From: Chloroflexota bacterium
GTDB lineage: Bacteria; Chloroflexota; Dehalococcoidia; Bin125
Length of the DNA: 64,000 bases
Reading direction: 5' to 3'
NCBI GenBank assembly: GCA_028873865.1
Contig: JAPPNI010000016.1
Location: 19,193 to 83,192 of the forward strand
Shown: one piece after another, positions 1 through 64,000 of the stretch
Layout of the letters: each line of letters begins with the position of its first letter
How positions within the stretch are numbered: position 1 is the first letter of the stretch
Program-made: the position numbers and the translations under genes
The notes under the pieces: model-generated
Database searches by the model: none
What the model saw: only the letters and a program-made list of their open reading frames with translations
Told to the model about the DNA's origin: nothing

Positions 1-110
1 GGGGGGGGTTTTCCCCCCGGGCCGGCCGGGGGGGGGGGCCGCCGGGGCGGGGGGGGGGGGGCCCCTGGCCCGGCGCCGCCGGGGGCCGCCCCCCCCCCAC
101 GGCAGGCGCG
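1..110. other. G/C homopolymer stretch at contig end, probable artefact
   Basis: These bases are almost only runs of G and C, with one TTTT at 9-12, and resemble no coding or structural sequence elsewhere in the window. Normal mixed sequence starts at about position 100. Low-quality read ends or a bad assembly edge are the simplest explanation, so this should not be interpreted biologically. Confidence 0.8.
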
Positions 111-147
111 TGGTAACGGACTGGGCAGGCGGGCGCGGGGTGGCTAG

Positions 148-153
148 TACGCT
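148..153 (+). promoter_or_regulatory. -10 box of a probable leaderless promoter (TACGCT)
   Basis: TACGCT ends 6 nt before the ATG at 160 and no Shine-Dalgarno is present, so transcription would begin at or next to the start codon. The same arrangement occurs before several other genes in this window. Confidence 0.5.
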
Positions 154-159
154 GATTTC

Positions 160-1872
160 ATGGTCCTGATCGATACGGTTCTGCCCTTCATCGGCGTGCT
201 GCTTGGACTGGTGGTTTTGCACGAACTGGGGCACTTTGTCGCGGCGAAGCTGGCGGGGGTTCGGGTGGAGGAGTTCGGGGTCGGGCTGCCGCCGCGGATT
301 GGCAAGGGCTGGCAGTTCGGCGAGACCCTGTACTCCTTCAACTGGCTGCCGATCGGCGGCTTCGTCCGTCTGACCGGCGAAGAGGCGTCGGGGTTGCTGA
401 TCACCGCAGTGGACCAGGACTCGCGGATGAAGGAACACTTCGTCGCCGGCGACCGCATCCTCAAGGTCAGCGGCAAGCGCGTAGTGACGCCGGACCAGTT
501 TCTTGACCGCATCTTTCGGACCAACGGGGAGGCGAAGCGGGAGTTTACCTACGACCACACGGAGTCGGACGGCAGGAAAACCACCTGGACGCTGACGACG
601 ACCATGCAGGAGAACCCGGACCCGGACGAGCGCCCAGCCCGCAACCTTCGCACGACCGAGGAACAGCGCGCCCAGTTCATCAACGAACGGGGCGAGGCGA
701 CGCTGCTGGGCCTGACGGTCGGGATTGACCCGCGATCGCTCGGCGCGAAGTCGCGGGTGACGAGAATCCTGATCCTCGCGGCCGGCGCGATCGTGAACGC
801 GGTCCTGCCGCTGATCCTGTTCGCCGTGGGCGCGCTGATTCCCGACAACGTCTCGGCCGGACCGGCCGTCGTGACCAGCACGATCGAACATGCTCCGGCG
901 CACCAGGCGGGGATTCGCGCCGGCGACCGGATTGTGGCGATCGACGGCGAGCCGATCCAGAACGCGGCGGATCTCTCGCGCGCGATCCAGCTCAACCTGG
1001 GCAAGACCCTGCTGGTCTCGGTCGAGCGCCCGGCCAGCGGTTCACTCACCGCGAGCCGCGCATCCAGCGAACCGGAACAGTTTGATGTCCTGGTGCACGC
1101 CCGTCTGGCTCCTCAGCCGCTCACCCACGTGGTTCAACCCGGAGACTCGGTGCACGACATCTCGGAGAAGCTCGGCGTCTCGCCGGCTGCGGTGATCGCC
1201 GGTTGGGGCATCGAAACAGAGAAACTCAAGGAAGGGCTGGAGCTGGAACTGCCGGGCGGCGTTACCTACGTGACCGAACAGGATGACACGATGCTGAGCA
1301 TCGCGATCGAGGAACAGGTGCGGATGGCCTCGGTCTACGCCGCACTGGGCATCGATCCTGTTCATCCGCCGCCGGGGATCGAGGTCGAAGTGCCGCAGGG
1401 CGCAACGGGGATCAGCATCGCCGACGCGTCGCGGCTGGTCGCACGCGACAGCCCTTCGCTGGGCGAGTCAATCGCGGCGGGCTGGACGCAGACGCGCGAC
1501 ACCTTCATTCTCGTGCGCAACCGAATTCGCTCGTGGATTGCCGGCGGCGAACCGATTGAGCTATCGGGGCCGGTCGGGATCGCGAGGGTCACGGGCGAAG
1601 TGGTCGACCGGGCGGGCTGGTCGCGGCTGATCGAGCTGGCCGCGCTGATTTCGCTCAACCTGGCGATCATCAACATCCTGCCTCTGCCGATGCTGGACGG
1701 CGGGCGAATCATGTTCGTCCTGATTGAGATTGCCCGCCGGGGCAAGAAGATCAGTCCGGAGCGTGAGGGTCTGGTGCACATGGCCGGTTTCGCCGCGCTG
1801 CTGATCTTCATCGTGGTGATCAGCTACTTCGACATCATCAAGGCGGTATCGGGGGAGCCGGTGATTCCATAG
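160..1872 (+). CDS. rseP: RIP site-2 metalloprotease (RseP family) with PDZ and LysM
   Basis: A 570-residue membrane zinc protease that should cut transmembrane substrates such as anti-sigma factors within the membrane. The zinc motif HELGH is at residues 21-25 in the first membrane helix, and the second zinc/aspartate signature (NILPLPMLDGGR) is near residue 505, followed by a last hydrophobic helix. A PDZ domain covers roughly residues 235-320. Between PDZ and the C-terminal membrane part lies a LysM-like module at about 325-372 (VVQPGDSVHDISEKLGVS), followed by a second, weaker LysM-like stretch. RseP proteins are usually 350-450 aa, so this one is long because of the insert. The start is the ATG with the leaderless-type box. 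The family call is firm; the LysM role is inferred. Confidence 0.9.
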   Translation: MVLIDTVLPFIGVLLGLVVLHELGHFVAAKLAGVRVEEFGVGLPPRIGKGWQFGETLYSFNWLPIGGFVRLTGEEASGLLITAVDQDSRMKEHFVAGDRILKVSGKRVVTPDQFLDRIFRTNGEAKREFTYDHTESDGRKTTWTLTTTMQENPDPDERPARNLRTTEEQRAQFINERGEATLLGLTVGIDPRSLGAKSRVTRILILAAGAIVNAVLPLILFAVGALIPDNVSAGPAVVTSTIEHAPAHQAGIRAGDRIVAIDGEPIQNAADLSRAIQLNLGKTLLVSVERPASGSLTASRASSEPEQFDVLVHARLAPQPLTHVVQPGDSVHDISEKLGVSPAAVIAGWGIETEKLKEGLELELPGGVTYVTEQDDTMLSIAIEEQVRMASVYAALGIDPVHPPPGIEVEVPQGATGISIADASRLVARDSPSLGESIAAGWTQTRDTFILVRNRIRSWIAGGEPIELSGPVGIARVTGEVVDRAGWSRLIELAALISLNLAIINILPLPMLDGGRIMFVLIEIARRGKKISPEREGLVHMAGFAALLIFIVVISYFDIIKAVSGEPVIP

Positions 1873-1897
1873 CCCTGCGGCACAGTGTCGCCCCCGT

Positions 1898-1903
1898 TAC
1901 ACT
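1898..1903 (+). promoter_or_regulatory. Possible -10 box (TACACT) upstream of the amidohydrolase
   Basis: TACACT lies about 40 nt before the ATG at 1945, and an AAGGAG Shine-Dalgarno sits just before that ATG. This fits an ordinary leadered promoter. No clear -35 is visible. Confidence 0.35.
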
Positions 1904-1944
1904 GTTCACGAGCCAGATCCGCACCCTGACCAGAAGGAGCACCC

Positions 1945-3141
1945 ATGGTGTTTGAAACCTTCATTGACGCCGATACCCACATCACCGAACCCGCCGATCT
2001 CTGGACCTCCCGCGTCTCCTCCAAGTGGGGCGACCGGGTCCTGCATGTCAAGCAGGACGACAAGGGGATCAATTCCTGGTTCGTGGGCGACGAGAAAGTG
2101 GCGGCCGCGCCTTCGGGCGTGTTCGCTGGCTGGAAGGGCAAGTTCCCCAGCTCTCCGCCGACCTACGAAGAGGCCCACCCTGCGTCGTTCGATGTTCACG
2201 AGCGACTGAAGCTGATGGATGAAACCGGCGTGTACGCGCAGGTCCTCTACCCGAACGTGGCCGGATTCGCCTCGCAACGCTTCCTCTCGCTCAAGGACCC
2301 CGAGTTGATGCTCGAGTGCGTCCGCGCCTGGAACGACTTCCAGATCGACTGGATCTCGGTGGCGCCCGAGCGTTTCGTCGCCAACATTTCGATCCCCTTC
2401 TGGGATGTCGAGGCGTCGGTCAAGGAGATTGAGCGCGTGGCTCCCAAGGGCATGCGCGGCATCCTGTTCACCGGCGACCCACAGTCGCACGGCGAGCCGT
2501 TCCTGGGCGACCATCACTGGGATCCGCTGTGGAACATCGCCTCCGACACCGGCCTGCCGATCTCGTTCCACATCGGCTCGGGCGACTTCACCGACGGCTT
2601 CACGCCCGAGCGCCTCGCCGTCGACGGCCCAGAGGTGACCTACGCACGCACCTCGACCGTCCTGTTCATGGCCAATGGCCTGCAGATGACCGACCTGTTG
2701 CTCTCGGGCGTCTTGCCGCGCTTTCCTGATGTGAAGTTCATCTCGGTCGAATCCGGTATCGGTTGGGTGCCGTTCTGCCTTGAGAGCTGCGACTATCACT
2801 TCATGGCCGCGGATATCCGCAAGGCGCGCCCCGAGTTCGAGATGATGCCCTCGGACTACTTCCGCCGACAGGTCTACGCCTGCTACTGGTTCGAGAAGGT
2901 CGCACCGCGGAAGCTGATCGACGACATCGGCGCGGACAACATCCTGTTCGAGACCGACTTCCCGCATCCGACCTGCCTCTACGGCAACGTGCAGGAGACG
3001 ATCGAGGACGGGCTCGAAGGGCAGTCGGAAGAGGTGCGCCGCAAGATCCTGTGGGAGAACTCGGCGAAGCTCTACAACATCGAGATCCCGGAGGTCATGC
3101 CCGCAGGTCTCGCCGCAGCGGCAGCAGCGGGCGGCGGCTAG
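1945..3141 (+). CDS. Amidohydrolase-2 family metal-dependent hydrolase
   Basis: A 398-residue TIM-barrel hydrolase of the amidohydrolase-2 (ACMSD-like) superfamily. The N-terminus contains the typical D-x-H metal pair (FIDADTHITEPADLW). Further conserved segments are the central FHIGSG, the ESGIGW strand and a late ETDFPHPT segment bearing the metal-binding aspartate. Members decarboxylate or hydrolyse aromatic and related acids; the substrate cannot be read from sequence. An AAGGAG ribosome site precedes the ATG. The C-terminus ends in an alanine/glycine-rich tail. It is followed by a perfect hairpin and an SDR gene in the same direction, suggesting a catabolic unit. Confidence 0.85.
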   Translation: MVFETFIDADTHITEPADLWTSRVSSKWGDRVLHVKQDDKGINSWFVGDEKVAAAPSGVFAGWKGKFPSSPPTYEEAHPASFDVHERLKLMDETGVYAQVLYPNVAGFASQRFLSLKDPELMLECVRAWNDFQIDWISVAPERFVANISIPFWDVEASVKEIERVAPKGMRGILFTGDPQSHGEPFLGDHHWDPLWNIASDTGLPISFHIGSGDFTDGFTPERLAVDGPEVTYARTSTVLFMANGLQMTDLLLSGVLPRFPDVKFISVESGIGWVPFCLESCDYHFMAADIRKARPEFEMMPSDYFRRQVYACYWFEKVAPRKLIDDIGADNILFETDFPHPTCLYGNVQETIEDGLEGQSEEVRRKILWENSAKLYNIEIPEVMPAGLAAAAAAGGG

Positions 3142-3169
3142 ACGTTCGGCGTCCCCTCTGCATTCAGCA

Positions 3170-3194
3170 TCTCCCCCCGCTTCGCGGGGGGAGA
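3170..3194 (+). repeat. Perfect GC-rich hairpin between amidohydrolase and SDR
   Basis: An 11-bp perfect stem (TCTCCCCCCGC / GCGGGGGGAGA) with a TTC loop. No T tract follows, so it may be an RNA-processing or REP-like hairpin rather than a classical terminator. A related CTCCCCC hairpin occurs at 25764-25782. Confidence 0.55.
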
Positions 3195-3218
3195 GTTGGT
3201 TAACGGAGAACACATCCT

Positions 3219-3980
3219 ATGGAGATCAACGGCAAAGTCGCAGTCGTCACTGGATCATCGTCGGGAGTCGGCGAAGCTACGGCGAAGCTGCTCGCCTCGC
3301 TGGGAGCAGCGGTGGTTGTCAACTACTTCCGCGGGGCCGAGTCCGGACAGCGTGTCGTTGACGAGATCCAGGCCGCTGGCGGGTCGGCGATCGCGGTGCA
3401 GGCAGACACGCGCTCGGACGCCGATTGCCGCAAGCTGATTCAGGCCGCCGTCGACGAGTTCGGCCATCTGGAGATCCTGGTCAACAACGCCGGGATGACT
3501 CACTTCATCGCCCATGACGATCTCGAATCGGTGACGGACGAGGTGTGGGACGACATCATCGGGGCGAACCTGCGCGGCGTCTTCAACTGCACCCGCGCCG
3601 CCGCTCCGCATATGCGAGCGGCAGGCGAGGGCGCGGTGGTCAACGTGAGCAGCGTCGCCGGCGCCGGTGGCGGCGGTTCCTGCATTCCGTATGCGGCGAG
3701 CAAAGCGGGGGTGAATGTGATCACCAAGTCTCTGGCGCGGGTGCTTGGGCCGGAGATCAGGATCAACACGATCGCTCCCGGTTTCATCGAAGGGCGCTGG
3801 CTGAGGGGCGGGCTGGGCGAGGATACCTATGAGGCCGGCCGGCAGCGTCTGGGAGAGACTGCGCCGCTTCGCGGGGTCGCGACACCGGAGACCTGCGCGG
3901 ATGCGATCGTGGCGCTGATCGAGCGGAACGTGTTCGTGACGGGCCAGACGATTACGGTCGACGGCGGGGCGACGCTGTAG
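3219..3980 (+). CDS. Short-chain dehydrogenase/reductase (SDR), FabG-like
   Basis: A 253-residue classical SDR oxidising or reducing a hydroxyl/keto group with NAD(P). The cofactor motif (TGSSSGVGEA) is near residue 12, NNAG near residue 90, the catalytic Ser about residue 144 (NVSSVAG) and the YxxxK pair (YAASK) about 20 residues later. The C-terminus (TGQTITVDGGATL) is typical of FabG-like enzymes and shows a full-length protein. It follows the amidohydrolase in the same direction and converges with the P450 gene, whose stop is 12 bp away. The substrate is unknown. Confidence 0.9.
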   Translation: MEINGKVAVVTGSSSGVGEATAKLLASLGAAVVVNYFRGAESGQRVVDEIQAAGGSAIAVQADTRSDADCRKLIQAAVDEFGHLEILVNNAGMTHFIAHDDLESVTDEVWDDIIGANLRGVFNCTRAAAPHMRAAGEGAVVNVSSVAGAGGGGSCIPYAASKAGVNVITKSLARVLGPEIRINTIAPGFIEGRWLRGGLGEDTYEAGRQRLGETAPLRGVATPETCADAIVALIERNVFVTGQTITVDGGATL

Positions 3981-3992
3981 ATCCGAAGTGGG

Positions 3993-5264
3993 CTAACGGA
4001 CCGTGTAGGACACGGGCAGGCGCTTGATTCCTCCGATCAGGCCGGAGGAGAGCCGCTCGACTTCTCCGTTCAGCTGGAAGTTGTCCAGCTTCTGGATGAG
4101 GTGGCGGAAGACGGAGCGCATCTCCAACCTTGCGAGGTTGGCTCCGAGGCAGAAGTGCTCTCCGAAGCCTCCGAAGGCGAGGTGATCGTTGGGCGAGCGG
4201 GCGATGTCGAACCGATCCGGGTCCTCGAACACGTCCTCATCGCGGTTGGCCGACGGATACCACATGGCGAGCGTCTCGCCGGCCTCGATCGGGACGCCGC
4301 GGATTTCGGTGTCTCTTGTGACGGTGCGGGCGAAGTGGACGACCGGCGAGGTCCAGCGCAGCATCTCCTCGACGGCGCTGTTTAGCAGATCAGGTTGGGC
4401 GCGAAGCAGTTCGAACTGATCGGGATGCTCGATCAGCGCCTGCATGCCGCCTGAGGTCGCGTTCCGGGTGGTCTCGTTGCCGGCCAGGATGAGCAGAATG
4501 GCGTAGGAGAGGATCTCGTGATCGGGCATCGGTTCGCCGTCGATCTCGGCCTGGACGAGGGTGGTCATGACGCTGTTGTCCGGGTCGCGGCGCTTGCGCT
4601 CGATGTGGGCTGTGAAGTAGCCCTGCAGGCCGCGCATGCCGGCCTGCCACGTCTCGCGGCGGGTGCGTCCTTGCTGATACTCGGGATCTTCAGAGCCGAT
4701 GAACTCGTTGGTCCAGCGGAAGATGTCTTCCCAGGAATCGCGCTCGACGGCCAGGAGCTCGCAGATCGCGGCCATCGGCATCCTGGCGGCGACATCGCGG
4801 ACGAATTCGGCTTCGCTGCGGTTGATCAGTTGATTGACCAGGTGAGCGGCGGCATCATCGATCACGTCTTCGGCGATCTCGTCGATTCGATCTTCCAGTA
4901 GCCGCATGCCGCGTGGCGAGAAGCGGCGGCTGGTCGTGTTGCGGTACTTGCCATGCTCAGGCGGGTCCATGTTGATCAGGTTGGGGACGGTCAGCGAGGG
5001 GTCGTTCGCTCCGCCGTCGCCGGAACCTGCTGAACGGATCACAAGCCGCTGACTGCTGATGAAGGTCTCAGGGTCGCGGGAGATGTCCTGGATGTCGTCG
5101 TACTTGGTGATCGCCCAGAACGGCGTCACGCCCGGTCTGTCGTACCAGTAGACCGGCGCTTCCCGCCGCAGCAGCGCCCAATCCTCCCACGGATAACCGC
5201 GCCCGGCATAGAGTTCCGGCGTGACGAGGTCGATCCGATCGAGGCCGCTGGTCATCGTCGCCAT
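3993..5264 (-). CDS. Cytochrome P450
   Basis: A 423-residue soluble bacterial P450 that would hydroxylate a small organic substrate using an external ferredoxin system, which is not encoded nearby. The oxygen-activation motif in helix I (AGNETT) is around residue 260, the K-helix ExxR (EEMLRW) follows, and the haem-thiolate signature FGGFGEHFCLG near residue 364 supplies the axial cysteine. I chose the ATG at 5264 because GGAG lies 6 nt upstream; the in-frame start at 5336 lacks such a site and would add 24 residues outside the family core. It is transcribed divergently from the CocE-type hydrolase. Confidence 0.92.
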   Translation of the reverse strand: MATMTSGLDRIDLVTPELYAGRGYPWEDWALLRREAPVYWYDRPGVTPFWAITKYDDIQDISRDPETFISSQRLVIRSAGSGDGGANDPSLTVPNLINMDPPEHGKYRNTTSRRFSPRGMRLLEDRIDEIAEDVIDDAAAHLVNQLINRSEAEFVRDVAARMPMAAICELLAVERDSWEDIFRWTNEFIGSEDPEYQQGRTRRETWQAGMRGLQGYFTAHIERKRRDPDNSVMTTLVQAEIDGEPMPDHEILSYAILLILAGNETTRNATSGGMQALIEHPDQFELLRAQPDLLNSAVEEMLRWTSPVVHFARTVTRDTEIRGVPIEAGETLAMWYPSANRDEDVFEDPDRFDIARSPNDHLAFGGFGEHFCLGANLARLEMRSVFRHLIQKLDNFQLNGEVERLSSGLIGGIKRLPVSYTVR

Positions 5265-5354
5265 GATCCGCTCCGTTCGCCAGCATTCGCGGCGTATCCT
5301 CTTGCTGAGCGTATCAATCTGGATCGCGGCGGACACGCTGTTTCGAGGAGCGTC

Positions 5355-7247
5355 ATGACGGACAAACGATCACTCTTGGGCGTCTACGAGGGTTACACCG
5401 ATCAGGTGGCGGACGGATACCAGCGCGAATCGCTCTATCTGCCCATGATCGACGGCTGCCGCATTGCGATCGATGTACTGCATCCGACGAAGGGCGGCGT
5501 GATGGTCGACGGCCAGACGCCGACCGTGCTGCACACCACGCCGTACCGGCGATCCTTCGAGATCTCGGGCCGAGCCGGCACCGCAGCTCGATACGCGGAG
5601 CAGTTGCGCAGCATGGAGCCGGGCGAGCTGGTTACCCAGTACGAGGAACGCCCGATCGCCCGCGACCTGATTCATCACGGCTATCGCTTCGTCTCGGTCG
5701 ACATTCGCGGGACCGGCGCCTCATTCGGCTCCGAGTACAGCGACTCCTGGCTAGCCGGACACGATATGGCTGCCGTGATTGACTGGATCTGCGAGCAGCC
5801 GTGGTCCTCCGGCAAGGTGGGCATGGTTGGCATCTCGTATGAAGGCATGATGCAGTTCTTCACCGCTGTTCACCGGCCTGAGGGACTCAAGTGCATTGCG
5901 CCGCAGTATCCGGGGCTGCCTCAGTGTTATGTCGACGGTGGTCTCGCGATCAGCAGCTTCGCGCGGGTCTGGGAGTCTTTGCACAAGGGCATGTCGGAGA
6001 ACGAGCCGGCCGCGTCGGTCGATGGCCCTGAGGGGGAGCGGCTGCGTGAAGAGGCCGAGTCGGAGCGTTCGCCCGACCGCTATCGCTGGGTCGAGACCTT
6101 CTCCGAGATGGATCCGCGAGACGTGACCCGGATGTCGTCGTTTGACGGACTCCTGCGCAAGCGGCCGAGGCCAGACCTCGGCCTCGGAGAGGTGGCGAGT
6201 GGCTGGTTCGACTCCTGCGACCTGATCAACGAGAGCGGCGTACCGACATATCTCGTCACGGGCTGGTGGGATCTGACCTTCCCGGGCTACCTGATCGACG
6301 CGTTCAACCGCCTCGATGTGCCGAAGAAGTTGATCGTGGGTCCGTGGAATCACGGCCAGGGCGGCGATCCGGAGCTGCTGCGCTGGTTCGACCACTGGCT
6401 CAAGGACGTGGACAACGGCGTGATGGACGAGCCTGCTGTCCACTACGGCGCCAGCGATCCTTCCGGCGCGACCGTCTGGAAGTCGGCACCCCGCTTGCCG
6501 CTGCCTGAGGCGCAGGACCGCAGCCGCTGGCTCACGCTGGATGGACAGCTTGCGGAGTCGCAACCGCAGGAAAATGGCTCAGTCGACTACGAAGTCGACC
6601 ACGACGTCAGTCTGGGCGAGATGACCAGGCATAGCTACTACATCGACGATCTGTACATCAACACGACCGATCTCAACACCAGGGCGGAGCGGTGCCTCAC
6701 TTTCACGAGCGGCCCGCTTGAGGCGGATGTTGAGATCACGGGATGGCCGGCAGTCCAACTCGAACTGTCGACGACGTCGGATCGCGGCGCGATCGAAGTC
6801 ACGCTTGAGCAGGTCGGACAGGATGGCTCCGCCGCCTATCTCTCGGAGGGATTCCTCAACTTCGAGCACCGCCGGGTCAGGGCCGATCCTGGCGGACACG
6901 AAGGACCGGTCTGGCATAGCTGGAGCAAGGCTGATCTCGCTCCCGTCAATCCCGGGGAGCCGATGGATATCCAGGTCGAGATGTATCCCATCTCCAGCAT
7001 CGTCCGAGCCGGCGACCGCATCCGGCTGACGATCGCCGCGGCCGACGCTGACAATCTCGTCGTGCCGACACAAGGAGATGAAGCAACGCTGAGTATCACC
7101 ATTGGAGGAGAGAGAGCAGGGCGGCTGATCCTGCCGACCGTGAACGAAACGGTGATCCCCACGGCCGAGGTGGTTGAGGGAGGATTCGACGGGGAGTCGG
7201 GAGGCTTTGCCTTCCGCAGACCCGTGGATTCCGCGATGGTTCGATAA
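5355..7247 (+). CDS. CocE/NonD family serine hydrolase
   Basis: A 630-residue alpha/beta hydrolase of the cocaine esterase / X-Pro dipeptidyl-peptidase group, acting on esters, amides or acyl-amino acids. The nucleophile elbow is GISYEG near residue 160, within the N-terminal S15-type domain. The middle carries the conserved WNHG segment with the catalytic histidine, and the C-terminal ~250 residues form the jelly-roll PepX_C-like domain ending in the GRLILPTV strand. The start follows a GAGGAG ribosome site. It is divergent from the P450, with a 90-bp shared upstream region. The precise substrate is unknown. Confidence 0.88.
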   Translation: MTDKRSLLGVYEGYTDQVADGYQRESLYLPMIDGCRIAIDVLHPTKGGVMVDGQTPTVLHTTPYRRSFEISGRAGTAARYAEQLRSMEPGELVTQYEERPIARDLIHHGYRFVSVDIRGTGASFGSEYSDSWLAGHDMAAVIDWICEQPWSSGKVGMVGISYEGMMQFFTAVHRPEGLKCIAPQYPGLPQCYVDGGLAISSFARVWESLHKGMSENEPAASVDGPEGERLREEAESERSPDRYRWVETFSEMDPRDVTRMSSFDGLLRKRPRPDLGLGEVASGWFDSCDLINESGVPTYLVTGWWDLTFPGYLIDAFNRLDVPKKLIVGPWNHGQGGDPELLRWFDHWLKDVDNGVMDEPAVHYGASDPSGATVWKSAPRLPLPEAQDRSRWLTLDGQLAESQPQENGSVDYEVDHDVSLGEMTRHSYYIDDLYINTTDLNTRAERCLTFTSGPLEADVEITGWPAVQLELSTTSDRGAIEVTLEQVGQDGSAAYLSEGFLNFEHRRVRADPGGHEGPVWHSWSKADLAPVNPGEPMDIQVEMYPISSIVRAGDRIRLTIAAADADNLVVPTQGDEATLSITIGGERAGRLILPTVNETVIPTAEVVEGGFDGESGGFAFRRPVDSAMVR

Positions 7248-7258
7248 GCCCCGCTCAG

Positions 7259-8020
7259 CTACTCGCCGGCAAATGCCGGCGGGCGGCGCTCGAAGAGGGC
7301 TCGGATTCCCTCCCTGGCATCGTCTGAGTTCCTGGCGGCGGCGACCAATTCGTCGACATCTTCGTGCGGGATGTGATCGCGGAAGTCCATTTCGCGGACG
7401 ATCAGGGCTTTCATCGCCCTGAGGCTGAGCGGGGCGTTCTTGCTCAGACGCTCGATGACCGCTTCGGCGGCTTCCTCGAGTTCCTCGGCGTTGGCGACCC
7501 GGGCGATCACGCCCCACTCGTGCATTCGCCAGGCGGGGATGCGGTCGCCGAGCAACAGGATCTCCCGTGTTGCGACGGGTCCTGCGACTTCCAGCAGTTT
7601 CTTGGCCAGGAACCAGGACGGGGCGAGTCCGATCTGCGCCAGCGACATGCCGAACCTGGCGTCGATGCTGGCGACGACGAAGTCACAGTGCAGCGCCAGC
7701 TCATTGCCTCCCGCGATTGCGTCGCCCTGGACCACGGCGACGACGGGAAGCGGCCAATTCTGAATCGCGTCGAGCATCTGCTCGATAGAGACATCGCCGC
7801 CGGGCAGACCCTCCTCACGCTCGCGCAGGTCGAGTCCAGCGCAGAAGACCGGACCATTGGCCCGGATCACGGCGACGCGCTCCTGGGATGATGGCTCGCT
7901 GTCGAATGCGGCATGCAACTCGGTGAGCATCTCGCTGTTCAGCGCGTTGCGCTTCTCCGGACGGTTGAGCGTCACAGTTCGCACTGGGCCGTCGACGTTT
8001 ACTTCGATGATCTCGCTCAT
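7259..8020 (-). CDS. Enoyl-CoA hydratase/isomerase family protein
   Basis: A 253-residue crotonase-fold enzyme acting on acyl-CoA thioesters in beta-oxidation-like steps. Visible are the N-terminal TLNRPEKRNALN, the first oxyanion-hole segment (FCAGLDL) and the second (GDAIAGGNELALHCDF). One catalytic-glutamate position reads AQIGLAPS, so whether it acts as hydratase, isomerase or hydrolase is open. The ATG at 8020 is chosen because GAGGAG precedes it by 7 nt. It lies immediately downstream of the acyl-CoA dehydrogenase gene on the same strand and probably belongs to the same transcript. Confidence 0.88.
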   Translation of the reverse strand: MSEIIEVNVDGPVRTVTLNRPEKRNALNSEMLTELHAAFDSEPSSQERVAVIRANGPVFCAGLDLREREEGLPGGDVSIEQMLDAIQNWPLPVVAVVQGDAIAGGNELALHCDFVVASIDARFGMSLAQIGLAPSWFLAKKLLEVAGPVATREILLLGDRIPAWRMHEWGVIARVANAEELEEAAEAVIERLSKNAPLSLRAMKALIVREMDFRDHIPHEDVDELVAAARNSDDAREGIRALFERRPPAFAGE

Positions 8021-8102
8021 GTTTCGTCTCCTCTTCAATCAGCTCAGGCAGCAGGGGAAAAGTCCCTTCGTCCGTTCTCGACGGACGAGGGAGTCTGTGG
8101 GG

Positions 8103-9272
8103 TTAGCCGCTGCTGCCTCGGCCGAGCAAGTCGCGGGCCATGATGATCCGCTGCACCTCGGACGGTCCCTCGCCGATCCGGCGGATGCGCATTTCGCGAT
8201 ACCAGCGCTCGAGGGGTAAATCCTTGGTCACGCCGATGCCGCCGTGAACCTGGATTGCCCGGTCGACGACGCGGCTGGCGCCTTCGGTCGAGGTCAGCTT
8301 GGCCATGGCCGCCTCAAAGCGGAACGGCTCGCCGCGCTCGCCCTTCTCGGCGGCGGCGAGGTACATCATCCGACCGGTGCGGATGTCGATCTCGTTGTCG
8401 ACGATCATCCACTGGATCGCCTGTCGCGAGGCGAGGGGCGCTCCGAAGGTCTCCCGTTGTTGCGAGTAGGAGATTGCCATCTCCTGGGCTGCGACCGCGA
8501 TGCCAACACAGGTGGCGGAGTAGGGAATCCGCTGCCGAGTGAGATTGTTGTTGGCGAGCGCGAAACCGCCTCCTTCTTCTCCGACGAGATTGGCCGCCGG
8601 TACGCGGACGTCGTCGAAAGAGAGCTCGGTGCCGTAGTTGGCCGAGCGCAGGGTGTGGACGACGCGCCGTACCTCGAAGCCGGGCGAGTCGGTGTCGACG
8701 AGAAAGGCGGAGATGCCGCGACGCCCTTTCTCGGGATCGGTGCGGGCAAAGACGAGCCCGAAATCCGCTCGGTCGGCGCCCGAGCTGAACAGCTTCGATC
8801 CATTGAGGATCCAGTCGTCTCCGTCCTTGACTGCCTTGGTCTGGATCGCTCGCGCCGGATCGGAACCTCCCGACGGCTCGGTCAGCCCGAAAAAGGCGCG
8901 CTTCTCATCACGCAGCATGGGATAGAGGTAGCGGTCTTTCTGATCGTCTGAGGCGGAGTACAGCTGCGCCAGCCCGGCCGAGCCGAACGCGCCGTAGCAG
9001 GGCAGATAGAGTCCCGCGCGATGCTGCGACATCTCCTCGGCGACCAACCCCCGAGTTGTGAGGGGCAGGCCAGGACCGCCGTATTCCTCGGGGACGTCAA
9101 TGTGATAGAGCCCCATCTGCTTGACGATGCCTTTGAGCCGGTCCAGTTCGCCGGGTGGCAGTTCAACGGCGTCGGGATCGAGGTCTCGTTCCAGCGGCTG
9201 AACTTCTTCGCGGACGAATCGCTTCACGGCCTGCGTGATCATCCGCTGCTCTTCGGACATGAGCACTTCCAT
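8103..9272 (-). CDS. Acyl-CoA dehydrogenase
   Basis: A 389-residue flavoprotein that introduces an alpha-beta double bond into acyl-CoA, passing electrons to ETF. The family signatures are the FAD/substrate segment FGLTEPSGGSD near residue 130, the SSGADRADF strand, the middle-domain beta barrel, the QIHGGIGVTKDLPLERWYRE stretch and the C-terminal GEGPSEVQRIIMAR. A GGAGG site lies 6 nt before the ATG. It heads a probable two- or three-gene minus-strand unit with the crotonase and possibly the GIY-YIG gene upstream (12 bp gap). Confidence 0.92.
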   Translation of the reverse strand: MEVLMSEEQRMITQAVKRFVREEVQPLERDLDPDAVELPPGELDRLKGIVKQMGLYHIDVPEEYGGPGLPLTTRGLVAEEMSQHRAGLYLPCYGAFGSAGLAQLYSASDDQKDRYLYPMLRDEKRAFFGLTEPSGGSDPARAIQTKAVKDGDDWILNGSKLFSSGADRADFGLVFARTDPEKGRRGISAFLVDTDSPGFEVRRVVHTLRSANYGTELSFDDVRVPAANLVGEEGGGFALANNNLTRQRIPYSATCVGIAVAAQEMAISYSQQRETFGAPLASRQAIQWMIVDNEIDIRTGRMMYLAAAEKGERGEPFRFEAAMAKLTSTEGASRVVDRAIQVHGGIGVTKDLPLERWYREMRIRRIGEGPSEVQRIIMARDLLGRGSSG

Positions 9273-9284
9273 CTGATTCCTCCG

Positions 9285-9671
9285 TTACCCGCCAGATTGC
9301 TCGATGGGCTGAGATCGACGTAGGCGGCCAAGCTGGGGCGTGTCACGCCAGTCGCCGGCCTCGTGTGCGGGCGGCCACTCTCGGCCCTCGTCGCGCTGGA
9401 ACTGCATCAGCATCTCCAGACGCTTTGTGGTGTATTGCTGGTTGGCTTCCCAGCGAAATTGAGCCGCGCGCTCGCGCAACACGGCGTTCGGGTCGTCGCC
9501 ACCGAAGTGCAAAGCGATCCGGGTGCGCAACCCGAACGGTTCGCGGCCACCGGCCTGACCGATGTAGAGCAGGTTGCCCTCAGCGTCGGCGATTTCGTAG
9601 ACACCGACGACCGCCGGGATGGCGCGAATTGACTCGATGCTCGGTTGGATCCAGGGCTTGCGGATGGGCAT
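9285..9671 (-). CDS. Small GIY-YIG-like protein
   Basis: A 128-residue protein with the core of the GIY-YIG nuclease fold: GVY near residue 23, YIG near residue 37, and the following LRTRI arginine helix. The rest is short and basic/acidic mixed. GIY-YIG folds usually cut DNA, but stand-alone short members often have unknown roles. The ATG at 9671 has GAGGTG upstream; an earlier in-frame start would add 25 atypical residues. It sits between a CoA-transferase and an acyl-CoA dehydrogenase gene on the same strand, an unusual context for a nuclease-like protein. Confidence 0.6.
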   Translation of the reverse strand: MPIRKPWIQPSIESIRAIPAVVGVYEIADAEGNLLYIGQAGGREPFGLRTRIALHFGGDDPNAVLRERAAQFRWEANQQYTTKRLEMLMQFQRDEGREWPPAHEAGDWRDTPQLGRLRRSQPIEQSGG

Positions 9672-9693
9672 CGTCACCTCATTCTCATCAGGA

Positions 9694-10980
9694 TCAGCGC
9701 TCGCGCAGCCGGTCGCTGACCGCACCCGACTCCAGCAGATCAGCAATCTGTTCCTCGGAGTATCCCAAGATCTCGCGCAGCACGGGAATCGTGTCGACGG
9801 CGAATAGCGGCGCCGCGTTCTTCGGCGGCGCAGGTGTCCTGGACAAGCGGAATGCGGCCTGTGGCGCGGGCGATTGTCCGACTTGCGGATGCATCAGTCC
9901 GCCGACCGACTGTCGTGTGCATACCTGTTCATCTCTCAACAGGGCTCGGGCGCCCATCACCGGCGATGCGGGAACGCCTGCGAACTGCAGACTCTCGGTC
10001 AGCTCGACTGGGTCGTGACAACGGGTCCATTCAGACAGGGTGTGATCCAGCGTTGCACGATGGCGCCAGCGTCGGAGGCCGGTCGAGAAGCGGCGATCGG
10101 CGGCGATCGCAGCGTCACACCAGACGCTGAGCAGCGCCTCCCACTCTTCGTCGGTCCTGCAAGCGATGGCGATCCAGGAGTCGGGATCGTTGAGCAACGG
10201 CGCCGTCGGATAGACGCCGTGAGGGGCGGCGGAGGAGTGCTCGTTGCCGATTCGCGTTGGCTCCCTGCCCGACAGCTGTTGTCCCACCATCGCGTCGCCG
10301 ATCAGCTGCAGCTCTCCCTCCAGCATGGCCAGTTCGACCCTCTGGCCGCCGACGCGGCCGCGGGCCAGGAGCGCGGCGATGGTGGACAGGGCGGCGTGCA
10401 GGCCGGCGTTCTGATCACAGTAGAAATTGCCCGGCTTCAGCGGCGAGCCGCCGGGGTAGCCGGTGAGCCAGGAGAGCCCGCTCATGGCGTCGATCCCGGG
10501 TCCGTAGGAAATGCGGTCCCGCCACGGGCCCGACTTGCCGAATGCGGGCATGGCGACGTAGATGATCTGTGGATTTCGCTCGTACAGGACGTGCCACTCA
10601 AGGTCGAAGTTGCCCATCACGCGGGGCGAGAAGTTCTCCAGCACGACCTCCGACTGCTCAACGAGCTCGAGAAAGACTTCGCGGCCTGCTCCTGTGGTCA
10701 GGTTGAGGGCGATGGAGCGTTTACTGTGGGCCAGTTCGTTCTGGCGCGGTTCGCGATTCCACGGTTCGTCCGGCCCGGTTCCGGAATAGGGGAGCGCCGA
10801 TGTGGGATTGCGAGGCTTGGCCCATGGCGTCTCGATGCGCAGCACCTCTGCGCCGAGGGCACCCAGCAGAGTGGTAGCGACCGGACCGGCGACCGCGGTG
10901 GTCATGTCGAGGACCCGAATGCCGTCCAGCGGCCGACGCGACGGGTCGGGGTAGGGAGCCAGTTCGGGTTCAGGCAACAC
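9694..10980 (-). CDS. CaiB/BaiF family CoA-transferase (second copy)
   Basis: A 428-residue class III CoA-transferase moving CoA between carboxylic acids. Typical segments are LDGIRVLDMTTAVAGP near the N-terminus, LGALGAEVLRIE, then KRSIALNL and FLELVEQSEVVLENFSPRVM with the region of the catalytic aspartate, and EHSSAAPHGVYP. I set the start at GTG 10980: it has GGAGG 7 nt upstream and overlaps the stop of the preceding CaiB gene by 11 nt, which suggests translational coupling. The longer in-frame extension lies entirely inside the upstream gene. The two genes may form a hetero-oligomer or serve consecutive steps. Confidence 0.87.
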   Translation of the reverse strand: MLPEPELAPYPDPSRRPLDGIRVLDMTTAVAGPVATTLLGALGAEVLRIETPWAKPRNPTSALPYSGTGPDEPWNREPRQNELAHSKRSIALNLTTGAGREVFLELVEQSEVVLENFSPRVMGNFDLEWHVLYERNPQIIYVAMPAFGKSGPWRDRISYGPGIDAMSGLSWLTGYPGGSPLKPGNFYCDQNAGLHAALSTIAALLARGRVGGQRVELAMLEGELQLIGDAMVGQQLSGREPTRIGNEHSSAAPHGVYPTAPLLNDPDSWIAIACRTDEEWEALLSVWCDAAIAADRRFSTGLRRWRHRATLDHTLSEWTRCHDPVELTESLQFAGVPASPVMGARALLRDEQVCTRQSVGGLMHPQVGQSPAPQAAFRLSRTPAPPKNAAPLFAVDTIPVLREILGYSEEQIADLLESGAVSDRLRER

Positions 10981-12172
10981 CGGCGCGCCTCCAACGGACC
11001 CGCTCCCCAGGCGTGCCGAGCCTGGCATTGTCCTCGCCCAACCTCGGAGCGACACCGTCCAGCCACGGCGTCGCTTCGAACCGCACCGCTGGTCCGGGCG
11101 CCTGGTAGTCACCTCCACGAGGATGCGGCGTTGCTCGCCAGAAGTCGCGGGAGGCGTGGTGTCCATCGGAGTCGGCCATGACCTCCGACGGCGCCAGGAC
11201 CTCGGTGAAGGGGATGCGCAGATCTTGCGCCCGCTTCACGACCTCGCGGCGAGGAGTATTCATGAGGACTGGCGCCATCAGGGCGTCAACCTCGTCCGCG
11301 TGTCCCATCAACGTCTTCAGAAGGTCGGGCTCGGCCAGACGCGGCTCGTCGAACAAGACCGCCATGGCTTCCGGATAGCGATTGTTGCAGTGCGCGTGGA
11401 CCCAGCCATCGAGGCAGGGCCGGATCGTCGATGGGTACAGGTGTCCCGTTCCGAACCCGACGAGCCGGGCGCCGTTGCGCACCGGCTCGCGATCGGAGAA
11501 CCAGGCGTGCTGGTAGCCACCACCGAGCAGGAACGCCAGCGCCTCGAAGATGGCGGTGTCGATCAGTTGCCCACCCCGATCGGCGTAGACCGCGGAGACG
11601 ATGCCGAGGGCCGCATGGAGCCCCGCCTGCATATGTCCCTGCTCGCCCCATGCCTTGACCGGCTCTCGATCGGGTTCGCCGCCAATGCGCAGGTAGCCGC
11701 CTGCTGCGTACAGGGTCAGTTCAGAGGCGCGCCGCAGCGAACTGGGACCCTCGGTGCCGTACGGGGTAATCGTGCACACCTGGAGTTCCGGGTGTTGCTG
11801 GCTGATCGCCTCCGGATTCAGCTTCAAGTCGTCCCAACGGCGCAGGTCGATATCGATGATCAGCACATCCGACTCGCCCAACAACCCTTCCAACATGCGA
11901 CGGCCGCCTGAACTGTCAATCTCCAGTCGAACCGAGCTCTTGCGTCGATTCAGGTGGAGATGGCTCGCTCCTCCTTCGCAGTCGGGCATGTCTGCGCGAA
12001 AAGGACCACTGCGTCGCACGGGCGTGCCAGACGCCGGCTCAACCATGGTCACACTCGCGCCGAATCCGGCCAGCAGGCGGCCGCAGTAAGCGCCCGCCGA
12101 GGACTCGGACAACTCAATGACGCGCAATCCGTCCAAGGACCCGGCGTCTTGATCCGGCTCTCGCTCAGTCAC
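10970..12172 (-). CDS. CaiB/BaiF family CoA-transferase (first copy)
   Basis: A 400-residue class III CoA-transferase. Features are SLDGLRVIELSESSAGAYCG at the start, LLAGFGASVTMVEP, RRKSSVRLEI and the middle LIDTAIFEALAFLLGGG. I prefer the GTG at 12172 over a TTG 20 codons upstream because a TATCCT box lies 6 nt before it, fitting leaderless expression, and because this gives the usual family length. It is divergent from the dehydrogenase gene at 12246 and overlaps the second CaiB gene by 11 nt. Sequence divergence from that copy suggests an old duplication or different substrates. Confidence 0.87.
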   Translation of the reverse strand: MTEREPDQDAGSLDGLRVIELSESSAGAYCGRLLAGFGASVTMVEPASGTPVRRSGPFRADMPDCEGGASHLHLNRRKSSVRLEIDSSGGRRMLEGLLGESDVLIIDIDLRRWDDLKLNPEAISQQHPELQVCTITPYGTEGPSSLRRASELTLYAAGGYLRIGGEPDREPVKAWGEQGHMQAGLHAALGIVSAVYADRGGQLIDTAIFEALAFLLGGGYQHAWFSDREPVRNGARLVGFGTGHLYPSTIRPCLDGWVHAHCNNRYPEAMAVLFDEPRLAEPDLLKTLMGHADEVDALMAPVLMNTPRREVVKRAQDLRIPFTEVLAPSEVMADSDGHHASRDFWRATPHPRGGDYQAPGPAVRFEATPWLDGVAPRLGEDNARLGTPGERVRWRRAGVA

Positions 12173-12178
12173 CGAGGC

Positions 12179-12184
12179 AGGATA
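12179..12184 (-). promoter_or_regulatory. -10 box of a probable leaderless promoter (TATCCT)
   Basis: TATCCT on the minus strand ends 6 nt before the GTG at 12172, with no Shine-Dalgarno. A TTGACA lies further upstream on this strand, but too far away for a standard spacer. Confidence 0.45.
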
Positions 12185-12245
12185 CCCCCGAGTCGGCGTT
12201 AGGCTGCGCGGCAGGAATTCGTTGTCAACCAATCAGGAGTGGCAT

Positions 12246-13124
12246 ATGTCGGACGTGGGTTTCATTGGCGTGGGCAAGATCGGCAACCCAATGTGCGCGA
12301 ACGTGATCAAGGGCGGCCATCGCGTGGTCGTTCACGACCTGGTTGAAGAACATGCCGCCAATCTGATCGAGCTTGGAGCGATCTGGGCGGAGTCACCGGC
12401 GGAAGTCGCGGCGCAATCGGAGGTCGTTCTGACATCGTTGCCCGGGCCGCCAGAGGTGACAGCGGTCTTGCGCGGTAGCGAGGGCATCCTGGAAGGGGCG
12501 GAGCCCGGACTCGTTTGCTTTGACCTGTCGACCAACCTTCCTTCAACAGTCAAGTTGCTGGCCGAGCGCGCTGCCGAGCAAGGCGTGACGTTCCTCGATT
12601 CTCCGGTGTCCAATGGCGTGCAGGGGGCGATCGACGCGACGCTTGCCGTCATGGTTGGCGGCGACGAGGCGGCCTTTGACAAGTACCGGCCGGTGCTTGA
12701 GTGCATCGGCAGCAATGTCTTTCACATGGGGGAGCTGGGGATGGGCGCGCTGACCAAGATCACCAACAACATGGTGAGCATCAGCTCGATCCAGTTGCTG
12801 ATCGAGGCGACGGTGATCGCAGAAGCGGCGGGGCTGGACGCGCAGAAGGCCTACGAGGTGATGAGCGTCGCTTCGGCGCAGAACTACGTGCGCAACATGC
12901 CGGTGCTGTTGGAGCGGGACTTCGATGACGCCTCGTTCTTCCTTCAGTGGGCGGCGAAGGACGTCTCACTTGCAGTCCAGGTCGCCCGCGAACAGGGCAT
13001 CCCTTCACCCATGGCTTCGGCAGCCAGCGATATGCTCAACCGGGCCAAGAACCGCGGCTACGGGATGAAGTCGGTGATGGCCACGCTGTTATCGGCAGAG
13101 GAGGACGCAGGGGTCTCGCACTAG
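12246..13124 (+). CDS. NAD(P)-dependent 3-hydroxyisobutyrate dehydrogenase-like beta-hydroxyacid dehydrogenase
   Basis: A 292-residue beta-hydroxyacid dehydrogenase (3-hydroxyisobutyrate / tartronate semialdehyde reductase family). The N-terminus carries the Rossmann motif (VGFIGVGKIGNPM), followed by the substrate segment FLDSPVSNGVQGA and the catalytic lysine helix LTKITNNM (GxxxKxxNN). The ATG at 12246 follows AGGAG by 6 nt. It is divergent from the CoA-transferase pair, sharing the intervening promoter region. It likely oxidises a short branched hydroxy acid released from CoA-linked catabolism, though the exact substrate is not evident. Confidence 0.88.
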   Translation: MSDVGFIGVGKIGNPMCANVIKGGHRVVVHDLVEEHAANLIELGAIWAESPAEVAAQSEVVLTSLPGPPEVTAVLRGSEGILEGAEPGLVCFDLSTNLPSTVKLLAERAAEQGVTFLDSPVSNGVQGAIDATLAVMVGGDEAAFDKYRPVLECIGSNVFHMGELGMGALTKITNNMVSISSIQLLIEATVIAEAAGLDAQKAYEVMSVASAQNYVRNMPVLLERDFDDASFFLQWAAKDVSLAVQVAREQGIPSPMASAASDMLNRAKNRGYGMKSVMATLLSAEEDAGVSH

Positions 13125-13156
13125 CTGAATCGGCCTCCAAGCCACAAGACCTGGCG

Positions 13157-13162
13157 TACACT
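13157..13162 (+). promoter_or_regulatory. -10 box of a probable leaderless promoter (TACACT)
   Basis: TACACT ends 7 nt before the ATG at 13170, with no Shine-Dalgarno between them. The expected transcription start coincides with the start codon. Confidence 0.5.
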
Positions 13163-13169
13163 GGGCCAT

Positions 13170-14009
13170 ATGTCGCTCGCCACTGGAACCGTCGACGCGG
13201 GACAGAACACGGCTCGACGGGTCGTGTTTCTGCATGCAGCATCATTCGTGCTCGGCTTCAGCGTGGTCTTCGTCGCGCTTGGCGCCCTGCTTGGAGCCCT
13301 CGGTTCGGCATTTCAGGAAGAGCTGATCTGGTTCCAGCGCGTCGCTGGTGTGTTGCTGGTGATTCTCGGCTTGCACCTGGCCGAGGTGATCACCATTCCA
13401 CTGCTCTATCGCAGCTTCCAGGTGGGTGGACCAGGTGGACCGTCGTCGACTGCGTCTGAGGCCGAACCTTCGCGGGCTCGCGCGGCTGCCGACTACGGGC
13501 GGTCCGTCGTCGTGGGCGTGGCATTCTCGGTTGGCTGGACCCCATGCGTAGGACCAATCCTCGCCGGGATCCTGGTACTCGCGCTTGACTCGGCTTCGTT
13601 ACTGCAAGCGATCATCCTGCTGATCTGCTACGCCGCAGGGCTCGGGATACCGTTCCTGATCGTGGGTGCGACGTTCGGCGCGTCCACGCAATTCCTACGA
13701 AAGCTGAACCGTTGGATGCCGCTGATCGGGGTCGTCTCAGGAGTGTTGCTGGTCTTCGTGGGCATGTTGATCGCGCTCGACCGGGTGGTGGTGCTGAACG
13801 AGGCGCTCGGCAGCTTCGGCGTCGATGTGCTGGCGGGGGCAGACGGCTCCTCTACCCAGATGCTCGACCTCAATGCCGGCTCAGCGGCAATCGCCTTTGC
13901 CGGCGGCTTCGTCAGCTTCATCAGTCCCTGTGTGTTACCGCTGGTCCCGATCTACCTCGGCCACCTGGCGGGCATTGGTTCCGAGCAGGCAACCATTCGC
14001 TCTGCCTAG
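13170..14009 (+). CDS. CcdA/DsbD-type thiol-disulfide membrane protein, circularly permuted
   Basis: A 279-residue polytopic membrane protein of the CcdA family, which carries electrons across the membrane with two membrane cysteines. Canonical CcdA begins with the helix containing SPCVLPLVP and later has GWTPCxGP. Here GWTPC is at residues 122-126 and FISPCVLPLVP is at 252-259, close to the C-terminus. The N-terminus starts directly with the segment normally following the first helix (RRVVFLHAASFVLGF). All six helices therefore seem present but in rotated order. The flanking genes are intact, and its stop shares 4 bp with that of the convergent antiporter gene. No thioredoxin partner is encoded next to it. 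Confidence 0.75.
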   Translation: MSLATGTVDAGQNTARRVVFLHAASFVLGFSVVFVALGALLGALGSAFQEELIWFQRVAGVLLVILGLHLAEVITIPLLYRSFQVGGPGGPSSTASEAEPSRARAAADYGRSVVVGVAFSVGWTPCVGPILAGILVLALDSASLLQAIILLICYAAGLGIPFLIVGATFGASTQFLRKLNRWMPLIGVVSGVLLVFVGMLIALDRVVVLNEALGSFGVDVLAGADGSSTQMLDLNAGSAAIAFAGGFVSFISPCVLPLVPIYLGHLAGIGSEQATIRSA

Positions 14010-15940
14010 GTCTTTGGGTCGAATTGTCGAGTCGTTCGCACGTCAATCAGCCAGCGGTGTCTGCCACGCTGCTGGAATCGTCCGCTCATCAAGGCCACCG
14101 CCGATGGCTCTCCGGCCAAGGTCAAGCGATCGTGCAGGAAGATCGAGGTGTCGCCGGTCGCGACAGATGATTCACCCTCGCGCATTACTACGAGTACTCG
14201 GACATCCCCCTCGAAGTCGATCTCACGCAATGTCTGGCCGTCGAGCTCGGTGTTGAGCATTTCCACTTCAACCAGGCCCGACTCCGGATCGCTGCGAGCG
14301 GCGTGCAGGCCGGGGCGCAGGACTGCTTCCTCAAGCGCCAACGCGGTGACGTCCGACAGCGCGTATGCCTCCACGTCCAAATGGTCGAACTGGGAGTCTG
14401 GCTCCGAGACCCAGGTCACGACCCGCAGGGTGGGATGAATTCGCCGCATTGACCTGGTGTAGTCGACAATGACCTCAGGATCATCGGAGTCGACGATCAC
14501 AGCTACGTCGGTTTGCAGCAATCGCACGCTGATTAGCTTCAATGCGTCGAGCGGATCACCGACCACGCTTTCCACCCCAAGCGGGGCCCAGCGCGTTGGG
14601 GCATCCGGCTCCCGGTCGAGAACGATGACGCGGCGGCCGCCCGCCATCAATCGGCCAGCGAGCGTCTCCGCCAGTTCCCCTCCGCCGACGATCAGGGTGT
14701 GACCATCTTCTGCGGCCGGCGCGCGGCCCGCTATCGATGAGAACATCAGCGGCGCCAGCACGGTCGTGAGCAAAGCCACGAGCAGCAGGGCGCCGTGCAT
14801 CCCATCGTCGATGAGAGCGAGATCTGCGGCGATGGCTCCGGCAGCCAGCACCAGGGAGAGGTTGGCGCTCAGCAGTGATCCACCCGCCAAGCCCGGCCGG
14901 ATGCCCCAGGCGGGAACCAGCCCGATCAGCGAGGGCGCCAGCTTGGATGCAAAGGCGATCAGCAGCAGGACCGGAACGAGGATCAGTGAGTCTACCGAGT
15001 CGAAGACCGCTCCAAGATCGAGGGTGGCGCCGGCGTGGATGAAGAAGATGGGCACGAAGAACCCGTAGCCCAGCGCCTCCAGTTTGCCGCGCAGCGAAGA
15101 GCCATGTCGCGGTGAGACCACGGTCACCGCCAATCCGGCTACGAACGCTCCCAGCACCATCTCGGTGCCTGCGACCTGGGACAACGCGACGAAAATGACG
15201 AGCAAGGCGAGGGATGCACGGATCTTGAGCTGCGATGAGGTCTGCGCGAGCTCGTGCATCGTCCGTGGGATGATGGGAAACCGTCCGCTGCCGTAGCGCG
15301 AGAGCCAAACCATCAGCACCAGGGCCGACGGGACCGCGAGAATCAGAATGATTTTCCAACCGATTCCCTCGCGTTCGAGCGACGACACGACGCCGACGCC
15401 GATGATCGCGACGAACTCAAGCAGGAATCCGCCGACCAGCAGTGATTGGCCCATGCGTCCGAGATCGGGCCGATCTTTCAACACGGGAACGATCACACCG
15501 ACCGCCGTCGCGATGAGGATGAACAAGAGAATGGGCAACTGACGGGTTTCGATTAACCCGACGATTGTCAGCAAATGCAGCGCGACATAGGTGGCAGCGA
15601 CAACCAGGAACAGCAACACCAGCCCCGAGATCAGCGGATGGCGCAAGGCGATGCGGGGCACGTACCAACGTCTTCCCGGAGACTGGCCGAGCAGACTGAG
15701 GTTGATCTCCAGTCCGGAGAGAAACATGAGATAGGCGAAGCCGAACAGGGCCAGGAAGGTCAACCACTCGTTGTCGCGAGTGATGATGCCCAGCAGTGGC
15801 TCGCCGAAGACGATGCCGACCAGTACCTCGCCGACCACCGCCGGAACCAGACCACCGGTGAGTCGCCAGGCAACGAACGGGACCACGACCGCCAGCACGC
15901 TGACCAACAGGAGAGTGGTGAAATCTACCGATTCCTCCAC
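14006..15940 (-). CDS. Kef-type monovalent cation:proton antiporter with TrkA domains
   Basis: A 644-residue CPA2 transporter. About twelve hydrophobic helices fill the first 400 residues, with the Na+/H+ exchanger-type segments LVGIVFGEPLLG and FGFAYLMFLSGLEI. A cytoplasmic TrkA-N Rossmann domain begins near residue 410 (HTLIVGGGELAETLAGRL), followed by a TrkA-C-like domain (LREIDFEGDVRVLVVMREG) at the end. It likely exports K+ or Na+ in exchange for protons under nucleotide control. The GTG start at 15940 has a GGGAGG site upstream. It converges with the CcdA-like gene, with overlapping stops (CTAG). Confidence 0.88.
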   Translation of the reverse strand: MEESVDFTTLLLVSVLAVVVPFVAWRLTGGLVPAVVGEVLVGIVFGEPLLGIITRDNEWLTFLALFGFAYLMFLSGLEINLSLLGQSPGRRWYVPRIALRHPLISGLVLLFLVVAATYVALHLLTIVGLIETRQLPILLFILIATAVGVIVPVLKDRPDLGRMGQSLLVGGFLLEFVAIIGVGVVSSLEREGIGWKIILILAVPSALVLMVWLSRYGSGRFPIIPRTMHELAQTSSQLKIRASLALLVIFVALSQVAGTEMVLGAFVAGLAVTVVSPRHGSSLRGKLEALGYGFFVPIFFIHAGATLDLGAVFDSVDSLILVPVLLLIAFASKLAPSLIGLVPAWGIRPGLAGGSLLSANLSLVLAAGAIAADLALIDDGMHGALLLVALLTTVLAPLMFSSIAGRAPAAEDGHTLIVGGGELAETLAGRLMAGGRRVIVLDREPDAPTRWAPLGVESVVGDPLDALKLISVRLLQTDVAVIVDSDDPEVIVDYTRSMRRIHPTLRVVTWVSEPDSQFDHLDVEAYALSDVTALALEEAVLRPGLHAARSDPESGLVEVEMLNTELDGQTLREIDFEGDVRVLVVMREGESSVATGDTSIFLHDRLTLAGEPSAVALMSGRFQQRGRHRWLIDVRTTRQFDPKT

Positions 15941-15967
15941 GGTTCACCCCTCCCGCGTCGCCGAGCT

Positions 15968-16762
15968 TCAGGTGTGCTGATTGAGAAACTCTATCGCGAT
16001 CCTATTGAAATCCTCGGCAGCGCTGATGTTGACGGCGTGGGTTGCCGACACTCGCTCGACCCGGAAATTGACGGCATGTTGCTCGACCCACTCGCGAGCG
16101 GAGGTGAACGCTTCCTCGCGGTCTCCGGCGACCAGCAGCGTGTCGACAGGATTGGTCGGCAAGCGATGCCGCATGGGTGTGTGCGGTGAGGTCCAGATCA
16201 TCGTGCGGGCGATTCCCTCGGCGTTGCTGAGGAGCATGGCATCGTCGAACTCGGCGCGTTGCGCGTCGCTGAAGGCCCGGGCGCGGCGTGGGTTGAGCGG
16301 ATGCTTCATCACCGCGCTGATGCCGCCGTCGATCATCATCTGAGCTCGCTCGCGAGCCGCCTCCGGGTCTCGGATTCGTTCGAGCTCGCCGAAGGCAGAG
16401 TGGGAATTGGTGACGACGTGGGCGATCACTTCGTCGGGCCGAGACATGGCGTAGTTCAGGGTCAGGGCGGCGCCCAATGACTGGCCAACGACGAACCAGC
16501 GCTCCGCCTCGATCAGGTTGCGGAGGGCGGTGAACCGATCGGCGTAGCGGTCGGGATGGTAGGCAGCCTCATCGTCGGGACTCGGCGAGGAGCCGTGACC
16601 GAAGAGATCGATGGTGATGCTGCGGAAGCCGGCCTCATGGAAGGCGGGGAGATTGAGCAGCCAATGGGCGCGGCAGGTGAGGATACCGTGAACGAAAAGA
16701 ACGGGCCGCCCGTCGGAGGGTCCGTCGACGACGTAGTTGAGGTCGATGTCGGTGGGGGTCAC
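15968..16762 (-). CDS. Alpha/beta hydrolase
   Basis: A 264-residue alpha/beta-hydrolase fold enzyme. Visible are the oxyanion HGI segment (VLFVHGILTCRAHW), the D-x-FGHG strand-loop (IDLFGHGSS), the nucleophile elbow VVGQSLGAAL near residue 95 and a late histidine (VSATHAVNISAAEDF). The start is GTG 16762, preceded by a TATCAT box 6 nt upstream, so the transcript is probably leaderless. Substrate is unknown; esters, lactones or C-C bonds are all possible. It lies between the antiporter and the R2-like pair, all on the minus strand. Confidence 0.82.
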   Translation of the reverse strand: MTPTDIDLNYVVDGPSDGRPVLFVHGILTCRAHWLLNLPAFHEAGFRSITIDLFGHGSSPSPDDEAAYHPDRYADRFTALRNLIEAERWFVVGQSLGAALTLNYAMSRPDEVIAHVVTNSHSAFGELERIRDPEAARERAQMMIDGGISAVMKHPLNPRRARAFSDAQRAEFDDAMLLSNAEGIARTMIWTSPHTPMRHRLPTNPVDTLLVAGDREEAFTSAREWVEQHAVNFRVERVSATHAVNISAAEDFNRIAIEFLNQHT

Positions 16763-16768
16763 CAGAGC

Positions 16769-16774
16769 ATGATA
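16769..16774 (-). promoter_or_regulatory. -10 box of a probable leaderless promoter (TATCAT)
   Basis: TATCAT on the minus strand ends 6 nt before the GTG at 16762, with no ribosome site between. Confidence 0.45.
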
Positions 16775-16844
16775 TGGGCAGACCTGCTCCGCAGCCTCGG
16801 CATGCTGGCCAGGGATCCCCAGCCGCCTCAGGTGGAGCGGGGCC

Positions 16845-18119
16845 TTAGCCGCGGTCGGTGGCAGTCGTGCCGGCTGCGGCGCCCTCGGTCAGCGCTTCGG
16901 GGTTGAGCGCCTTGAGCAGCGGGTCCTGGGTGACCAGACCGAGAATGCTGGCAGTCTCGCCGATGCGGTTGAATCCGTGCTCGTGCAGACGATGCAGGTA
17001 GTCGTGGTATTGCTTCTCGCGCAGCTTGCGCAGCTCTTCGACGCCGGCATCGAGCCGCTCCACGCCATCGGCGTAGAGCACAGCCAGCGCTTCTCGTTCG
17101 AGCGGTGATTGGGCCAACTCGGAGGAGAGACCACCTTCGGCCTTGATGAAGAAGATCGGCAGTTCAAGGTCGGCGCGCTCGGCGTAGCGGTTGTACCACT
17201 CGAGGTGCTTGAGGCCGTACTCGAGGTGACGCTTGCTGTCCTCGGCCAGGCGGGCGAAGAGGTCGCGATCGAAATCAGAGCGGGCCCAGTCGGTGGCGCA
17301 CTCGAAGGCGGTCAGCTCGTAGGACTTGTAGACGACGTCGAGCGCGATGATCATGTCGGTGAAGGTCAGGGCCTGGTACCAGGTCTCGGATACGTCGGAG
17401 AGCGGTGCTTTGCCGATGATTCCGGAGCCATGCAGCGCGCGCTTGCGCAGCGCTTCGACCTTGCGGCCGGCGTCGTAGACCTGGGTGGCGAGGAAGAGCT
17501 TGACCTCGTGGAAGCCGTAGGAGATTTCTTCCAACCACCTGGAGATGATCTTCTGTTCGGCGATGCCGTAGGTGGAGTAGATCGCGCAAAGCTGTCCGGT
17601 GGCTCGCTCGACCTCGGGCGAGAGTTCCTCGCGGTTCTCCCAATCGAGATCGGTGGCGGGAACCCAGCGGTCGCGGATGGCGTCCTCGTAGAGGTCGGAG
17701 ACGCCTTCGGCCCAGACCTCGGTTCGGTCGTAGATCGCATAGCCGGCGGGCATGTACATGCCGGGCACGGGACGGGTGCCTCGGGGCAGGTCGTTGCGGT
17801 AGTTCCAGACATCGGGCACGTGACCGTAGGTGCCGATGTCGACATCGCTGAGCCTCATGCCGTCTTCAGACGCTGTGGGCTTGAGGCCGGTCTCGCCGCC
17901 GTCCTCGAACATGATGAACTGGGCCTGGGCGAAGGGATGATCGGGATCGTTCTCGATGAACTCCAGCCACTTGCCAACGCGATCGGGTTCGATCGAGATG
18001 TTGAGGATGTTGTCGATCTGCCTGCCCGAGGTGGGCGAGTTTTCGACCCGCTCAATGAGTTCAGCGGACCAGCCGCGGACCTGGGCTCGCATTTTCTGGG
18101 CTGGAGAGAGCGTGGGCAT
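16845..18119 (-). CDS. R2-like ferritin-fold protein lacking most di-iron ligands
   Basis: A 424-residue helical protein that aligns without gaps over the key helices with the R2-like protein encoded next to it. In that neighbour the ligands are Glu in helix B, E..H (DEARH), Glu in helix E and E..H (DESRH). Here the same positions read Gly, Ala..Lys (DAGRK), Lys and Ser..His (EDSKRH), so only one of six remains. It therefore should not bind a di-iron centre. An extra ~80 residues precede the fold and the C-terminal tail is Ala/Thr-rich. It could be a structural partner subunit, as the beta subunit is in bacterial multicomponent monooxygenases. Function unknown. Its start codon lies next to a decamer repeat array. 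Confidence 0.7.
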   Translation of the reverse strand: MPTLSPAQKMRAQVRGWSAELIERVENSPTSGRQIDNILNISIEPDRVGKWLEFIENDPDHPFAQAQFIMFEDGGETGLKPTASEDGMRLSDVDIGTYGHVPDVWNYRNDLPRGTRPVPGMYMPAGYAIYDRTEVWAEGVSDLYEDAIRDRWVPATDLDWENREELSPEVERATGQLCAIYSTYGIAEQKIISRWLEEISYGFHEVKLFLATQVYDAGRKVEALRKRALHGSGIIGKAPLSDVSETWYQALTFTDMIIALDVVYKSYELTAFECATDWARSDFDRDLFARLAEDSKRHLEYGLKHLEWYNRYAERADLELPIFFIKAEGGLSSELAQSPLEREALAVLYADGVERLDAGVEELRKLREKQYHDYLHRLHEHGFNRIGETASILGLVTQDPLLKALNPEALTEGAAAGTTATDRG

Positions 18120-18160
18120 CAGAATTTCCCGTGTTTTTCAGGTCGAACGACGTTGCTGCG

Positions 18161-18283
18161 GTCCGCCGGGTGTCCGAAACAGTCCGGATTTGTCCGGTTT
18201 AGTCCAGATTTGTCCATAACAGTCCAGATTTTGACTGTGTGAGAGCGAATCGCTCCGGAGAAATCCAGACAAATCCAGGTCCT
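18161..18283. repeat. Decamer-periodic GTCC array 1
   Basis: GTCC occurs at 18161 and then exactly every 10 bp at 18172, 18182, 18192, 18202, 18212 and 18222, in units such as GTCCGGATTT, GTCCAGATTT and GTCCATAACA. After a TGACTGTGTGA segment the phase moves by 1 bp and related units continue (CTCC 18253, ATCC 18263 and 18273). It fills the 171-bp gap between the two R2-like genes. No coding sequence fits. It is clearly related to the array at 47914-48024. Confidence 0.85.
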
Positions 18284-18290
18284 TTGCGGG

Positions 18291-19325
18291 TTAGACTGTG
18301 ATCAGCTCGCGCATGTCGGGCGACATGCGGTCGAGCCGGTCGCCGAGGCCGACCACCTGCAGGCGGTGGTAGTACTCGTTGATCTGCTTCTTGCGCATGA
18401 GCATGACCAGGTTGTAGCCCTCGTCGAGGTACTCGATGCCGCCGCCGGCCAGCACGGCCAGCGCCTCGCCGGTGATCGGGTTGGTGGTCAGGCCGGCCTG
18501 GGTGTTCTGCACGGTCTCGTTGATGTCGAGGTAGTGATGCAGTTCTTCCTTGCGCCAGGGCTGGGTCTCGACGGTGTACTTGGTGTGGGTGACACCAAAG
18601 GCGAGGTGGCGGGACTCGTCCTGGGCGGAGAGGCGGAACATGCGCTTCTCGGCCTCGTTCTGGCCAATCAGCTCGCCCATGCGGAAGAGCGACTGGACCA
18701 GGCCCTCGGCGAAGAGGTGGAGGATGGCGGTCATCTCGGTGAAGTCGTCGATGGCGAGCAGTCCGACCGCGCCGAGGCCGGCGGGCGACATGCCACCGCC
18801 GTTGACGAGGACGCGCTTGCGGAAGACGTCGAGGTGACGGGCTTCGTCCATGAGCTGGGTGCCGAGGAAGAGCTGCGACTCGAAGAAGTCGGGATGGACC
18901 GACTCGAGGAAGCGTCCGGGGACGTCACCGGCGATGAACTCGACCTGGGTGAGGAATGTGCAGAGCGTGCACATCGCCTTTTCGATGTCGTCGGGCTGGT
19001 CGCCGATGGTGTCCCAGGGGATGTCGCGTGCGGAAGACCACTGGCGCTGCAGGGCCTCTTCGTAGAGCAGCATTGCCGACTCGGACCAGACGTCGCCCTT
19101 GTCGCGGTACTGGCGCGCGTGGGCGTTGGAGCGCGGGTCGGCTTCGATGCCGCGCGGCGCGAAGGAACGCCAGTCGGCCTGGTCGACGCCTTCAATGCCG
19201 GCCATGCGCTGGTTGATCGACTGCAGGGTTACGCCCTTGCGGCCGGCCTTGATGTCGAACTCTTCGTCGGTCTCCAGATTCAACCAGTCCAGATTGAGTC
19301 CGGGGTTCTCGATCGCGGTGACCAT
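18291..19325 (-). CDS. R2-like di-iron carboxylate protein (ferritin superfamily)
   Basis: A 344-residue protein of the ribonucleotide reductase R2 / R2-like oxidase superfamily. The full ligand set is visible: Glu in TQVEFIAG, E..H in MDEARHLD, Glu in LFAEGLVQ and E..H in QDESRHLAFG. It should bind a di-iron or Mn/Fe centre and activate oxygen. No R1 (nrdA/nrdE) gene is nearby, so an oxidase or oxygenase role is more likely than nucleotide reduction. I start at ATG 19325 (AGGA 7 nt upstream), because earlier in-frame starts add basic residues outside the fold. It lies 80 bp downstream of the CopC-CopD-cytochrome gene. Confidence 0.82.
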   Translation of the reverse strand: MVTAIENPGLNLDWLNLETDEEFDIKAGRKGVTLQSINQRMAGIEGVDQADWRSFAPRGIEADPRSNAHARQYRDKGDVWSESAMLLYEEALQRQWSSARDIPWDTIGDQPDDIEKAMCTLCTFLTQVEFIAGDVPGRFLESVHPDFFESQLFLGTQLMDEARHLDVFRKRVLVNGGGMSPAGLGAVGLLAIDDFTEMTAILHLFAEGLVQSLFRMGELIGQNEAEKRMFRLSAQDESRHLAFGVTHTKYTVETQPWRKEELHHYLDINETVQNTQAGLTTNPITGEALAVLAGGGIEYLDEGYNLVMLMRKKQINEYYHRLQVVGLGDRLDRMSPDMRELITV

Positions 19326-19405
19326 GTTGTCGTCCTGTCGCGCGGGCCGCATCATGCGCAGCGGCTCTCTGGTGGGATGTTGCCAGCGTATCAGTTGGAA
19401 CAGTT

Positions 19406-21604
19406 TCACTGGGCTGCCGAAATGTCGAAGTTGGCTCGGAGGAAGTTGACCAGGTCCCAGCGCTCCTGGTCGGACAGCTGGGGCGCCCAGGCGGGCATGC
19501 CGGTGCCGCGAATGCCGTCGGTGATCCAGGCGAAGAGCACGCCGTCGGGGTGGAAGGGGACGTGCACGGTGAAGTTGGCCGGCGGCGCGGGCAGGGAGTC
19601 GGCGAGCGGTCCATCACCGGCGCCGGTTTCCCCGTGGCAAGAGGCGCAGTTGGCGGCGAAGAGGAGCGATCCGCGCTCGACCGATTCGGCGGTCCGCTCG
19701 ATGGGGTTGGCCAGCGTGCGTCCTGGCTCGACATGTAGGCCGGTCAACAGCACGACGGCGACGATCAGACCGAGCAGACCGGCGGCAAAGGCAGCGTCGC
19801 CGCCGCGAGGTCCCCAGGTCCGGCGAATGTGGGGCCGATTGACCCAGGCCAGGCCGCCGATCACGAGCGCCCAGAGCGCTCCGACACCGTTCCAGTCCAT
19901 CTGGGTGAGCGGCAGGGCGAGCGCGCCGCCGCTGTCGGTGGCGAAGGGGGAGGCCTGGTAGCCGGATTCGACATCGGCCTGTACCGCGACGATCAGATCT
20001 TCGCCCGTTGCGCGACGCAGTTCCATCTCGACGGTCCAGGCTCCGGGCAGGCCGAAGTAGGCGCCTTCGAGCTGGAACTGGTTGTCGGAGAGCCGCGTGG
20101 TGGGCACCGTGACCGGTCCGACGCTGCGGTCGGCGTAGCGGAATCGGAGCAGCAGTACTTCGACCGGATTGTCTCCTGTGCCGCGAATCGTCGCGGTCCA
20201 GGTGTTGAATCCGACCAGGTTTGGGGAGATCTCGAGGGCGACGATGATCCCGCCGCGGGTGACGGTCTCGACGACTGTGTTGTCTTTCTGTTCGATCTCC
20301 GGCTGCGCGCTAGCGGGCGAAGGCAGCTGGGTCAGGGCGGCGGAGGCCGCGATCACGGCCAATCCCAGCAGGGCCTCCATCCGCATCATGCGGCTGAAGC
20401 GGTGGACGAGGCGCTGGTCCTGTCCGTCGGCCGCTGCATCGCGGGGTCTGAGGAAAAATGCGTTCGCGGCGGCGGCCGCGAACAGGGCGACGAGGATCGC
20501 GATCTTGACGATGAAGGCGAGGCCCCAGTCGGTCTCGACGATTCCGTTGAGGTTGGGAATCTGGATCAGCGCGGAGAGCAACCCGGCAGCGGCGAGCACC
20601 GGGACCGAGAGCGCGGCGGCGACAGAGAATCGACGCACCGCTGCGATTCGCGCATCCGGTTGGCCGCGAATGACGATGATCAGGCTGAGCAGTCCGCCGA
20701 TCCAGAGCGCGGCGGCGGACAGGTGCAGGGCGTCGAACAGTGTCCCCCAGATCCAGCCTGAGCCGATTGCTGCTCCGTGGGAGATCGCCGAGGACGACGC
20801 GAGCCAGACGGCGGCGAGGACGGCGAGAGCGACGAAGACGAGTCGATCGGGAAGCGACACGGGTTTCAACAGCCTGACGCCGACCAGCGCCGCAGCGACG
20901 ATCAGGGCGTACCAGCGTTGCTGGAGCCAGAGGCCGTTGCGGGTGTCGAAGAGAACATCGCCGAGGAATCCGATGTCGCCGAGGCGCAGTGCGCCGGCGA
21001 TGGACTCGTAGCCGGTCGTGGCGATTCCGACGACCAGCGTGACCGCCATGAGCGGCAGCAGTGTCGAGATTGGCGACGGTCGCAGCAGCCATGAGATGAA
21101 GACCGCTCCGGCAAAGATCACGAGGGCGGCCAACCCAATGGCTTTGACCGCAGCGTCGGCGGCGACCGGCGTCCCCGGCCGGTCGAGATCGATCTCAACG
21201 CCGCTGCCTGCGGGAGCCGAGCCGTCGGGATTGAGGACCGAGAACACGTAGGAGCCGGTCCAGGTGTGGCCGTCGACTTCGGAGAGGGTCTCCCAGACGA
21301 CGGTGTAGACGCCTGGATCGAGCTTGAGGACGCGGACGCTCATCTGGGTCGGGACTTCGTCGGCAAACTCAGTCTGGCCGATGTCGCGGCGTTCACCGGA
21401 ACTGTGCAGCACCTGGATCGAGCTGTGGCTGCGTTGCAGCTGCTCGGTCATGAACAGCGTGATCCTGATGGGCGATTCACGCAGCGAGGCGTTGATCGGC
21501 GGGTCGGCGCGAGCCAGGAGCGCGTGCGCGCTGGCGTCATCGGGCCAGAGAACGATGGTGAGGAAAGCAGCAAGGGCCAGCAAGCCGGCGAGCGCCCGCT
21601 TCAT
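19406..21604 (-). CDS. CopC-CopD-cytochrome c fusion membrane protein
   Basis: A 732-residue multidomain protein. After a signal sequence (MKRALAGLLALAAFL) comes a CopC domain beginning with the copper-binding histidine (ASAHALLARADPP), then a CopD-like block of about eight helices (residues ~150-420), a beta-rich extracytoplasmic domain (~450-560), a helix and a C-terminal c-type cytochrome with haem motif CASCH near residue 660 and an axial MPAW methionine. It probably handles copper and/or electrons outside the membrane. The ATG at 21604 overlaps the upstream stop as ATGA, which fixes the start and shows coupling. The R2-like gene follows on the same strand. Confidence 0.85.
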   Translation of the reverse strand: MKRALAGLLALAAFLTIVLWPDDASAHALLARADPPINASLRESPIRITLFMTEQLQRSHSSIQVLHSSGERRDIGQTEFADEVPTQMSVRVLKLDPGVYTVVWETLSEVDGHTWTGSYVFSVLNPDGSAPAGSGVEIDLDRPGTPVAADAAVKAIGLAALVIFAGAVFISWLLRPSPISTLLPLMAVTLVVGIATTGYESIAGALRLGDIGFLGDVLFDTRNGLWLQQRWYALIVAAALVGVRLLKPVSLPDRLVFVALAVLAAVWLASSSAISHGAAIGSGWIWGTLFDALHLSAAALWIGGLLSLIIVIRGQPDARIAAVRRFSVAAALSVPVLAAAGLLSALIQIPNLNGIVETDWGLAFIVKIAILVALFAAAAANAFFLRPRDAAADGQDQRLVHRFSRMMRMEALLGLAVIAASAALTQLPSPASAQPEIEQKDNTVVETVTRGGIIVALEISPNLVGFNTWTATIRGTGDNPVEVLLLRFRYADRSVGPVTVPTTRLSDNQFQLEGAYFGLPGAWTVEMELRRATGEDLIVAVQADVESGYQASPFATDSGGALALPLTQMDWNGVGALWALVIGGLAWVNRPHIRRTWGPRGGDAAFAAGLLGLIVAVVLLTGLHVEPGRTLANPIERTAESVERGSLLFAANCASCHGETGAGDGPLADSLPAPPANFTVHVPFHPDGVLFAWITDGIRGTGMPAWAPQLSDQERWDLVNFLRANFDISAAQ

Positions 21605-22605
21605 TGGGACGATTCCGGAATCTGGTAGACCGAATCGCGGATCTGCGCCCACTCGGAATCGCTGACGTTGCCGATCCAGTCAATGCTGCCGTGGAATTCG
21701 CCGGGAGCGATCGCGAAGGGCGGATCGGTGGGCGGATCGGCAACCAGGTAGATGCCAAACACGCCGAGGATGAGCACGTGGCGGCCGTCGTCGGAGAGGG
21801 CGAAGTCGGGTTGATCCTCGCCGATCGCGGCGAGCTGGGTGAGGGCCCCGGTGGCCAGGTTGAAGCTCCAGATGTCCTCGGGGCCGTTCACGCCGATCGA
21901 GCGGGCAGAGACCTGGGGCAGGAACTGTCCGGCGGAGAAGACCACGGACTCGCCGTCGACGGAGAAGCGCGGAATGCGGAAGGGTCGCGGTTCCCACTCT
22001 CGTTGTGGATCAAGAACCCGTTCGGTTCCATCGGACAAATCTCGGACCACGAGATGCGGATCGCCGCTGTAGGGCGCGTTGACGAAGACGATGCGGGAGC
22101 CGTCGGGCGAGATATCGGCGTCACGCGCGTCTTCACGCAGGATCTCGACCTCGCGGCGCTGCAGGTCGAGTCGGGCCACCCGGATCATCAGGTCGCCCGG
22201 TTCGTGGGTGAAGATCAGCGACCGGCCGTCGGGGGCCCAGCGAGGCGTCCAGATGAACTCGGCCTGTCGTGCGTGCTGGACGAGGATCTCCTGCCTGGGG
22301 TCATCGAGGTCTGCGATAGCGAGGTCGGTGCCGATCGTCGTGCCTTCGGCCTGGGTGAGCTGAAAGACGATGTAGGCCACCTTCGTCCCGTCGGGGGAAA
22401 TTGCCGGCTGGAGGAGTTGTTGATCCTGTTCGGCTGCGATCAGGAGTCGGGCTCCGTTGTCATCCTGGATCCAGAGGTCGACCCCGACGGTGAAGACGAA
22501 CGTGCCCGGCGCCGGGATGCGGCGCTCGGTTGGCTCTTCGGCTCCACCGCATCCGACGAACACGATGGCGGACAACACTGCAGCCAGCGCCGCGGCGAAT
22601 CGCAT
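21601..22605 (-). CDS. WD40/TolB-like beta-propeller lipoprotein
   Basis: A 334-residue predicted lipoprotein: short charged N-terminus, hydrophobic stretch and lipobox VGC near residue 19. The mature part has repeated SPDG-type blades (PAISPDGTKVAYI, WAPDGRSLIF, DISPDGSRIVF, ALSDDGRHVLI) typical of TolB/PD40 propellers, which usually scaffold proteins at the membrane surface. The start may be ATG 22605 or GTG 22608; both overlap the preceding stop. It is coupled to the CopC-like gene upstream and the CopCD-cytochrome gene downstream, so it probably acts in the same envelope complex. No enzymatic residues are evident. Confidence 0.75.
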   Translation of the reverse strand: MRFAAALAAVLSAIVFVGCGGAEEPTERRIPAPGTFVFTVGVDLWIQDDNGARLLIAAEQDQQLLQPAISPDGTKVAYIVFQLTQAEGTTIGTDLAIADLDDPRQEILVQHARQAEFIWTPRWAPDGRSLIFTHEPGDLMIRVARLDLQRREVEILREDARDADISPDGSRIVFVNAPYSGDPHLVVRDLSDGTERVLDPQREWEPRPFRIPRFSVDGESVVFSAGQFLPQVSARSIGVNGPEDIWSFNLATGALTQLAAIGEDQPDFALSDDGRHVLILGVFGIYLVADPPTDPPFAIAPGEFHGSIDWIGNVSDSEWAQIRDSVYQIPESSQ

Positions 22606-23291
22606 CACGCGCCTGTTCCGCGGCGACCGAGATGGAAGCCGAGTGCGCCGACGACTGTTAGTGCGGCTACGACGCCCAGCGCGAGCCAGACGAGAGGACC
22701 GACACCCAGAGCTGGGTTGGGATCGTCGGCCGCGCGAGCCACTGCCGGGGTCGCGGGCGTTGGCGCGTCGGCGGCCTCCGGTGGGTCCGGTTCATCGCCG
22801 GGGTACGGGATGAGCAATTCTTGAGCGATGTGACGATCCTGCTCGATTTGCCATGGTCGCGGTTCCCACTGCACGTAGAAGGTGAGCCAACCGGAGTGTT
22901 CGTCTCCGTCCTCGGCGGAGAGAGTGGTCCAACGAACGCCGTAGCCGCCGGGAGGAAGTTCGACCGGCACCTTCGCTGACATGACCTTGCGGTCATCGTT
23001 ATCAATCTCCACGGGACCAATCTCGTACTCGGCCAACAGGTCTGAACTCTGGATCAGGGCCAACTCCATCGTGTTGGCGCCTTCGCGACGAAACAGTTCC
23101 TGGCTGAAGCGAATCGTGATCCTGTCGGGGGACTGGCTGAGCTGCTCGGCGAACGCCGGGGTCGAGGATTCATAGGCGGCGTGTGCGTCCGCCCGTAGGA
23201 TGACCAGCCAACAAGCGATCAAGCCGAGGGTGAACGCCAGCAAGAGGCGACAGTTACTCGCCGTGACTGTTTTCTGCAGCATCTTGACCAT
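22605..23291 (-). CDS. CopC-like exported protein with C-terminal membrane anchor
   Basis: About 228 residues. An N-terminal signal sequence ends at ADAHA, giving the histidine start typical of CopC (HAAYESSTPAFAEQL). A CopC-like beta domain (RITIRFSQELF, YGVRWTTLSAEDGDEHSG) follows, then a proline/alanine-rich linker and a transmembrane helix (LVWLALGVVAALTVVGALGF) with a short basic tail. The family binds copper in the periplasm. The start is placed at ATG 23291 (23282 is an alternative), within the end of the upstream lipoprotein gene; a much longer in-frame extension is rejected as out-of-frame shadow. It overlaps the propeller gene downstream. Confidence 0.72.
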   Translation of the reverse strand: MVKMLQKTVTASNCRLLLAFTLGLIACWLVILRADAHAAYESSTPAFAEQLSQSPDRITIRFSQELFRREGANTMELALIQSSDLLAEYEIGPVEIDNDDRKVMSAKVPVELPPGGYGVRWTTLSAEDGDEHSGWLTFYVQWEPRPWQIEQDRHIAQELLIPYPGDEPDPPEAADAPTPATPAVARAADDPNPALGVGPLVWLALGVVAALTVVGALGFHLGRRGTGA

Positions 23292-23799
23292 GGCCGTTGT
23301 GGTTCTCGTCATGCATCGGGGGTTCCAGGCCGGCCAGTGCGGGCACGGCCGGCAGTGGCTCGTTGTTGAGCCATGCCTCCAATGTTGCCTCAAAGGTGTG
23401 CGCCAGGGCATGGGTGATCTTGGACGGTTCGGCGGCTGCGTGGGCGTTGTCGTTGCGGAATGCGGCCAGGAGCGAGTCGAGCCACTCGGCGTACTGCTCC
23501 ACGTGGCCGTCCAACTCGGCCGGCCAGTCAGTCCAGTCAAGAACCTCCCGCGCGCGCCGCGCCCAGATCACAGCCTCGGCCGGTATTCGCTGTTCCTCGC
23601 GGACGATCCTGTCGAGATGGTGATAGCGCAGGGGATCCAATGGTTCGAGCGCAGCGAGGATCTGCGCCCGTTGCGCCGCTTCGGTCGCTATGGCGGCGTC
23701 GACCCGGAGCGTCTCGACGGCGTCGGAATCTGACTGGGAACAGGCGCTGATCGCCACGACCACGGCGAGCAGTGCGACCAGCGGGAGAACAATCTTCAC
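23254..23799 (-). CDS. Predicted lipoprotein with His-rich C-terminus
   Basis: A 181-residue protein with a signal sequence and lipobox (AISAC) near residue 20. The mature part is helical and rich in Ala/Glu/Arg, and the C-terminus contains a His/Asn/Asp cluster (MHDENHNGHGQ) that could bind metal. I do not recognise a family. The gene overlaps the CopC-like gene by about 38 nt and lies in the same minus-strand run as the copper/cytochrome genes, which points to a metal-related envelope role. The start is GTG 23799; the ribosome site is weak. Confidence 0.65.
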   Translation of the reverse strand: MKIVLPLVALLAVVVAISACSQSDSDAVETLRVDAAIATEAAQRAQILAALEPLDPLRYHHLDRIVREEQRIPAEAVIWARRAREVLDWTDWPAELDGHVEQYAEWLDSLLAAFRNDNAHAAAEPSKITHALAHTFEATLEAWLNNEPLPAVPALAGLEPPMHDENHNGHGQDAAENSHGE

Positions 23800-23853
23800 A
23801 ACATCACACTTTCACTGCGATGACGGCCGGAATCGGACCGGCCCGGCAGATGA

Positions 23854-24225
23854 TCAAGCGATGTGTGTCTCAGGAGGAGCGCGGATACTGTCGTGGAAGC
23901 GGGGTATGAGTGATGTCGTTGGCCCGGCGTCGAGGGTTGCCAGAAGCGCGACACCGCGTTCGTCGGCGATCGGCGCCACGCCGATCTCAGCTGCGTCGGG
24001 CGGCGCAGCGGGGTAGAGCTGCGCCGCTTCCGAAGACACGAGCTCGGGTGCGCTGTCGGGCGAAATGGCGCAGTCCTCGAGCGTGAAGTCCGAAACGACT
24101 GACACAGCGGTGTCGCCCTTGGGGGCGGCGACGATCAGTTCAAAGTCGGAAGCCGTGGTGCGCAACAGCACCGCCAGCGCGACTGCGCAAGTCAATCCGC
24201 CGAGCAGCAGGAGTCGTCGCCTCAT
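23854..24225 (-). CDS. Small exported hypothetical protein
   Basis: A 123-residue protein with a signal peptide (MRRRLLLLGGLTCAVALAVLL) and a short mature domain with one cysteine and several Pro/Ala-rich stretches. I do not recognise the family. A TAGACT box lies 8 nt before the ATG and no Shine-Dalgarno is seen, so it may start a leaderless transcript and be the first gene of the copper/cytochrome operon that runs to 19406. The gap to the next gene is 54 bp. Confidence 0.5.
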   Translation of the reverse strand: MRRRLLLLGGLTCAVALAVLLRTTASDFELIVAAPKGDTAVSVVSDFTLEDCAISPDSAPELVSSEAAQLYPAAPPDAAEIGVAPIADERGVALLATLDAGPTTSLIPRFHDSIRAPPETHIA

Positions 24226-24303
24226 CTAAACTCAGTCTATGCGTCGTCTCAGCCGAGGGAACGGCGTTGATCACTTATCTGCTACCTGAATGCGAGACGC
24301 ACT

Positions 24304-24663
24304 GTGTACCTGGCCATGAACCGCTTCAGTGTCAATATCGAGCGTGAAGCCGAGTGGGAGGCGATCTGGAAGGATCGCGAGACCTACCTGCGGGAGGTGC
24401 CGGGCTTCGTCCAGTTCATGCTGCTACGAGGGGCAGAGCCGGGCGACTACATCTCTTACTCGGTCTGGGAGGACCAGGCCGCGTTCCATGCCTGGACACA
24501 GTCCGAGGCGTTCCGCAAGGGTCACGCCCAGGGGACCGTCGCCGGCGTGCTCATGGGTCCGCCGCAGCTGGGCCTGTACGAGCCGGTGATCAACGAGACG
24601 GCAGACTCGCGGGAGCTGATCGACACCGCGCCAGACCCAAATCGTCGAGGTCCGCGGCACTAG
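24304..24663 (+). CDS. Antibiotic biosynthesis monooxygenase (ABM) family protein
   Basis: A 119-residue dimeric alpha-beta-barrel protein of the ABM/HmoA group. Typical segments are MNRFSVNIEREAEWEAIW, VPGFVQFMLLRG, YISYSVWED and FHAWTQSEAFRKGHA, the last resembling haem-degrading or quinol monooxygenases. The likely start is GTG 24304, which gives the usual N-terminus (VYLAMNRF); an internal ATG at 24316 is possible. It is divergent from the copper operon and separated by 170 bp from the SDR pair. Role could be cofactor-free oxygenation or haem handling. Confidence 0.75.
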   Translation: MYLAMNRFSVNIEREAEWEAIWKDRETYLREVPGFVQFMLLRGAEPGDYISYSVWEDQAAFHAWTQSEAFRKGHAQGTVAGVLMGPPQLGLYEPVINETADSRELIDTAPDPNRRGPRH

Positions 24664-24835
24664 GCCGCTCCCTCTGCCTCCTTCCGCCTCCGGCATCTTC
24701 ACCTCCCACAAGCGGGGGAGAGGAGAGCTTGCCTGCCTACTGTCGCTAGCCATAGGCGGTGATAGCCTGATGTTGCCTGTGAAATTTTTCCCGCACACCT
24801 GACGTGACGGTGTCGTGGGCTGAGAGGAATCACAC

Positions 24836-25741
24836 ATGGGAATGCTTGATGGCCGGGTGGCGATCGTCACTGGCGCGGGACGCGGAATCGGCGCCGAGAC
24901 GGCCAAATTGTTCGCTTCCGAGGGCGCCAAGGTCGTGGTCAACGACCTCGGCGGCGCGGTTGACGGCTCCGGTGCAGCCGCCGCTCCGGCCGATGAGGTT
25001 GTCGCTGCGATCCGCGACGCCGGCGGCGAAGCGGTCGCCAACTATTCATCGGTCTCGGATTACAACGCCGCCGAGGGCATCGTCAAGGACGCGCTGGACA
25101 ACTTCGGCGACCTGGACATCGTGGTCAACACGGCCGGCATCCTGCGCGACCGGATGGTCTTCAACATGACCGAGGCGGAGTGGGACGCGGTGCTCGACGT
25201 CCACCTCAAGGGTCACTTCAACCTGACCAAGTACGCCTCGATCCACTGGCGCTCGGAGCGTAAGGGGCACTACCGACTGATCAACTTCTCCTCGGTATCG
25301 GGGATCTTCGGCGCTCCCGGCCAGCCCAACTACGCGGCCGCCAAGATGGGCATCGTCGGCTTCACCTACAGCTGCGCCAACGCCCTGGGCCGCTACGGCG
25401 CGACCGCCAACGCGATCTCACCGGGCGCCTCGACTCGGATGACCGACACGGTGCCGGAGGAGCGACGTCGCGCTGGCAGCGACATCGGCGATTCCGCAGA
25501 AGAGGACCCGCAGCGCTCGCCGGCCAACGTCGCCGTGCCGCTGGTCTACATCGCGTCCGAGCAGTCGGACTGGCTGAACGGCCAGATCGTCGGCGCGTCG
25601 GGCTACGAGCTGCAGCTCTTCAACAAGCCCGCCGTCATCCGCCAGGTGCGCGGTACCGAGCGCTGGACGACCGAGGGCGCGGCCCAGCAGATCGAAGAAC
25701 TGTTCAAGCCGGCCGTTGGCGGCGGCGGCTTCTACGGATAG
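24836..25741 (+). CDS. SDR family oxidoreductase, tandem copy 1
   Basis: A 301-residue SDR resembling the dehydrogenase domain of multifunctional beta-oxidation (MFE-2-like) enzymes. It has the TGAGRGIGAE cofactor motif, the NDLGG segment characteristic of that group, the catalytic serine in NFSSVSG and the YAAAK pair. An extended C-terminus past residue 240 may form a cap. AGAGGA precedes the ATG. The next gene encodes a close paralogue with the same length. It probably oxidises a hydroxyacyl-CoA or related alcohol. Confidence 0.88.
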   Translation: MGMLDGRVAIVTGAGRGIGAETAKLFASEGAKVVVNDLGGAVDGSGAAAAPADEVVAAIRDAGGEAVANYSSVSDYNAAEGIVKDALDNFGDLDIVVNTAGILRDRMVFNMTEAEWDAVLDVHLKGHFNLTKYASIHWRSERKGHYRLINFSSVSGIFGAPGQPNYAAAKMGIVGFTYSCANALGRYGATANAISPGASTRMTDTVPEERRRAGSDIGDSAEEDPQRSPANVAVPLVYIASEQSDWLNGQIVGASGYELQLFNKPAVIRQVRGTERWTTEGAAQQIEELFKPAVGGGGFYG

Positions 25742-25749
25742 CCCCCTCC

Positions 25750-25782
25750 GTCACTTCGTGACACCTCCCCCAGAGGGGGAGG
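25750..25782 (+). repeat. Two adjacent perfect hairpins between the tandem SDR genes
   Basis: GTCAC-TTC-GTGAC (25750-25762) is followed at once by CCTCCCCC-AGA-GGGGGAGG (25764-25782). Both stems are perfect. No T tract follows, and the next gene begins 23 bp later, so they may modulate expression between the two SDR genes rather than end transcription. Confidence 0.55.
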
Positions 25783-25804
25783 TTGGGTGCAAGGGAGAGA
25801 CATC

Positions 25805-26710
25805 ATGGGAATGCTTGACAATCGCGTCGCAATCGTGACTGGCGCGGGACGTGGGATCGGTTCGGAAGTCGCCAAGCTGTTCGCGGCCAATGGCGCCAGC
25901 GTGGTCGTCAACGACCTCGGCGGCGCGGTCGACGGTACGGGCGGCGAAGCCGGACCGGCCGACGAGACCGTTGCGGCGATCCGCGACGCGGGCGGCAATG
26001 CCGCCGCCAACTACACCTCGGTCGCCGACTACGACGGCGCAGAGGGCATCATCCAGCAGGCGCTGGATGACTTCGGCAGACTCGACATCCTGGTCAACGT
26101 CGCCGGCAACCTACGCGACCGGATGGTCTTCAACATGACCGAAGAGGAATGGGACGCGGTCGTTGCGGTGCACATGAAGGGCACCTTCAACACGACCAAG
26201 TACGCCTCGATCTACTGGCGCGCGAACCGCGAGGGCCACTACCGGCTGATCAACTTCACTTCCGGCTCCGGCCTGCACGGCGCTCCGGGACAGCCCAACT
26301 ACGCCGCCGCCAAGCTCGGCATTGTGGGGTTCACATACAGCTGCGCCAACGCGCTGGGACGCTACGGGGTCACCTCGAACGCGATCGGGCCGGGCGCCTC
26401 AACCCGAATGACCGACACCGTGCCAACGGATCGACGCTCTCGCGGGTTCGACGAGGACTCCGAGACCACGGTCGACCCGCGCCGCTCGCCGGCCAATGTC
26501 GCCGTGCCGATCGTCTACATCGCCTCCGAGGCCTCCGACTGGCTCAACGGCCAGGTGATCCAGGCCATGGGCTACGACATCGGCCTGTACAACCAGTACG
26601 AAATCATCCGCAACCTCTCCAGCAACGAAGGCTGGAGTGTCGAGCGCGCAGCCGAAGAGATCGAGCGGGTCTTCAAACCGGCGGTTGAAGGCAGCCGCCT
26701 GTTCGGCTAA
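25805..26710 (+). CDS. SDR family oxidoreductase, tandem copy 2
   Basis: A 301-residue SDR closely similar to the preceding gene throughout, including NDLGGAVDG, NMTEEEWDAV, APGQPNYAAAK and GASTRMTDTVP. The catalytic serine region reads NFTSGSG instead of NFSSVSG, so the canonical serine position is occupied by Ser after a Thr substitution next to it. Differences cluster in the substrate cap. GGGAGAG precedes the ATG at 25805. This is a tandem duplication with probable substrate specialisation; the two could also form a heterotetramer. Confidence 0.88.
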   Translation: MGMLDNRVAIVTGAGRGIGSEVAKLFAANGASVVVNDLGGAVDGTGGEAGPADETVAAIRDAGGNAAANYTSVADYDGAEGIIQQALDDFGRLDILVNVAGNLRDRMVFNMTEEEWDAVVAVHMKGTFNTTKYASIYWRANREGHYRLINFTSGSGLHGAPGQPNYAAAKLGIVGFTYSCANALGRYGVTSNAIGPGASTRMTDTVPTDRRSRGFDEDSETTVDPRRSPANVAVPIVYIASEASDWLNGQVIQAMGYDIGLYNQYEIIRNLSSNEGWSVERAAEEIERVFKPAVEGSRLFG

Positions 26711-26735
26711 CACGCCATCACGGTTCGATACGCTC

Positions 26736-26763
26736 AAGCGGCGGCTCGATCGGGCCGCCGCTT
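26736..26763 (+). terminator. Hairpin after the SDR pair, terminator-like
   Basis: A perfect 10-bp stem (AAGCGGCGGC / GCCGCCGCTT) with an 8-nt loop lies 26 bp past the stop at 26710 and is followed by CGCGTTT. The T run is very short, so termination is plausible rather than certain. Confidence 0.45.
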
Positions 26764-26792
26764 CGCGTTTCCGACGCCTGAAAGGGCGAACC

Positions 26793-27314
26793 ATGACCGA
26801 CGACCTGATCATCCGCGCTGCGATCGACGACGATGTGCCTCAGCTCGCCGACCTCTACAACCACTACATCATCAACACGCCGGCGACGTTCGACCTCGAA
26901 CCGCACACGGTCGCCCAGAAACGAGAGTGGTTCGCCAAGTTCTCTGATTCAGGTCCCTACCGCGTGATGGTCGCCGTCGAGCCGAACGGCAAGATTGTGG
27001 GCCACTCCTATTCCAGTGAGCTCTATCCCAAGGCCGCCTACGACAGCAGTGTCGCGACGAGCGTCTACCTCTTGCCCGGTGAGGTTGGCCGAGGGGTCGG
27101 AACCCGGCTGTGGTACGCGCTCTACGACGAACTGGTCAAGGTCGATGACTTGCATCAGCTCTTCGCCCTGATCACCTTGCCCAATGACGCCTCGGTGGGG
27201 ATGACCGAGAAGGTCGGCTATACGCTCTCGGGCGTCTGGAAAGAGTGCGGACGCAAGTTTGAGCAGTATTGGGATGTGGGAATCTGGCAACGGCCGATGC
27301 GCCTGAACGAGTAG
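26793..27314 (+). CDS. GNAT N-acetyltransferase (phosphinothricin acetyltransferase-like)
   Basis: A 173-residue acetyltransferase using acetyl-CoA. The PAT/MnaT-like layout is clear: IRAAIDDDVPQLADLYN, TFDLEP, the HSYSSELYPKAAY strand, the acetyl-CoA binding VGRGVGTRLW and the late NDASVGMTEKVGY, then FEQYWDVGIWQ. It may acetylate methionine sulfoximine-like or amine substrates. AAAGGG precedes the ATG at 26793. Earlier in-frame starts fall in the hairpin region and are rejected. It leads toward the DUF4389 gene 23 bp later. Confidence 0.85.
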   Translation: MTDDLIIRAAIDDDVPQLADLYNHYIINTPATFDLEPHTVAQKREWFAKFSDSGPYRVMVAVEPNGKIVGHSYSSELYPKAAYDSSVATSVYLLPGEVGRGVGTRLWYALYDELVKVDDLHQLFALITLPNDASVGMTEKVGYTLSGVWKECGRKFEQYWDVGIWQRPMRLNE

Positions 27315-27337
27315 TCTTCGCGCACAGGAGATGCTCT

Positions 27338-27982
27338 ATGGAACGCCAACCCGACGCATATCCCGCGCGGCTTGCAGTTGACTACCCGGAACGGCTTGAC
27401 CGAGTCAGTACTCTGCTTCGCATCCCCTTCATCATCCCCATCGGTATCGTCTCCTATCTGATGCCGGTGGCGCCACTGCTCGCGGTCAGCCTGGCCGTCG
27501 AGGGCTACATCGATGACTCCGGCACGGGCTGGTTCGCGGCAGCCTTCTTTCTGCCGCTGATCCTGATGATCCTGTTCCGCCGCAAGTATCCGCGTTGGTG
27601 GTTCGATTTCCTGCTCGAGTTGACCCGGTTCCAGTTCCGTGTCTCGGCCTACGGGGCGTTGCTGACCGACAGGTATCCGTCGACCGACGAGGAGCAGAAC
27701 GTGCACGTCGAACTGGACTATCCCGATGCCGAACAACTCAACAATCTCTTGCCGATTGTCAAGTGGCTATTGCTGATCCCGCACTACATCGTCCTCATCC
27801 TGCTGAGTATTGCGGCGTTGGTGGCTGTCATCGCGGCCTGGTTTGCGATTCTGATCACGGCACGCTATCCGCGATTCCTGTTCGACGTGGTCGTTGGCTT
27901 TGGACGCTATTGGCTTCGGGTGCAGGCCTACGGATTCCTGCTCATCACCGACCGCTATCCACCGTTTAGGCTGAGCGCATAA
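27338..27982 (+). CDS. DUF4389 membrane protein (duplicated unit)
   Basis: A 214-residue integral membrane protein with two repeats, each with a hydrophobic hairpin followed by an ARYP/RRKYPRW..FD segment and ending in Y-x-LLTDRYPxxxx (residues ~103-110 and ~200-208). That repeat is the mark of DUF4389. Its role is unknown. AGGAG lies 7 nt before the ATG. It sits between GNAT and flavin monooxygenase genes on the same strand. Confidence 0.78.
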   Translation: MERQPDAYPARLAVDYPERLDRVSTLLRIPFIIPIGIVSYLMPVAPLLAVSLAVEGYIDDSGTGWFAAAFFLPLILMILFRRKYPRWWFDFLLELTRFQFRVSAYGALLTDRYPSTDEEQNVHVELDYPDAEQLNNLLPIVKWLLLIPHYIVLILLSIAALVAVIAAWFAILITARYPRFLFDVVVGFGRYWLRVQAYGFLLITDRYPPFRLSA

Positions 27983-28010
27983 ATCACTGCGCAAGCGGGA
28001 GGAACCGACG

Positions 28011-28934
28011 ATGAGCGACCGGATCGGCATGGGCCTGGCTAACTTCCCCTTCTCCGATGTCGACACCATGTGGCGCTGGATCGACCTGTGCGAGGACAAC
28101 GATGTCGACTCGATCTGGCAGACCGATCGCCTGATCTCGAGAGAGCCAATCCTGGAGTCGATGACGTTCATGGCGGCGCTGGCCGCCCGCACCGAAAAGC
28201 TCAAGTTCGGCATGAACGTAGTCGTGGTCGGCTTCCGCGATCCGCTGGTCCTGGCCAAGCAGTGCGCGACAATCGATTTCCTCTCCAATGGCAGGATGCT
28301 GCCCGCCTTCGGCGTCGGCGGCGGCTTCGCGCCGGAGTGGAACGTCACCAATCGACAGTTGCGTGGCCGCGCGCCGATCGCCGACGAGATGCTCGACATC
28401 ATCAACGGACTCTGGAACGAGGAGTCGTTTACCTATCACGGCGACCATTTCACCTACGACAACGCCACGATCTCGCCGAAGCCGGTGCAGAATCCACTGC
28501 CGCTCTGGATCGGCGGCCACAGCAAAGCGGCGATCCGGCGCACGGCACGGATCGGCACGGGCTGGGTTGCGGGCGTCCAATCGGCGCACGAAGTGGGTCC
28601 AATCATCCAGCAGATCAAGGCGGCGCTTGCCGAGGCGGGACGCACGGACTACGAGCCGGATCACTTCGGCGCCGGCTTTGCCTACCACTTCGGCTCGTGG
28701 GACGACGCCGATGTTCAGGACAGCATTTCCGCCATCAAGCGCCGACTGCCGGATGTCGATCCTGCCACCTTCTATTCGGTGGGCACGGCAGAGGACATCC
28801 TGCGCCGCGTTGACGAGTACCGCGCGGCGGGAGTGAGCAAGTTCATCATGCGCCCGGTCGCACGCGGCGACGACGCAATCATGTACCAGTCGCAGCGGCT
28901 GTTCGACGAGGTGTTGCCCGTCGTCCACGCCTGA
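28011..28934 (+). CDS. Luciferase-like (LLM) flavin-dependent oxidoreductase
   Basis: A 307-residue TIM-barrel flavin enzyme of the bacterial luciferase / F420-dependent class. Segments typical of the family are MGLANFPFSDVDTMW, the SIWQTDRLI loop, KFGMNVVVVGFRDP, GRMLPAFGVGGGFAPEWN, LPLWIGGHSKAAIRRTARIG and a C-terminal YRAAGVSKFIMRP. It uses reduced FMN or F420 to oxygenate or reduce a substrate that cannot be named. A GGAGG site precedes the ATG. It converges with the inositol-phosphatase gene, with a 13-bp gap. Confidence 0.87.
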   Translation: MSDRIGMGLANFPFSDVDTMWRWIDLCEDNDVDSIWQTDRLISREPILESMTFMAALAARTEKLKFGMNVVVVGFRDPLVLAKQCATIDFLSNGRMLPAFGVGGGFAPEWNVTNRQLRGRAPIADEMLDIINGLWNEESFTYHGDHFTYDNATISPKPVQNPLPLWIGGHSKAAIRRTARIGTGWVAGVQSAHEVGPIIQQIKAALAEAGRTDYEPDHFGAGFAYHFGSWDDADVQDSISAIKRRLPDVDPATFYSVGTAEDILRRVDEYRAAGVSKFIMRPVARGDDAIMYQSQRLFDEVLPVVHA

Positions 28935-28947
28935 CGACAGGTGTCGG

Positions 28948-29949
28948 CTACGGGTACGAAGGCAGCGGCAGGTTCGGGAATGCCCGCTTGACGCTCTTGA
29001 CCGCCGCGCGCTTGGCTGTAGCGGCGACGCTCTGTTCCTTCTTCAGGTCAGACGCCGAGTTGGGCAGAACCGATGCATCCCCTGCTACGAGCGGATCACT
29101 CCAGGCCCTCAGCTTCGCCATCGTGGTGGGTCCGTCGATCCGATCGCAGAACCGAGTGAATGGCCGCCAACCGGCATCGCTGCGCCTGGTCTTCGTGTAG
29201 ACGGCACGGCCAGCGGCGATGCAAAGCGCGACTCCGCCGGCGACATCCCAGATCCTTGAGCCGTCGAAGAGCGCCATCTGCACCGAGCCTTCCGCGGCGA
29301 GGGCCAGCTCGGTCGCGGTGCTGCCGAACGTTCGCGCGATGCCGAATCGCCGTCCGGCTGGCCCGGTGACTCCACCAGTTCCGGCCGGGACGGTGCTCAG
29401 CCTCGAAGCAGCCTGTAACGCCGGGGCGCCGCAGTCGACCTCTTCGCCATTGAACATCAACCCTCGCCCTGAGCGCGCGTGATAGACACCAGGGGTGAGG
29501 AATCGATTGGACGGCAACCACATCGCTCCGGCGATTGGCGTGCCTCGATGCAAAATGCCGACCGAACAGGCAAACATGCCAATCCCGTTGATGAAGTTCG
29601 AGGTGCCGTCCAGCGGGTCGATCACCCAGACGATGTCGGCGTCGACCGGACCGCCGTTGTCACGTTCTTCTCCAAGCACGCCATGGCTGGGGAACTGGCG
29701 GTGAACTTCGTCGCGGATCAAATCCTCGATAGCGTGGTCGACCTCGGTCACCGGGTCATGCGCGTTTTGGCCTTTGAACGAGATCTCGATCGTCGCGTGA
29801 AAGCGATCCATGAGGATGTCGCCGCCGCGTTGCGCCAGCAACCGAGCGGCCTCAGCCAGGTGGGTCAACTCTTCGTCGTCGAGTAGTTCGGTCTCGGGGG
29901 ATAGATGAGATATGTCGGTCTCGGGGGATTCATCGGTCATGTTGGTCAT
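28948..29949 (-). CDS. Inositol monophosphatase family protein
   Basis: A 333-residue Mg2+-dependent phosphatase. The metal-binding signature WVIDPLDGTSNFINGIG is near residue 115, preceded by GEERDNGG and followed by the late IWDVAGGVALC motif with the second metal aspartate. Substrates in the family include inositol phosphates, histidinol phosphate and PAP. The N-terminal ~30 residues are acidic and outside the core. The C-terminal ~45 residues extend past the family end. A TAACCT box 6 nt before the ATG suggests a leaderless transcript. Confidence 0.85.
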   Translation of the reverse strand: MTNMTDESPETDISHLSPETELLDDEELTHLAEAARLLAQRGGDILMDRFHATIEISFKGQNAHDPVTEVDHAIEDLIRDEVHRQFPSHGVLGEERDNGGPVDADIVWVIDPLDGTSNFINGIGMFACSVGILHRGTPIAGAMWLPSNRFLTPGVYHARSGRGLMFNGEEVDCGAPALQAASRLSTVPAGTGGVTGPAGRRFGIARTFGSTATELALAAEGSVQMALFDGSRIWDVAGGVALCIAAGRAVYTKTRRSDAGWRPFTRFCDRIDGPTTMAKLRAWSDPLVAGDASVLPNSASDLKKEQSVAATAKRAAVKSVKRAFPNLPLPSYP

Positions 29950-29955
29950 ATCAGC

Positions 29956-29961
29956 AGGTTA
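29956..29961 (-). promoter_or_regulatory. -10 box of a probable leaderless promoter (TAACCT)
   Basis: TAACCT on the minus strand ends 6 nt before the ATG at 29949, with no Shine-Dalgarno. Confidence 0.45.
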
Positions 29962-30005
29962 CCCTTTGTTTTGCTACCCGCACCCTCAGCGAAGGGCCTG
30001 GCAAA

Positions 30006-31235
30006 ATGTCTAACCAACACGCAACATCGGACGAGACGCTTCGTCACTCAAGCGGTCCCGGCCAGGCGACGGTACAAACGGGCACGGCAGGGGCGTCGGC
30101 CGCCGTTGGATTCGAGGCGGAGTGGGAAGCGGCATGTGAGTCGGCGCTGAACGGCCTGAGTCTCAGCACTTCTCCCGATCTGCTGATGGTGTTCATCGAT
30201 TCGCGTTACGCCACCCACTATGAGGAGATCGTCGCACGATTGCGAGCACACACCGGCGCTCGCCACCTGATTGGCGCGTCGGGACAGAGCGTGATTGGTT
30301 CTTCGTTAGAGGCGGAAGAAGGCTCCGCGATCGCGGTTCTCGGTCTCTCCCTACCGGGGGCGGAGTTGACGCCAATCGCGGTGGACCCGCAGTCGATGTC
30401 CGATGACGTCTTCGCTCCGCTGCAGGACGGTCCTGACGTCTGGCTGTTCTTTAGTAATCCGTTCACCATCATGACCGATCAACTGGTGTCGCATTTGCAG
30501 CAGCTGCGGCCGGAGATCACACTGTTGGGCGGAATGGCTTCGTCGCATCGTCAGCAGCAAGGCTGCGCCGTATTCATTGACGACCAAGTGTTGATGGGCG
30601 GCGCGGTGATGATGGGATTGAGTGGCGTCTCAGTGAAGCCGGTCGTCGCGCAAGGAGCCGAACCACTCGGTCAGCCGTGGATCGTGACCGAATGCGAAGC
30701 GAACACGGTCAAGTCGCTGGGATCGAGGCCTGCGCTTGAGGTCTTGCAGGAGACGCTCTGGGAACTCGATGAATCGACGCGAGAGCGAGCCGCTCGCAAT
30801 CTCCTCGTTGGACTGGCGATGAACGAGTACCAGGAGACTCATGAGCGCGGCGACTTCCTGATTCGCAACGTGATGGGCGCCGACCGAGAGTCGGGCGCGG
30901 TCGCGATCAATGCGATTCCCAGGGTGGGGCAGACGTTCCAGTTCCAGTTCCGCGATGCCCAGGCTGCCGACGACGATCTGCGCACGCGCCTGTCGGACCT
31001 GCGAGATGCCCTGGAACCGGGAGAAGAAGTGCTCGGAGCCTTGCTCTGCTCATGCAACGGCCGTGGCCGTGGACTCTTCGGAGAGCCGGACCACGATGCG
31101 TCGGCGCTCTCAGAGATTTTCGGGCCGGTGCCAACGGCCGGGTTCTTCTGCAATGGAGAGATTGGGCCGGTCGGGGGCGAGAACCACCTCCACGGCTTTA
31201 CGGCGTCAATCGCGGTGCTGACAGCGGATGGTTAG
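30006..31235 (+). CDS. FIST domain sensory protein (FIST_N + FIST_C)
   Basis: A 409-residue soluble protein with both halves of the FIST sensory module. The N-terminal half (~40-240) contains LLMVFIDSRYATHYEEIV and HLIGASGQSVIGS; the C-terminal half ends with the hallmark LLCSCNGRGRGLFG and PTAGFFCNGEIGPVGG. FIST domains bind small ligands such as amino acids in signalling proteins. No output domain is fused, so the partner must be separate. AAGGG lies upstream of the ATG. Its stop overlaps that of the convergent MoaD-like gene. Confidence 0.87.
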   Translation: MSNQHATSDETLRHSSGPGQATVQTGTAGASAAVGFEAEWEAACESALNGLSLSTSPDLLMVFIDSRYATHYEEIVARLRAHTGARHLIGASGQSVIGSSLEAEEGSAIAVLGLSLPGAELTPIAVDPQSMSDDVFAPLQDGPDVWLFFSNPFTIMTDQLVSHLQQLRPEITLLGGMASSHRQQQGCAVFIDDQVLMGGAVMMGLSGVSVKPVVAQGAEPLGQPWIVTECEANTVKSLGSRPALEVLQETLWELDESTRERAARNLLVGLAMNEYQETHERGDFLIRNVMGADRESGAVAINAIPRVGQTFQFQFRDAQAADDDLRTRLSDLRDALEPGEEVLGALLCSCNGRGRGLFGEPDHDASALSEIFGPVPTAGFFCNGEIGPVGGENHLHGFTASIAVLTADG

Positions 31236-31504
31236 CCCTTCGACCCTCCACTGATCTGTGGGACGATCGCGATTTCCGCCCCTTCGGGCACTCTGGTGAT
31301 CAGGCCGGTCGAGACAACATCTCCGTTGATCGCCAGGGAGATCCCCCGGCCGATCTTCGCTCCGTCGATGAGGCGATCGGCCAGTTCGGGATAGCGCGGG
31401 GCGAGGTCTCTGACGATCGCCCTGATGTTGTGACCCTCGGCCGTCAGGACCGACTCACCATTGGTGAGGGTCCTGAGGGGCTGAGGGATCAGGACGGTGA
31501 CCAT
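31232..31504 (-). CDS. MoaD/ThiS-like ubiquitin-fold sulfur carrier with C-terminal extension
   Basis: A 90-residue beta-grasp protein: IPQPLRTLTNGESVL, the Asn/Ala helix region, an INGDVVSTGLITRVPEGAEIAIVPQISGG end. Carriers of this family are activated at a terminal Gly-Gly; here Gly-Gly is followed by Ser-Lys-Gly, so activation would need trimming or a different mechanism. It is the last gene of the molybdenum hydroxylase operon, 36 bp after the large subunit stop, which suggests a role in molybdopterin or sulfur supply for that enzyme. The stop overlaps that of the FIST gene. Confidence 0.72.
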   Translation of the reverse strand: MVTVLIPQPLRTLTNGESVLTAEGHNIRAIVRDLAPRYPELADRLIDGAKIGRGISLAINGDVVSTGLITRVPEGAEIAIVPQISGGSKG

Positions 31505-31540
31505 GTTCGCCGTCCCTGACGCCGCCAGAGCTGTTGGCGG

Positions 31541-33844
31541 CTAATCGCCGCCGAGCACGGTGGCGTCGAGGATCGCGCGGGGCGACATCGGCAGCTCGTT
31601 CATGTGCACGCCGATTGCGTTCGCGATGGCAGCGCGAACCGCCGGAGCCGGCGGAATGATCGGCACCTCGCCGACACCGCGAACACCGTAAGGGTGTCCG
31701 GGATTCGGGACCTCAACGATGATCGGCTCGATCATCGGCAGGTCGAGTGCTGTCGGCATGCGGTAATCGAGCAGACTGGCGTTCTTGAGGTCGCCAGAGT
31801 CGTCGTAGTAGTACTCCTCGTTGAGCGCCATGCCGACGCCCTGCGCGACGCCGCCCTGCATTTGGCCCTCGACGTAGGCCGGGTGGATCGCCGTGCCGGC
31901 GTCCTGGACGGCCGTGTAGCGGAGCACGTCAACCTTGCCGGTGTCGGGATCGACCTCGACGTCGACGATGTGGGTCGCGAAGGCGGGCCCGCTGGAGGTC
32001 TTGTTCACGTCGGCGCGACCAACGATGTGTCCGCCGGAAGTTACGAGCTGAGCAGCGAGTTCCTTGAATGTGAACTGCTGATCGTTGCCGTCTTCGTCAG
32101 CGGGACCTCGAATGATCGCGTCGTCTCCGTAGGTGACGTCGGACGCGTCGCACTCCCAGATCTGGGCGGCGCGCTCTTCCATCTGGCGACGGATGTCCAT
32201 CGCGGTCTCGTAAGCAGCCCAGCCTCCGGCGAAAGTGGTTCGGCTGCCGCCGGTGACCTGTGTGTAGCCGACCGAGTTGGTGTCAACGACGTGCGGGTGA
32301 ACATCCTCGGCGGAGATGCCGAGAGTCTCGGCGAGCTGCATCGCGATCGAGGCGCGGGTGCCGCCGATATCGGTCGAACCGAGCACGAGCGGAACAGTGC
32401 CGTCGCCGTTGACCTGTGCGTAGGCGGAGGACTCAAAGCCAATGTTGAACCAGAAGCCCTGGGCGATGCCACGGCCGCGGTTCGGGCCCTGGAGCTCCGA
32501 TTGCCAGTGCGGCGAATCCTGTGCAGCCTGGAGGCACTCGACGTTGCCGATCACGCCGTAGGTGAAGCCGTCGGCGCGCTGCGCGCCCTCTTCACAAGCG
32601 TTCTGCAGCCGCATCTCGAGCGGATCGAGGCCGAGCTCTTCAGCGAGCTCGTTCAGCACCGACTCGGTGGCGAACTCGGACTGCGGCGCGCCGGGAGCCC
32701 GGTAGGCGGCGGTCTTCGGCTTGTTCACGACTACGTCGTAGCCGTCGATCCGCTGGTTGGGGATGTCGTAGGGAGCCAAGGCACACATCGCGCCGGCGCC
32801 GACCGGTGAGCCAGGGTAGGCGCCCGCCTCGAAGGCGAGGTGAACGTCGGCCGCCGTAATGGTGCCGTCTCGCTTCGCGCCCATGCGGACGCGCATGTAG
32901 GTGCCTGAGGTCGGACCGGTGGCGAGCAGCACTTCCTCGCGGTTCATGGTCAGCTTCACGGGCCGGCCGGTCTTCTGCGAGAGCAACGCAGCCAACGGCT
33001 CGAGGTAGACGGGGATTTTGCCGCCGAAACCGCCGCCGATTTCCATGGGTGTGACCTTCACCTGAGACGGCGAGAGCTGCAACAGCGGCGCGACGGAGTC
33101 GCGGACGACGAAGGCGCCCTGGGTCGACGTCCAGATGTCGAGGGTGCCATCAGCTCGGTAGTAGGCGGTGCCGTTGTGCGGCTCGATGTAACCCTGGTGC
33201 GCCATTGACGTCTCGAACTCACGCTCAATGACCACGTCGGCGTCGGCGAATCCGGCGTCGAGGTCGCCCTTGGTGAACTGCAAGTGCGAGGCGGTGTTGC
33301 TGGCGTTGTCGCTCTTCGAGCCGTCCATCTCACCGGTATGCAGGCTGTCGTGCAGCAACGGCGAACCGTCGACCATCGCATCGCGCACGTCGAGCACCGG
33401 GGTGAGGACTTCGTACTCGACCTCGATCAGCTCGATCGCATCCTCGGCGATGTGGTGATCGGTCGCCGCGACGGCGGCGATGGCGTGTCCCTTGTAGAGG
33501 ACCTTGTCCGAGGCGATCACATTGTCCAGCACCCAGTTGAGCTGCGCGGTGCCCTCGCCGGTGTCGATCACCTCGTCGGAGGCGCGAGGGAAGTCGGCGT
33601 TGGTGATCACGGCGAGGACGCCTTCGAGCGCCTCGGCCTTGGACGTGTCGATGCTGACGATCCGTGCGTGGGCATGCGGGCTACGCAGGACCCGGCCGGC
33701 GAGCATTCCAGGCAAAGTGATGTCGGCGCCGTACTGTGCAGCGCCCGTCACCTTGTCCACGCCGTCATGGCGGATTGGACGCGTGCCGATGACGTCGTAC
33801 TGTTCGGTCTCTTTCGACTGTGGTTGCGACTGTGCGGTGACCAT
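31541..33844 (-). CDS. Molybdenum hydroxylase large subunit (xanthine dehydrogenase / CoxL family)
   Basis: A 767-residue molybdopterin-binding subunit. The a/b hammerhead domain is at the N-terminus (DKVTGAAQYGADITLPGMLAG), followed by the Mo-pterin segments GGGFGGK near residue 270, AYRAPGAPQ near residue 380 and the active-site glutamate in VRGVGEVP near the C-terminus. The loop AYRAPGAP lacks the cysteine of CO dehydrogenase (AYRCSFR), so this is a hydroxylase of another organic substrate, not a true CoxL. It probably forms an (alpha-beta-gamma)2 complex with the two subunits encoded upstream. Confidence 0.9.
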   Translation of the reverse strand: MVTAQSQPQSKETEQYDVIGTRPIRHDGVDKVTGAAQYGADITLPGMLAGRVLRSPHAHARIVSIDTSKAEALEGVLAVITNADFPRASDEVIDTGEGTAQLNWVLDNVIASDKVLYKGHAIAAVAATDHHIAEDAIELIEVEYEVLTPVLDVRDAMVDGSPLLHDSLHTGEMDGSKSDNASNTASHLQFTKGDLDAGFADADVVIEREFETSMAHQGYIEPHNGTAYYRADGTLDIWTSTQGAFVVRDSVAPLLQLSPSQVKVTPMEIGGGFGGKIPVYLEPLAALLSQKTGRPVKLTMNREEVLLATGPTSGTYMRVRMGAKRDGTITAADVHLAFEAGAYPGSPVGAGAMCALAPYDIPNQRIDGYDVVVNKPKTAAYRAPGAPQSEFATESVLNELAEELGLDPLEMRLQNACEEGAQRADGFTYGVIGNVECLQAAQDSPHWQSELQGPNRGRGIAQGFWFNIGFESSAYAQVNGDGTVPLVLGSTDIGGTRASIAMQLAETLGISAEDVHPHVVDTNSVGYTQVTGGSRTTFAGGWAAYETAMDIRRQMEERAAQIWECDASDVTYGDDAIIRGPADEDGNDQQFTFKELAAQLVTSGGHIVGRADVNKTSSGPAFATHIVDVEVDPDTGKVDVLRYTAVQDAGTAIHPAYVEGQMQGGVAQGVGMALNEEYYYDDSGDLKNASLLDYRMPTALDLPMIEPIIVEVPNPGHPYGVRGVGEVPIIPPAPAVRAAIANAIGVHMNELPMSPRAILDATVLGGD

Positions 33845-33880
33845 GCGAAGAATCCTCTCGTCTGCGGGTGGTTGGTGTCG

Positions 33881-34360
<480 letters not shown>

Positions 34361-34398
34361 GGGGGAGAGTCCTCCGTCGATTAATCGGATTGATTAGC

Positions 34399-35265
34399 TC
34401 AGGCAGCGCGCTCGGCGGCCTGCCGGATGGTGCGCTCGGTCAGCACGCCCGCGAGGTGGACTCGCTGGCGAATACTGCCGCGCATGTCGGTGATCGGACT
34501 GGCGGCAGCGCTGGAAGCGGCGGCGGCGGCGGCGATCGTGTCCTCGCTGAGCGGCTGTCCAACGATCGCGGCGGCGGCGTCCGCTACCAGCAGCGGCGTC
34601 GGCGCAACGGCGCCAATCGCGACACGCGCCCAGTTCACAGTCCCGTCGCTGTCGAGGCGCAGCTGCGTGGCTGCGTTGGTGACCGCGATGTCCATCTCGT
34701 TGCGCGGGATGAAGCGCAGGAAGCGCGCGCCTGAGCCCGTGGCCGGAGCGGGGAAGTGCAGCTTGACGACGAACTCGCCGTCGCCCAGCACGTTGCGGCC
34801 GGGCGCGGTGCAGAAGTCCTCGACTGCAACGCTACGGCGGCCGTTTGGTCCGGCGATTTCGACCTGTGCCTCAAGAACGATCAGAGACGGGATTCCGTCC
34901 GCAGCCGGCGAGGAGTTACACAGGTTTCCACCGAGCGAAGCGCGGCCCTGGATCGCGGTGCCTCCGATCAGCGAAGTCGAGTCGACCAGAATCGGAAAGT
35001 TCCTGGCGATCGCGTCGTCGCCGTAGATCTCGTAGCAGGGCGTGGCTGCACCGATGGTCAGGCTGCCGTCACCGCCATGGGAGATGCTGACCACTTCGGG
35101 AATGTGCTTGATGTCGACGAACAGGTCGATGTCGCGCGTGCGCTCACGGGCCTGGACGATGACGTCGGTTCCGCCGGCCAGAGGACGGGCGCCTTCGCCC
35201 CCGTCTTGCAGCAGGCTGACCGCCTCTTCCACGCTCTCGGCGCGGGCGTATTTGACCGCTTGCAC
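34399..35265 (-). CDS. FAD subunit of molybdenum hydroxylase (CoxM-like)
   Basis: A 288-residue FAD-binding PCMH-type protein. The pyrophosphate loop PLAGGTDVIVQAR is near residue 32, IGAATPCYEI and the flavin segment RASLGGNLCNSSPAAD follow, and the CO-dehydrogenase flavoprotein C-terminal domain closes the protein. I place the start at GTG 35265, because GAGGAGG lies 8 nt upstream, instead of the longer ATG-started frame at 35346 that adds 27 residues unlike the family. First gene of the four-gene operon. Confidence 0.9.
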   Translation of the reverse strand: MQAVKYARAESVEEAVSLLQDGGEGARPLAGGTDVIVQARERTRDIDLFVDIKHIPEVVSISHGGDGSLTIGAATPCYEIYGDDAIARNFPILVDSTSLIGGTAIQGRASLGGNLCNSSPAADGIPSLIVLEAQVEIAGPNGRRSVAVEDFCTAPGRNVLGDGEFVVKLHFPAPATGSGARFLRFIPRNEMDIAVTNAATQLRLDSDGTVNWARVAIGAVAPTPLLVADAAAAIVGQPLSEDTIAAAAAASSAAASPITDMRGSIRQRVHLAGVLTERTIRQAAERAA

Positions 35266-35416
35266 GTAGTCCGCCTCCTCAACATTTGCGCCTCTGGAGC
35301 GCTCGATTTCAGACAACAGATCGATCTGGTGACGCCGCGCCTGCACACGCCGGGGCGGCGTTCAACCGCAAGAAGTGTAGCGCACACCCTCGCACCGGAC
35401 GCAGCGAACGGAGCGC

Positions 35417-36769
35417 TCAGTAGCGCGGTCTCACCCAGCGGAGCATGGCGAATCCCAGCACTGCCGCGACGATTGACGCGGCGAAGATGCCGATCTTTGC
35501 GCCCTCGAGTAGATCCGCCTCTCCCGACCCGAAACTCAGGTTGGCGATGAAGATGGCGACCGTAAAGCCGATGCCGGCCAACAGGGCTGCGCCGCCGAGA
35601 TGGGACCAACGCAACTGCTCGGGTTTGAACGCGATTCCCAACCGGATCGCCAGTGCCGAAGCTCCCACGATGCCGACGAATTTGCCGAGCAGCAGACCGA
35701 GGAAAATGCCCCAGGCGATGTTGGAACTCAAGGCGGCGTCGATGCTCTCCCCGGTGATGTGAATGCCAGCGTTGGCCAGGGCGAATATCGGAACGACTAT
35801 GAATGCCGATATCGGCGCCATTCCCTCTTCCAGACGCTCCAGCGGACTCAATCCTTCGCGGGCAACGTGCTCGACGTTGCGCAGCGCCTCGTGGGAATCA
35901 TGCTCGCGGACTGCGGGATCGGGGTCCTCCTGGACATAGCGCAGACGCTGGAGCAGATAGTCGATCCGTCTTGTGATCCCCTTGTCGTCGTAGAGCGCAT
36001 CGGCTGGGACGATCAGCCCCAGGATTACACCGGCGAGCGTGGCATGTACTCCCGCCTCCCAGAGCGTGAGCCAGAGAAACACTCCTCCAATGGCATGAAT
36101 GCCGAAGTGGCGGAATCCGGCACGCTTGAGCAGAAGGAGGAAGACAATCGCCCCGACCATGCCCAGGATCCACTCGACCTGGATCGAGTCGGAATAGAAG
36201 ATCGCGATGATCAAGATGCCGCCGACGTCATCGGCCACCGCCAGGGTGAGCAGAAACACTTTGAGCTGGATTGGTACGCCGCGACCAACCAGAGCCAGGA
36301 CACCGAGGGCAAATGCGATGTCGGTCGCAACCGGAATGCCCCATCCGGACGAGCCCTCGCCGCCGGCATTGAGTGCGGCGTACAAGGCCGCCGGCACGAC
36401 CATGCCACCCAGCGCAGCCACGATCGGCAGCGCCGCCTGGCGCGGGTTGCGCAGTTCGCCGTGGGTGAACTCGCGCTTGATCTCGGCCCCGACGACAAGG
36501 AAAAAGACAACCATCATGACATCGTTGACGACGTGCTGCAGCGACTGATCGAACGACCAGATGGCTAGATCAAGTTTGATGTGGGTATGCCAGAAGGAGT
36601 CGTAAGAACCGAAGTCGAGATTGGCCCAGATCAACGCCACGGCTGCGGCAAAGACGAGAACGATACCACCGGCGGCCTCAACCTCCATGAACCGCAACGT
36701 CGTCTGCACGACGATTCGTCGGAATGGGTCGTTGCCCTCGCGCCAGCGAGGTCGGAAGAGATCAGCCAT
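35417..36769 (-). CDS. nhaA: Na+/H+ antiporter NhaA
   Basis: A 450-residue membrane exchanger with about twelve helices. The sodium/proton-binding AVADDVGGI motif is near residue 190, the discontinuous-helix ATDIAFALGVLALVG precedes it, and conserved VVNDVMMVVFFLVVGAEIKRE occurs in the N-terminal third. A charged loop of ~45 residues between ~265 and ~310 is longer than in E. coli NhaA. It exports Na+ at alkaline pH. It could work with the Kef-type antiporter elsewhere in the window for ion balance, fitting a saline habitat. Confidence 0.92.
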   Translation of the reverse strand: MADLFRPRWREGNDPFRRIVVQTTLRFMEVEAAGGIVLVFAAAVALIWANLDFGSYDSFWHTHIKLDLAIWSFDQSLQHVVNDVMMVVFFLVVGAEIKREFTHGELRNPRQAALPIVAALGGMVVPAALYAALNAGGEGSSGWGIPVATDIAFALGVLALVGRGVPIQLKVFLLTLAVADDVGGILIIAIFYSDSIQVEWILGMVGAIVFLLLLKRAGFRHFGIHAIGGVFLWLTLWEAGVHATLAGVILGLIVPADALYDDKGITRRIDYLLQRLRYVQEDPDPAVREHDSHEALRNVEHVAREGLSPLERLEEGMAPISAFIVVPIFALANAGIHITGESIDAALSSNIAWGIFLGLLLGKFVGIVGASALAIRLGIAFKPEQLRWSHLGGAALLAGIGFTVAIFIANLSFGSGEADLLEGAKIGIFAASIVAAVLGFAMLRWVRPRY

Positions 36770-36855
36770 GCGGCGCCTGCTTCTTCACCTTCGGTCTCGC
36801 GGTTTGCACGACTTCAACCGTGAGCATCCTATCGCGCCCGGCATCCCGAAATGAT

Positions 36856-39800
36856 TCAGATACTGAAGTAGCGCGCCTCTGGGTGATGCACGATGAGGGC
36901 GGAGGTCGACTGCTCAGGGTGCATCTGGAACTCGTCGCTGAGGGTTACCCCGATCCGTTCCGGATCCAGCAACTGCCAGAGCAACGCCTGATCTTCCAGA
37001 TTTGGACAGGCGGGATAGCCGAATGAATAGCGGGTACCCTGATAGTTGGTCTTGATCAGTTCCTCGGGCGTCGCCCCGTCCGCTCCGTCAATCTTCAGTT
37101 CCTGACGAATCCGGCGGTGCCAGTATTCGGCCAGAGCTTCGGCGATCTCGACTCCGAAACCGTGCCAGTAGAGATAGTCCTGGTAGCGGTTGTCGCTGTA
37201 GAGGTCCTGAGCGTACTCGCCGACTCGCGAGCCCATCGTCACCACGTGGAAGCCGATCACATCCATCTCGCCTGAGTCGACCGAGCGGAAGTAGTCGGCA
37301 AGGCAGCGTCCCTGTTTGCCCTGCTGCCGAGGGAATGTGAATCGAACTGATTCTGCACCCGAGGCGTCGGGTTCGTAAACGATCACGTCGTCGCCGTCGG
37401 ACTGAGCGGGGTAGTAGCCGTACACCACCGAAGGCTCAAGAATTCCATCCCGCAACGCCTGTTGCTGAATCTGGGAGAGCGCCAGTTCCGCCCGAGCCGC
37501 CGTCTCGGCGTCGCGGCCCTTGAAGCCCCACTGGCCGCGCAGCAGTGCGGTCCGATTGATGTAAGGGAAGACATCGGTCAGCGGCAGGCCGCGAATCACC
37601 CGCGTCCCCAGGAATGGCGCTTCAGGGATCATTCTCGCCGGAGTCAGGGTCAAGCGAACGGCGGTGGTAGTAGCGGTTGACGACGGTCCCGTCGGTGTCG
37701 CAACAGGTTCGGTCGGAGAGGTATCCAGCTCGATCCCGTCACTGAGCGCGTTCATGATGCGCAGACCGTCGAAGGCGTCCTGACCGTAGTAGACATCGCC
37801 ATGGAAGGTGTTGCGCAGGTCCCACTCGACGTATTTGCGGGTCAACGCGGCGCCGCCCAGCAGTACCGGCCAGCGATCGGCGAGTTCGCGCCGGTTGAGT
37901 TCTTCCAGATCCTCTTTCATCACCAACGTTGACTTGACCAGCAAGCCGGACAGTCCAATGGCATCGGCGTTGTGCTCGATCGCCGCCTCGATCACATTGG
38001 CGATCGGCTGTTTGATGCCCAGGTTGATCGTCGTGAAGCCGTTGTTGGAAAGAATGATCTCGACGAGGTTCTTGCCGATGTCGTGGACGTCGCCTCGAAC
38101 CGTTGCAAGCACGATCGAACCTTTGCTGGTTGATTCCAGGCGGTCCATGTGCGGCTCGAGATGCGCAACCGCCTTCTTCATCGTCTCGGCCGACTGCAGC
38201 ACGAAGGGAAGTTGCATGTCGCCCGCGCCGAACAGATCCCCAACCTCCTGCATCGCAGGCAGCAGCAGTTCGTTGATGATCGGAATCGCTTCTCGCTTGA
38301 CCAACGCGTCGTCAAGATCTGTTTCCAGGCCCTCGCGTTGGCCATCCACAATGCGGCGATGCAGACGCTCTTCCAGAGGCAGGTCGTCGAGGCTCTCGCG
38401 CTGTTGGGTCGCGGCCTGCTGGTCCTCGAACAGGGCCATGAAGGCCGGCAGTGGATCGATGAGGCCGGACGGACCGTCTACCCACTCATCGAAGATCAGA
38501 CGACGAGCGGCGGAGAGTTGCTCCTCTGGAATTCGGTTGATGGGCAGTATCTGTGCCGCATGCACGATTGCGGCTTTGAGGCCTCGTTCGACCGCGTCGT
38601 GAAGGAAGACAGAGTTCAGCACCTGTCGAGCGGCCGGATTGAGACCGAAGGAGATGTTGGAGATGCCGAGGATCGTCTGGGCGCGGGGAAACTCCTGGGT
38701 GATCGCTTCCACCGCGTTCAGCGTTTCCAGGCCGTCGCGGCGCAGATCCTCCTGGCCGGTGCTGACCGGCAGAGTCAGCGCGTCGAAAAACAGGTCCTCA
38801 GGCGGGAGTCCGTAGTCTTCCGTGGCGATCCGGTAAAGCCGCCGTGCGATCTCCAGTTTCCGCTCGCAGGTTCGGGCCTGGCCCTCCTCGTCGATCACCA
38901 GCGCGACGACGCCAGCGCCGAAACGAATCGCCGCGGACAGTGTCTGGTCCAGCCGCTTGCCGCCGTCCTCCAGGTTGATTGAGTTGACAATCGCTTTGCC
39001 GCCGAGCTGCTTCAACCCCGCTTCAAGCACGGCCGGCTCGGTCGAGTCGAGCATCAGGGGAAGGGTCGAAAGCCCGCGGGCACGTCGAACCAATTCCGCC
39101 ATGTCGGGAGTGCCGTCACGACCGACGAAGTCGACGCAGATGTCGGCAATGTGCGCGCCTTCGGCTGCCTGGTCGCGGATGACATTGGCCATCTGCTCCC
39201 ATTCCTCGTTCTGCAGCAGCCGCTTGAATCGACGCGAGCCGTTGGCGTTGGCTCGCTCGCCGACGATCAGAAACGAAGCGTCTTGTCGATATGGAGTCGA
39301 GACGAACAACGAAGCCGCCGCTGCTTCCGGCTCAGGATTCCGCTGGATCGGTTGCAGGCCGTCCATTGCCTCGCGCATCGCTCGCACGTGTTCGGGAGTG
39401 GTCCCGCAGCATCCGCCGACAATTCCGACGCCGTACTCGCTCACGAACGTGCGGTGCGCGTCAGCCAGTTCCGAAGGCTGTAGGTCGTAAATCATCTGAC
39501 CGTCTTCGGTCCGAGGCAGACCGGCGTTGGGCGAGCACAGCAAGGTCGTTTCGGCTGCATTGGAGAGATAGCGCAGCGGCTCGTGCATCAGGTCGGGACC
39601 GGTCGCGCAGTTCAGCCCGATTCCATCCAGTCCGAGCGGTGCGAGTGCCGTGAACGCCGCACCGATCTCGCTGCCCACGAGCATCTGGCCGGTGGTCTCA
39701 ATCGTTACGGTCGCGTAGAGCGGAGTGCCGCTTCTGAACTCGGCAAGCGCATCTTTGCAGGCCAGGATCGCTGCCTTGCCCTGCAGCAGGTCGTAGACCG

Positions 39801-40278
39801 TCTCCACCAGCAGTGCGTCGACGCCACCGTCCAGCAACCCCCTCGCCTGCTCCAGGTACGCGGCGTGCAACTCATCGAATCCGACGTGACCCAAGCTGGG
39901 CAATTTCGTGCCCGGACCAAGCGACCCAATCACATATCGAGGCCATTCGGACCGGGAGAAGCGGTCAGCGACTGTTCTCGCAATCCGCGCCGACTCGCGG
40001 TTGATCTCTCTTGTGCGATCGGACAGGTCGTACTCGCCGAGTGTGATTGAAGAGCCGCCGAAGGTGTTGGTCAACACGGCATCGGCGCCGGCCTCGAAGT
40101 ACGACTCGTGCAGCGCGGCCACCGCGTCGGGGCGCGAGATGTTGAGAATCTCGTTGCAGCCTTCCAGACCGTCAAAGTCGGAAAGCGAGAGATCGAGCAG
40201 CTGCAATCCGGTGCCTGTCGCGCCGTCAAGCACGATGACACGCTCAGCAGCAGCGGCGCGCAAGTCGGGGCGTTGCAT
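36856..40278 (-). CDS. metH: Cobalamin-dependent methionine synthase
   Basis: A 1140-residue enzyme with the full MetH order. Homocysteine-binding domain (residues ~1-310, zinc cysteines in GLNCATG and GGCCGTTPEH), pterin-binding domain (~340-610), cobalamin cap and B12-binding domain (~640-860, axial-histidine motif DVHDIGKN), and a C-terminal AdoMet reactivation domain ending at YFSI. A Thr/Pro/Ser-rich linker precedes the reactivation domain. It transfers methyl from 5-methyl-THF to homocysteine. A TACGAT box 6 nt before the ATG suggests leaderless transcription; no B12 riboswitch is visible in the 64 bp before it. Confidence 0.95.
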   Translation of the reverse strand: MQRPDLRAAAAERVIVLDGATGTGLQLLDLSLSDFDGLEGCNEILNISRPDAVAALHESYFEAGADAVLTNTFGGSSITLGEYDLSDRTREINRESARIARTVADRFSRSEWPRYVIGSLGPGTKLPSLGHVGFDELHAAYLEQARGLLDGGVDALLVETVYDLLQGKAAILACKDALAEFRSGTPLYATVTIETTGQMLVGSEIGAAFTALAPLGLDGIGLNCATGPDLMHEPLRYLSNAAETTLLCSPNAGLPRTEDGQMIYDLQPSELADAHRTFVSEYGVGIVGGCCGTTPEHVRAMREAMDGLQPIQRNPEPEAAAASLFVSTPYRQDASFLIVGERANANGSRRFKRLLQNEEWEQMANVIRDQAAEGAHIADICVDFVGRDGTPDMAELVRRARGLSTLPLMLDSTEPAVLEAGLKQLGGKAIVNSINLEDGGKRLDQTLSAAIRFGAGVVALVIDEEGQARTCERKLEIARRLYRIATEDYGLPPEDLFFDALTLPVSTGQEDLRRDGLETLNAVEAITQEFPRAQTILGISNISFGLNPAARQVLNSVFLHDAVERGLKAAIVHAAQILPINRIPEEQLSAARRLIFDEWVDGPSGLIDPLPAFMALFEDQQAATQQRESLDDLPLEERLHRRIVDGQREGLETDLDDALVKREAIPIINELLLPAMQEVGDLFGAGDMQLPFVLQSAETMKKAVAHLEPHMDRLESTSKGSIVLATVRGDVHDIGKNLVEIILSNNGFTTINLGIKQPIANVIEAAIEHNADAIGLSGLLVKSTLVMKEDLEELNRRELADRWPVLLGGAALTRKYVEWDLRNTFHGDVYYGQDAFDGLRIMNALSDGIELDTSPTEPVATPTGPSSTATTTAVRLTLTPARMIPEAPFLGTRVIRGLPLTDVFPYINRTALLRGQWGFKGRDAETAARAELALSQIQQQALRDGILEPSVVYGYYPAQSDGDDVIVYEPDASGAESVRFTFPRQQGKQGRCLADYFRSVDSGEMDVIGFHVVTMGSRVGEYAQDLYSDNRYQDYLYWHGFGVEIAEALAEYWHRRIRQELKIDGADGATPEELIKTNYQGTRYSFGYPACPNLEDQALLWQLLDPERIGVTLSDEFQMHPEQSTSALIVHHPEARYFSI

Positions 40279-40284
40279 CAGTTG

Positions 40285-40290
40285 ATCGTA
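40285..40290 (-). promoter_or_regulatory. -10 box of a probable leaderless promoter (TACGAT)
   Basis: TACGAT on the minus strand ends 6 nt before the metH ATG at 40278, with no Shine-Dalgarno. The upstream coiled-coil gene ends 64 bp away. Confidence 0.5.
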
Positions 40291-40342
40291 ACTATCGAAC
40301 TGAGGGGCGGCAGTATTGCGGGAACAGTGCTGAAGCCCGGAT

Positions 40343-40969
40343 CTAGCCGCCGAATCGACGCCGGAGCGCGCCGCCGAGCCCGCGACTGGCTGCCTCCAGC
40401 TCCGACTCTAGCTGCTCAACCTGCTTCTGCAGTCGCTCGTTCTCCCGGCTCAGCCGGTTGCGTTCCTGGCGAAATTCCTCGTGCCGCGCGTCGAGGGTGG
40501 ATTGCAGCTCGGACGCCTTGCTTTCCGCCTGCGACTGCGCAGCAGATGCGGCCGCCAGCGATGAAGAAGCATCCTTGGCTGCCTGTTCGTAGAACGTCGA
40601 CTTCTCGGTCAGTGCCTGATGCTCGTTCCGTAACCGGTCCCGTTCCTGTTCGGCCGACTCGGTCCGGGCCTGGAGCTCGCCGAGGTCTGCGTTCGCCGAC
40701 TCCGCAGATTCACTCGCCGCTGCGGCGGTCGCGCGCAGTGTTTCAAGCTCGTTCCTGGCCTCGCGCAGCTCGTTGCGCAGCGGCTCGATCTCATCGCCCG
40801 ATTTGGCAAGCCGATCCGCAAGCCGGTCGAGGTGCGCCCTGAGATCGCGAGACTGCTTTTCAGCCTTTTTCGCGCGATCTTCCAGAGTGTCAGCGCGCGC
40901 GACAGCTGCCTTGCGTCCCGCTTCGGCACGCTCCGCTCGGGCGCGTTCAACTCGGACTGAGTCTGGCAC
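40343..40969 (-). CDS. Coiled-coil protein of unknown function
   Basis: A 208-residue protein that is almost all coiled coil: heptad-rich Glu/Arg/Ala/Leu sequence through residues ~10-195, with the ending GLGGALRRRFGG. No signal peptide or membrane segment is seen. The best start is GTG 40969, 9 nt past the IDH stop with an AGG just upstream; the longer in-frame ORF lies inside the IDH gene. Function unknown; it could be structural or bind nucleic acid or membranes. Coupled position suggests co-transcription with the dehydrogenase. Confidence 0.6.
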   Translation of the reverse strand: MPDSVRVERARAERAEAGRKAAVARADTLEDRAKKAEKQSRDLRAHLDRLADRLAKSGDEIEPLRNELREARNELETLRATAAAASESAESANADLGELQARTESAEQERDRLRNEHQALTEKSTFYEQAAKDASSSLAAASAAQSQAESKASELQSTLDARHEEFRQERNRLSRENERLQKQVEQLESELEAASRGLGGALRRRFGG

Positions 40970-40977
40970 TGGTCGAC

Positions 40978-42192
40978 CTACGCCCCGGCGCGGACGGCCT
41001 CGATCGCCGTCGTCCAGCGGTCGTCCAGGGTGGAGTCGTTCACTGTCGCCAGGACGTAGTCGCCGAATGCCGCCGTAGTGGCGCCGGTGTCTCGGCCGGT
41101 CATGACGAGTTCCTTCTCGTACTGGCCGCAGAGGTCCATTGCCTTGTCCAGTTTGCCGCCGAGTTCGGGGAAGCCGATGTGCGAGAGCATCATTGCCCCG
41201 GCGCGCAGCATCGAGGATGGGTCGGCGTAAATGTCGCGACCCTCGCGCACCATGCGCGGTGCCGAGCCGTGGATCGCCTCGAACATCGCCGTCTTGGTGC
41301 CGATGTTGCCAGCACCGGCCGTTCCGACGCCGCCCTGGAACTCCGCCGCCTCGTCCGTCAGGATGTCGCCGTACAGATTGGGCAACGCGAAGACCTGGAA
41401 GTTGGTCCGACGCTTGGGGTCGACCAGCTTCGCGGTCATGATGTCGATGTACCAGCCCTCCCACTCGATCCCGTCGTAGTCCTCCGCCACTTTGCGCGCC
41501 GCATCGAGGAAGGCGCCGTCGGTCGTCTTGACCACGTTCGCCTTGGTCACAATCGTGACCGAGTCCTTGCCGTTGTTCTTGGCATAGTCGAAGGCGGCCC
41601 GGATGATCCGCTCGGATCCTGGATTCGAGAGGATTTTGAAGTCGATATTGAGATCGCCCAGCGAGAAGCCCTCAGAGCCAACCGCGTAGAGATCCTCGGT
41701 GTTCTCGCGGAAGAATGTCCAGTCGATTCCCTCGGCCGGTACCCGCACCGGCCGGACGTTGGCGTAGAGGTCGAGCACCTTGCGCATCGCCACGTTGGCC
41801 GACTCGATGTTGGGCCAACCGTCGCCCTGTTCCGGTGTGGTGGTCGGTCCCTTGAGTGTGACATCACACTCATGGATTTCCTTGAGCACTCCCTCGGGAA
41901 TGGCGGCCATTTCCTCGGCGCGACGTTCGATGGTCAGTCCATCGATGGTGCGGAAGCTGACCCGGCCAGACGCGACCTGATCCTCAAGCAACGCTTCGAG
42001 CACGCGCTGCGATTCATGGGCAATCGACGGACCGATGCCGTCGCCGCCCAGCACGCCGATCTCGATGTGATCGAGCGTGGTGAAGTCCGTCGGCTCGCCC
42101 TCCGCCTTGATCGCGTCCACCCGTGTCTGTTGAGCCTCGAGCAGTTCGCCAAACCGCTGTTTGGCCTGCTCGAGGGATCCGATGTCGGGCAT
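40978..42192 (-). CDS. Isocitrate/isopropylmalate dehydrogenase family (probable isocitrate dehydrogenase)
   Basis: A 404-residue metal- and NAD(P)-dependent decarboxylating dehydrogenase. Visible are the VLGGDGIGPSIA start, the substrate loop FFRENTEDLYAVGS with the phosphorylation-site-like region, KANVVKTTDG with the catalytic lysine, LPNLYGDILTDEAAE and HGSAPRMVREGRD. Substrate residues favour isocitrate over isopropylmalate, but this needs confirmation. I use ATG 42192 because GAGGAG is 7 nt upstream (only 1 nt before the ATG at 42198). With isocitrate lyase and malate synthase in the same window it brackets the isocitrate branch point. Confidence 0.85.
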   Translation of the reverse strand: MPDIGSLEQAKQRFGELLEAQQTRVDAIKAEGEPTDFTTLDHIEIGVLGGDGIGPSIAHESQRVLEALLEDQVASGRVSFRTIDGLTIERRAEEMAAIPEGVLKEIHECDVTLKGPTTTPEQGDGWPNIESANVAMRKVLDLYANVRPVRVPAEGIDWTFFRENTEDLYAVGSEGFSLGDLNIDFKILSNPGSERIIRAAFDYAKNNGKDSVTIVTKANVVKTTDGAFLDAARKVAEDYDGIEWEGWYIDIMTAKLVDPKRRTNFQVFALPNLYGDILTDEAAEFQGGVGTAGAGNIGTKTAMFEAIHGSAPRMVREGRDIYADPSSMLRAGAMMLSHIGFPELGGKLDKAMDLCGQYEKELVMTGRDTGATTAAFGDYVLATVNDSTLDDRWTTAIEAVRAGA

Positions 42193-42285
42193 GTTCATTC
42201 TCCTCGCCGAAGCATCTGCGTCGCGCTACCGTCGGCAGTGTACCTGCTGCGCAAATCGGGGTTGGCTGTATCGGGCGGCGACAGA

Positions 42286-44265
42286 TTACGTCGCGAGACC
42301 CAGTTCGCGCAGAAACGCGTCCGCGTTCGGTTCCCGTCCGAGGAAGCGATGGATCAGCTGGTCCGCATCGGCGGTACCGCCCGGCTCGAGGATGTGCTGC
42401 CGATACTCCGCGCCCACACTCGACACTGAAGCTCCCGGCGCCTCGAAGCGGGTGAACATGTCGTCGCCGAAGACCCTCGACCAGAGATAGCCGTAGTAGC
42501 CGGCGTCGTATCCGAAGAGGTGCCCGAATCCGGCCTGGAAGTGCGTATCTTCCGGGAACGAAAAACCGGTGATCGGATGCAACTCGCGCGCAATCTCGTC
42601 GGTGCTGCGTCCCGAATCCGTGTGATAGGCAAGATCGAGACGAGAGAAGTACACCTGCCGCAGCGTCGCAATCGCCGATGAGGTGTGCTTGGCCTCGATC
42701 ATCCGGTTAATCAGCGAGTTTGGCAGCGGATCGCCGGTTTCATGGTGACGGCTAAAGCTGCTCAGCATGTCGGGCTGCCAGCACCAGTGTTCGAGCATCT
42801 GCGACGGCGCCTCGACAAAGTCGCGTTCAACCCGTGTCCCGCTGAATCGCGTGTATCGCGAGCTGGTCAGCGTCTGGTGCAAAATGTGACCGAACTCGTG
42901 GAACAGGGTCACAACCTCCGTATGTCGCAGCAACGAGGGTGATGATTCCGTCGGTTTGGTGAAGTTGGCCACGATCGCCGAGATCGGCCGCTGATATCCA
43001 TCACCGCCGAACCGTCGTCCGCCGCGCAGCGTGAACGCCGCCGCGTGTCCAAACTTTCCCGGGCGCGGGTAGAGGTCCATGTAGAACCGCGCCAACGACT
43101 CGCCGCTGACCGGATCGACGATGTCGAACGGCTGCGCATCCTCGTGCCAGGCGGAGTCAGCCACATCCGGCCGCCGGACAAACTCGACCCCGACCAGCTC
43201 CTCGTAAATCCGGAACATCCCGTCCAACACCGCGTCGAGCGGGAAGTAGGCAGCCACCTCGAACGGATCGACTTGGTATTCCTCTCGGATCACCTGATTC
43301 GTGTAGTAGCGCCAGTCAGAGATTCCGATCGGACCTCCAACGCCGGTCCGGCGTTCTTGCTGCTCGCTCAGGCGCGCCAGATCAGCGGCCAGCTTGGATT
43401 GCAGTCGCTCTTCCAGATCTTCCAGGAACTCAAGCACGGCGTCCGCCTGCTTGGCCATCTTGATCTCGAGCGCGTAGGCCGCCCACGATTCGAAGCCAAG
43501 GAGCGTGGCCATCGACGAACGCACGCCGAGCGCCTCCTCAAGGATGTCAATGTTCGTGTCGGCTGCCTTGTTGTGGTTCTTGTGAAACAACTCGCGGCGT
43601 CGCTCGCCGTCGTGCGCGGCGTCGAGGAATGGATGCAGCTCGGGATAGTCCAGGCCGACTCGATAGCGGACGGCGCCGTCGACTCCCACAGTGCCGAGTC
43701 GCTCGATGTAAGCGTCGGGCAGACCATCGAGTTCTTCTCGGCTGACCTCGATATGGTCTTCGTAGTCGTCAATCTTCTTGCGAAAGTCGATGCCCAGACC
43801 GACCAGCCGTTCCTGCAAGGACTGCAACTCGTCACGCGTCTCCTGGTCCAGGTCGAGACCGTTGCGGCGATAGTCGCGCAGCGCGAACTCCAGCAGTCGA
43901 CGGGCGTCGTCAGGCAGAGCCTCCAACTCGGCCCTCGTTGCGTAGGCCTTGAGCGCGCGGTCGATATCCTCGCGGAAACCGATTCCGGCGGCAAAGACGT
44001 TCAGCCGCTCTTCTTGACGGTGAGCGACAGCGCGCAGTGCTTCATCCGCCGAGACCTGTGACAGAAAGCCGAATCGGCCCGACGCCTGGCTGAAGACGTT
44101 GCTGATCTCGTCCAGAGGCAGCACCGTGTTCTCGAAGTTGCGCCGGCCGTCGGGCACGGATACCAGTTCGTCCACCAAACCTTCCACGGCCCGAATCGTT
44201 GCATCGACGCCCCGCTCGATGTCGTCGGCGGTCGTCGTGGCCCAGTTCGGCGTCTCGATCGTCAT
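42286..44265 (-). CDS. M3 family oligopeptidase (thimet/oligopeptidase-like)
   Basis: A 659-residue cytosolic zinc peptidase cutting short peptides. The zinc motif HEFGH is near residue 450, within TLFHEFGHILHQTL, and the third ligand glutamate follows in DFVEAPSQMLEHW; downstream DTHFQAGFGHLFGYDAGYYGYLWS forms the substrate cleft seen in M3A enzymes. AGGAG lies 7 nt before ATG 44265; an earlier ATG would add 41 untypical residues. It is divergent from the epoxide hydrolase gene. Likely role: peptide turnover. Confidence 0.9.
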   Translation of the reverse strand: MTIETPNWATTTADDIERGVDATIRAVEGLVDELVSVPDGRRNFENTVLPLDEISNVFSQASGRFGFLSQVSADEALRAVAHRQEERLNVFAAGIGFREDIDRALKAYATRAELEALPDDARRLLEFALRDYRRNGLDLDQETRDELQSLQERLVGLGIDFRKKIDDYEDHIEVSREELDGLPDAYIERLGTVGVDGAVRYRVGLDYPELHPFLDAAHDGERRRELFHKNHNKAADTNIDILEEALGVRSSMATLLGFESWAAYALEIKMAKQADAVLEFLEDLEERLQSKLAADLARLSEQQERRTGVGGPIGISDWRYYTNQVIREEYQVDPFEVAAYFPLDAVLDGMFRIYEELVGVEFVRRPDVADSAWHEDAQPFDIVDPVSGESLARFYMDLYPRPGKFGHAAAFTLRGGRRFGGDGYQRPISAIVANFTKPTESSPSLLRHTEVVTLFHEFGHILHQTLTSSRYTRFSGTRVERDFVEAPSQMLEHWCWQPDMLSSFSRHHETGDPLPNSLINRMIEAKHTSSAIATLRQVYFSRLDLAYHTDSGRSTDEIARELHPITGFSFPEDTHFQAGFGHLFGYDAGYYGYLWSRVFGDDMFTRFEAPGASVSSVGAEYRQHILEPGGTADADQLIHRFLGREPNADAFLRELGLAT

Positions 44266-44374
44266 CGTCGTTCTCCTGTCGGAGTTACGGTATCCGCAGT
44301 GGCTGCTTCTGCGTATGATCGTGCCAGCGCGGAGCCCCGCTCCGCCGCTTCTCATCCAGTCGCAAGGGCGCCCA

Positions 44375-45328
44375 ATGACCGACATCACTCACTCTCAAAT
44401 CAATCTCTCGACCGGCATCAACATGCACGTCGCCGAGGCCGGCGATGGTCCGGCCGTGGTCTTCTGCCACGGCTTCCCCGAGCTCTGGTACTCCTGGCGC
44501 CACCAGTTGCCGGCCGTCGCTGAGGTCGGCTTCCGCGCCATCGCTCCCGACATGCGCGGCTACGGCGGCACCGACGCGCCGCCGAACGCCGAAGACTTCA
44601 CACAGGAGCTGATCTGCGCCGACATGGTCGCGCTGCTCGACGCCCTGGAGATCGAGAGTGCCGTGTTCGTCGGCCATGACTGGGGCGGCGCCGTCGTCTG
44701 GAACATGGCCCAGCATCATCCCTCACGTTGCAATGCCGTCGCCGGAATCAACACGCCGGCCGGCCGCCGACCGCCGATCAACCCGCTCGAGGCGATGAAG
44801 ATGGATCCTGGCCGCTTCGACTACCAGCTCTATTTCCAGGACGAAGGCGTCGCCGAAGCAGAGTTGGGCGGCAACGTCCGCCGCACCGTGACCCTGATGC
44901 TGCGCACCTCCAAGCCCGAGGATCGGCTGGATGTGATCGGCATGACCTCCGGCGTCCGAGACCGAGGCGGACTGCTCGTCGGCCTGCCTGACGATGCGGA
45001 GCGCTCGATCATGTTGACCGAGGAGGACCTCAACACCTTCGTCAGCGCGTTCGAGCAGACCGGATTCCGTGGCGGACTCAATTGGTACCGCAACCACGGC
45101 CGTAACTGGGAATGGAGCGCCGCCGTCGACGGTCAGAACATTGTCCAACCCGCCCTGATGGTCACCGCCGGCAAGGACGGCGTGCTCCTCCCTTCGATGA
45201 CCGAAGGCATGGAAGACTGGATCCCCAACCTCAGCCGAGGCCACATCGAAAACTGCGGCCACTGGACGCAGCAGGAGGAGCCGGACGAGCTAAACCGGAT
45301 TCTGGTGGACTGGCTGAAGACGCTCTAG
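44375..45328 (+). CDS. Epoxide hydrolase-like alpha/beta hydrolase
   Basis: A 317-residue alpha/beta hydrolase with the epoxide hydrolase signatures: HGFPELWYSWRHQ for the oxyanion hole, the aspartate nucleophile in VGHDWGGAV near residue 105, and a late catalytic histidine in CGHWTQQEEP. The cap-domain tyrosines are plausible but cannot be placed with certainty. AAGGG precedes the ATG at 44375; an upstream in-frame ORF lies inside the divergent peptidase gene. Epoxide opening fits the other oxygenase genes here. Confidence 0.87.
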   Translation: MTDITHSQINLSTGINMHVAEAGDGPAVVFCHGFPELWYSWRHQLPAVAEVGFRAIAPDMRGYGGTDAPPNAEDFTQELICADMVALLDALEIESAVFVGHDWGGAVVWNMAQHHPSRCNAVAGINTPAGRRPPINPLEAMKMDPGRFDYQLYFQDEGVAEAELGGNVRRTVTLMLRTSKPEDRLDVIGMTSGVRDRGGLLVGLPDDAERSIMLTEEDLNTFVSAFEQTGFRGGLNWYRNHGRNWEWSAAVDGQNIVQPALMVTAGKDGVLLPSMTEGMEDWIPNLSRGHIENCGHWTQQEEPDELNRILVDWLKTL

Positions 45329-45357
45329 CCGCTTCCAACGCGAGCGCCCCACCTGTT

Positions 45358-46401
45358 CTATGCCCGTTGCAGCGGCTCGATCTCCCGGCTCTGACCTGTG
45401 TTCCACGACTCCCAGACCGCGTCGGTAAAGCGCATGTAGCGGACGCCGTCGGCGAAGTTGGTCAGCGTGACCGGGGCTCCGTTTCGGACCGAGTTGATGA
45501 AGTCGGCCTCGACCTGCCAGCCATGCGCGGTACCGGGGTCGGGGTGGATTTCCTGCAGGTCGTCGCCATGCCTGCCCCATTCGCCGGTATCGCCGAAGCG
45601 CCAGTGCAGGCGGCCCTCGGAGCCGTAGATGTCGATGCTCGGCGGTTGCGGGGCGCCCTCGGTGACGGCGCTGACGCGGTAGGTGCAGCGCGCTCCGTTG
45701 GCCATGTCGGCGAAGATGCCCAGACTATCGGGGATGACAATGCTGTAGCGCTCGCCAGTCCCCTCGTCGACGCGCGACGGGACGAACGTGCGCGCGTGCG
45801 CGGTCACGCGCGCGGTATCGCCGAGCCAGCGCTGGATGGTCTCGTTGAAGATGCCGAGCTGCATCATGTTATGTCCGGAATAGTCGCTTCGGTGACGCCA
45901 GTGCAGCGGTCCCGACTCATCCAGGCCAGAGCCGTTGAGCAAGGTCAGATGCACTTCGAGAATGCTGCCCAGCGAGCCGTCCTCGCAGAGCCGCTTGATC
46001 GTCTTGCCCAGTCGGAAGTCGAAGGGGGCGGGGACGAGTTGCGAGACCAGGTCGGGATGCTGTTGGCTGACGGCGAGCATGGCCTCAGCTTCTGTCGCGT
46101 TTGTGGCCATGCGCGCTTCGCAGAGGACGTGCTTGCCCGCTTCGAGCGCCGCCCTCGTGTAATCGAGATGCATGTACGGCCAGGTGCCGATGCTGACGGC
46201 GTCCACGTCCGGGTCGGCGAGCAATTCCTCGACTGAGTCGGAGACCCTGGGAATGTCCCACTCGGCCGCGACTCGCTCGCTCGATTCTCGAGAGCGGTTG
46301 ACCACGTTGACGACTTCGACGTCGTCGATTTCGCGGAAGCCGGGGATGTGTCGCAGCTTTTGATTGCCGCCTGCTCCGATCAGTCCGATGCCGAATGCCA
46401 T
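45358..46401 (-). CDS. Gfo/Idh/MocA family oxidoreductase
   Basis: A 347-residue NAD(P)-dependent dehydrogenase with the GIGLIGAGGNQKLRHIPGF nucleotide fold, SIGTWPYMHLDYTRAAL, and GKHVLCEARMATNATEAE; the usual EKP catalytic lysine position reads CEARMA, so the lysine is not visible there and activity may differ from standard members. A substrate barrel domain (WRHRSDYSGHNMMQLGIF) follows. GGAGG lies 8 nt before the ATG at 46401. It converges with the epoxide hydrolase gene and is divergent from the DinB-like gene. Confidence 0.83.
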   Translation of the reverse strand: MAFGIGLIGAGGNQKLRHIPGFREIDDVEVVNVVNRSRESSERVAAEWDIPRVSDSVEELLADPDVDAVSIGTWPYMHLDYTRAALEAGKHVLCEARMATNATEAEAMLAVSQQHPDLVSQLVPAPFDFRLGKTIKRLCEDGSLGSILEVHLTLLNGSGLDESGPLHWRHRSDYSGHNMMQLGIFNETIQRWLGDTARVTAHARTFVPSRVDEGTGERYSIVIPDSLGIFADMANGARCTYRVSAVTEGAPQPPSIDIYGSEGRLHWRFGDTGEWGRHGDDLQEIHPDPGTAHGWQVEADFINSVRNGAPVTLTNFADGVRYMRFTDAVWESWNTGQSREIEPLQRA

Positions 46402-46524
46402 GGCCGATTCCTCCGTGTCGCGCGATTGGTTGTGAAGGTCTGAAGAGTCGAGGTCAGGGTAGTCCGGGCCTGTCCTATGCTGCTTGAGAACCATTCGAAC
46501 GTCCCCAACCAAGGAGTACACGAG

Positions 46525-46968
46525 ATGCCGACTGCCGACGAACTGCGAGCCGGGATTGACGGAGCGCGGGCAGCCCTGCGCGTGGCGATCCAGACATCTG
46601 GCGACGCCTGGGAAACCCCCAAAGGCACAGCCGACGATGGTGAGGCGGGTTGGTCGCCGCGCCAGACCGCCGAGCATGTGATCCCGGCCGAGATGATGTT
46701 CGCCACCGGCGTCTGCGCCGCCTGCGGCTACGACGGCCCGGACAACCCGCTGACCAGCACCGAGTTCGCCACTCCCGACGACGCGCTGGCCGCGCTGGAC
46801 GCCGTCGCCGAGGCGGCCAACAGCAAGATCAAGCACGTGCAGGACGAGGAACTGGGCAAGTCCCAGGGTGGCGAAGGCATGGCTGCGGTGCCGGTGGCCG
46901 GCCTGATGGCGATGAACACCTGGCACCTGGCCGACCACGCCGCGCAGATCAGCCGCCCGGCCTTCTAG
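46525..46968 (+). CDS. DinB-like four-helix protein
   Basis: A 147-residue protein similar to DinB/mycothiol-dependent thiol isomerase folds: GWSPRQTAEHVIPAEMMF near residue 40 and MNTWHLADHAAQIS near the C-terminus, with histidines in positions often used for metal. An AAGGAG site is 8 nt before the ATG and a TATGCT box lies further upstream. It precedes two small genes on the plus strand, spacing 6 and 6 bp, implying one operon. Function unknown; possibly a thiol-related transferase. Confidence 0.7.
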   Translation: MPTADELRAGIDGARAALRVAIQTSGDAWETPKGTADDGEAGWSPRQTAEHVIPAEMMFATGVCAACGYDGPDNPLTSTEFATPDDALAALDAVAEAANSKIKHVQDEELGKSQGGEGMAAVPVAGLMAMNTWHLADHAAQISRPAF

Positions 46969-46974
46969 CCCGGA

Positions 46975-47181
46975 GTGAATCTCGCCATGCTGCGCACCTT
47001 GACGCTGTCCGTCGCATTCATCGCCGCCGTCCTGTTGGGCGGCGTGGCGATGGCTGCCGGCGGAGAGGGCGGCGGCCTGCACGCCGGACAGATCGTGGCG
47101 ATCGTGATCGGGATCGCGCTGTCGGCGATCCTGCTCGGACTCTCGGCCGCCTACATTCTGCCCAAGCCGCCTAAGTTCTAA
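46975..47181 (+). CDS. Small two-helix membrane protein
   Basis: A 68-residue peptide with an N-terminal signal-like helix (LTLSVAFIAAVLLGGVAMAA), a glycine-rich link and a second helix (IVAIVIGIALSAILLGLSAA), ending PKPPKF. The start is GTG 46975, or ATG 46987. It lies 6 bp after the DinB-like gene and 6 bp before the methyltransferase, so it is probably translated with them. Not recognised; a small membrane subunit is possible. Confidence 0.6.
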   Translation: MNLAMLRTLTLSVAFIAAVLLGGVAMAAGGEGGGLHAGQIVAIVIGIALSAILLGLSAAYILPKPPKF

Positions 47182-47187
47182 GCGGCC

Positions 47188-47835
47188 ATGCCCGACGAAG
47201 CGCGGAGTGACCCACCCTTCGAGGAGGGTCACTTTCGGCGTGCCGACGAGTCGGACGACGCCAACTTCTACGTCGAGCCGCGGCTGGTCACGCACATCGA
47301 CGATGCGGCGATCGGCGCGCTGCGTGCGCACTACTCGAAGTTCCTTCCGAAGCAGGGTCGGCTGCTCGACCTGATGTCGTCGTGGGTCTCGCACTACCCG
47401 GACGACCTGGAGTCGGAGCGGGTGGCCGGGCTGGGGATGAACGCCGAGGAGCTGGCCGAGAATCCGCAGCTGACCGAGCGGGTGGTGCATGACCTGAATG
47501 CCGACCCGGTGCTGCCCTACGGCGACGATGAGTTCGACGTGGTGACGATCGCAGTGTCGGTGCAGTACCTGACCCGTCCGCTGGAGGTGTTTCGCGAGAT
47601 CGGCCGGGTGCTGCGACCGGGCGGGGGCTGCATCGTTTCGTTCTCGAACCGCTGTTTCCCGACCAAGGCGGTCTGGCTCTGGCAGGGAATGGGCGACGAC
47701 GGTCACGTGCAAATGGTTGGGGCCTACTTCCACTACTCGGGCGCGTTCGAGGCGCCGCAGTGGCACGATATCTCGCCGGCCAAGGGTCGAAGCGATCCGA
47801 TGTACGTGGTGCAGGCTCGAACGCCGGCAGAGTGA
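47188..47835 (+). CDS. Class I SAM-dependent methyltransferase
   Basis: A 215-residue methyltransferase. The N-terminal half has LLDLMSSWVSHYPDDL at the SAM-binding motif I position, which departs from the common GxGxG form, followed by motif II LPYGDDEFDVVTIAVSVQYL and REIGRVLRPGGGCIVSFSNR. Short C-terminal tail. Substrate unknown. It ends the three-gene plus-strand unit; a relic-bearing intergenic region with a decamer array follows. Confidence 0.78.
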   Translation: MPDEARSDPPFEEGHFRRADESDDANFYVEPRLVTHIDDAAIGALRAHYSKFLPKQGRLLDLMSSWVSHYPDDLESERVAGLGMNAEELAENPQLTERVVHDLNADPVLPYGDDEFDVVTIAVSVQYLTRPLEVFREIGRVLRPGGGCIVSFSNRCFPTKAVWLWQGMGDDGHVQMVGAYFHYSGAFEAPQWHDISPAKGRSDPMYVVQARTPAE

Positions 47836-47913
47836 GGATCAGGGCGAGCGCGGGAGAATTCGGGGCACGTTTGGTGAATCTGCTGCTGTGGGCTGGGAAT
47901 TCGCGCTGAATGT

Positions 47914-48024
47914 GTCCGGGAAAGTCCAGATTTGTCCGATTTTGTCCAGATTTGTCCATAAGAATCCGGATTTTGTGAGTGTGAGTCCGGCTGATTCCGG
48001 GTAAGTCCGGGTCGGTCCGGATCG
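47914..48024. repeat. Decamer-periodic GTCC array 2
   Basis: GTCC motifs begin at 47914, 47924, 47934, 47944 and 47954, then ATCC at 47964, a TGTGAGTGTGA segment that shifts phase by 1 bp, and GTCC/TTCC at 47985, 47995, 48005 and 48015. Units include GTCCAGATTT, GTCCATAAGA and GTCCGGCTGA. Unit order, the GTCCATAA unit, the TTTTG-rich turn and the 1-bp shift match array 1 at 18161-18283, about 30 kb away. Confidence 0.85.
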
Positions 48025-48160
48025 TGGTGCTGGCGGTGAGGTCGGTCATGTCCGCTCCGTCGTGCGATGGTCAGGCGACCAGGCGGCATCGACTGTATAC
48101 GGTCTGATGTTCTTGTGGTGGGTGGGGTGGTGTCGGGAGAGACAGAGTCGGGGCAGGTGG

Positions 48161-48262
48161 CTATGGAGCGGGGTTGGCGCGCTTGAGATTGAGGGCGAGG
48201 AGGCGTTCGAGGATTTGCTCGTCGTCGATGTCGGGGGGCCAGTTGTAAGCGGCGAAGACGGT
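48161..48262 (-). pseudogene. Relic of a DNA methylase/restriction (MmeI-type) C-terminus
   Basis: Thirty-three codons end at TAG 48161. They read like the last residues of type IIL/MmeI-like DNA methyltransferases: FAAYNWPPDIDDEQILERLL then ALNLKRA. Two TGA codons sit immediately before this piece (48263-48268), so only the tail remains. It suggests a restriction-modification gene was once here and was deleted. Recognition rests on memory of the family C-terminus. Confidence 0.5.
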
Positions 48263-48329
48263 TCATCAACGGGGGCCCTGGTGAGCAGAGCACTCTCACT
48301 GCGGTCACAAGTGAATTGGAGCCACGAAA

Positions 48330-49079
48330 TTACTCTTCTGCCTCCGTGCAAAACTCTCGCGGAATCTGGAGAGTAATGATCCGCTGACCGTCGATCCCCA
48401 ATGCTCCATCAGGTTCTCCCGGGGTGCCCTGAACCCATTCGACTAACACAGGTTCAACCTTCGAGCGTTGCTGAGACCATCCATTGCTTCCCCAGAGACC
48501 CCAACAACTGCGGCCCACGAGCGCCGAAACGTAGAAGATGTAGCGATGACTGTGCATGCTCGCACGAAACACAGTCTGACCGTCCTCGTTGGCGAACCCG
48601 CCGAATCCACTCTTTCTTGGCGTCACGTCAGGGTCGGCCTGGATAACGCCATCTGCCGCCGGGTTGCCCTCTGGATCGAGCACGATCCCGTGGATGAGCG
48701 GGTAGCCATCCGGGGACCAGAGGATTTCGTCTGCCCGGGAGAGTTTCCAATCCTCGAACCGCTCGTAGAAGTCAGATGCCGTAACACCGAAGACCTGATC
48801 GAAGACGATTTCCCATGGCTTCGTAGATGAATCACTCGTTGCTTCGCTCTGGTAATGCGCGCCAAGCACGCGCCAATATTCGAAGAGAGAGTCGGGATCA
48901 GTCATCTCTTCCAGCAGGTGAGCAGCATCGAGACCCAGCCAATAGATGTGAGGGTTTCTTCCTTCATACGGATAATCGGGGCGATCTTCAACGCTCGACA
49001 GGGTCGGCGTCTTGCTGCTGTATTCGAGCTGTCGTCTCCAGGAGCTGCTCAGCCAGGTTGTTTCATCGGCCAAGATTTT
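48330..49079 (-). pseudogene. C-terminal half of an interrupted secreted peptidase gene
   Basis: About 247 codons continuing the frame of the N-terminal half at 55004-55977 once the transposon is removed. It includes GLDAAHLLEEMTD and a FGVTASDFYERFEDW segment comparable with FGLTLEEFYDEFEAL in the 866-residue paralogue, then a carboxypeptidase-regulatory-like beta domain (IHGIVLDPEGNPAADGVI). It has no start codon or signal peptide of its own; the apparent start at 49103 lies inside the transposon end. Confidence 0.85.
49072..49079. repeat. Left 8-bp target-site duplication (AAGATTTT)
   Basis: AAGATTTT directly abuts the left end of the transposon and is repeated exactly at 55004-55011. Eight-base duplication is the known hallmark of IS1595-family insertion. 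Confidence 0.92.
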
Positions 49080-49101
49080 GGGAATTATCACCTTGAGTAA
49101 C
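49080..49101 (+). repeat. Left terminal inverted repeat of the transposon
   Basis: Begins GGGAATTATCACCTTGAG and matches the reverse complement of 54982-55003 at 21 of 22 positions; the difference is T versus G at position 14. Confidence 0.92.
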
Positions 49102-49103
49102 AA

Positions 49104-49457
49104 TCAAGCGTCGTCGATCTTCGCTACGAAGTCGTGCATCTCCTTACACGCGGCATCGCGATCGAATTTCTCACGAGCCTCAATAGAGTCATTCTGGCGT
49201 TTCAAGGCATCGTAGGTAGCCTCAAGCGCGAGCTTAGCGCTGGACTTGAACGCAGTGGCATTCTCAGGCCGGACGCCATCATCAGTGATTCCGCCCTCGT
49301 CAACGACTACGGCATATGGCTCGTTTGGCCTAGACGGATCGACCGCCACCCTACCCCGCAGGGTGCCCAACCAAACATCGACGTAGCACCCCTTGGGGTC
49401 TTCGATCAGATAACCTACACCCTGGTACGTGACCTTCTTCCTTTGTTCCTCAGCCAT
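49104..49457 (-). CDS. Transposon passenger: hypothetical protein, 117 aa
   Basis: A small acidic protein: N-terminal half beta-rich (VTYQGVGYLIEDPKGCYVDVWLG, shown here by its first and last parts: VTYQGVGYLI and VDVWLG), then VDPSRPNEPYAVVVDEGG, and a helical C-terminus with a Cys (ACKEMHDFVAKID). No family recognised. It is the last gene of a minus-strand run of four small genes; its ATG lies inside the end of the preceding small gene (8-nt overlap). Its stop lies just inside the left transposon end. Confidence 0.6.
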   Translation of the reverse strand: MAEEQRKKVTYQGVGYLIEDPKGCYVDVWLGTLRGRVAVDPSRPNEPYAVVVDEGGITDDGVRPENATAFKSSAKLALEATYDALKRQNDSIEAREKFDRDAACKEMHDFVAKIDDA

Positions 49458-49602
49458 CCTTCCTCTCCTCCTTCAGGTACTTCCACTCGTCCTTGCGCTT
49501 GGGCTTGGTGTTGAACAGAGCCTTGGCGACGTTCTCCGGGCTGTCGTCCACTGGCTCCGGAATTGGCTTGGGTGGGCGGCCGAGCTTCGGCTTGTCAGCC
49601 AT
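49450..49602 (-). CDS. Transposon passenger: 50-residue proline/lysine-rich protein
   Basis: A short ORF beginning MADKPKLGRPPKPIPEPVDD and continuing SPENVAKALFNTKPKRKDEW, with a Lys/Glu-rich end. AGGAGG lies 4 nt before the ATG at 49602 (a second ATG is directly before). Basic, proline-rich N-terminus followed by a short amphipathic helix suggests a nucleic-acid or protein-binding peptide. I recall similar P-E-N-V-A-K/R-A-L peptides beside transposases, but this is memory, not a search result. It overlaps the downstream gene. Confidence 0.55.
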   Translation of the reverse strand: MADKPKLGRPPKPIPEPVDDSPENVAKALFNTKPKRKDEWKYLKEERKDG

Positions 49603-49663
49603 CATTCCTCCTATATTGCTATGTTGGCATTATACAAGGATACTCACCTGGAGCCGGCGGTGA

Positions 49664-49801
49664 CTACCGCCCGTAGATGCCCAGCGAGCGCTCGATCCGG
49701 GCGCATTTCTCGTCGACCATCACCACCCGGTTGGTGACCTGTCCGAGGTGCTTGTTGGTCTCGTCGAGGTTGCGGAGGACGTGGGCGATCCGGCGTGTCA
49801 G
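49664..49801 (-). CDS. Transposon passenger: 45-residue coiled-coil-like peptide with probable CTG start
   Basis: Codons from CTG 49801 to TAG 49664 have strongly G/C-ending third positions and read TRRIAHVLRNLDETNKHL, GQVTNRVVMVDEKCARIERS, LGIYGR, a helical peptide. No ATG or GTG precedes it in frame, but the CTG overlaps the TGA of the membrane-protein gene upstream as CTGA, like the common ATGA coupling. A competing frame from 49853 is Pro/Arg-rich and unlikely. Function unknown; probably co-translated with the membrane protein. Confidence 0.45.
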   Translation of the reverse strand: MTRRIAHVLRNLDETNKHLGQVTNRVVMVDEKCARIERSLGIYGR

Positions 49802-50142
49802 GCGCTGCGGTTGCGGTCCACCAATTCTCGCAATAGGGACTCGATTCGATCAAGCTGCGACGGACCCGCCTCTGGTTCCGGCTCTACCAGTGGTTCCGGC
49901 TCTTTGGGTCCCAGCCAGTAGAGGAAGTAGAGGACTGCTGCGACGCCCAGGACAATAGGAACAGCGATCAGCGCTTCATGCACGGCGTGCCCCTCGTGAT
50001 ACTCCCGGGCTGCGACATGGCCGAGATGGGTAGCCACGAACACCAGCGCGAATGGCGCTGCCCTGACGATCTTGTCTCCGAACGGCGTGTGGTCCCTGAT
50101 CGCGCCCCAGATTCGAGTGATGATGCGTTCAAGGATTGGCAA
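49798..50142 (-). CDS. Transposon passenger: small membrane protein, 114 aa
   Basis: An N-terminal amphipathic part (LPILERIITRIWGAIRD), two hydrophobic helices (APFALVFVATHLGHVAA and ALIAVPIVLGVAAVLYFLYWL), then an acidic Pro/Glu linker (PKEPEPLVEPEPEAGPSQLD) and a short helix ending DRNRSA. This resembles holin-like or bitopic/polytopic small proteins but no family is recognised. The start is TTG 50142, supported by GGAG 8 nt upstream. First gene of the minus-strand run 50142-49104. Confidence 0.55.
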   Translation of the reverse strand: MPILERIITRIWGAIRDHTPFGDKIVRAAPFALVFVATHLGHVAAREYHEGHAVHEALIAVPIVLGVAAVLYFLYWLGPKEPEPLVEPEPEAGPSQLDRIESLLRELVDRNRSA

Positions 50143-50198
50143 GCGAACATCTCCGACCAGCCTCTCGTGATATGGTCACGACAGGCAGATACCTAGAT

Positions 50199-50236
50199 TC
50201 AGCGGCCCTCAAAGCGGATCAGGCTGGGGCCGCTGA
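50199..50236. repeat. Inverted repeat in the divergent region
   Basis: A perfect 10-bp stem (TCAGCGGCCC / GGGCCGCTGA) with an 18-nt loop. Could be an operator or a hairpin in either leader. Confidence 0.45.
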
Positions 50237-50292
50237 GTCAATTCTATGGGATTTTCATCGGCCTATCGGATGGCGCCCAAGATGTGTGACGG

Positions 50293-50320
50293 CCCTGCTC
50301 CGGCAGGGTCGTTTTCGTTC
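50293..50320 (+). terminator. Terminator-like hairpin upstream of the secreted-protein gene
   Basis: CCCTGC-TCCG-GCAGGG followed by a T-rich stretch (TCGTTTTCGTT). No plus-strand gene lies immediately upstream within the element, so it may act as an attenuator or block read-through. Confidence 0.45.
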
Positions 50321-50463
50321 TGTCATACTGCCCGCGCCAGCCAACCGGACTTGTCTGGGACCCGCCGATAAAGGCAGCGGTTCCATGCTCCCTCCGTGGC
50401 GTTCCAGCGGGTCATCGGTTGGCTGGCACTGGCCGTTTGCCTCGTGTCAGGGAGGGAGCCACC

Positions 50464-51588
50464 GTGACGAGCCCGCACCGAGGGGCCGTCGTCGCAATCG
50501 TCGTTCTCGCGTTCGTCTGTTCCGTCGCCGGTCTCGCCGTCTCTCAGTCCACGACCACCCACACAGCCCAAGTCCGCATCAACGCCCGTCAGTTAGACGA
50601 CGGGCGGGTGGAGTTCGCCCTGCAGCAGCGGGACGGAGCCTCATGGGGAGACCGGCTTCTCCTGCCTGGTCGCTTCCTCGCGGCCAACGTCGGCCATGAC
50701 CGCTGGGTTTCGACTCGCGCCTACACCGTCTCCATCGAGGTACCAGTGGCTCAGGTCGAAGAAGACCTGATGGAGGATGAGCCGGCGACCGCGCAGAGCA
50801 CATCCGCTGGCCCAGCGTGGCAGCTCACCGACCCGACCACGCTGCCCCTGGTGGCGCTGACCGCTGCGCGCAGCATCTCCACCCACTCAACCGACTCCGG
50901 CTATCACGTGATCGCCGCCAGGGGGCACGGCTCGAACGACGCCGGCGCCCCCGTGACCACCACCAACCACTATGCGTGTCAGCCTGGCTCCGGCTCGCTG
51001 CTGCACTGGCATAACGAACACGGCTGGGGAGAGGTCCACCACCCTGACCGCGGCATCTCCCCGCTGACCTTGCTGACCATCCAATCCCTGCACGAGCGGG
51101 TCTGGTCGGAGTTCAGTCAGGCTCTCGTTACCTGCGGGGTGACCCTGGCATCTCCGGCTCAGGCCCAACAGCCGGTCCAGGTTGTCCCCCAGGTGACTCA
51201 CCCGTATGAGATCTGGGGGTCGGCCTCGAACCCAAGCTGGAATCGGGCGCAACTGCTGGTGCGCTGCCCCGACAACGTCCGCGACTGGTACCTGCAGGTG
51301 CAAGTCTTCGACACGATCCACCATCCCCTCGGCGATTACCTGTTGCCGCAGGAGTTCTCGCTGGCGCTTGAGGACACGTTCGAGCTGGTTCACTCGGAGG
51401 TCGGCGGTCACCAGTGGCACGTCGACTTGCACCGGGTGTTCGCTTCAGGACTCGACGCGAAGTACTTCTGGGAGCAGGCGCTGGCTGAGGGCGAGTTCAC
51501 GATGGTCTTGCCGGCAGTGCATGGCGGGCCGAACACCGTCACCATCGGACTCACCCCGTATCCGGGCGAACACCGACCCTGTGGGTAG
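50464..51588 (+). CDS. Transposon passenger: secreted/anchored protein with CAP-like His/Trp motifs, unknown family
   Basis: A 374-residue protein. An N-terminal hydrophobic helix (GAVVAIVVLAFVCSVAGLAV) is followed by a beta segment DGRVEFALQQRDGASWGDRL, a second similar segment near residue 120, and middle and C-terminal stretches rich in His and Trp (LLHWHNEHGWGEVHH, WHVDLHRVF). The start is GTG 50464 with AGGGAG 5 nt upstream. Two segments with DGR(V/I)EFALQ-type sequence are common in exported proteins I cannot name. It appears exported or membrane-anchored; function unknown. Confidence 0.6.
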   Translation: MTSPHRGAVVAIVVLAFVCSVAGLAVSQSTTTHTAQVRINARQLDDGRVEFALQQRDGASWGDRLLLPGRFLAANVGHDRWVSTRAYTVSIEVPVAQVEEDLMEDEPATAQSTSAGPAWQLTDPTTLPLVALTAARSISTHSTDSGYHVIAARGHGSNDAGAPVTTTNHYACQPGSGSLLHWHNEHGWGEVHHPDRGISPLTLLTIQSLHERVWSEFSQALVTCGVTLASPAQAQQPVQVVPQVTHPYEIWGSASNPSWNRAQLLVRCPDNVRDWYLQVQVFDTIHHPLGDYLLPQEFSLALEDTFELVHSEVGGHQWHVDLHRVFASGLDAKYFWEQALAEGEFTMVLPAVHGGPNTVTIGLTPYPGEHRPCG

Positions 51589-51651
51589 AGCCTGGGCCTA
51601 CTCTGAGCGCTCGGCTCGGCCCGATGCCGAGCAAGCGAGAAAGGTGTTCAG

Positions 51652-51948
51652 ATGGCAGAATCAGATCGACCCTACACCGTAATCGGGAGTACGGATGGCA
51701 TCACACTGGGTGTTGGAGAGGCTAGATTCTTGACTTGGCGCGACCAAGAAGCGAAGCGAGTAGTTCTAATCTTCGACGAAGTGCCCCGATCTGTCGTCTC
51801 CACCAGCCTCGACGCACAGGGTGCTCTGACAATTCAGTTGGCCGTTTCACGACGATCACTCGCCTCGCTCTCGGAGGCAATTGCGAATGAGGCGAACTAC
51901 GCTGACTCTGCTGGGTGGCCAAAGGATCTGGAGACGGCTGAACAGTAG
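51652..51948 (+). CDS. Transposon passenger: hypothetical protein, 98 aa
   Basis: A small soluble protein with a beta-rich body (YTVIGSTDGITLGVGEARFL, VVLIFDEVPRSVV, LTIQLAVSRRSLASLSEAI) and helical end. GAAAGG precedes the ATG. It follows the secreted-protein gene by 63 bp. A later passenger (54721-54930) has a similar short plan, strands then a helix with SL(E/T)I(R/Q)L, so the two may be related, but identity is low. Confidence 0.55.
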   Translation: MAESDRPYTVIGSTDGITLGVGEARFLTWRDQEAKRVVLIFDEVPRSVVSTSLDAQGALTIQLAVSRRSLASLSEAIANEANYADSAGWPKDLETAEQ

Positions 51949-51967
51949 ACATCAGGACCCTCCTACT

Positions 51968-52144
51968 CTACTCATCCGCGGAGGCTTCGTCCTCGGGCAA
52001 GACTTCTCCTCCGAGGACTTCCAGGGCGGTGCCCCCGCTGCCCTCTACTTCATCTTGTCTAACACGTAGACGGGATTTGGAAGGCTCCGGGATCGCCATG
52101 CCCTTGGGGAACATTTGCAGTGGATAGTAGTCTTCAGTCGTCAC
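51968..52144 (-). CDS. Transposon passenger: 58-residue acidic protein, leaderless GTG start
   Basis: An ORF from GTG 52144 to TAG 51968: VTTEDYYPLQMFPKGMAIPE, then PSKSRLRVRQDEVEG and an acidic end (GGEVLPEDEASADE). A TACACT box lies exactly 6 nt before the GTG, the same arrangement as leaderless genes elsewhere in the window. Codon use looks coding. No homology recognised; it could be a small antitoxin- or regulator-like protein, but this is speculation. Confidence 0.45.
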   Translation of the reverse strand: MTTEDYYPLQMFPKGMAIPEPSKSRLRVRQDEVEGSGGTALEVLGGEVLPEDEASADE

Positions 52145-52150
52145 GGGTAC

Positions 52151-52156
52151 AGTGTA
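52151..52156 (-). promoter_or_regulatory. -10 box of a probable leaderless promoter (TACACT)
   Basis: TACACT on the minus strand ends 6 nt before the GTG at 52144 inside the transposon. Confidence 0.4.
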
Positions 52157-52193
52157 TCGTGCAAGATAGTACTTTGCATACGCTCGGATTCGA

Positions 52194-53411
52194 TCACCCG
52201 CTTCCCTCGTTCCTCACCCAGCGTTCCGTCTCTAGTGGGAGTGGCTGAAGGAATCTACCCAGTTCGTCATCTTCCTCGTACTGATCGTTGTACCGCTCTT
52301 CTACGACCGAGCCGACGTTCACCAAGAAGTAGTCTCTGTGGTCATTCAACACTCGCCAGCTCTCCCAATGTTCGTGCTGTCCTGAATGTGGCCAGGCGAG
52401 CACCTTCCACACCATCACAACCTCCACTATGAACAACACTCCTGACAAAGCCAGGGCCCACAGCGGCGCACCAGCAGCGAGAAGCGGTATCCAATAGCCG
52501 AGGCCGGCGATCAAGATACCAGCGCTGTGGAGCCACGCCTTCAACGCTCTCTTCGCCTCCAGATAGAGCTTCCACACCTGCTTGTAGTTGAACTCTCCGT
52601 ACAGCGCGTCAACCAGGGCTCCCTTCTCCACCACAAGCTCATCCGGGCCCACTCCCCACGCCTTCCTGAACCAGAACTCAAAGTAGAAATCATCTGGCGA
52701 GCGCCGCACCTGCCATACATCAGATAGCGAGACGCGGGGTCCGTCCCAGCGCTCGCCGAAGAGAGCGATCTTGACTGCTGAGGGATCGCACTTCTCGCAA
52801 TGAACCGGCATCTCGCACGGCTTGTCTAAGTCGACCTCGACCCTGTCCCGTACCCACCACGCCTCACCACCGGGAAACTTGCTGTGGTCGGTGCTATATT
52901 TGTGGCCAGCATCAAGCCGATACCCTACCCTCTGTTCGCTCCCCCCGACTGCCACGAGGTAGTAGATGACGTTGACTTTCCCGTGTGTGTCATCCGCGCA
53001 CTCCGTTGCCGAGATGACAGTCTCTCCGTACCGCTTGTACACGCAGGCTATGCACACACGGTCGGTCTTCGACTTGGCACGGCCGCATTTCGCGCAAGAC
53101 TCCCGCTCCTCCGCGCAAAGGTCAGCAAGTGTGCGGTAGTCGGGAATTGATGAGGATGGCCACGTTGTGGTGCCAACGCCCGGAACGAACACTCTCAGTA
53201 CCTTCGCGCAGATTCCCCTACACAGTGCGCGCACCCGTGCAAAGGTGGTCGGAACTTCCCGCGGAGGGCTTGCCGAGTCGCCACCGGACCAGATGATCGA
53301 ATTGAGCGCCAGAATCGTTCGCTTGGTCGGTCCCGCCGAATATCTGGACTCCAGGTTCATCAACCATCCATCCAGCAGCTTGAACAATTTGGACATGGTC
53401 TTGCTCACCAT
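52194..53411 (-). CDS. Transposon passenger: zinc-ribbon membrane protein coupled to the transposase
   Basis: A 405-residue protein of unknown family. After MVSKTMSKLFKLLDGWLMNL come two cysteine clusters that look like zinc knuckles (CAEERESCAKCGR..CIAC near residue 105-125 and CEMPVHCEKC near residue 205), a central beta-rich domain with Trp/Phe (FYFEFWFRKAWG), and two adjoining membrane helices near residues 300-345 (AGILIAGLGYWIPLLAAGAP, LWALALSGVLFIVEVVMVW) followed by a charged C-terminal tail. The ATG at 53411 overlaps the transposase stop (ATGGTGA), so it is translationally coupled to it. Third codon positions look less GC-rich than neighbours, suggesting foreign origin. Confidence 0.65.
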   Translation of the reverse strand: MVSKTMSKLFKLLDGWLMNLESRYSAGPTKRTILALNSIIWSGGDSASPPREVPTTFARVRALCRGICAKVLRVFVPGVGTTTWPSSSIPDYRTLADLCAEERESCAKCGRAKSKTDRVCIACVYKRYGETVISATECADDTHGKVNVIYYLVAVGGSEQRVGYRLDAGHKYSTDHSKFPGGEAWWVRDRVEVDLDKPCEMPVHCEKCDPSAVKIALFGERWDGPRVSLSDVWQVRRSPDDFYFEFWFRKAWGVGPDELVVEKGALVDALYGEFNYKQVWKLYLEAKRALKAWLHSAGILIAGLGYWIPLLAAGAPLWALALSGVLFIVEVVMVWKVLAWPHSGQHEHWESWRVLNDHRDYFLVNVGSVVEERYNDQYEEDDELGRFLQPLPLETERWVRNEGSG

Positions 53412-54360
53412 TGAAGCTCCATCTGACCCAGCGGAATCGGCTCTGGCAGGTCCGTAGTCAACTCTGCGTACTCGAGCACTCGGCCATCCATGGCTCTCGT
53501 AATCAGTTCCATCCGCTCCACGGTGCTGAGGCCGAGATGGTTGTGGCGCCAGACGCACTCGTCGACGTACCGGTGTAGGTGCTTCCGGCTCCACCAGTGG
53601 TTCGTGCCGTGGTAGACCCGCTTCACCTCGGCCCAGAAGGACTCGATCGCGTTCGTTGACACCCCATCGCGCGCCCACTCTCGCCGCGAATGCGCGACTG
53701 TCTCCAGCGGACGACGGACAGCGTTGTAGCTGGGCGACTCATCCGCGTAGACTTGGGTGCCCGGCTCGGTGTGGCGATGGACGAACGGCACCAGCTCCTC
53801 CATCGTCGCCGCCTTGACCGGCTTGGCGTAGACTTGGCCAGTCTCGCGCTCGACGATGCCGACAACTGGAAACTTCTCCGGCTTGCTCTCTCGCGGTCCC
53901 GGTGCATGTTCTTGTACTTGCCGCCGATGAAGGTCTCGTCGACCTCGACCTCTCCGGAGAACGTCGGTGGATCCTGCTCGTCGTAGCACTCCCGGATCCG
54001 GTGGGCGAGATGCCATGCTGTTTTCTGGGACACGCCGAGCATGATGTGCAACTGCGGCGAGGACCACCCCTTGACCTGTTGCGCGAACATCATGATCGCC
54101 AGAAGCCAGGTGTGGTAGCCCAGCTTGGAGTTCTGCATCACCATGCCCGTGCGGACGCTGAAGAACTTCCGGCACCCTCGGCAACGGAACGGCATCGTTG
54201 GATGGGTGGTGCCGATCTGAACGTCATCATGGTCGCAGTGCGGGCAGATCGGGCCGTCTGGCCATCGGTTGTCGATGAACCAGCGCTCCGCAGCAGCATC
54301 ATCCGGGAACCGTCGGTAGAACTCGGGGATTGACAAGCTGTGCTTGTCTCGGGCAGTCAT
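53405..54360 (-). pseudogene. IS1595-family transposase with a frameshift
   Basis: About 318 codons in two frames. The first frame (from ATG 54360) has the N-terminal zinc ribbon (CPHCDHDD, FRCRGCRKFFSV) and the first catalytic aspartate in GEVEVDETFIGGKYKN. The second frame supplies the second aspartate (YADESPSYNAV), the TNAIESFWAEVKR segment and the remaining catalytic residues (YVDECVWRHNHLG). The frames meet at a GAGAGAG run (53885-53892); the change is -1, which a 1-nt loss or 2-nt gain there would produce. IS1595 transposases normally use one frame, so this copy may be inactive, or the break is a read error. Confidence 0.85.
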
Positions 54361-54383
54361 CTCTTCACACTCGTTTCGGAACT

Positions 54384-54389
54384 ATTGTA
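54384..54389 (-). promoter_or_regulatory. -10 box of the transposase promoter (TACAAT)
   Basis: TACAAT on the minus strand, about 23 nt upstream of the transposase ATG; no good -35 is visible. Confidence 0.4.
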
Positions 54390-54495
54390 ACATTCGCGGG
54401 GCACTGGGCTCCCAGGACTGTTACTGTCCAGGTTGCGAGAAGGGATGACTTCTGCCACAATGCTTGTAGGGATTGCACTGTGGCTCTAAGCCATC

Positions 54496-54527
54496 GAACC
54501 CGCTTCCCGGGCTTGGGAAGTGGGTTC
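54496..54527. terminator. Strong hairpin upstream of the transposase
   Basis: A 13-bp stem with one G-T wobble (GAACCCGCTTCCC / GGGAAGTGGGTTC) and loop GGGCTT. It may protect the transposase from outside read-through or end the plus-strand transcript. Confidence 0.5.
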
Positions 54528-54720
54528 TGCGTTTAAGCGCGGCGCATGATGGCTCTCGATTTCCATCAGTGCCCGCGCCGCCACCCTATCATCGGCTCTC
54601 GGAATTAATCCAGTCCCCAACCATTCCACCGCCTCTCCACTACCTCATCTACGCACCTCGACTGGAAATCTGAAACCCTCGATGATTCGGGGGCTAGCCA
54701 ACCGAGAGAGGTGCGGCCAA

Positions 54721-54930
54721 ATGACTGAGATCGAGTCTGTCGGCGAGAACGCGAGTGTCGAAGCAAAATGGAGTCAGGAACTCGGACGGATCGTCCTGAC
54801 CGCCTCGAACATCAGAATCAACGTCCCAGGGCCGGGCGTCATTCCTTCTTTGGAGATCCGACTGAACTCGACGGACGCTCTCCAGTTGATCGACGATCTG
54901 CGGCAGTCTCTATGTCACATGCCGGAATGA
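54721..54930 (+). CDS. Transposon passenger: hypothetical protein, 69 aa
   Basis: A short protein: acidic start (MTEIESVGENASVEAKW), three beta-strand-like stretches (RIVLTASNIRINVPG, LEIRLNSTDAL) and a C-terminal helix (LIDDLRQSLCHM). GAGGTG lies upstream of the ATG at 54721. It sits just inside the right end of the element, convergent with the interrupted peptidase half. Similar overall plan to the 98-residue passenger at 51652. Function unknown. Confidence 0.5.
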   Translation: MTEIESVGENASVEAKWSQELGRIVLTASNIRINVPGPGVIPSLEIRLNSTDALQLIDDLRQSLCHMPE

Positions 54931-54981
54931 ACTTGATCACGACAGTTGGTGTTGTTTTCGCTGTCACTTCTGAACTCCTTG

Positions 54982-55003
54982 GTTACTCACGGTGATAATT
55001 CCC
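54982..55003 (-). repeat. Right terminal inverted repeat of the transposon
   Basis: Reads GGGAATTATCACCGTGAG inward on the minus strand and matches the left end at 21 of 22 positions. Confidence 0.92.
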
Positions 55004-55011
55004 AAGATTTT
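55004..55011. repeat. Right 8-bp target-site duplication (AAGATTTT)
   Basis: Exact direct repeat of 49072-49079, immediately outside the right transposon end. Confidence 0.92.
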
Positions 55012-55977
55012 CCGGTGGGTCGTCATCCACGTTGCGACGCCCTCGACAAGCCAGGCCGGCTCGTCGAGGAGGGAGCGTTCTAGGAGCTGATACTGGAGGA
55101 TGTGCGCAAGCTCGTGCGTGTACACATCGCGGAAGAAGTCATGCGGCCTCCATGAGTTGCCCCACATATAGAGCGCACCGAGATCGACGACAACGTAATC
55201 CGGTCCGGCCCACGCCGAGAAGGGATGATACGAACCCAGACATTCCAAGTCACCTAGTACGTCATGCTCTGGCAACGCGTCGGCGAGCAATTCTTCACAT
55301 TCAAAATGGAGATACAGAGTCAAGTGCGCTTCAATCTCCAGGTCGAACTCCTGCCGATACCAGTCGATTGCGGCGAGCGCTTCAGTGACCGACGCGTTCT
55401 TGTTCGCAGTCGACGCCGCCCCGGTGGCGATGAGATCGAGCGGGATTCCAGCAACTTGGTTCCATTCAATGGCATGTGGCGTGTTTACCCAGATCGCATC
55501 AGCAAAATCCAGTCTCGTGACTCCTTCAGGCGCCACGATGTCAGCGTCTTCGAGATCGAGACTCGACCTTGCCTCTCTGAGCGACACACCGTCGGCGCCA
55601 GACCAGGCAATGAGATTCCAGCCCGGCTCCAGAAACAAGATCGGAGCGGGACGATCATCGGGTCGCACCCACTCCACGGTCTCATCGCCGGCGATACGGA
55701 TGACAATGCCCATTCCTGGGTCAATCTTGTACAGGTCGCCGCGAAGATGGGGTGATGAGAAGCGAAATTGTTTCGCTTCCCCATCCCAGCTGTAGACCAG
55801 TTGGGACTCGGGAAGGGCTTCGAACAGATCGTCTGCGTAGATCGGTTGTCCGACCCAGCCGACGAAGTTAATCCCTGGTTTCAGTACGGTCGTTAACTGA
55901 TGAGTTTCCGTAGCAAGACTGCGCGCTCCCGCCAGAAGGAGCAGGAGCGCGCAGGTGACGCCAAACAGGCGCATCAC
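55004..55977 (-). pseudogene. N-terminal half of an interrupted secreted gluzincin-like peptidase gene
   Basis: About 325 codons. A signal peptide (LFGVTCALLLLLAGARS) is followed by two copies of a PG-x-N-(F/L)-(V/I)-(G/A)-W-(V/S)-G module (KPGINFVGWVG and EPGWNLIAWSG), then a peptidase region with HELAHILQYQ (HExxH) and WLVEGVATW, whose Glu is the usual third zinc ligand. In its present state the frame runs into the transposon and stops at 54964 after 13 foreign codons. Joined to 48330-49079 it would give 571 residues. The uninterrupted relative is encoded at 56988-59588. Confidence 0.85.
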
Positions 55978-55993
55978 ACGACTATCTGAGCCT

Positions 55994-56935
55994 CTAACGG
56001 AACTCGGGGATCACCGTCTCCGCGAACATCTGGGCTGGCTCGATGGTGTCTCGGCCGAAGAATTCGATCATGAACATGTCGCAGCCGCGCTCCATGTGGC
56101 GGTTGATTCGCTCTTTGATCATGTCCGGGGTGCCGGTCAGGGCCATGTCGCCGGCGGGGTTGCCCATGTGACCGCCGAAGATCTTCTGTGCCCGCTCGAC
56201 CATCGGCTGGACCTTGGCGTCGTCGTCGACGATGGTGACCAGGCACTGCTGCGAGACGCGGATTTCCGAGGGGTCGCGGCCGAGGCGCTCGGCGTGGCCG
56301 CGGAGGACCGAGACCTTGTGCTCGAGGTCGTCCTGAGCGCCGGCCGAGTTGTTCCAGATGTCGGCGTACTGCGCGGCGATGCGCATGGTGACCTGCTCGC
56401 CGCCGCCGCCAACGAGGATCGGCATGTCGCGCGGAGGCTTGGGCTGGGTGACGAGGTTCTCGGTGTGGAAGTACTCGCCCTCGAACGAGAACTCGTCCTG
56501 GTCGGGGTCGAACATGCCCTTGAAGATCTGCAGACCCTCTTCGAGCTGGCGCAGACGGTCGCGGGTGCTGACGAAGGGCATGCCGAAGTCGGAGAACTCG
56601 CGGGCCATCCAGCCGGAGCCGAAGCCGGGGATGACGCGTCCGCCGGCGATGTTGTCGACGGTGGCGATCATCTTGCCGGTGTGGGCCGGGTTGCGCATGC
56701 CGACGGGCGTGACCAGCGTGCCGATTTCTGGCTTCTCGGTCACGGCGGCGATGCCTGCGGCCAGGGTCCAGGCCTCAAGCATGGGGATCGCGGGCGACTG
56801 CGGGCCGTAGAGATGGTCGTTGACCCAGAGCGAGTCGAAGCCCATCTCCTCAAAGGCCGAGGCGGCGCGCTGCGTCTCCTGCCAGGTGCGCTTGATCTGG
56901 GGAACCATGACGCCGAAGTGCGGGCTGTTGGTCAT
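55994..56935 (-). CDS. Luciferase-like (LLM) flavin-dependent oxidoreductase
   Basis: A 313-residue TIM-barrel flavin enzyme. Typical segments are GVMVPQIKRTWQETQ, GFDSLWVNDHLYGP, IGTLVTPVGMRNPAH, GRVIPGFGSGWMAREF, KPPRDMPILVGGGGEQV and a final CDMFMIEFFGRDTI. It would reduce or oxygenate a substrate with FMN or F420. The ATG at 56935 follows GAGAGGA; the long in-frame ORF upstream is a shadow of the peptidase gene. It lies between the two peptidase homologues on the same strand. Confidence 0.87.
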   Translation of the reverse strand: MTNSPHFGVMVPQIKRTWQETQRAASAFEEMGFDSLWVNDHLYGPQSPAIPMLEAWTLAAGIAAVTEKPEIGTLVTPVGMRNPAHTGKMIATVDNIAGGRVIPGFGSGWMAREFSDFGMPFVSTRDRLRQLEEGLQIFKGMFDPDQDEFSFEGEYFHTENLVTQPKPPRDMPILVGGGGEQVTMRIAAQYADIWNNSAGAQDDLEHKVSVLRGHAERLGRDPSEIRVSQQCLVTIVDDDAKVQPMVERAQKIFGGHMGNPAGDMALTGTPDMIKERINRHMERGCDMFMIEFFGRDTIEPAQMFAETVIPEFR

Positions 56936-56987
56936 TGGGGGGAGTCCTCTCGGGGAGATCGCGATTTGCGGGCAGGGTAGCGCAGGG

Positions 56988-59588
56988 TCAGTTGCAGACA
57001 GAGGCGGGATCCTGTGGCAGGCGGAACTCGATCCCCGTGATGTCGGAGCGGATGATGTTGAAGGAGCGGCGTTCGCTCTTGGCTCCGCTCTTGCCATTGC
57101 CGGCGTAGTGGATTTCGCAGTTGTCGATCGTGGCCCACATGTCGTAGACCCCCGGACCGGGAACCGTGAAGGAGAACGTCCCGTCGTCGGCGGGCCAATC
57201 ACCGCCTCTGCCGGATTCGCCGGAGGCGCCGACCCAGACGCCGTTCCTTGGAGTGCCGTCGGCGTTGAGGAGCTTGCCGGAGATGCGCAGCGTGCACATG
57301 CCTGGCTGGAGTTGGAACAGCAGCCCCGAGACATCGTGCTCCGACAGGTCGATGATCTCCCGTTCGTGCCATTTCCCAGTCGCGCCCTGAGCCCCGAGGT
57401 ACAGCAGGCATCCATCCAGCCATGAGTACACGTATAGTTGGCCTGCCTTCGTCAGCCCCGCCCGAAATCTACCCGTGGAATCGGTGCGAACTTCAACGCT
57501 CTGATCAACCGCAACGACATTGATCTGGGCGTCCTCGATGGCCTCGCCTTTGGAATCGAGTAACCATCCCGTGATTCTGGTGCACGGATCCTCTTCGGCC
57601 TGGAATCGAATGCCAGCGATGTCCCGGTTGACCACCTCGATGGTCCCGGCCCGCTCCTTGGTCCAGGTCGGAAGATCCGCGTTCCAATAGAGACGGCATC
57701 CACCCAGGTCGGCAGAGAGTTGGTAGGGGCCGGGCTCGGTCGCGACGAATGTGAAGGAGCCGTCGAGCTCGGTTCTGACCGCAGTCGAATTGCCTTTTCT
57801 CTGGACCCGGACTTCTATGCCGGCCAGCGGCTGATCATCCGGGCCGGCCAGCGCTCCGACGATCTGCCAGCGGCATTGATCGGCGTCCACCGTGATCGCG
57901 ATCGGCTCGGGTTGACTGTTGCCGATTTCGATCAGGCTGGCCTCGTCATCGGACGGCCGCGCCTCATCGCTGCTCTCCGACCACCAGAACTGGCAGTGCC
58001 AGTAGTCATCGCCGAGCTCGATCCAGACGCGGTAGTCGGCCCGTTTGCGGACGAAGAGTTCGAACGTCCCGTCTTCACTCGATCTCGCTCGACGATCCCA
58101 GCCAGCCGGATAGCCGTCCTGGTACTCCCTGGCCTCCAGAGAGGCTCCAACTCGCGGTGTGCCGTCGGTGTTGACGATTGTCCCTGCGAGCGCGAATTCG
58201 TTCCCTGCAGGTCGGCGTTTGGCGCTGCCGCGACGCTTGGTCATGAGCGCCTCGAACTCGTCGTAGAACTCTTCCAGGGTGAGTCCAAAGGCAGCCGCGA
58301 AGGCGCTGCGCATGGTGGGCCGCGTCTCCCAGCGGCCACCTGGCCCGGCTCTGCCCGGGGCCAGGACGCGATAGAAATCGAGCGCGGCGCTCTTGCCGGC
58401 GCGCTCGACCAGCAGATCGGCAGCGACCAGGCCGAACGAGTATTGCCAGGTCTCGTTGCTCGACTCAATCTCTTCAAGCGGCGGACCCTTCGAAGCCAGG
58501 TTGAGCGCGTTGATCAGCTTCCTGCTGAGCGGATAGCCGTTGCGATCCTGGGTCGAAAGATCACTGTCGAACCAGTTGGCGGAGCCTTCAAGCAGCCAGT
58601 TCAAATCAATGTAGTTGGCGCCCATAAGCTGATATTGCAGCGCATGAATGTATTCGTGCAGCACCACATAGCGACCCCAGTGGTAGCGCCCACTGCTGGA
58701 TCCCTCCCACGTGCTGCTCTTCAGGTAGAACGCATTCTGATCGCTGCTGTACCAACCACCAGCCCGTTGCCAGAAGTTCCGGAACGACTCCCATTCCCAT
58801 GGGTGGCCCAGTTCCGTCGTCTTGTCGTGCGCCGATTTCGCATCGCCGGCGACGACGACCACGAGCGAGGACGGGTCAGCCTGCACACCGAGTTCTCTGG
58901 CGCTGTACTCGAGCGTTGCGGCCAGATCGCGCTCAATCAGCCGGCGCACGCCGTGATCGACGCTGCCGGCGTAGTGAATCTCCGGGATGACGAAGGTCGG
59001 CTGCAGCCAGTTGACGTCGCGACTGACCCTGACTTCGAGCGCATCGCCCCGCCTGACCGCCGGCCAATCGTCCGCAGACTCGGGAGCGGCCGGAGCGTAG
59101 CGGTGATCACCAAGGCGAATCTCCAGCAGCGCACCGCCGATGCCCCGGGCGACATCCTCAATCGACCGGTCGTCAGGGCCCAACCACGCGACCCAGTTGA
59201 CGCCGGTGTGAAGCTCGACCGATCCGGCCGCAGGGACGATGGGGCGGATCCAGGTGGCTCGCGATTTTTCGCCGAGGCGAACGAGGTAGGCCGCGCCAGG
59301 CGTGATACGACGCAGGCTCCAGAGGCTGTTGGGCATCGCGGGCGCCGCCATCGACCAGCGGCTCCACCTCGCGTTCCAGCTGTAGACAGCCTCGATTTCC
59401 GGTATCTCTCCAAACAGCGCCGCAACAGAGACCGCCTCGCCCACCCAGCCGACAAAGTTATCGCCCGGCTGGAGCTCAACGGTACGTGTTTCAGGAGTCT
59501 CGTCTGCCAACGCCAGAGCCGGCAACGCCACCGCGAGTACGAGGACGAACACTGCAATCGCCAGGCCAACACGCCCATGCTTGATCAT
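56988..59588 (-). CDS. Secreted gluzincin-like peptidase with repeated beta domains
   Basis: An 866-residue exported protein. A signal peptide (IAVFVLVLAVALPALALA) is followed by two PG-x-N-x-V-x-W-x-G modules (QPGDNFVGWVG, HTGVNWVAWLG), a peptidase domain with HEYIHALQY (HExxH) near residue 317 and WLLEGSANW, then four carboxypeptidase-regulatory/Ig-like repeats from residue ~455 on (for example GTIVNTDGTPRVGASLEA, GALAGPDDQPLAGIEVRV, GWLLDSKGEAIEDAQINV, GKLLNADGTPRNGVWVGA). It probably acts outside the cell on proteins or surface polymers. A TAGGCT box 7 nt before the ATG suggests a leaderless start. Confidence 0.78.
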   Translation of the reverse strand: MIKHGRVGLAIAVFVLVLAVALPALALADETPETRTVELQPGDNFVGWVGEAVSVAALFGEIPEIEAVYSWNARWSRWSMAAPAMPNSLWSLRRITPGAAYLVRLGEKSRATWIRPIVPAAGSVELHTGVNWVAWLGPDDRSIEDVARGIGGALLEIRLGDHRYAPAAPESADDWPAVRRGDALEVRVSRDVNWLQPTFVIPEIHYAGSVDHGVRRLIERDLAATLEYSARELGVQADPSSLVVVVAGDAKSAHDKTTELGHPWEWESFRNFWQRAGGWYSSDQNAFYLKSSTWEGSSSGRYHWGRYVVLHEYIHALQYQLMGANYIDLNWLLEGSANWFDSDLSTQDRNGYPLSRKLINALNLASKGPPLEEIESSNETWQYSFGLVAADLLVERAGKSAALDFYRVLAPGRAGPGGRWETRPTMRSAFAAAFGLTLEEFYDEFEALMTKRRGSAKRRPAGNEFALAGTIVNTDGTPRVGASLEAREYQDGYPAGWDRRARSSEDGTFELFVRKRADYRVWIELGDDYWHCQFWWSESSDEARPSDDEASLIEIGNSQPEPIAITVDADQCRWQIVGALAGPDDQPLAGIEVRVQRKGNSTAVRTELDGSFTFVATEPGPYQLSADLGGCRLYWNADLPTWTKERAGTIEVVNRDIAGIRFQAEEDPCTRITGWLLDSKGEAIEDAQINVVAVDQSVEVRTDSTGRFRAGLTKAGQLYVYSWLDGCLLYLGAQGATGKWHEREIIDLSEHDVSGLLFQLQPGMCTLRISGKLLNADGTPRNGVWVGASGESGRGGDWPADDGTFSFTVPGPGVYDMWATIDNCEIHYAGNGKSGAKSERRSFNIIRSDITGIEFRLPQDPASVCN

Positions 59589-59595
59589 GCGCGGC

Positions 59596-59601
59596 AGCCT
59601 A
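59596..59601 (-). promoter_or_regulatory. -10 box of a probable leaderless promoter (TAGGCT)
   Basis: TAGGCT on the minus strand ends 7 nt before the ATG at 59588, with no Shine-Dalgarno. Confidence 0.45.
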
Positions 59602-59613
59602 GCAGCGATGACG

Positions 59614-59641
59614 ACGAAGCCCCGCCGGAGCGGGGCTTCGT
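59614..59641. terminator. Hairpin after isocitrate lyase, terminator-like
   Basis: A perfect 12-bp stem (ACGAAGCCCCGC / GCGGGGCTTCGT) with a CGGA loop, between the isocitrate lyase stop and the peptidase start. No T tract on the minus strand, so termination is likely but not typical. Confidence 0.5.
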
Positions 59642-59664
59642 GGTGATTGCCGGGTCGGGCGGGA

Positions 59665-60993
<1,329 letters not shown>

Positions 60994-61107
60994 CTGGGTC
61001 CTCCGTGGCTGTCCGTGGCCGATCCTGTGCGTCGACTCACGATGCGCGGCGCAATCGCCGTTATGCCCTGTGGTTGGTATTCGCCCACTCTGTCTGGTCT
61101 CGCAGTT

Positions 61108-62703
61108 CTAGTCGAGGTATTCGTAAGCGGGCAGCGTCAGAAACTCGGTGAACTCGTCGTTGAGCACGAGTTGGTCGAGAATCTCGACCGCGTCGCCGTA
61201 ACGAGATTCCGCAGCGCCGCCCAGCGATGCGAGCTCTTCGTCGCGCAGCGATTCGTACAGATCGCTCGTCACGGCGCGGCCGTCGTCGAGTTCGGCCTCG
61301 TGACGGATCCACTGCCAGATTTGGCCGCGGGAGATTTCCGCCGTTGCGGCGTCTTCCATCAGGTTGTTGATCCCCGCCGCGCCGACGCCGTTGAGCCAGC
61401 TGTTGATGTACTGCAGCGCGACCGAGATGTTCGCTCGCAGGCCGGCCTCGGAAACCGTGCCGCCCGACTCGTCCAGCGAGACCAGCTCGCCGGCGCTGAC
61501 CTCGACGTCTTCGCGCATCCGCTCGCGCTGGTTGCGCGCGCCGTCGAGGTTCCGCTCAAAGATGTCTCGGGCGACGGAGACCAGGTCCGGATGCGCGACC
61601 CAGGTGCCGTCGAACCCATCGGTCGATTCGCGCTCCTTGTCGGCGCGGACGCCGGTCAGCGCGATCTCGTTGATCTCGGGGTCGCGGCGCGAGGGAATGA
61701 ACGCGGCCATGCCGCCCATCGCGTGCGCGCCGCGCTTGTGGCAGGTGCGCACCAGCAGCTCGGTGTAGGCGCGCATGAACGGAGTCGTCATCGTCACCTG
61801 CACGCGATCGGGCAGAGTGAACGTCGGCTGCGATTTGAAGCGCTTGACCGCCGAGAAGATGTAGTCCCAGCGGCCGGCGTTGAGCCCGGCCGAGTGGTCG
61901 CGCAGCTCGTAGAGGATCTCTTCCATCTCGAAGGCGGCCGGCAGCGTCTCGATCAGCACCGTCGCGCGGATGCTGCCCTGGGGCACGCCGAGGTCGTCCT
62001 GCGCCTTGACGAAGGCGTCGTTCCAGAGCCGCGCCTCGAGGTGCGATTCCAGCTTGGGCAGGTAGAAGTATGGGCCGGTGCCGCGAGCGACGCGCTCGGC
62101 GGCGTTGTGGAACATGTACATGCCGAAATCGAACAGCGAGGCGCAGATCGGCTCGCCGTCGACCAGCACGTGCTTCTCGTCCAGGTGCCAGCCGCGCGGA
62201 CGGATCAACAGCGTCGCGATCTTCTCGTTGAGTGACCTCACCGAACCGTCGGGATTCGCGAATGTGATCTCGCGGCGAACCGCGTCGCGGGCGTTGATCT
62301 GGCCATTGACGATGTTGTCCCAGGTCGGCGAGAGCGCGTCCTCGAAGTCGGCCATGAACGCGTCGGCGCCGGAGTTGAGCGCGCCGATCATCATCTTGCG
62401 GTCGACCGGCCCGGTGATCTCGGCCCAGCGCTGCTGCAGGTCCTCCGGCGTCGGCGCGACCTGCCAGGAGCTGAAGCGGATCTCCTCGGTGTCGGACAGG
62501 AAGTCGGGCAGCGCGCCGTTGTCGAACTCGACCTGGCGCTCCATCCGGCGAGCCAGCAGCTCTCGCCGGCGCGCGTTGAACTCGCGGTGCAGTCCGGCGA
62601 CGAAGGCGAGGGCGTCCTCTGTCAGGATCTCGTCGAAGCCGTCCTCGAGAGTTCCAACGACTTCCACGCCGTCCGGGGTGCTAATCTCAATCGCCTGGGT
62701 CAT
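61108..62703 (-). CDS. aceB: Malate synthase A
   Basis: A 531-residue enzyme condensing glyoxylate with acetyl-CoA. Landmarks are [16 protein letters not shown] near residue 120, [36 protein letters not shown] with catalytic Glu, [38 protein letters not shown] and the C-terminal [21 protein letters not shown] with the catalytic aspartate. Length fits the A isoform. With isocitrate lyase it forms the glyoxylate bypass. It is divergent from the region containing the third decamer array. Confidence 0.94.
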
Positions 62704-63494
62704 CTCTGTACTCTGTCCCTGCTCGCGGTCTGTCTGCCGCCCTGTCGATTCGTTGGCCTCACACGACCTGCGTGATCGCCGCTCGCAAGTATCGTTTGTG
62801 AACGTTGGATTAAGGTACGAACCCTGTAGACATCGTCAATAGCAATCGATACTCTCGATAGAGGATTTTGATATCACAAGTAACCCAGTCGATACAATCC
62901 GGCGCCCATGACCGCGTCTCGACGCAGTACGCTTGTTCTTCAGAGGATACTCGATGACGAACGACGTCCCGCCGCCTGTCCGACTCGTTTCCGCCGTCGT
63001 CGGTCACGCGCACCCACGACCGAACCGGATCGAACAGAACCGAACAAGACCGAACAGGTCCAACCGCCATCGCGTACACCAGGATCGACCAAAACTTTCC
63101 AAAACGAACCACCTTCAACCACCCATCCCGCATAAAATACTGGGTTTCCGCTCTTTTTCCTCGCCAGGAAAAATTTCCGCCGACCACCTTCCGCCGGCGC
63201 TCCGCACCGCTCCCGCCATCGGCCGCACGACTCGTGCACAACCTGACCGGACCGAACGGAGCCGAACAGGGCCGAACAGGTCCAGACAGGAAACACCTGC
63301 CAATACGCGCGCTCGACCTGACCAAACCTGTCCAGAATTGACCAAAACTGACCACCCTCAGACCACGCATCCCCCGCAAAACACTGGAGATCCTGCTTCC
63401 GGGACCCGGGAATACTTTTTCGCCGAACACCACCGGTGACAGGGATCTGGAAGGCGTATCCTGAGAATCCGAGCATCGACGAGGAGCAACATCA
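62704..63494. other. 791-bp intergenic region with promoter-like and repeat sequences
   Basis: No convincing gene. Upstream of malate synthase the sequence is A/T-richer, with a plausible plus-strand promoter (TTGATA at 62868-62873, TACAAT at 62893-62898, 19-bp spacer). Then two related 10-bp periodic blocks (63018-63130 and about 63231-63380) with a TTTTTCC-TCGCCA-GGAAAAA hairpin at 63154-63173 between them. Long ORFs on both strands here come from the short period and lack starts with ribosome sites. Confidence 0.55.
63018..63380. repeat. Diverged double decamer array 3
   Basis: Two blocks with 10-bp period. In the first, GACCGAACCG, GATCGAACAG, AACCGAACAA, GACCGAACAG and GTCCAACCGC start at 63018, 63028, 63038, 63048 and 63058, then GACCAAAACT-type units continue. 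The second, from 63241, has ACCGAACGGA, GCCGAACAGG, GCCGAACAGG, TCCAGACAGG, and later ACCAAACCTG, TCCAGAATTG, ACCAAAACTG. Both blocks end with related CCAC-CATCCC-CGCA-ACTGG text, so they look like a large diverged direct repeat. The unit resembles GTCCGAAACA of array 1. Confidence 0.7.
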
Positions 63495-64000
63495 ATGACG
63501 ACCACCAGTGAACAACCGGCCAAGACGCGAGTCGGCAACTTCAACGTCGGCGGCATCAACCACCTCGCCCTCGTCTGTCGAGACATGCAGCAGACCGTCG
63601 ATTTCTACGAAGGCCTCCTCGGTTTCCCGCTGGTCAAGACGATCGAGCTGCCCGGCGACAACGGCCAGCATTTTTTCTTCGACATCGGCAACGGCGACTG
63701 CCTCGCCTTCTTCAACTTCCCCAACGCGCCCGAACCCGCACCGGGCGTCGCCTCGCCCGATCCGAATACGTTCTTCGATCCCTCAGCCGAGCTGGTCACC
63801 GCGATCGCCTCGATGAATCATGTCGCCTTCGACGTCGACCCCGAGGAGATCGAGGAAATGCGCGAGCGGCTAATCGAGGCCGGGGTCCGCTGCACGCCGA
63901 TCCTCAACCACGACGACTCTCCGCGCGGGATCGCGCGGGAAAACCATCCCGGCGTCTTCGTCCGCTCCGTCTACTTCTACGACCCCGACGGCATCATGCT
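63495..64000 (+). CDS. VOC/glyoxalase family protein (cut by the window end)
   Basis: The first ~168 residues of a vicinal-oxygen-chelate protein are present; the gene continues past 64000. GGINHLALVCRDMQQTVDFYE starts the first betaalphabetabetabeta unit, with the metal-ligand histidine in NHLAL; a second unit contains MNHVAFDVDP with another histidine, and VYFYDPDGIML at the edge. Members are dioxygenases, glyoxalases or resistance proteins. GAGGAG lies 9 nt before the ATG. It is divergent from malate synthase, 791 bp away. Confidence 0.82.
   Translation, partial: MTTTSEQPAKTRVGNFNVGGINHLALVCRDMQQTVDFYEGLLGFPLVKTIELPGDNGQHFFFDIGNGDCLAFFNFPNAPEPAPGVASPDPNTFFDPSAELVTAIASMNHVAFDVDPEEIEEMRERLIEAGVRCTPILNHDDSPRGIARENHPGVFVRSVYFYDPDGIM

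Follow-up and report, generated by a model that had tools for sequence, protein, structure and literature searches.

A passenger-carrying IS1595 element of the Dehalococcoidia, probably immobile, and its leader RNA with a putative Shine-Dalgarno pseudoknot

A segment of 5.9 kb with inverted ends lies in the 64,000-nucleotide stretch of Chloroflexota bacterium contig JAPPNI010000016.1 analyzed in this study (hereafter the window). It raises the question of what kind of mobile DNA it represents, and whether the genes between its ends belong together. We consider, with a probability of about 0.75, that it is a passenger-carrying IS1595 element (transporter IS), now probably immobile, with about seven passengers, one of which possesses a leader RNA predicted to form a pseudoknot with the Shine-Dalgarno (SD) sequence and to serve as a portable module. 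The features of the locus are collected in Table 1.

Table 1. Features of the element and of its insertion site, numbered from the first letter of the window.
Feature	Position	Strand	Remarks
Host gene split by the element, exported protein with HELAH motif	48330..55977	-	Halves 55977-55012 and 49079-48330
Left copy of 8-bp target duplication AAGATTTT	49072..49079	.	Exact repeat; single in G014 empty site
Left terminal inverted repeat	49080..49101	+	22 bp, 21/22 against right end
Passenger ORF, 117 aa, good SD	49104..49457	-	No homologue found
AT-hook-like peptide gene, 51 aa	49450..49605	-	Recurrent near IS1595 element ends
Passenger, 114-aa membrane protein, C-terminal coiled segment	49798..50142	-	Weak homologue in G014:C18
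Leader RNA, 124 nt	50336..50459	+	P1 arms 50336-50348 and 50415-50427, anti-SD 50387-50395, SD 50451-50459
Exported passenger, 374 aa, GTG start	50464..51588	+	N-terminal module common in host exported proteins
Passenger ORF, 98 aa	51652..51948	+	No homologue found
Passenger, 400-aa zinc-ribbon and membrane protein	52194..53396	-	Homologous fragment in G003
IS1595-family transposase, frameshift-split near 53886-53892	53405..54360	-	PF12760, PF12762, NF033547
Passenger ORF, 69 aa	54721..54930	+	No homologue found
Right terminal inverted repeat	54982..55003	-	22 bp, 21/22 against left end
Right copy of 8-bp target duplication AAGATTTT	55004..55011	.	Exact repeat

The preliminary description of the locus reported 22-bp inverted ends with 21 identical positions and an exact 8-bp flanking duplication, and both were borne out by comparison of the two ends of the element (49080-55003) and by the presence of AAGATTTT on either side. 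It also proposed looking for other copies of the ends and for empty sites in relatives. Scanning of the whole 2.8-Mb genome with up to 3 mismatches gave no further site for the ends (chance expectation from shuffles of the window, 0.00), which leaves the element single-copy, and an empty site is present in the congener G014. Excision of the element together with one repeat restores a 571-codon ORF on the minus strand, and this ORF aligns across the junction with the neighbouring paralogue. The same host gene runs without interruption in G014 (protein identity 86%), where the target sequence is single-copy (AGGATCTT) and the empty site matches the joined flanks with 88.5% DNA identity over 1,608 bp, gap-free at the junction. 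The restored ORF and the uninterrupted site make the junctions look genuine, and an assembly chimera does not account for them. Since G014 carries the uninterrupted site, the insertion is younger than the separation of this lineage from that congener species. An IS1595 DDE transposase would have moved the element into an exported-protease-like gene after this split. The interrupted gene and its neighbour (48330-49079, 55012-59588) are paralogues whose exported products share an HE.(A/I)H motif, and the genomes of the genus each hold several further relatives.

IS1595-type transposases were found in 84 of the 393 genomes of the class, the best being about 45% identical. Within surroundings of at most 20 kb, another 33 elements of 1.5-4.3 kb could be delimited by terminal inverted repeats (TIRs), mostly of the type GGG(G/A)ATTATATAC, and most of them possess exact 8-bp duplications; short inverted ends and an 8-bp duplication are thus features of the relatives as well as of the window's element. 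Three elements added later (L117, L210 and L221) and the window's own bring the total to 37. The passengers of the relatives include N4/N6 and C5 DNA methyltransferases, GIY-YIG-like proteins, a trypsin-like secreted protein and lipoproteins. Methyltransferase-like genes are frequent among them (L036-L039, L047, L062, L065, L066, L072 and L055), with Pfam confirmation only for L066 and L055. Given these varied passengers, passenger carriage is ordinary among IS1595 elements of the class, and the present element is mainly unusually large. Passenger-carrying members (tIS) are known in the IS1595 family according to Siguier, Gagnevin and Chandler 2009, as relayed in PMC7986276. The window's element shares with them the zinc-ribbon and DDE_Tnp_IS1595 domains, the 8-bp duplication, and short inverted ends starting with GGG with passengers in between. 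It differs by its length of 5.9 kb, exceeding the relatives delimited here, by a frameshifted transposase and by passengers without known function.

The exported passenger is preceded by a leader, absent from the preliminary description, in which the hairpin loop GCTCCCTCC is the exact complement of the SD region GGAGGGAGC, located four bases upstream of the GTG start. Non-coding DNA upstream of this gene is 70-77% conserved with two other elements and a locus in G014. The hairpin folding has a z score of -4.7 in the window's leader and -6.7 in L056. A mechanical scan for the architecture gave 13 matches in 13 of 35 elements compared with 2.6 expected from flanking DNA, and this comparison is conservative because, of the 15 hits in the flanks, two seem to be genuine themselves. 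The leader was found in 17 of 37 elements, a figure that comes from element-based discovery and is not the share of all leader copies, and it occurs at chromosomal sites too. Among 30 host genes with the same N-terminal module as the exported passenger, the leader was at first seen in five, four of them in IS1595 elements; later searches added two more module genes, G011:C5 and G014:C2:24k, at places not assigned to an element. Further upstream, the non-coding stretch 50139-50330 is about 70% conserved in G014:C18 and holds a G+C-rich inverted repeat (CAGCGGCCC/GGGGCCGCTG).

Pattern searches extended the set. Applied to 386 genomes, a pattern with just the degenerate cores of SD and anti-SD gave numerous sites, chance matches among them; those resembling the motif were taken further, together with those from a stricter pattern. 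Thirteen new sites found in this way combine a P1 stem of 11-22 bp with an SD that is immediately followed by an exported ORF; the criterion of 11 bp compares with a mean of 7.7 in shuffled sequences, 3.8% of which reach 11. L222 and L211 fall below this criterion, the former having a 9-bp stem and an exported ORF. Over 84,980 species, the stricter pattern was found at seven loci of Chloroflexi/Dehalococcoidia and one of Methylobacterium, the latter having neither an ORF nor a P1 stem of 11-22 bp. We further built a covariance model, R1, from P1 only, leaving the SD pairing out of the model. N-padded sequences were used for it because MAFFT alignment of the raw leaders misaligned the 5' arms. 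R1 found members outside its training (L119, L237, L238 and L246) with SD/anti-SD complementarity and exported ORFs, including new compensatory types at the innermost SD pair, A-U in L119 and U-A in L246.

In an alignment of 38 members, fitted to P1 and not to the SD helix, 95.8% of cells are paired, compared with 70.3% after shuffling and 45-52% after sliding. Compensatory double changes occur in 17 of the 20 pairs, covering all 11 of P1 and 6 of 9 in the SD helix. The cells of the SD helix are paired at 98.5%, a value to be read with the first 16 leaders having been partly picked for complementarity and part of the SD core having been set by the pattern. At the innermost SD pair, 18 of the 38 sequences have G-C and 17 have C-G. 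As judged from this alignment, base pairing between the leader loop and the SD is conserved, and it comes with the compensatory changes of a pseudoknot leader. Two further structures were tried and rejected. An extra switch helix between the 3' end of P1 and the bases before the SD is unsupported (59.5% paired compared with 55% shuffled), and a second pseudoknot before 54721 is weak, was missed by R1 and precedes a protein that is not exported.

The genes downstream have export in common. An export-like N-terminus with a hydrophobic segment was predicted in 29 of 32 downstream proteins compared with 10.8% of 501 background ORFs (P=3e-25, with members that are not independent). The three exceptions have a short non-exported ORF first after the SD and an exported ORF close behind, and no clear ORF directly follows the SD in L245, L247 and L249, which are copies outside elements. 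R1 matched 16 of 333 genomes, which belong to several families within the class. Of the 24 matches, 11 fall within IS1595 elements, which make up a very small fraction of these genomes. The genomes of the family hold 0-3 R1 copies each, and in this genome only the transposon's was found; these copy numbers are lower bounds, the search being limited by its first look. Two congeners carry similar leader copies (L213 8362-8490 in G006:C26 and L214 8706-8836 in G011:C5), both near tRNA genes, and neither a transposase nor element ends were found near them.

These features suggest the following course of events. The mRNA leader of the exported passenger would fold into a long hairpin, its loop would pair with the SD, and the resulting pseudoknot would block ribosome binding, so that opening of the pairing would permit synthesis of the exported protein. 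Such translational attenuation, with the pseudoknot holding down translation until opened, is what we infer from the conserved pairing. Because the leader is present in many elements and on chromosomes, we regard it as a portable unit that would control exported proteins and that passenger transposons may pick up and spread. Whether the leader constitutes a new family of pseudoknot regulators for the exported proteins of the class, sensing a feature shared by export or the envelope and not a metabolite, and spread by IS1595 elements together with their exported genes, we regard as evenly balanced.

The hairpin could instead act as DNA, in the manner of a REP or attC-like signal for recombination, transposition or replication, with its SD complementarity incidental. 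Its enrichment in transposons would fit, as would the frequency of long inverted repeats in mobile DNA. However, it keeps one orientation and one distance relative to the start codon, its second strand is invariably the SD, and the SD helix covaries. The export-like nature of the downstream genes, and the location of the hairpin away from element ends and also outside elements, likewise make a DNA signal unlikely. A classical metabolite riboswitch is slightly harder still to reconcile with the data. Riboswitches are known to use SD sequestration in a pseudoknot as an expression platform, and preQ1 and SAM-II riboswitches and ribosomal-protein leaders have a loop that pairs with the SD as a pseudoknot; the present leader resembles them in this pairing just upstream of the start codon. 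Unlike them, it lacks a conserved aptamer and has a long, unconserved P1 stem. The 38 members hold hardly any conserved sequence outside the SD/anti-SD core from which an aptamer could form, and no aptamer-like conserved columns were seen beyond it. P1 is not conserved in sequence among the leaders, and no ligand or protein site is therefore visible. Moreover, the downstream genes share export and not a pathway, are otherwise unrelated, and no family in the Rfam 15 covariance models matches the leader. With no conserved core, a metabolite aptamer is disfavoured, and the signals to which an RNA pseudoknot regulator might respond narrow to temperature, ions, a protein, a small RNA or co-transcriptional kinetics. 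Literature searches on pseudoknot leaders and on IS1595 in Chloroflexi returned nothing relevant; the leader is a well-supported RNA structure that is apparently undescribed.

The vehicle of this leader belongs to IS1595 by its transposase. The zinc ribbon PF12760 (E=5e-8, 33.2 bits, cut-off 25.4) and the DDE domain PF12762 (E=7e-30, 104 bits, cut-off 27) were both detected, and NF033547 matches in two pieces of 92.9 and 75.2 bits (cut-off 75). A single intact ORF was not found; the zinc-ribbon and catalytic halves occupy separate frames that meet at about 86/87 of the IS1595 profile. Alignment with 30 relatives, all in a single frame, maps the frame change to a variable loop with a GAGAGAG run near 53886-53892. 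The frameshift is due either to a mutation that inactivated the gene or to an indel introduced in assembly. The zinc-ribbon DDE transposase of the preliminary description is thus right, the frameshift having been missed; its complete IS1595-type transposon stands as an IS1595 element with passengers, and falls as to completeness in the functional sense. Membership by descent is not in doubt, and present activity is. No second IS1595 transposase was found in this genome, and because the only transposase gene is frameshifted in this assembly, the element is probably immobile now. Programmed -1 frameshifting, by which the transposase would be active and the element still mobile, is used by IS1, a relative, and the two frames do overlap. 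We rejected it as quite improbable, since the site has just the GAGAGAG run and no slippery heptamer, the 30 related transposases are all in one frame, and the genome lacks a second element copy.

As to the cargo, seven passengers (49104, 49450, 49798, 50464, 51652, 52194 and 54721) plus the transposase are credible, fewer than the at least nine genes counted earlier; the ORF at 51968-52144 has neither a ribosome-binding site nor a homologue. The N-terminal module of the exported passenger occurs at 4-29 places per genome in the genus and is also cargo of four other elements. A weak homologue of the 114-aa membrane passenger adjoins the exported-gene homologue in G014:C18. The only strong outside match among the 393 genomes, in G003, covers the final 198 codons of the 400-aa passenger. 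This chromosomal fragment, located at L083 8635-9228 (G003:C25), has a diverged N-terminal part, and its surroundings showed neither element ends nor an IS1595 transposase; with a dN/dS of 0.16 it is under purifying selection. Structure prediction from the single sequence of the 400-aa passenger gave a mean pLDDT of 41, too low to be of use, and no homologues were found in the PDB. Phage or defence functions of the cargo were rejected with no match in PHROGs or PADLOC, and neither the secreted passenger in plasmids nor the 400-aa passenger in phages had a match. The proposal that several genes of no known function between such ends are a co-adapted new mobile system is very improbable and was rejected, since the gene set is absent from every other element and genome among the 393 of the class, the concatenated passengers match elsewhere only that one fragment of one gene plus three weak partial matches (E 4e-4 to 5e-3), and passengers differ from element to element. 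Single parts do recur in other IS1595 elements, these being the AT-hook-like peptide and the module of leader RNA and exported gene.

Counting the window's own, 9 of 34 elements possess the gene for the AT-hook-like peptide with its GRPPKP core, and it is usually the outermost gene at one end. Of 23 strong class-wide matches, 16 are accompanied by an IS1595 transposase, intact or decayed. The loci are 49450-49605 of the window and L036, L039, L042, L046, L050, L051, L053, L055, L058 and L117. The peptide resembles AT-hook proteins (PF02178) in its GRP core with basic and proline flanks (KLGRPPKP, PRGRPIK, PVGRPRK), but differs from them by a conserved segment PEPI..(S/T)PE..A..VL.AKPK..WRY after the core. 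The best relative scored 16.2 bits against PF02178, below the gathering cut-off of 17.4, and the window's own 51-aa peptide had no Pfam hit for this family. Its position and motif suggest that it is probably an element-encoded accessory DNA-binding protein. No paper joining IS1595 with AT-hooks was found in the library searched; the peptide may represent an accessory protein of IS1595 elements that has gone unrecognised.

The transposon itself is a new, probably dead, member of the IS1595 family, and the leader is the part that deserves attention. That IS1595 passengers possess it suggests that genes can be carried by transposons together with their own translational control. A regulatory RNA that is defined by a covarying SD pseudoknot, lacks a conserved aptamer and lies almost exclusively in front of exported proteins would make this an unusual leader class.
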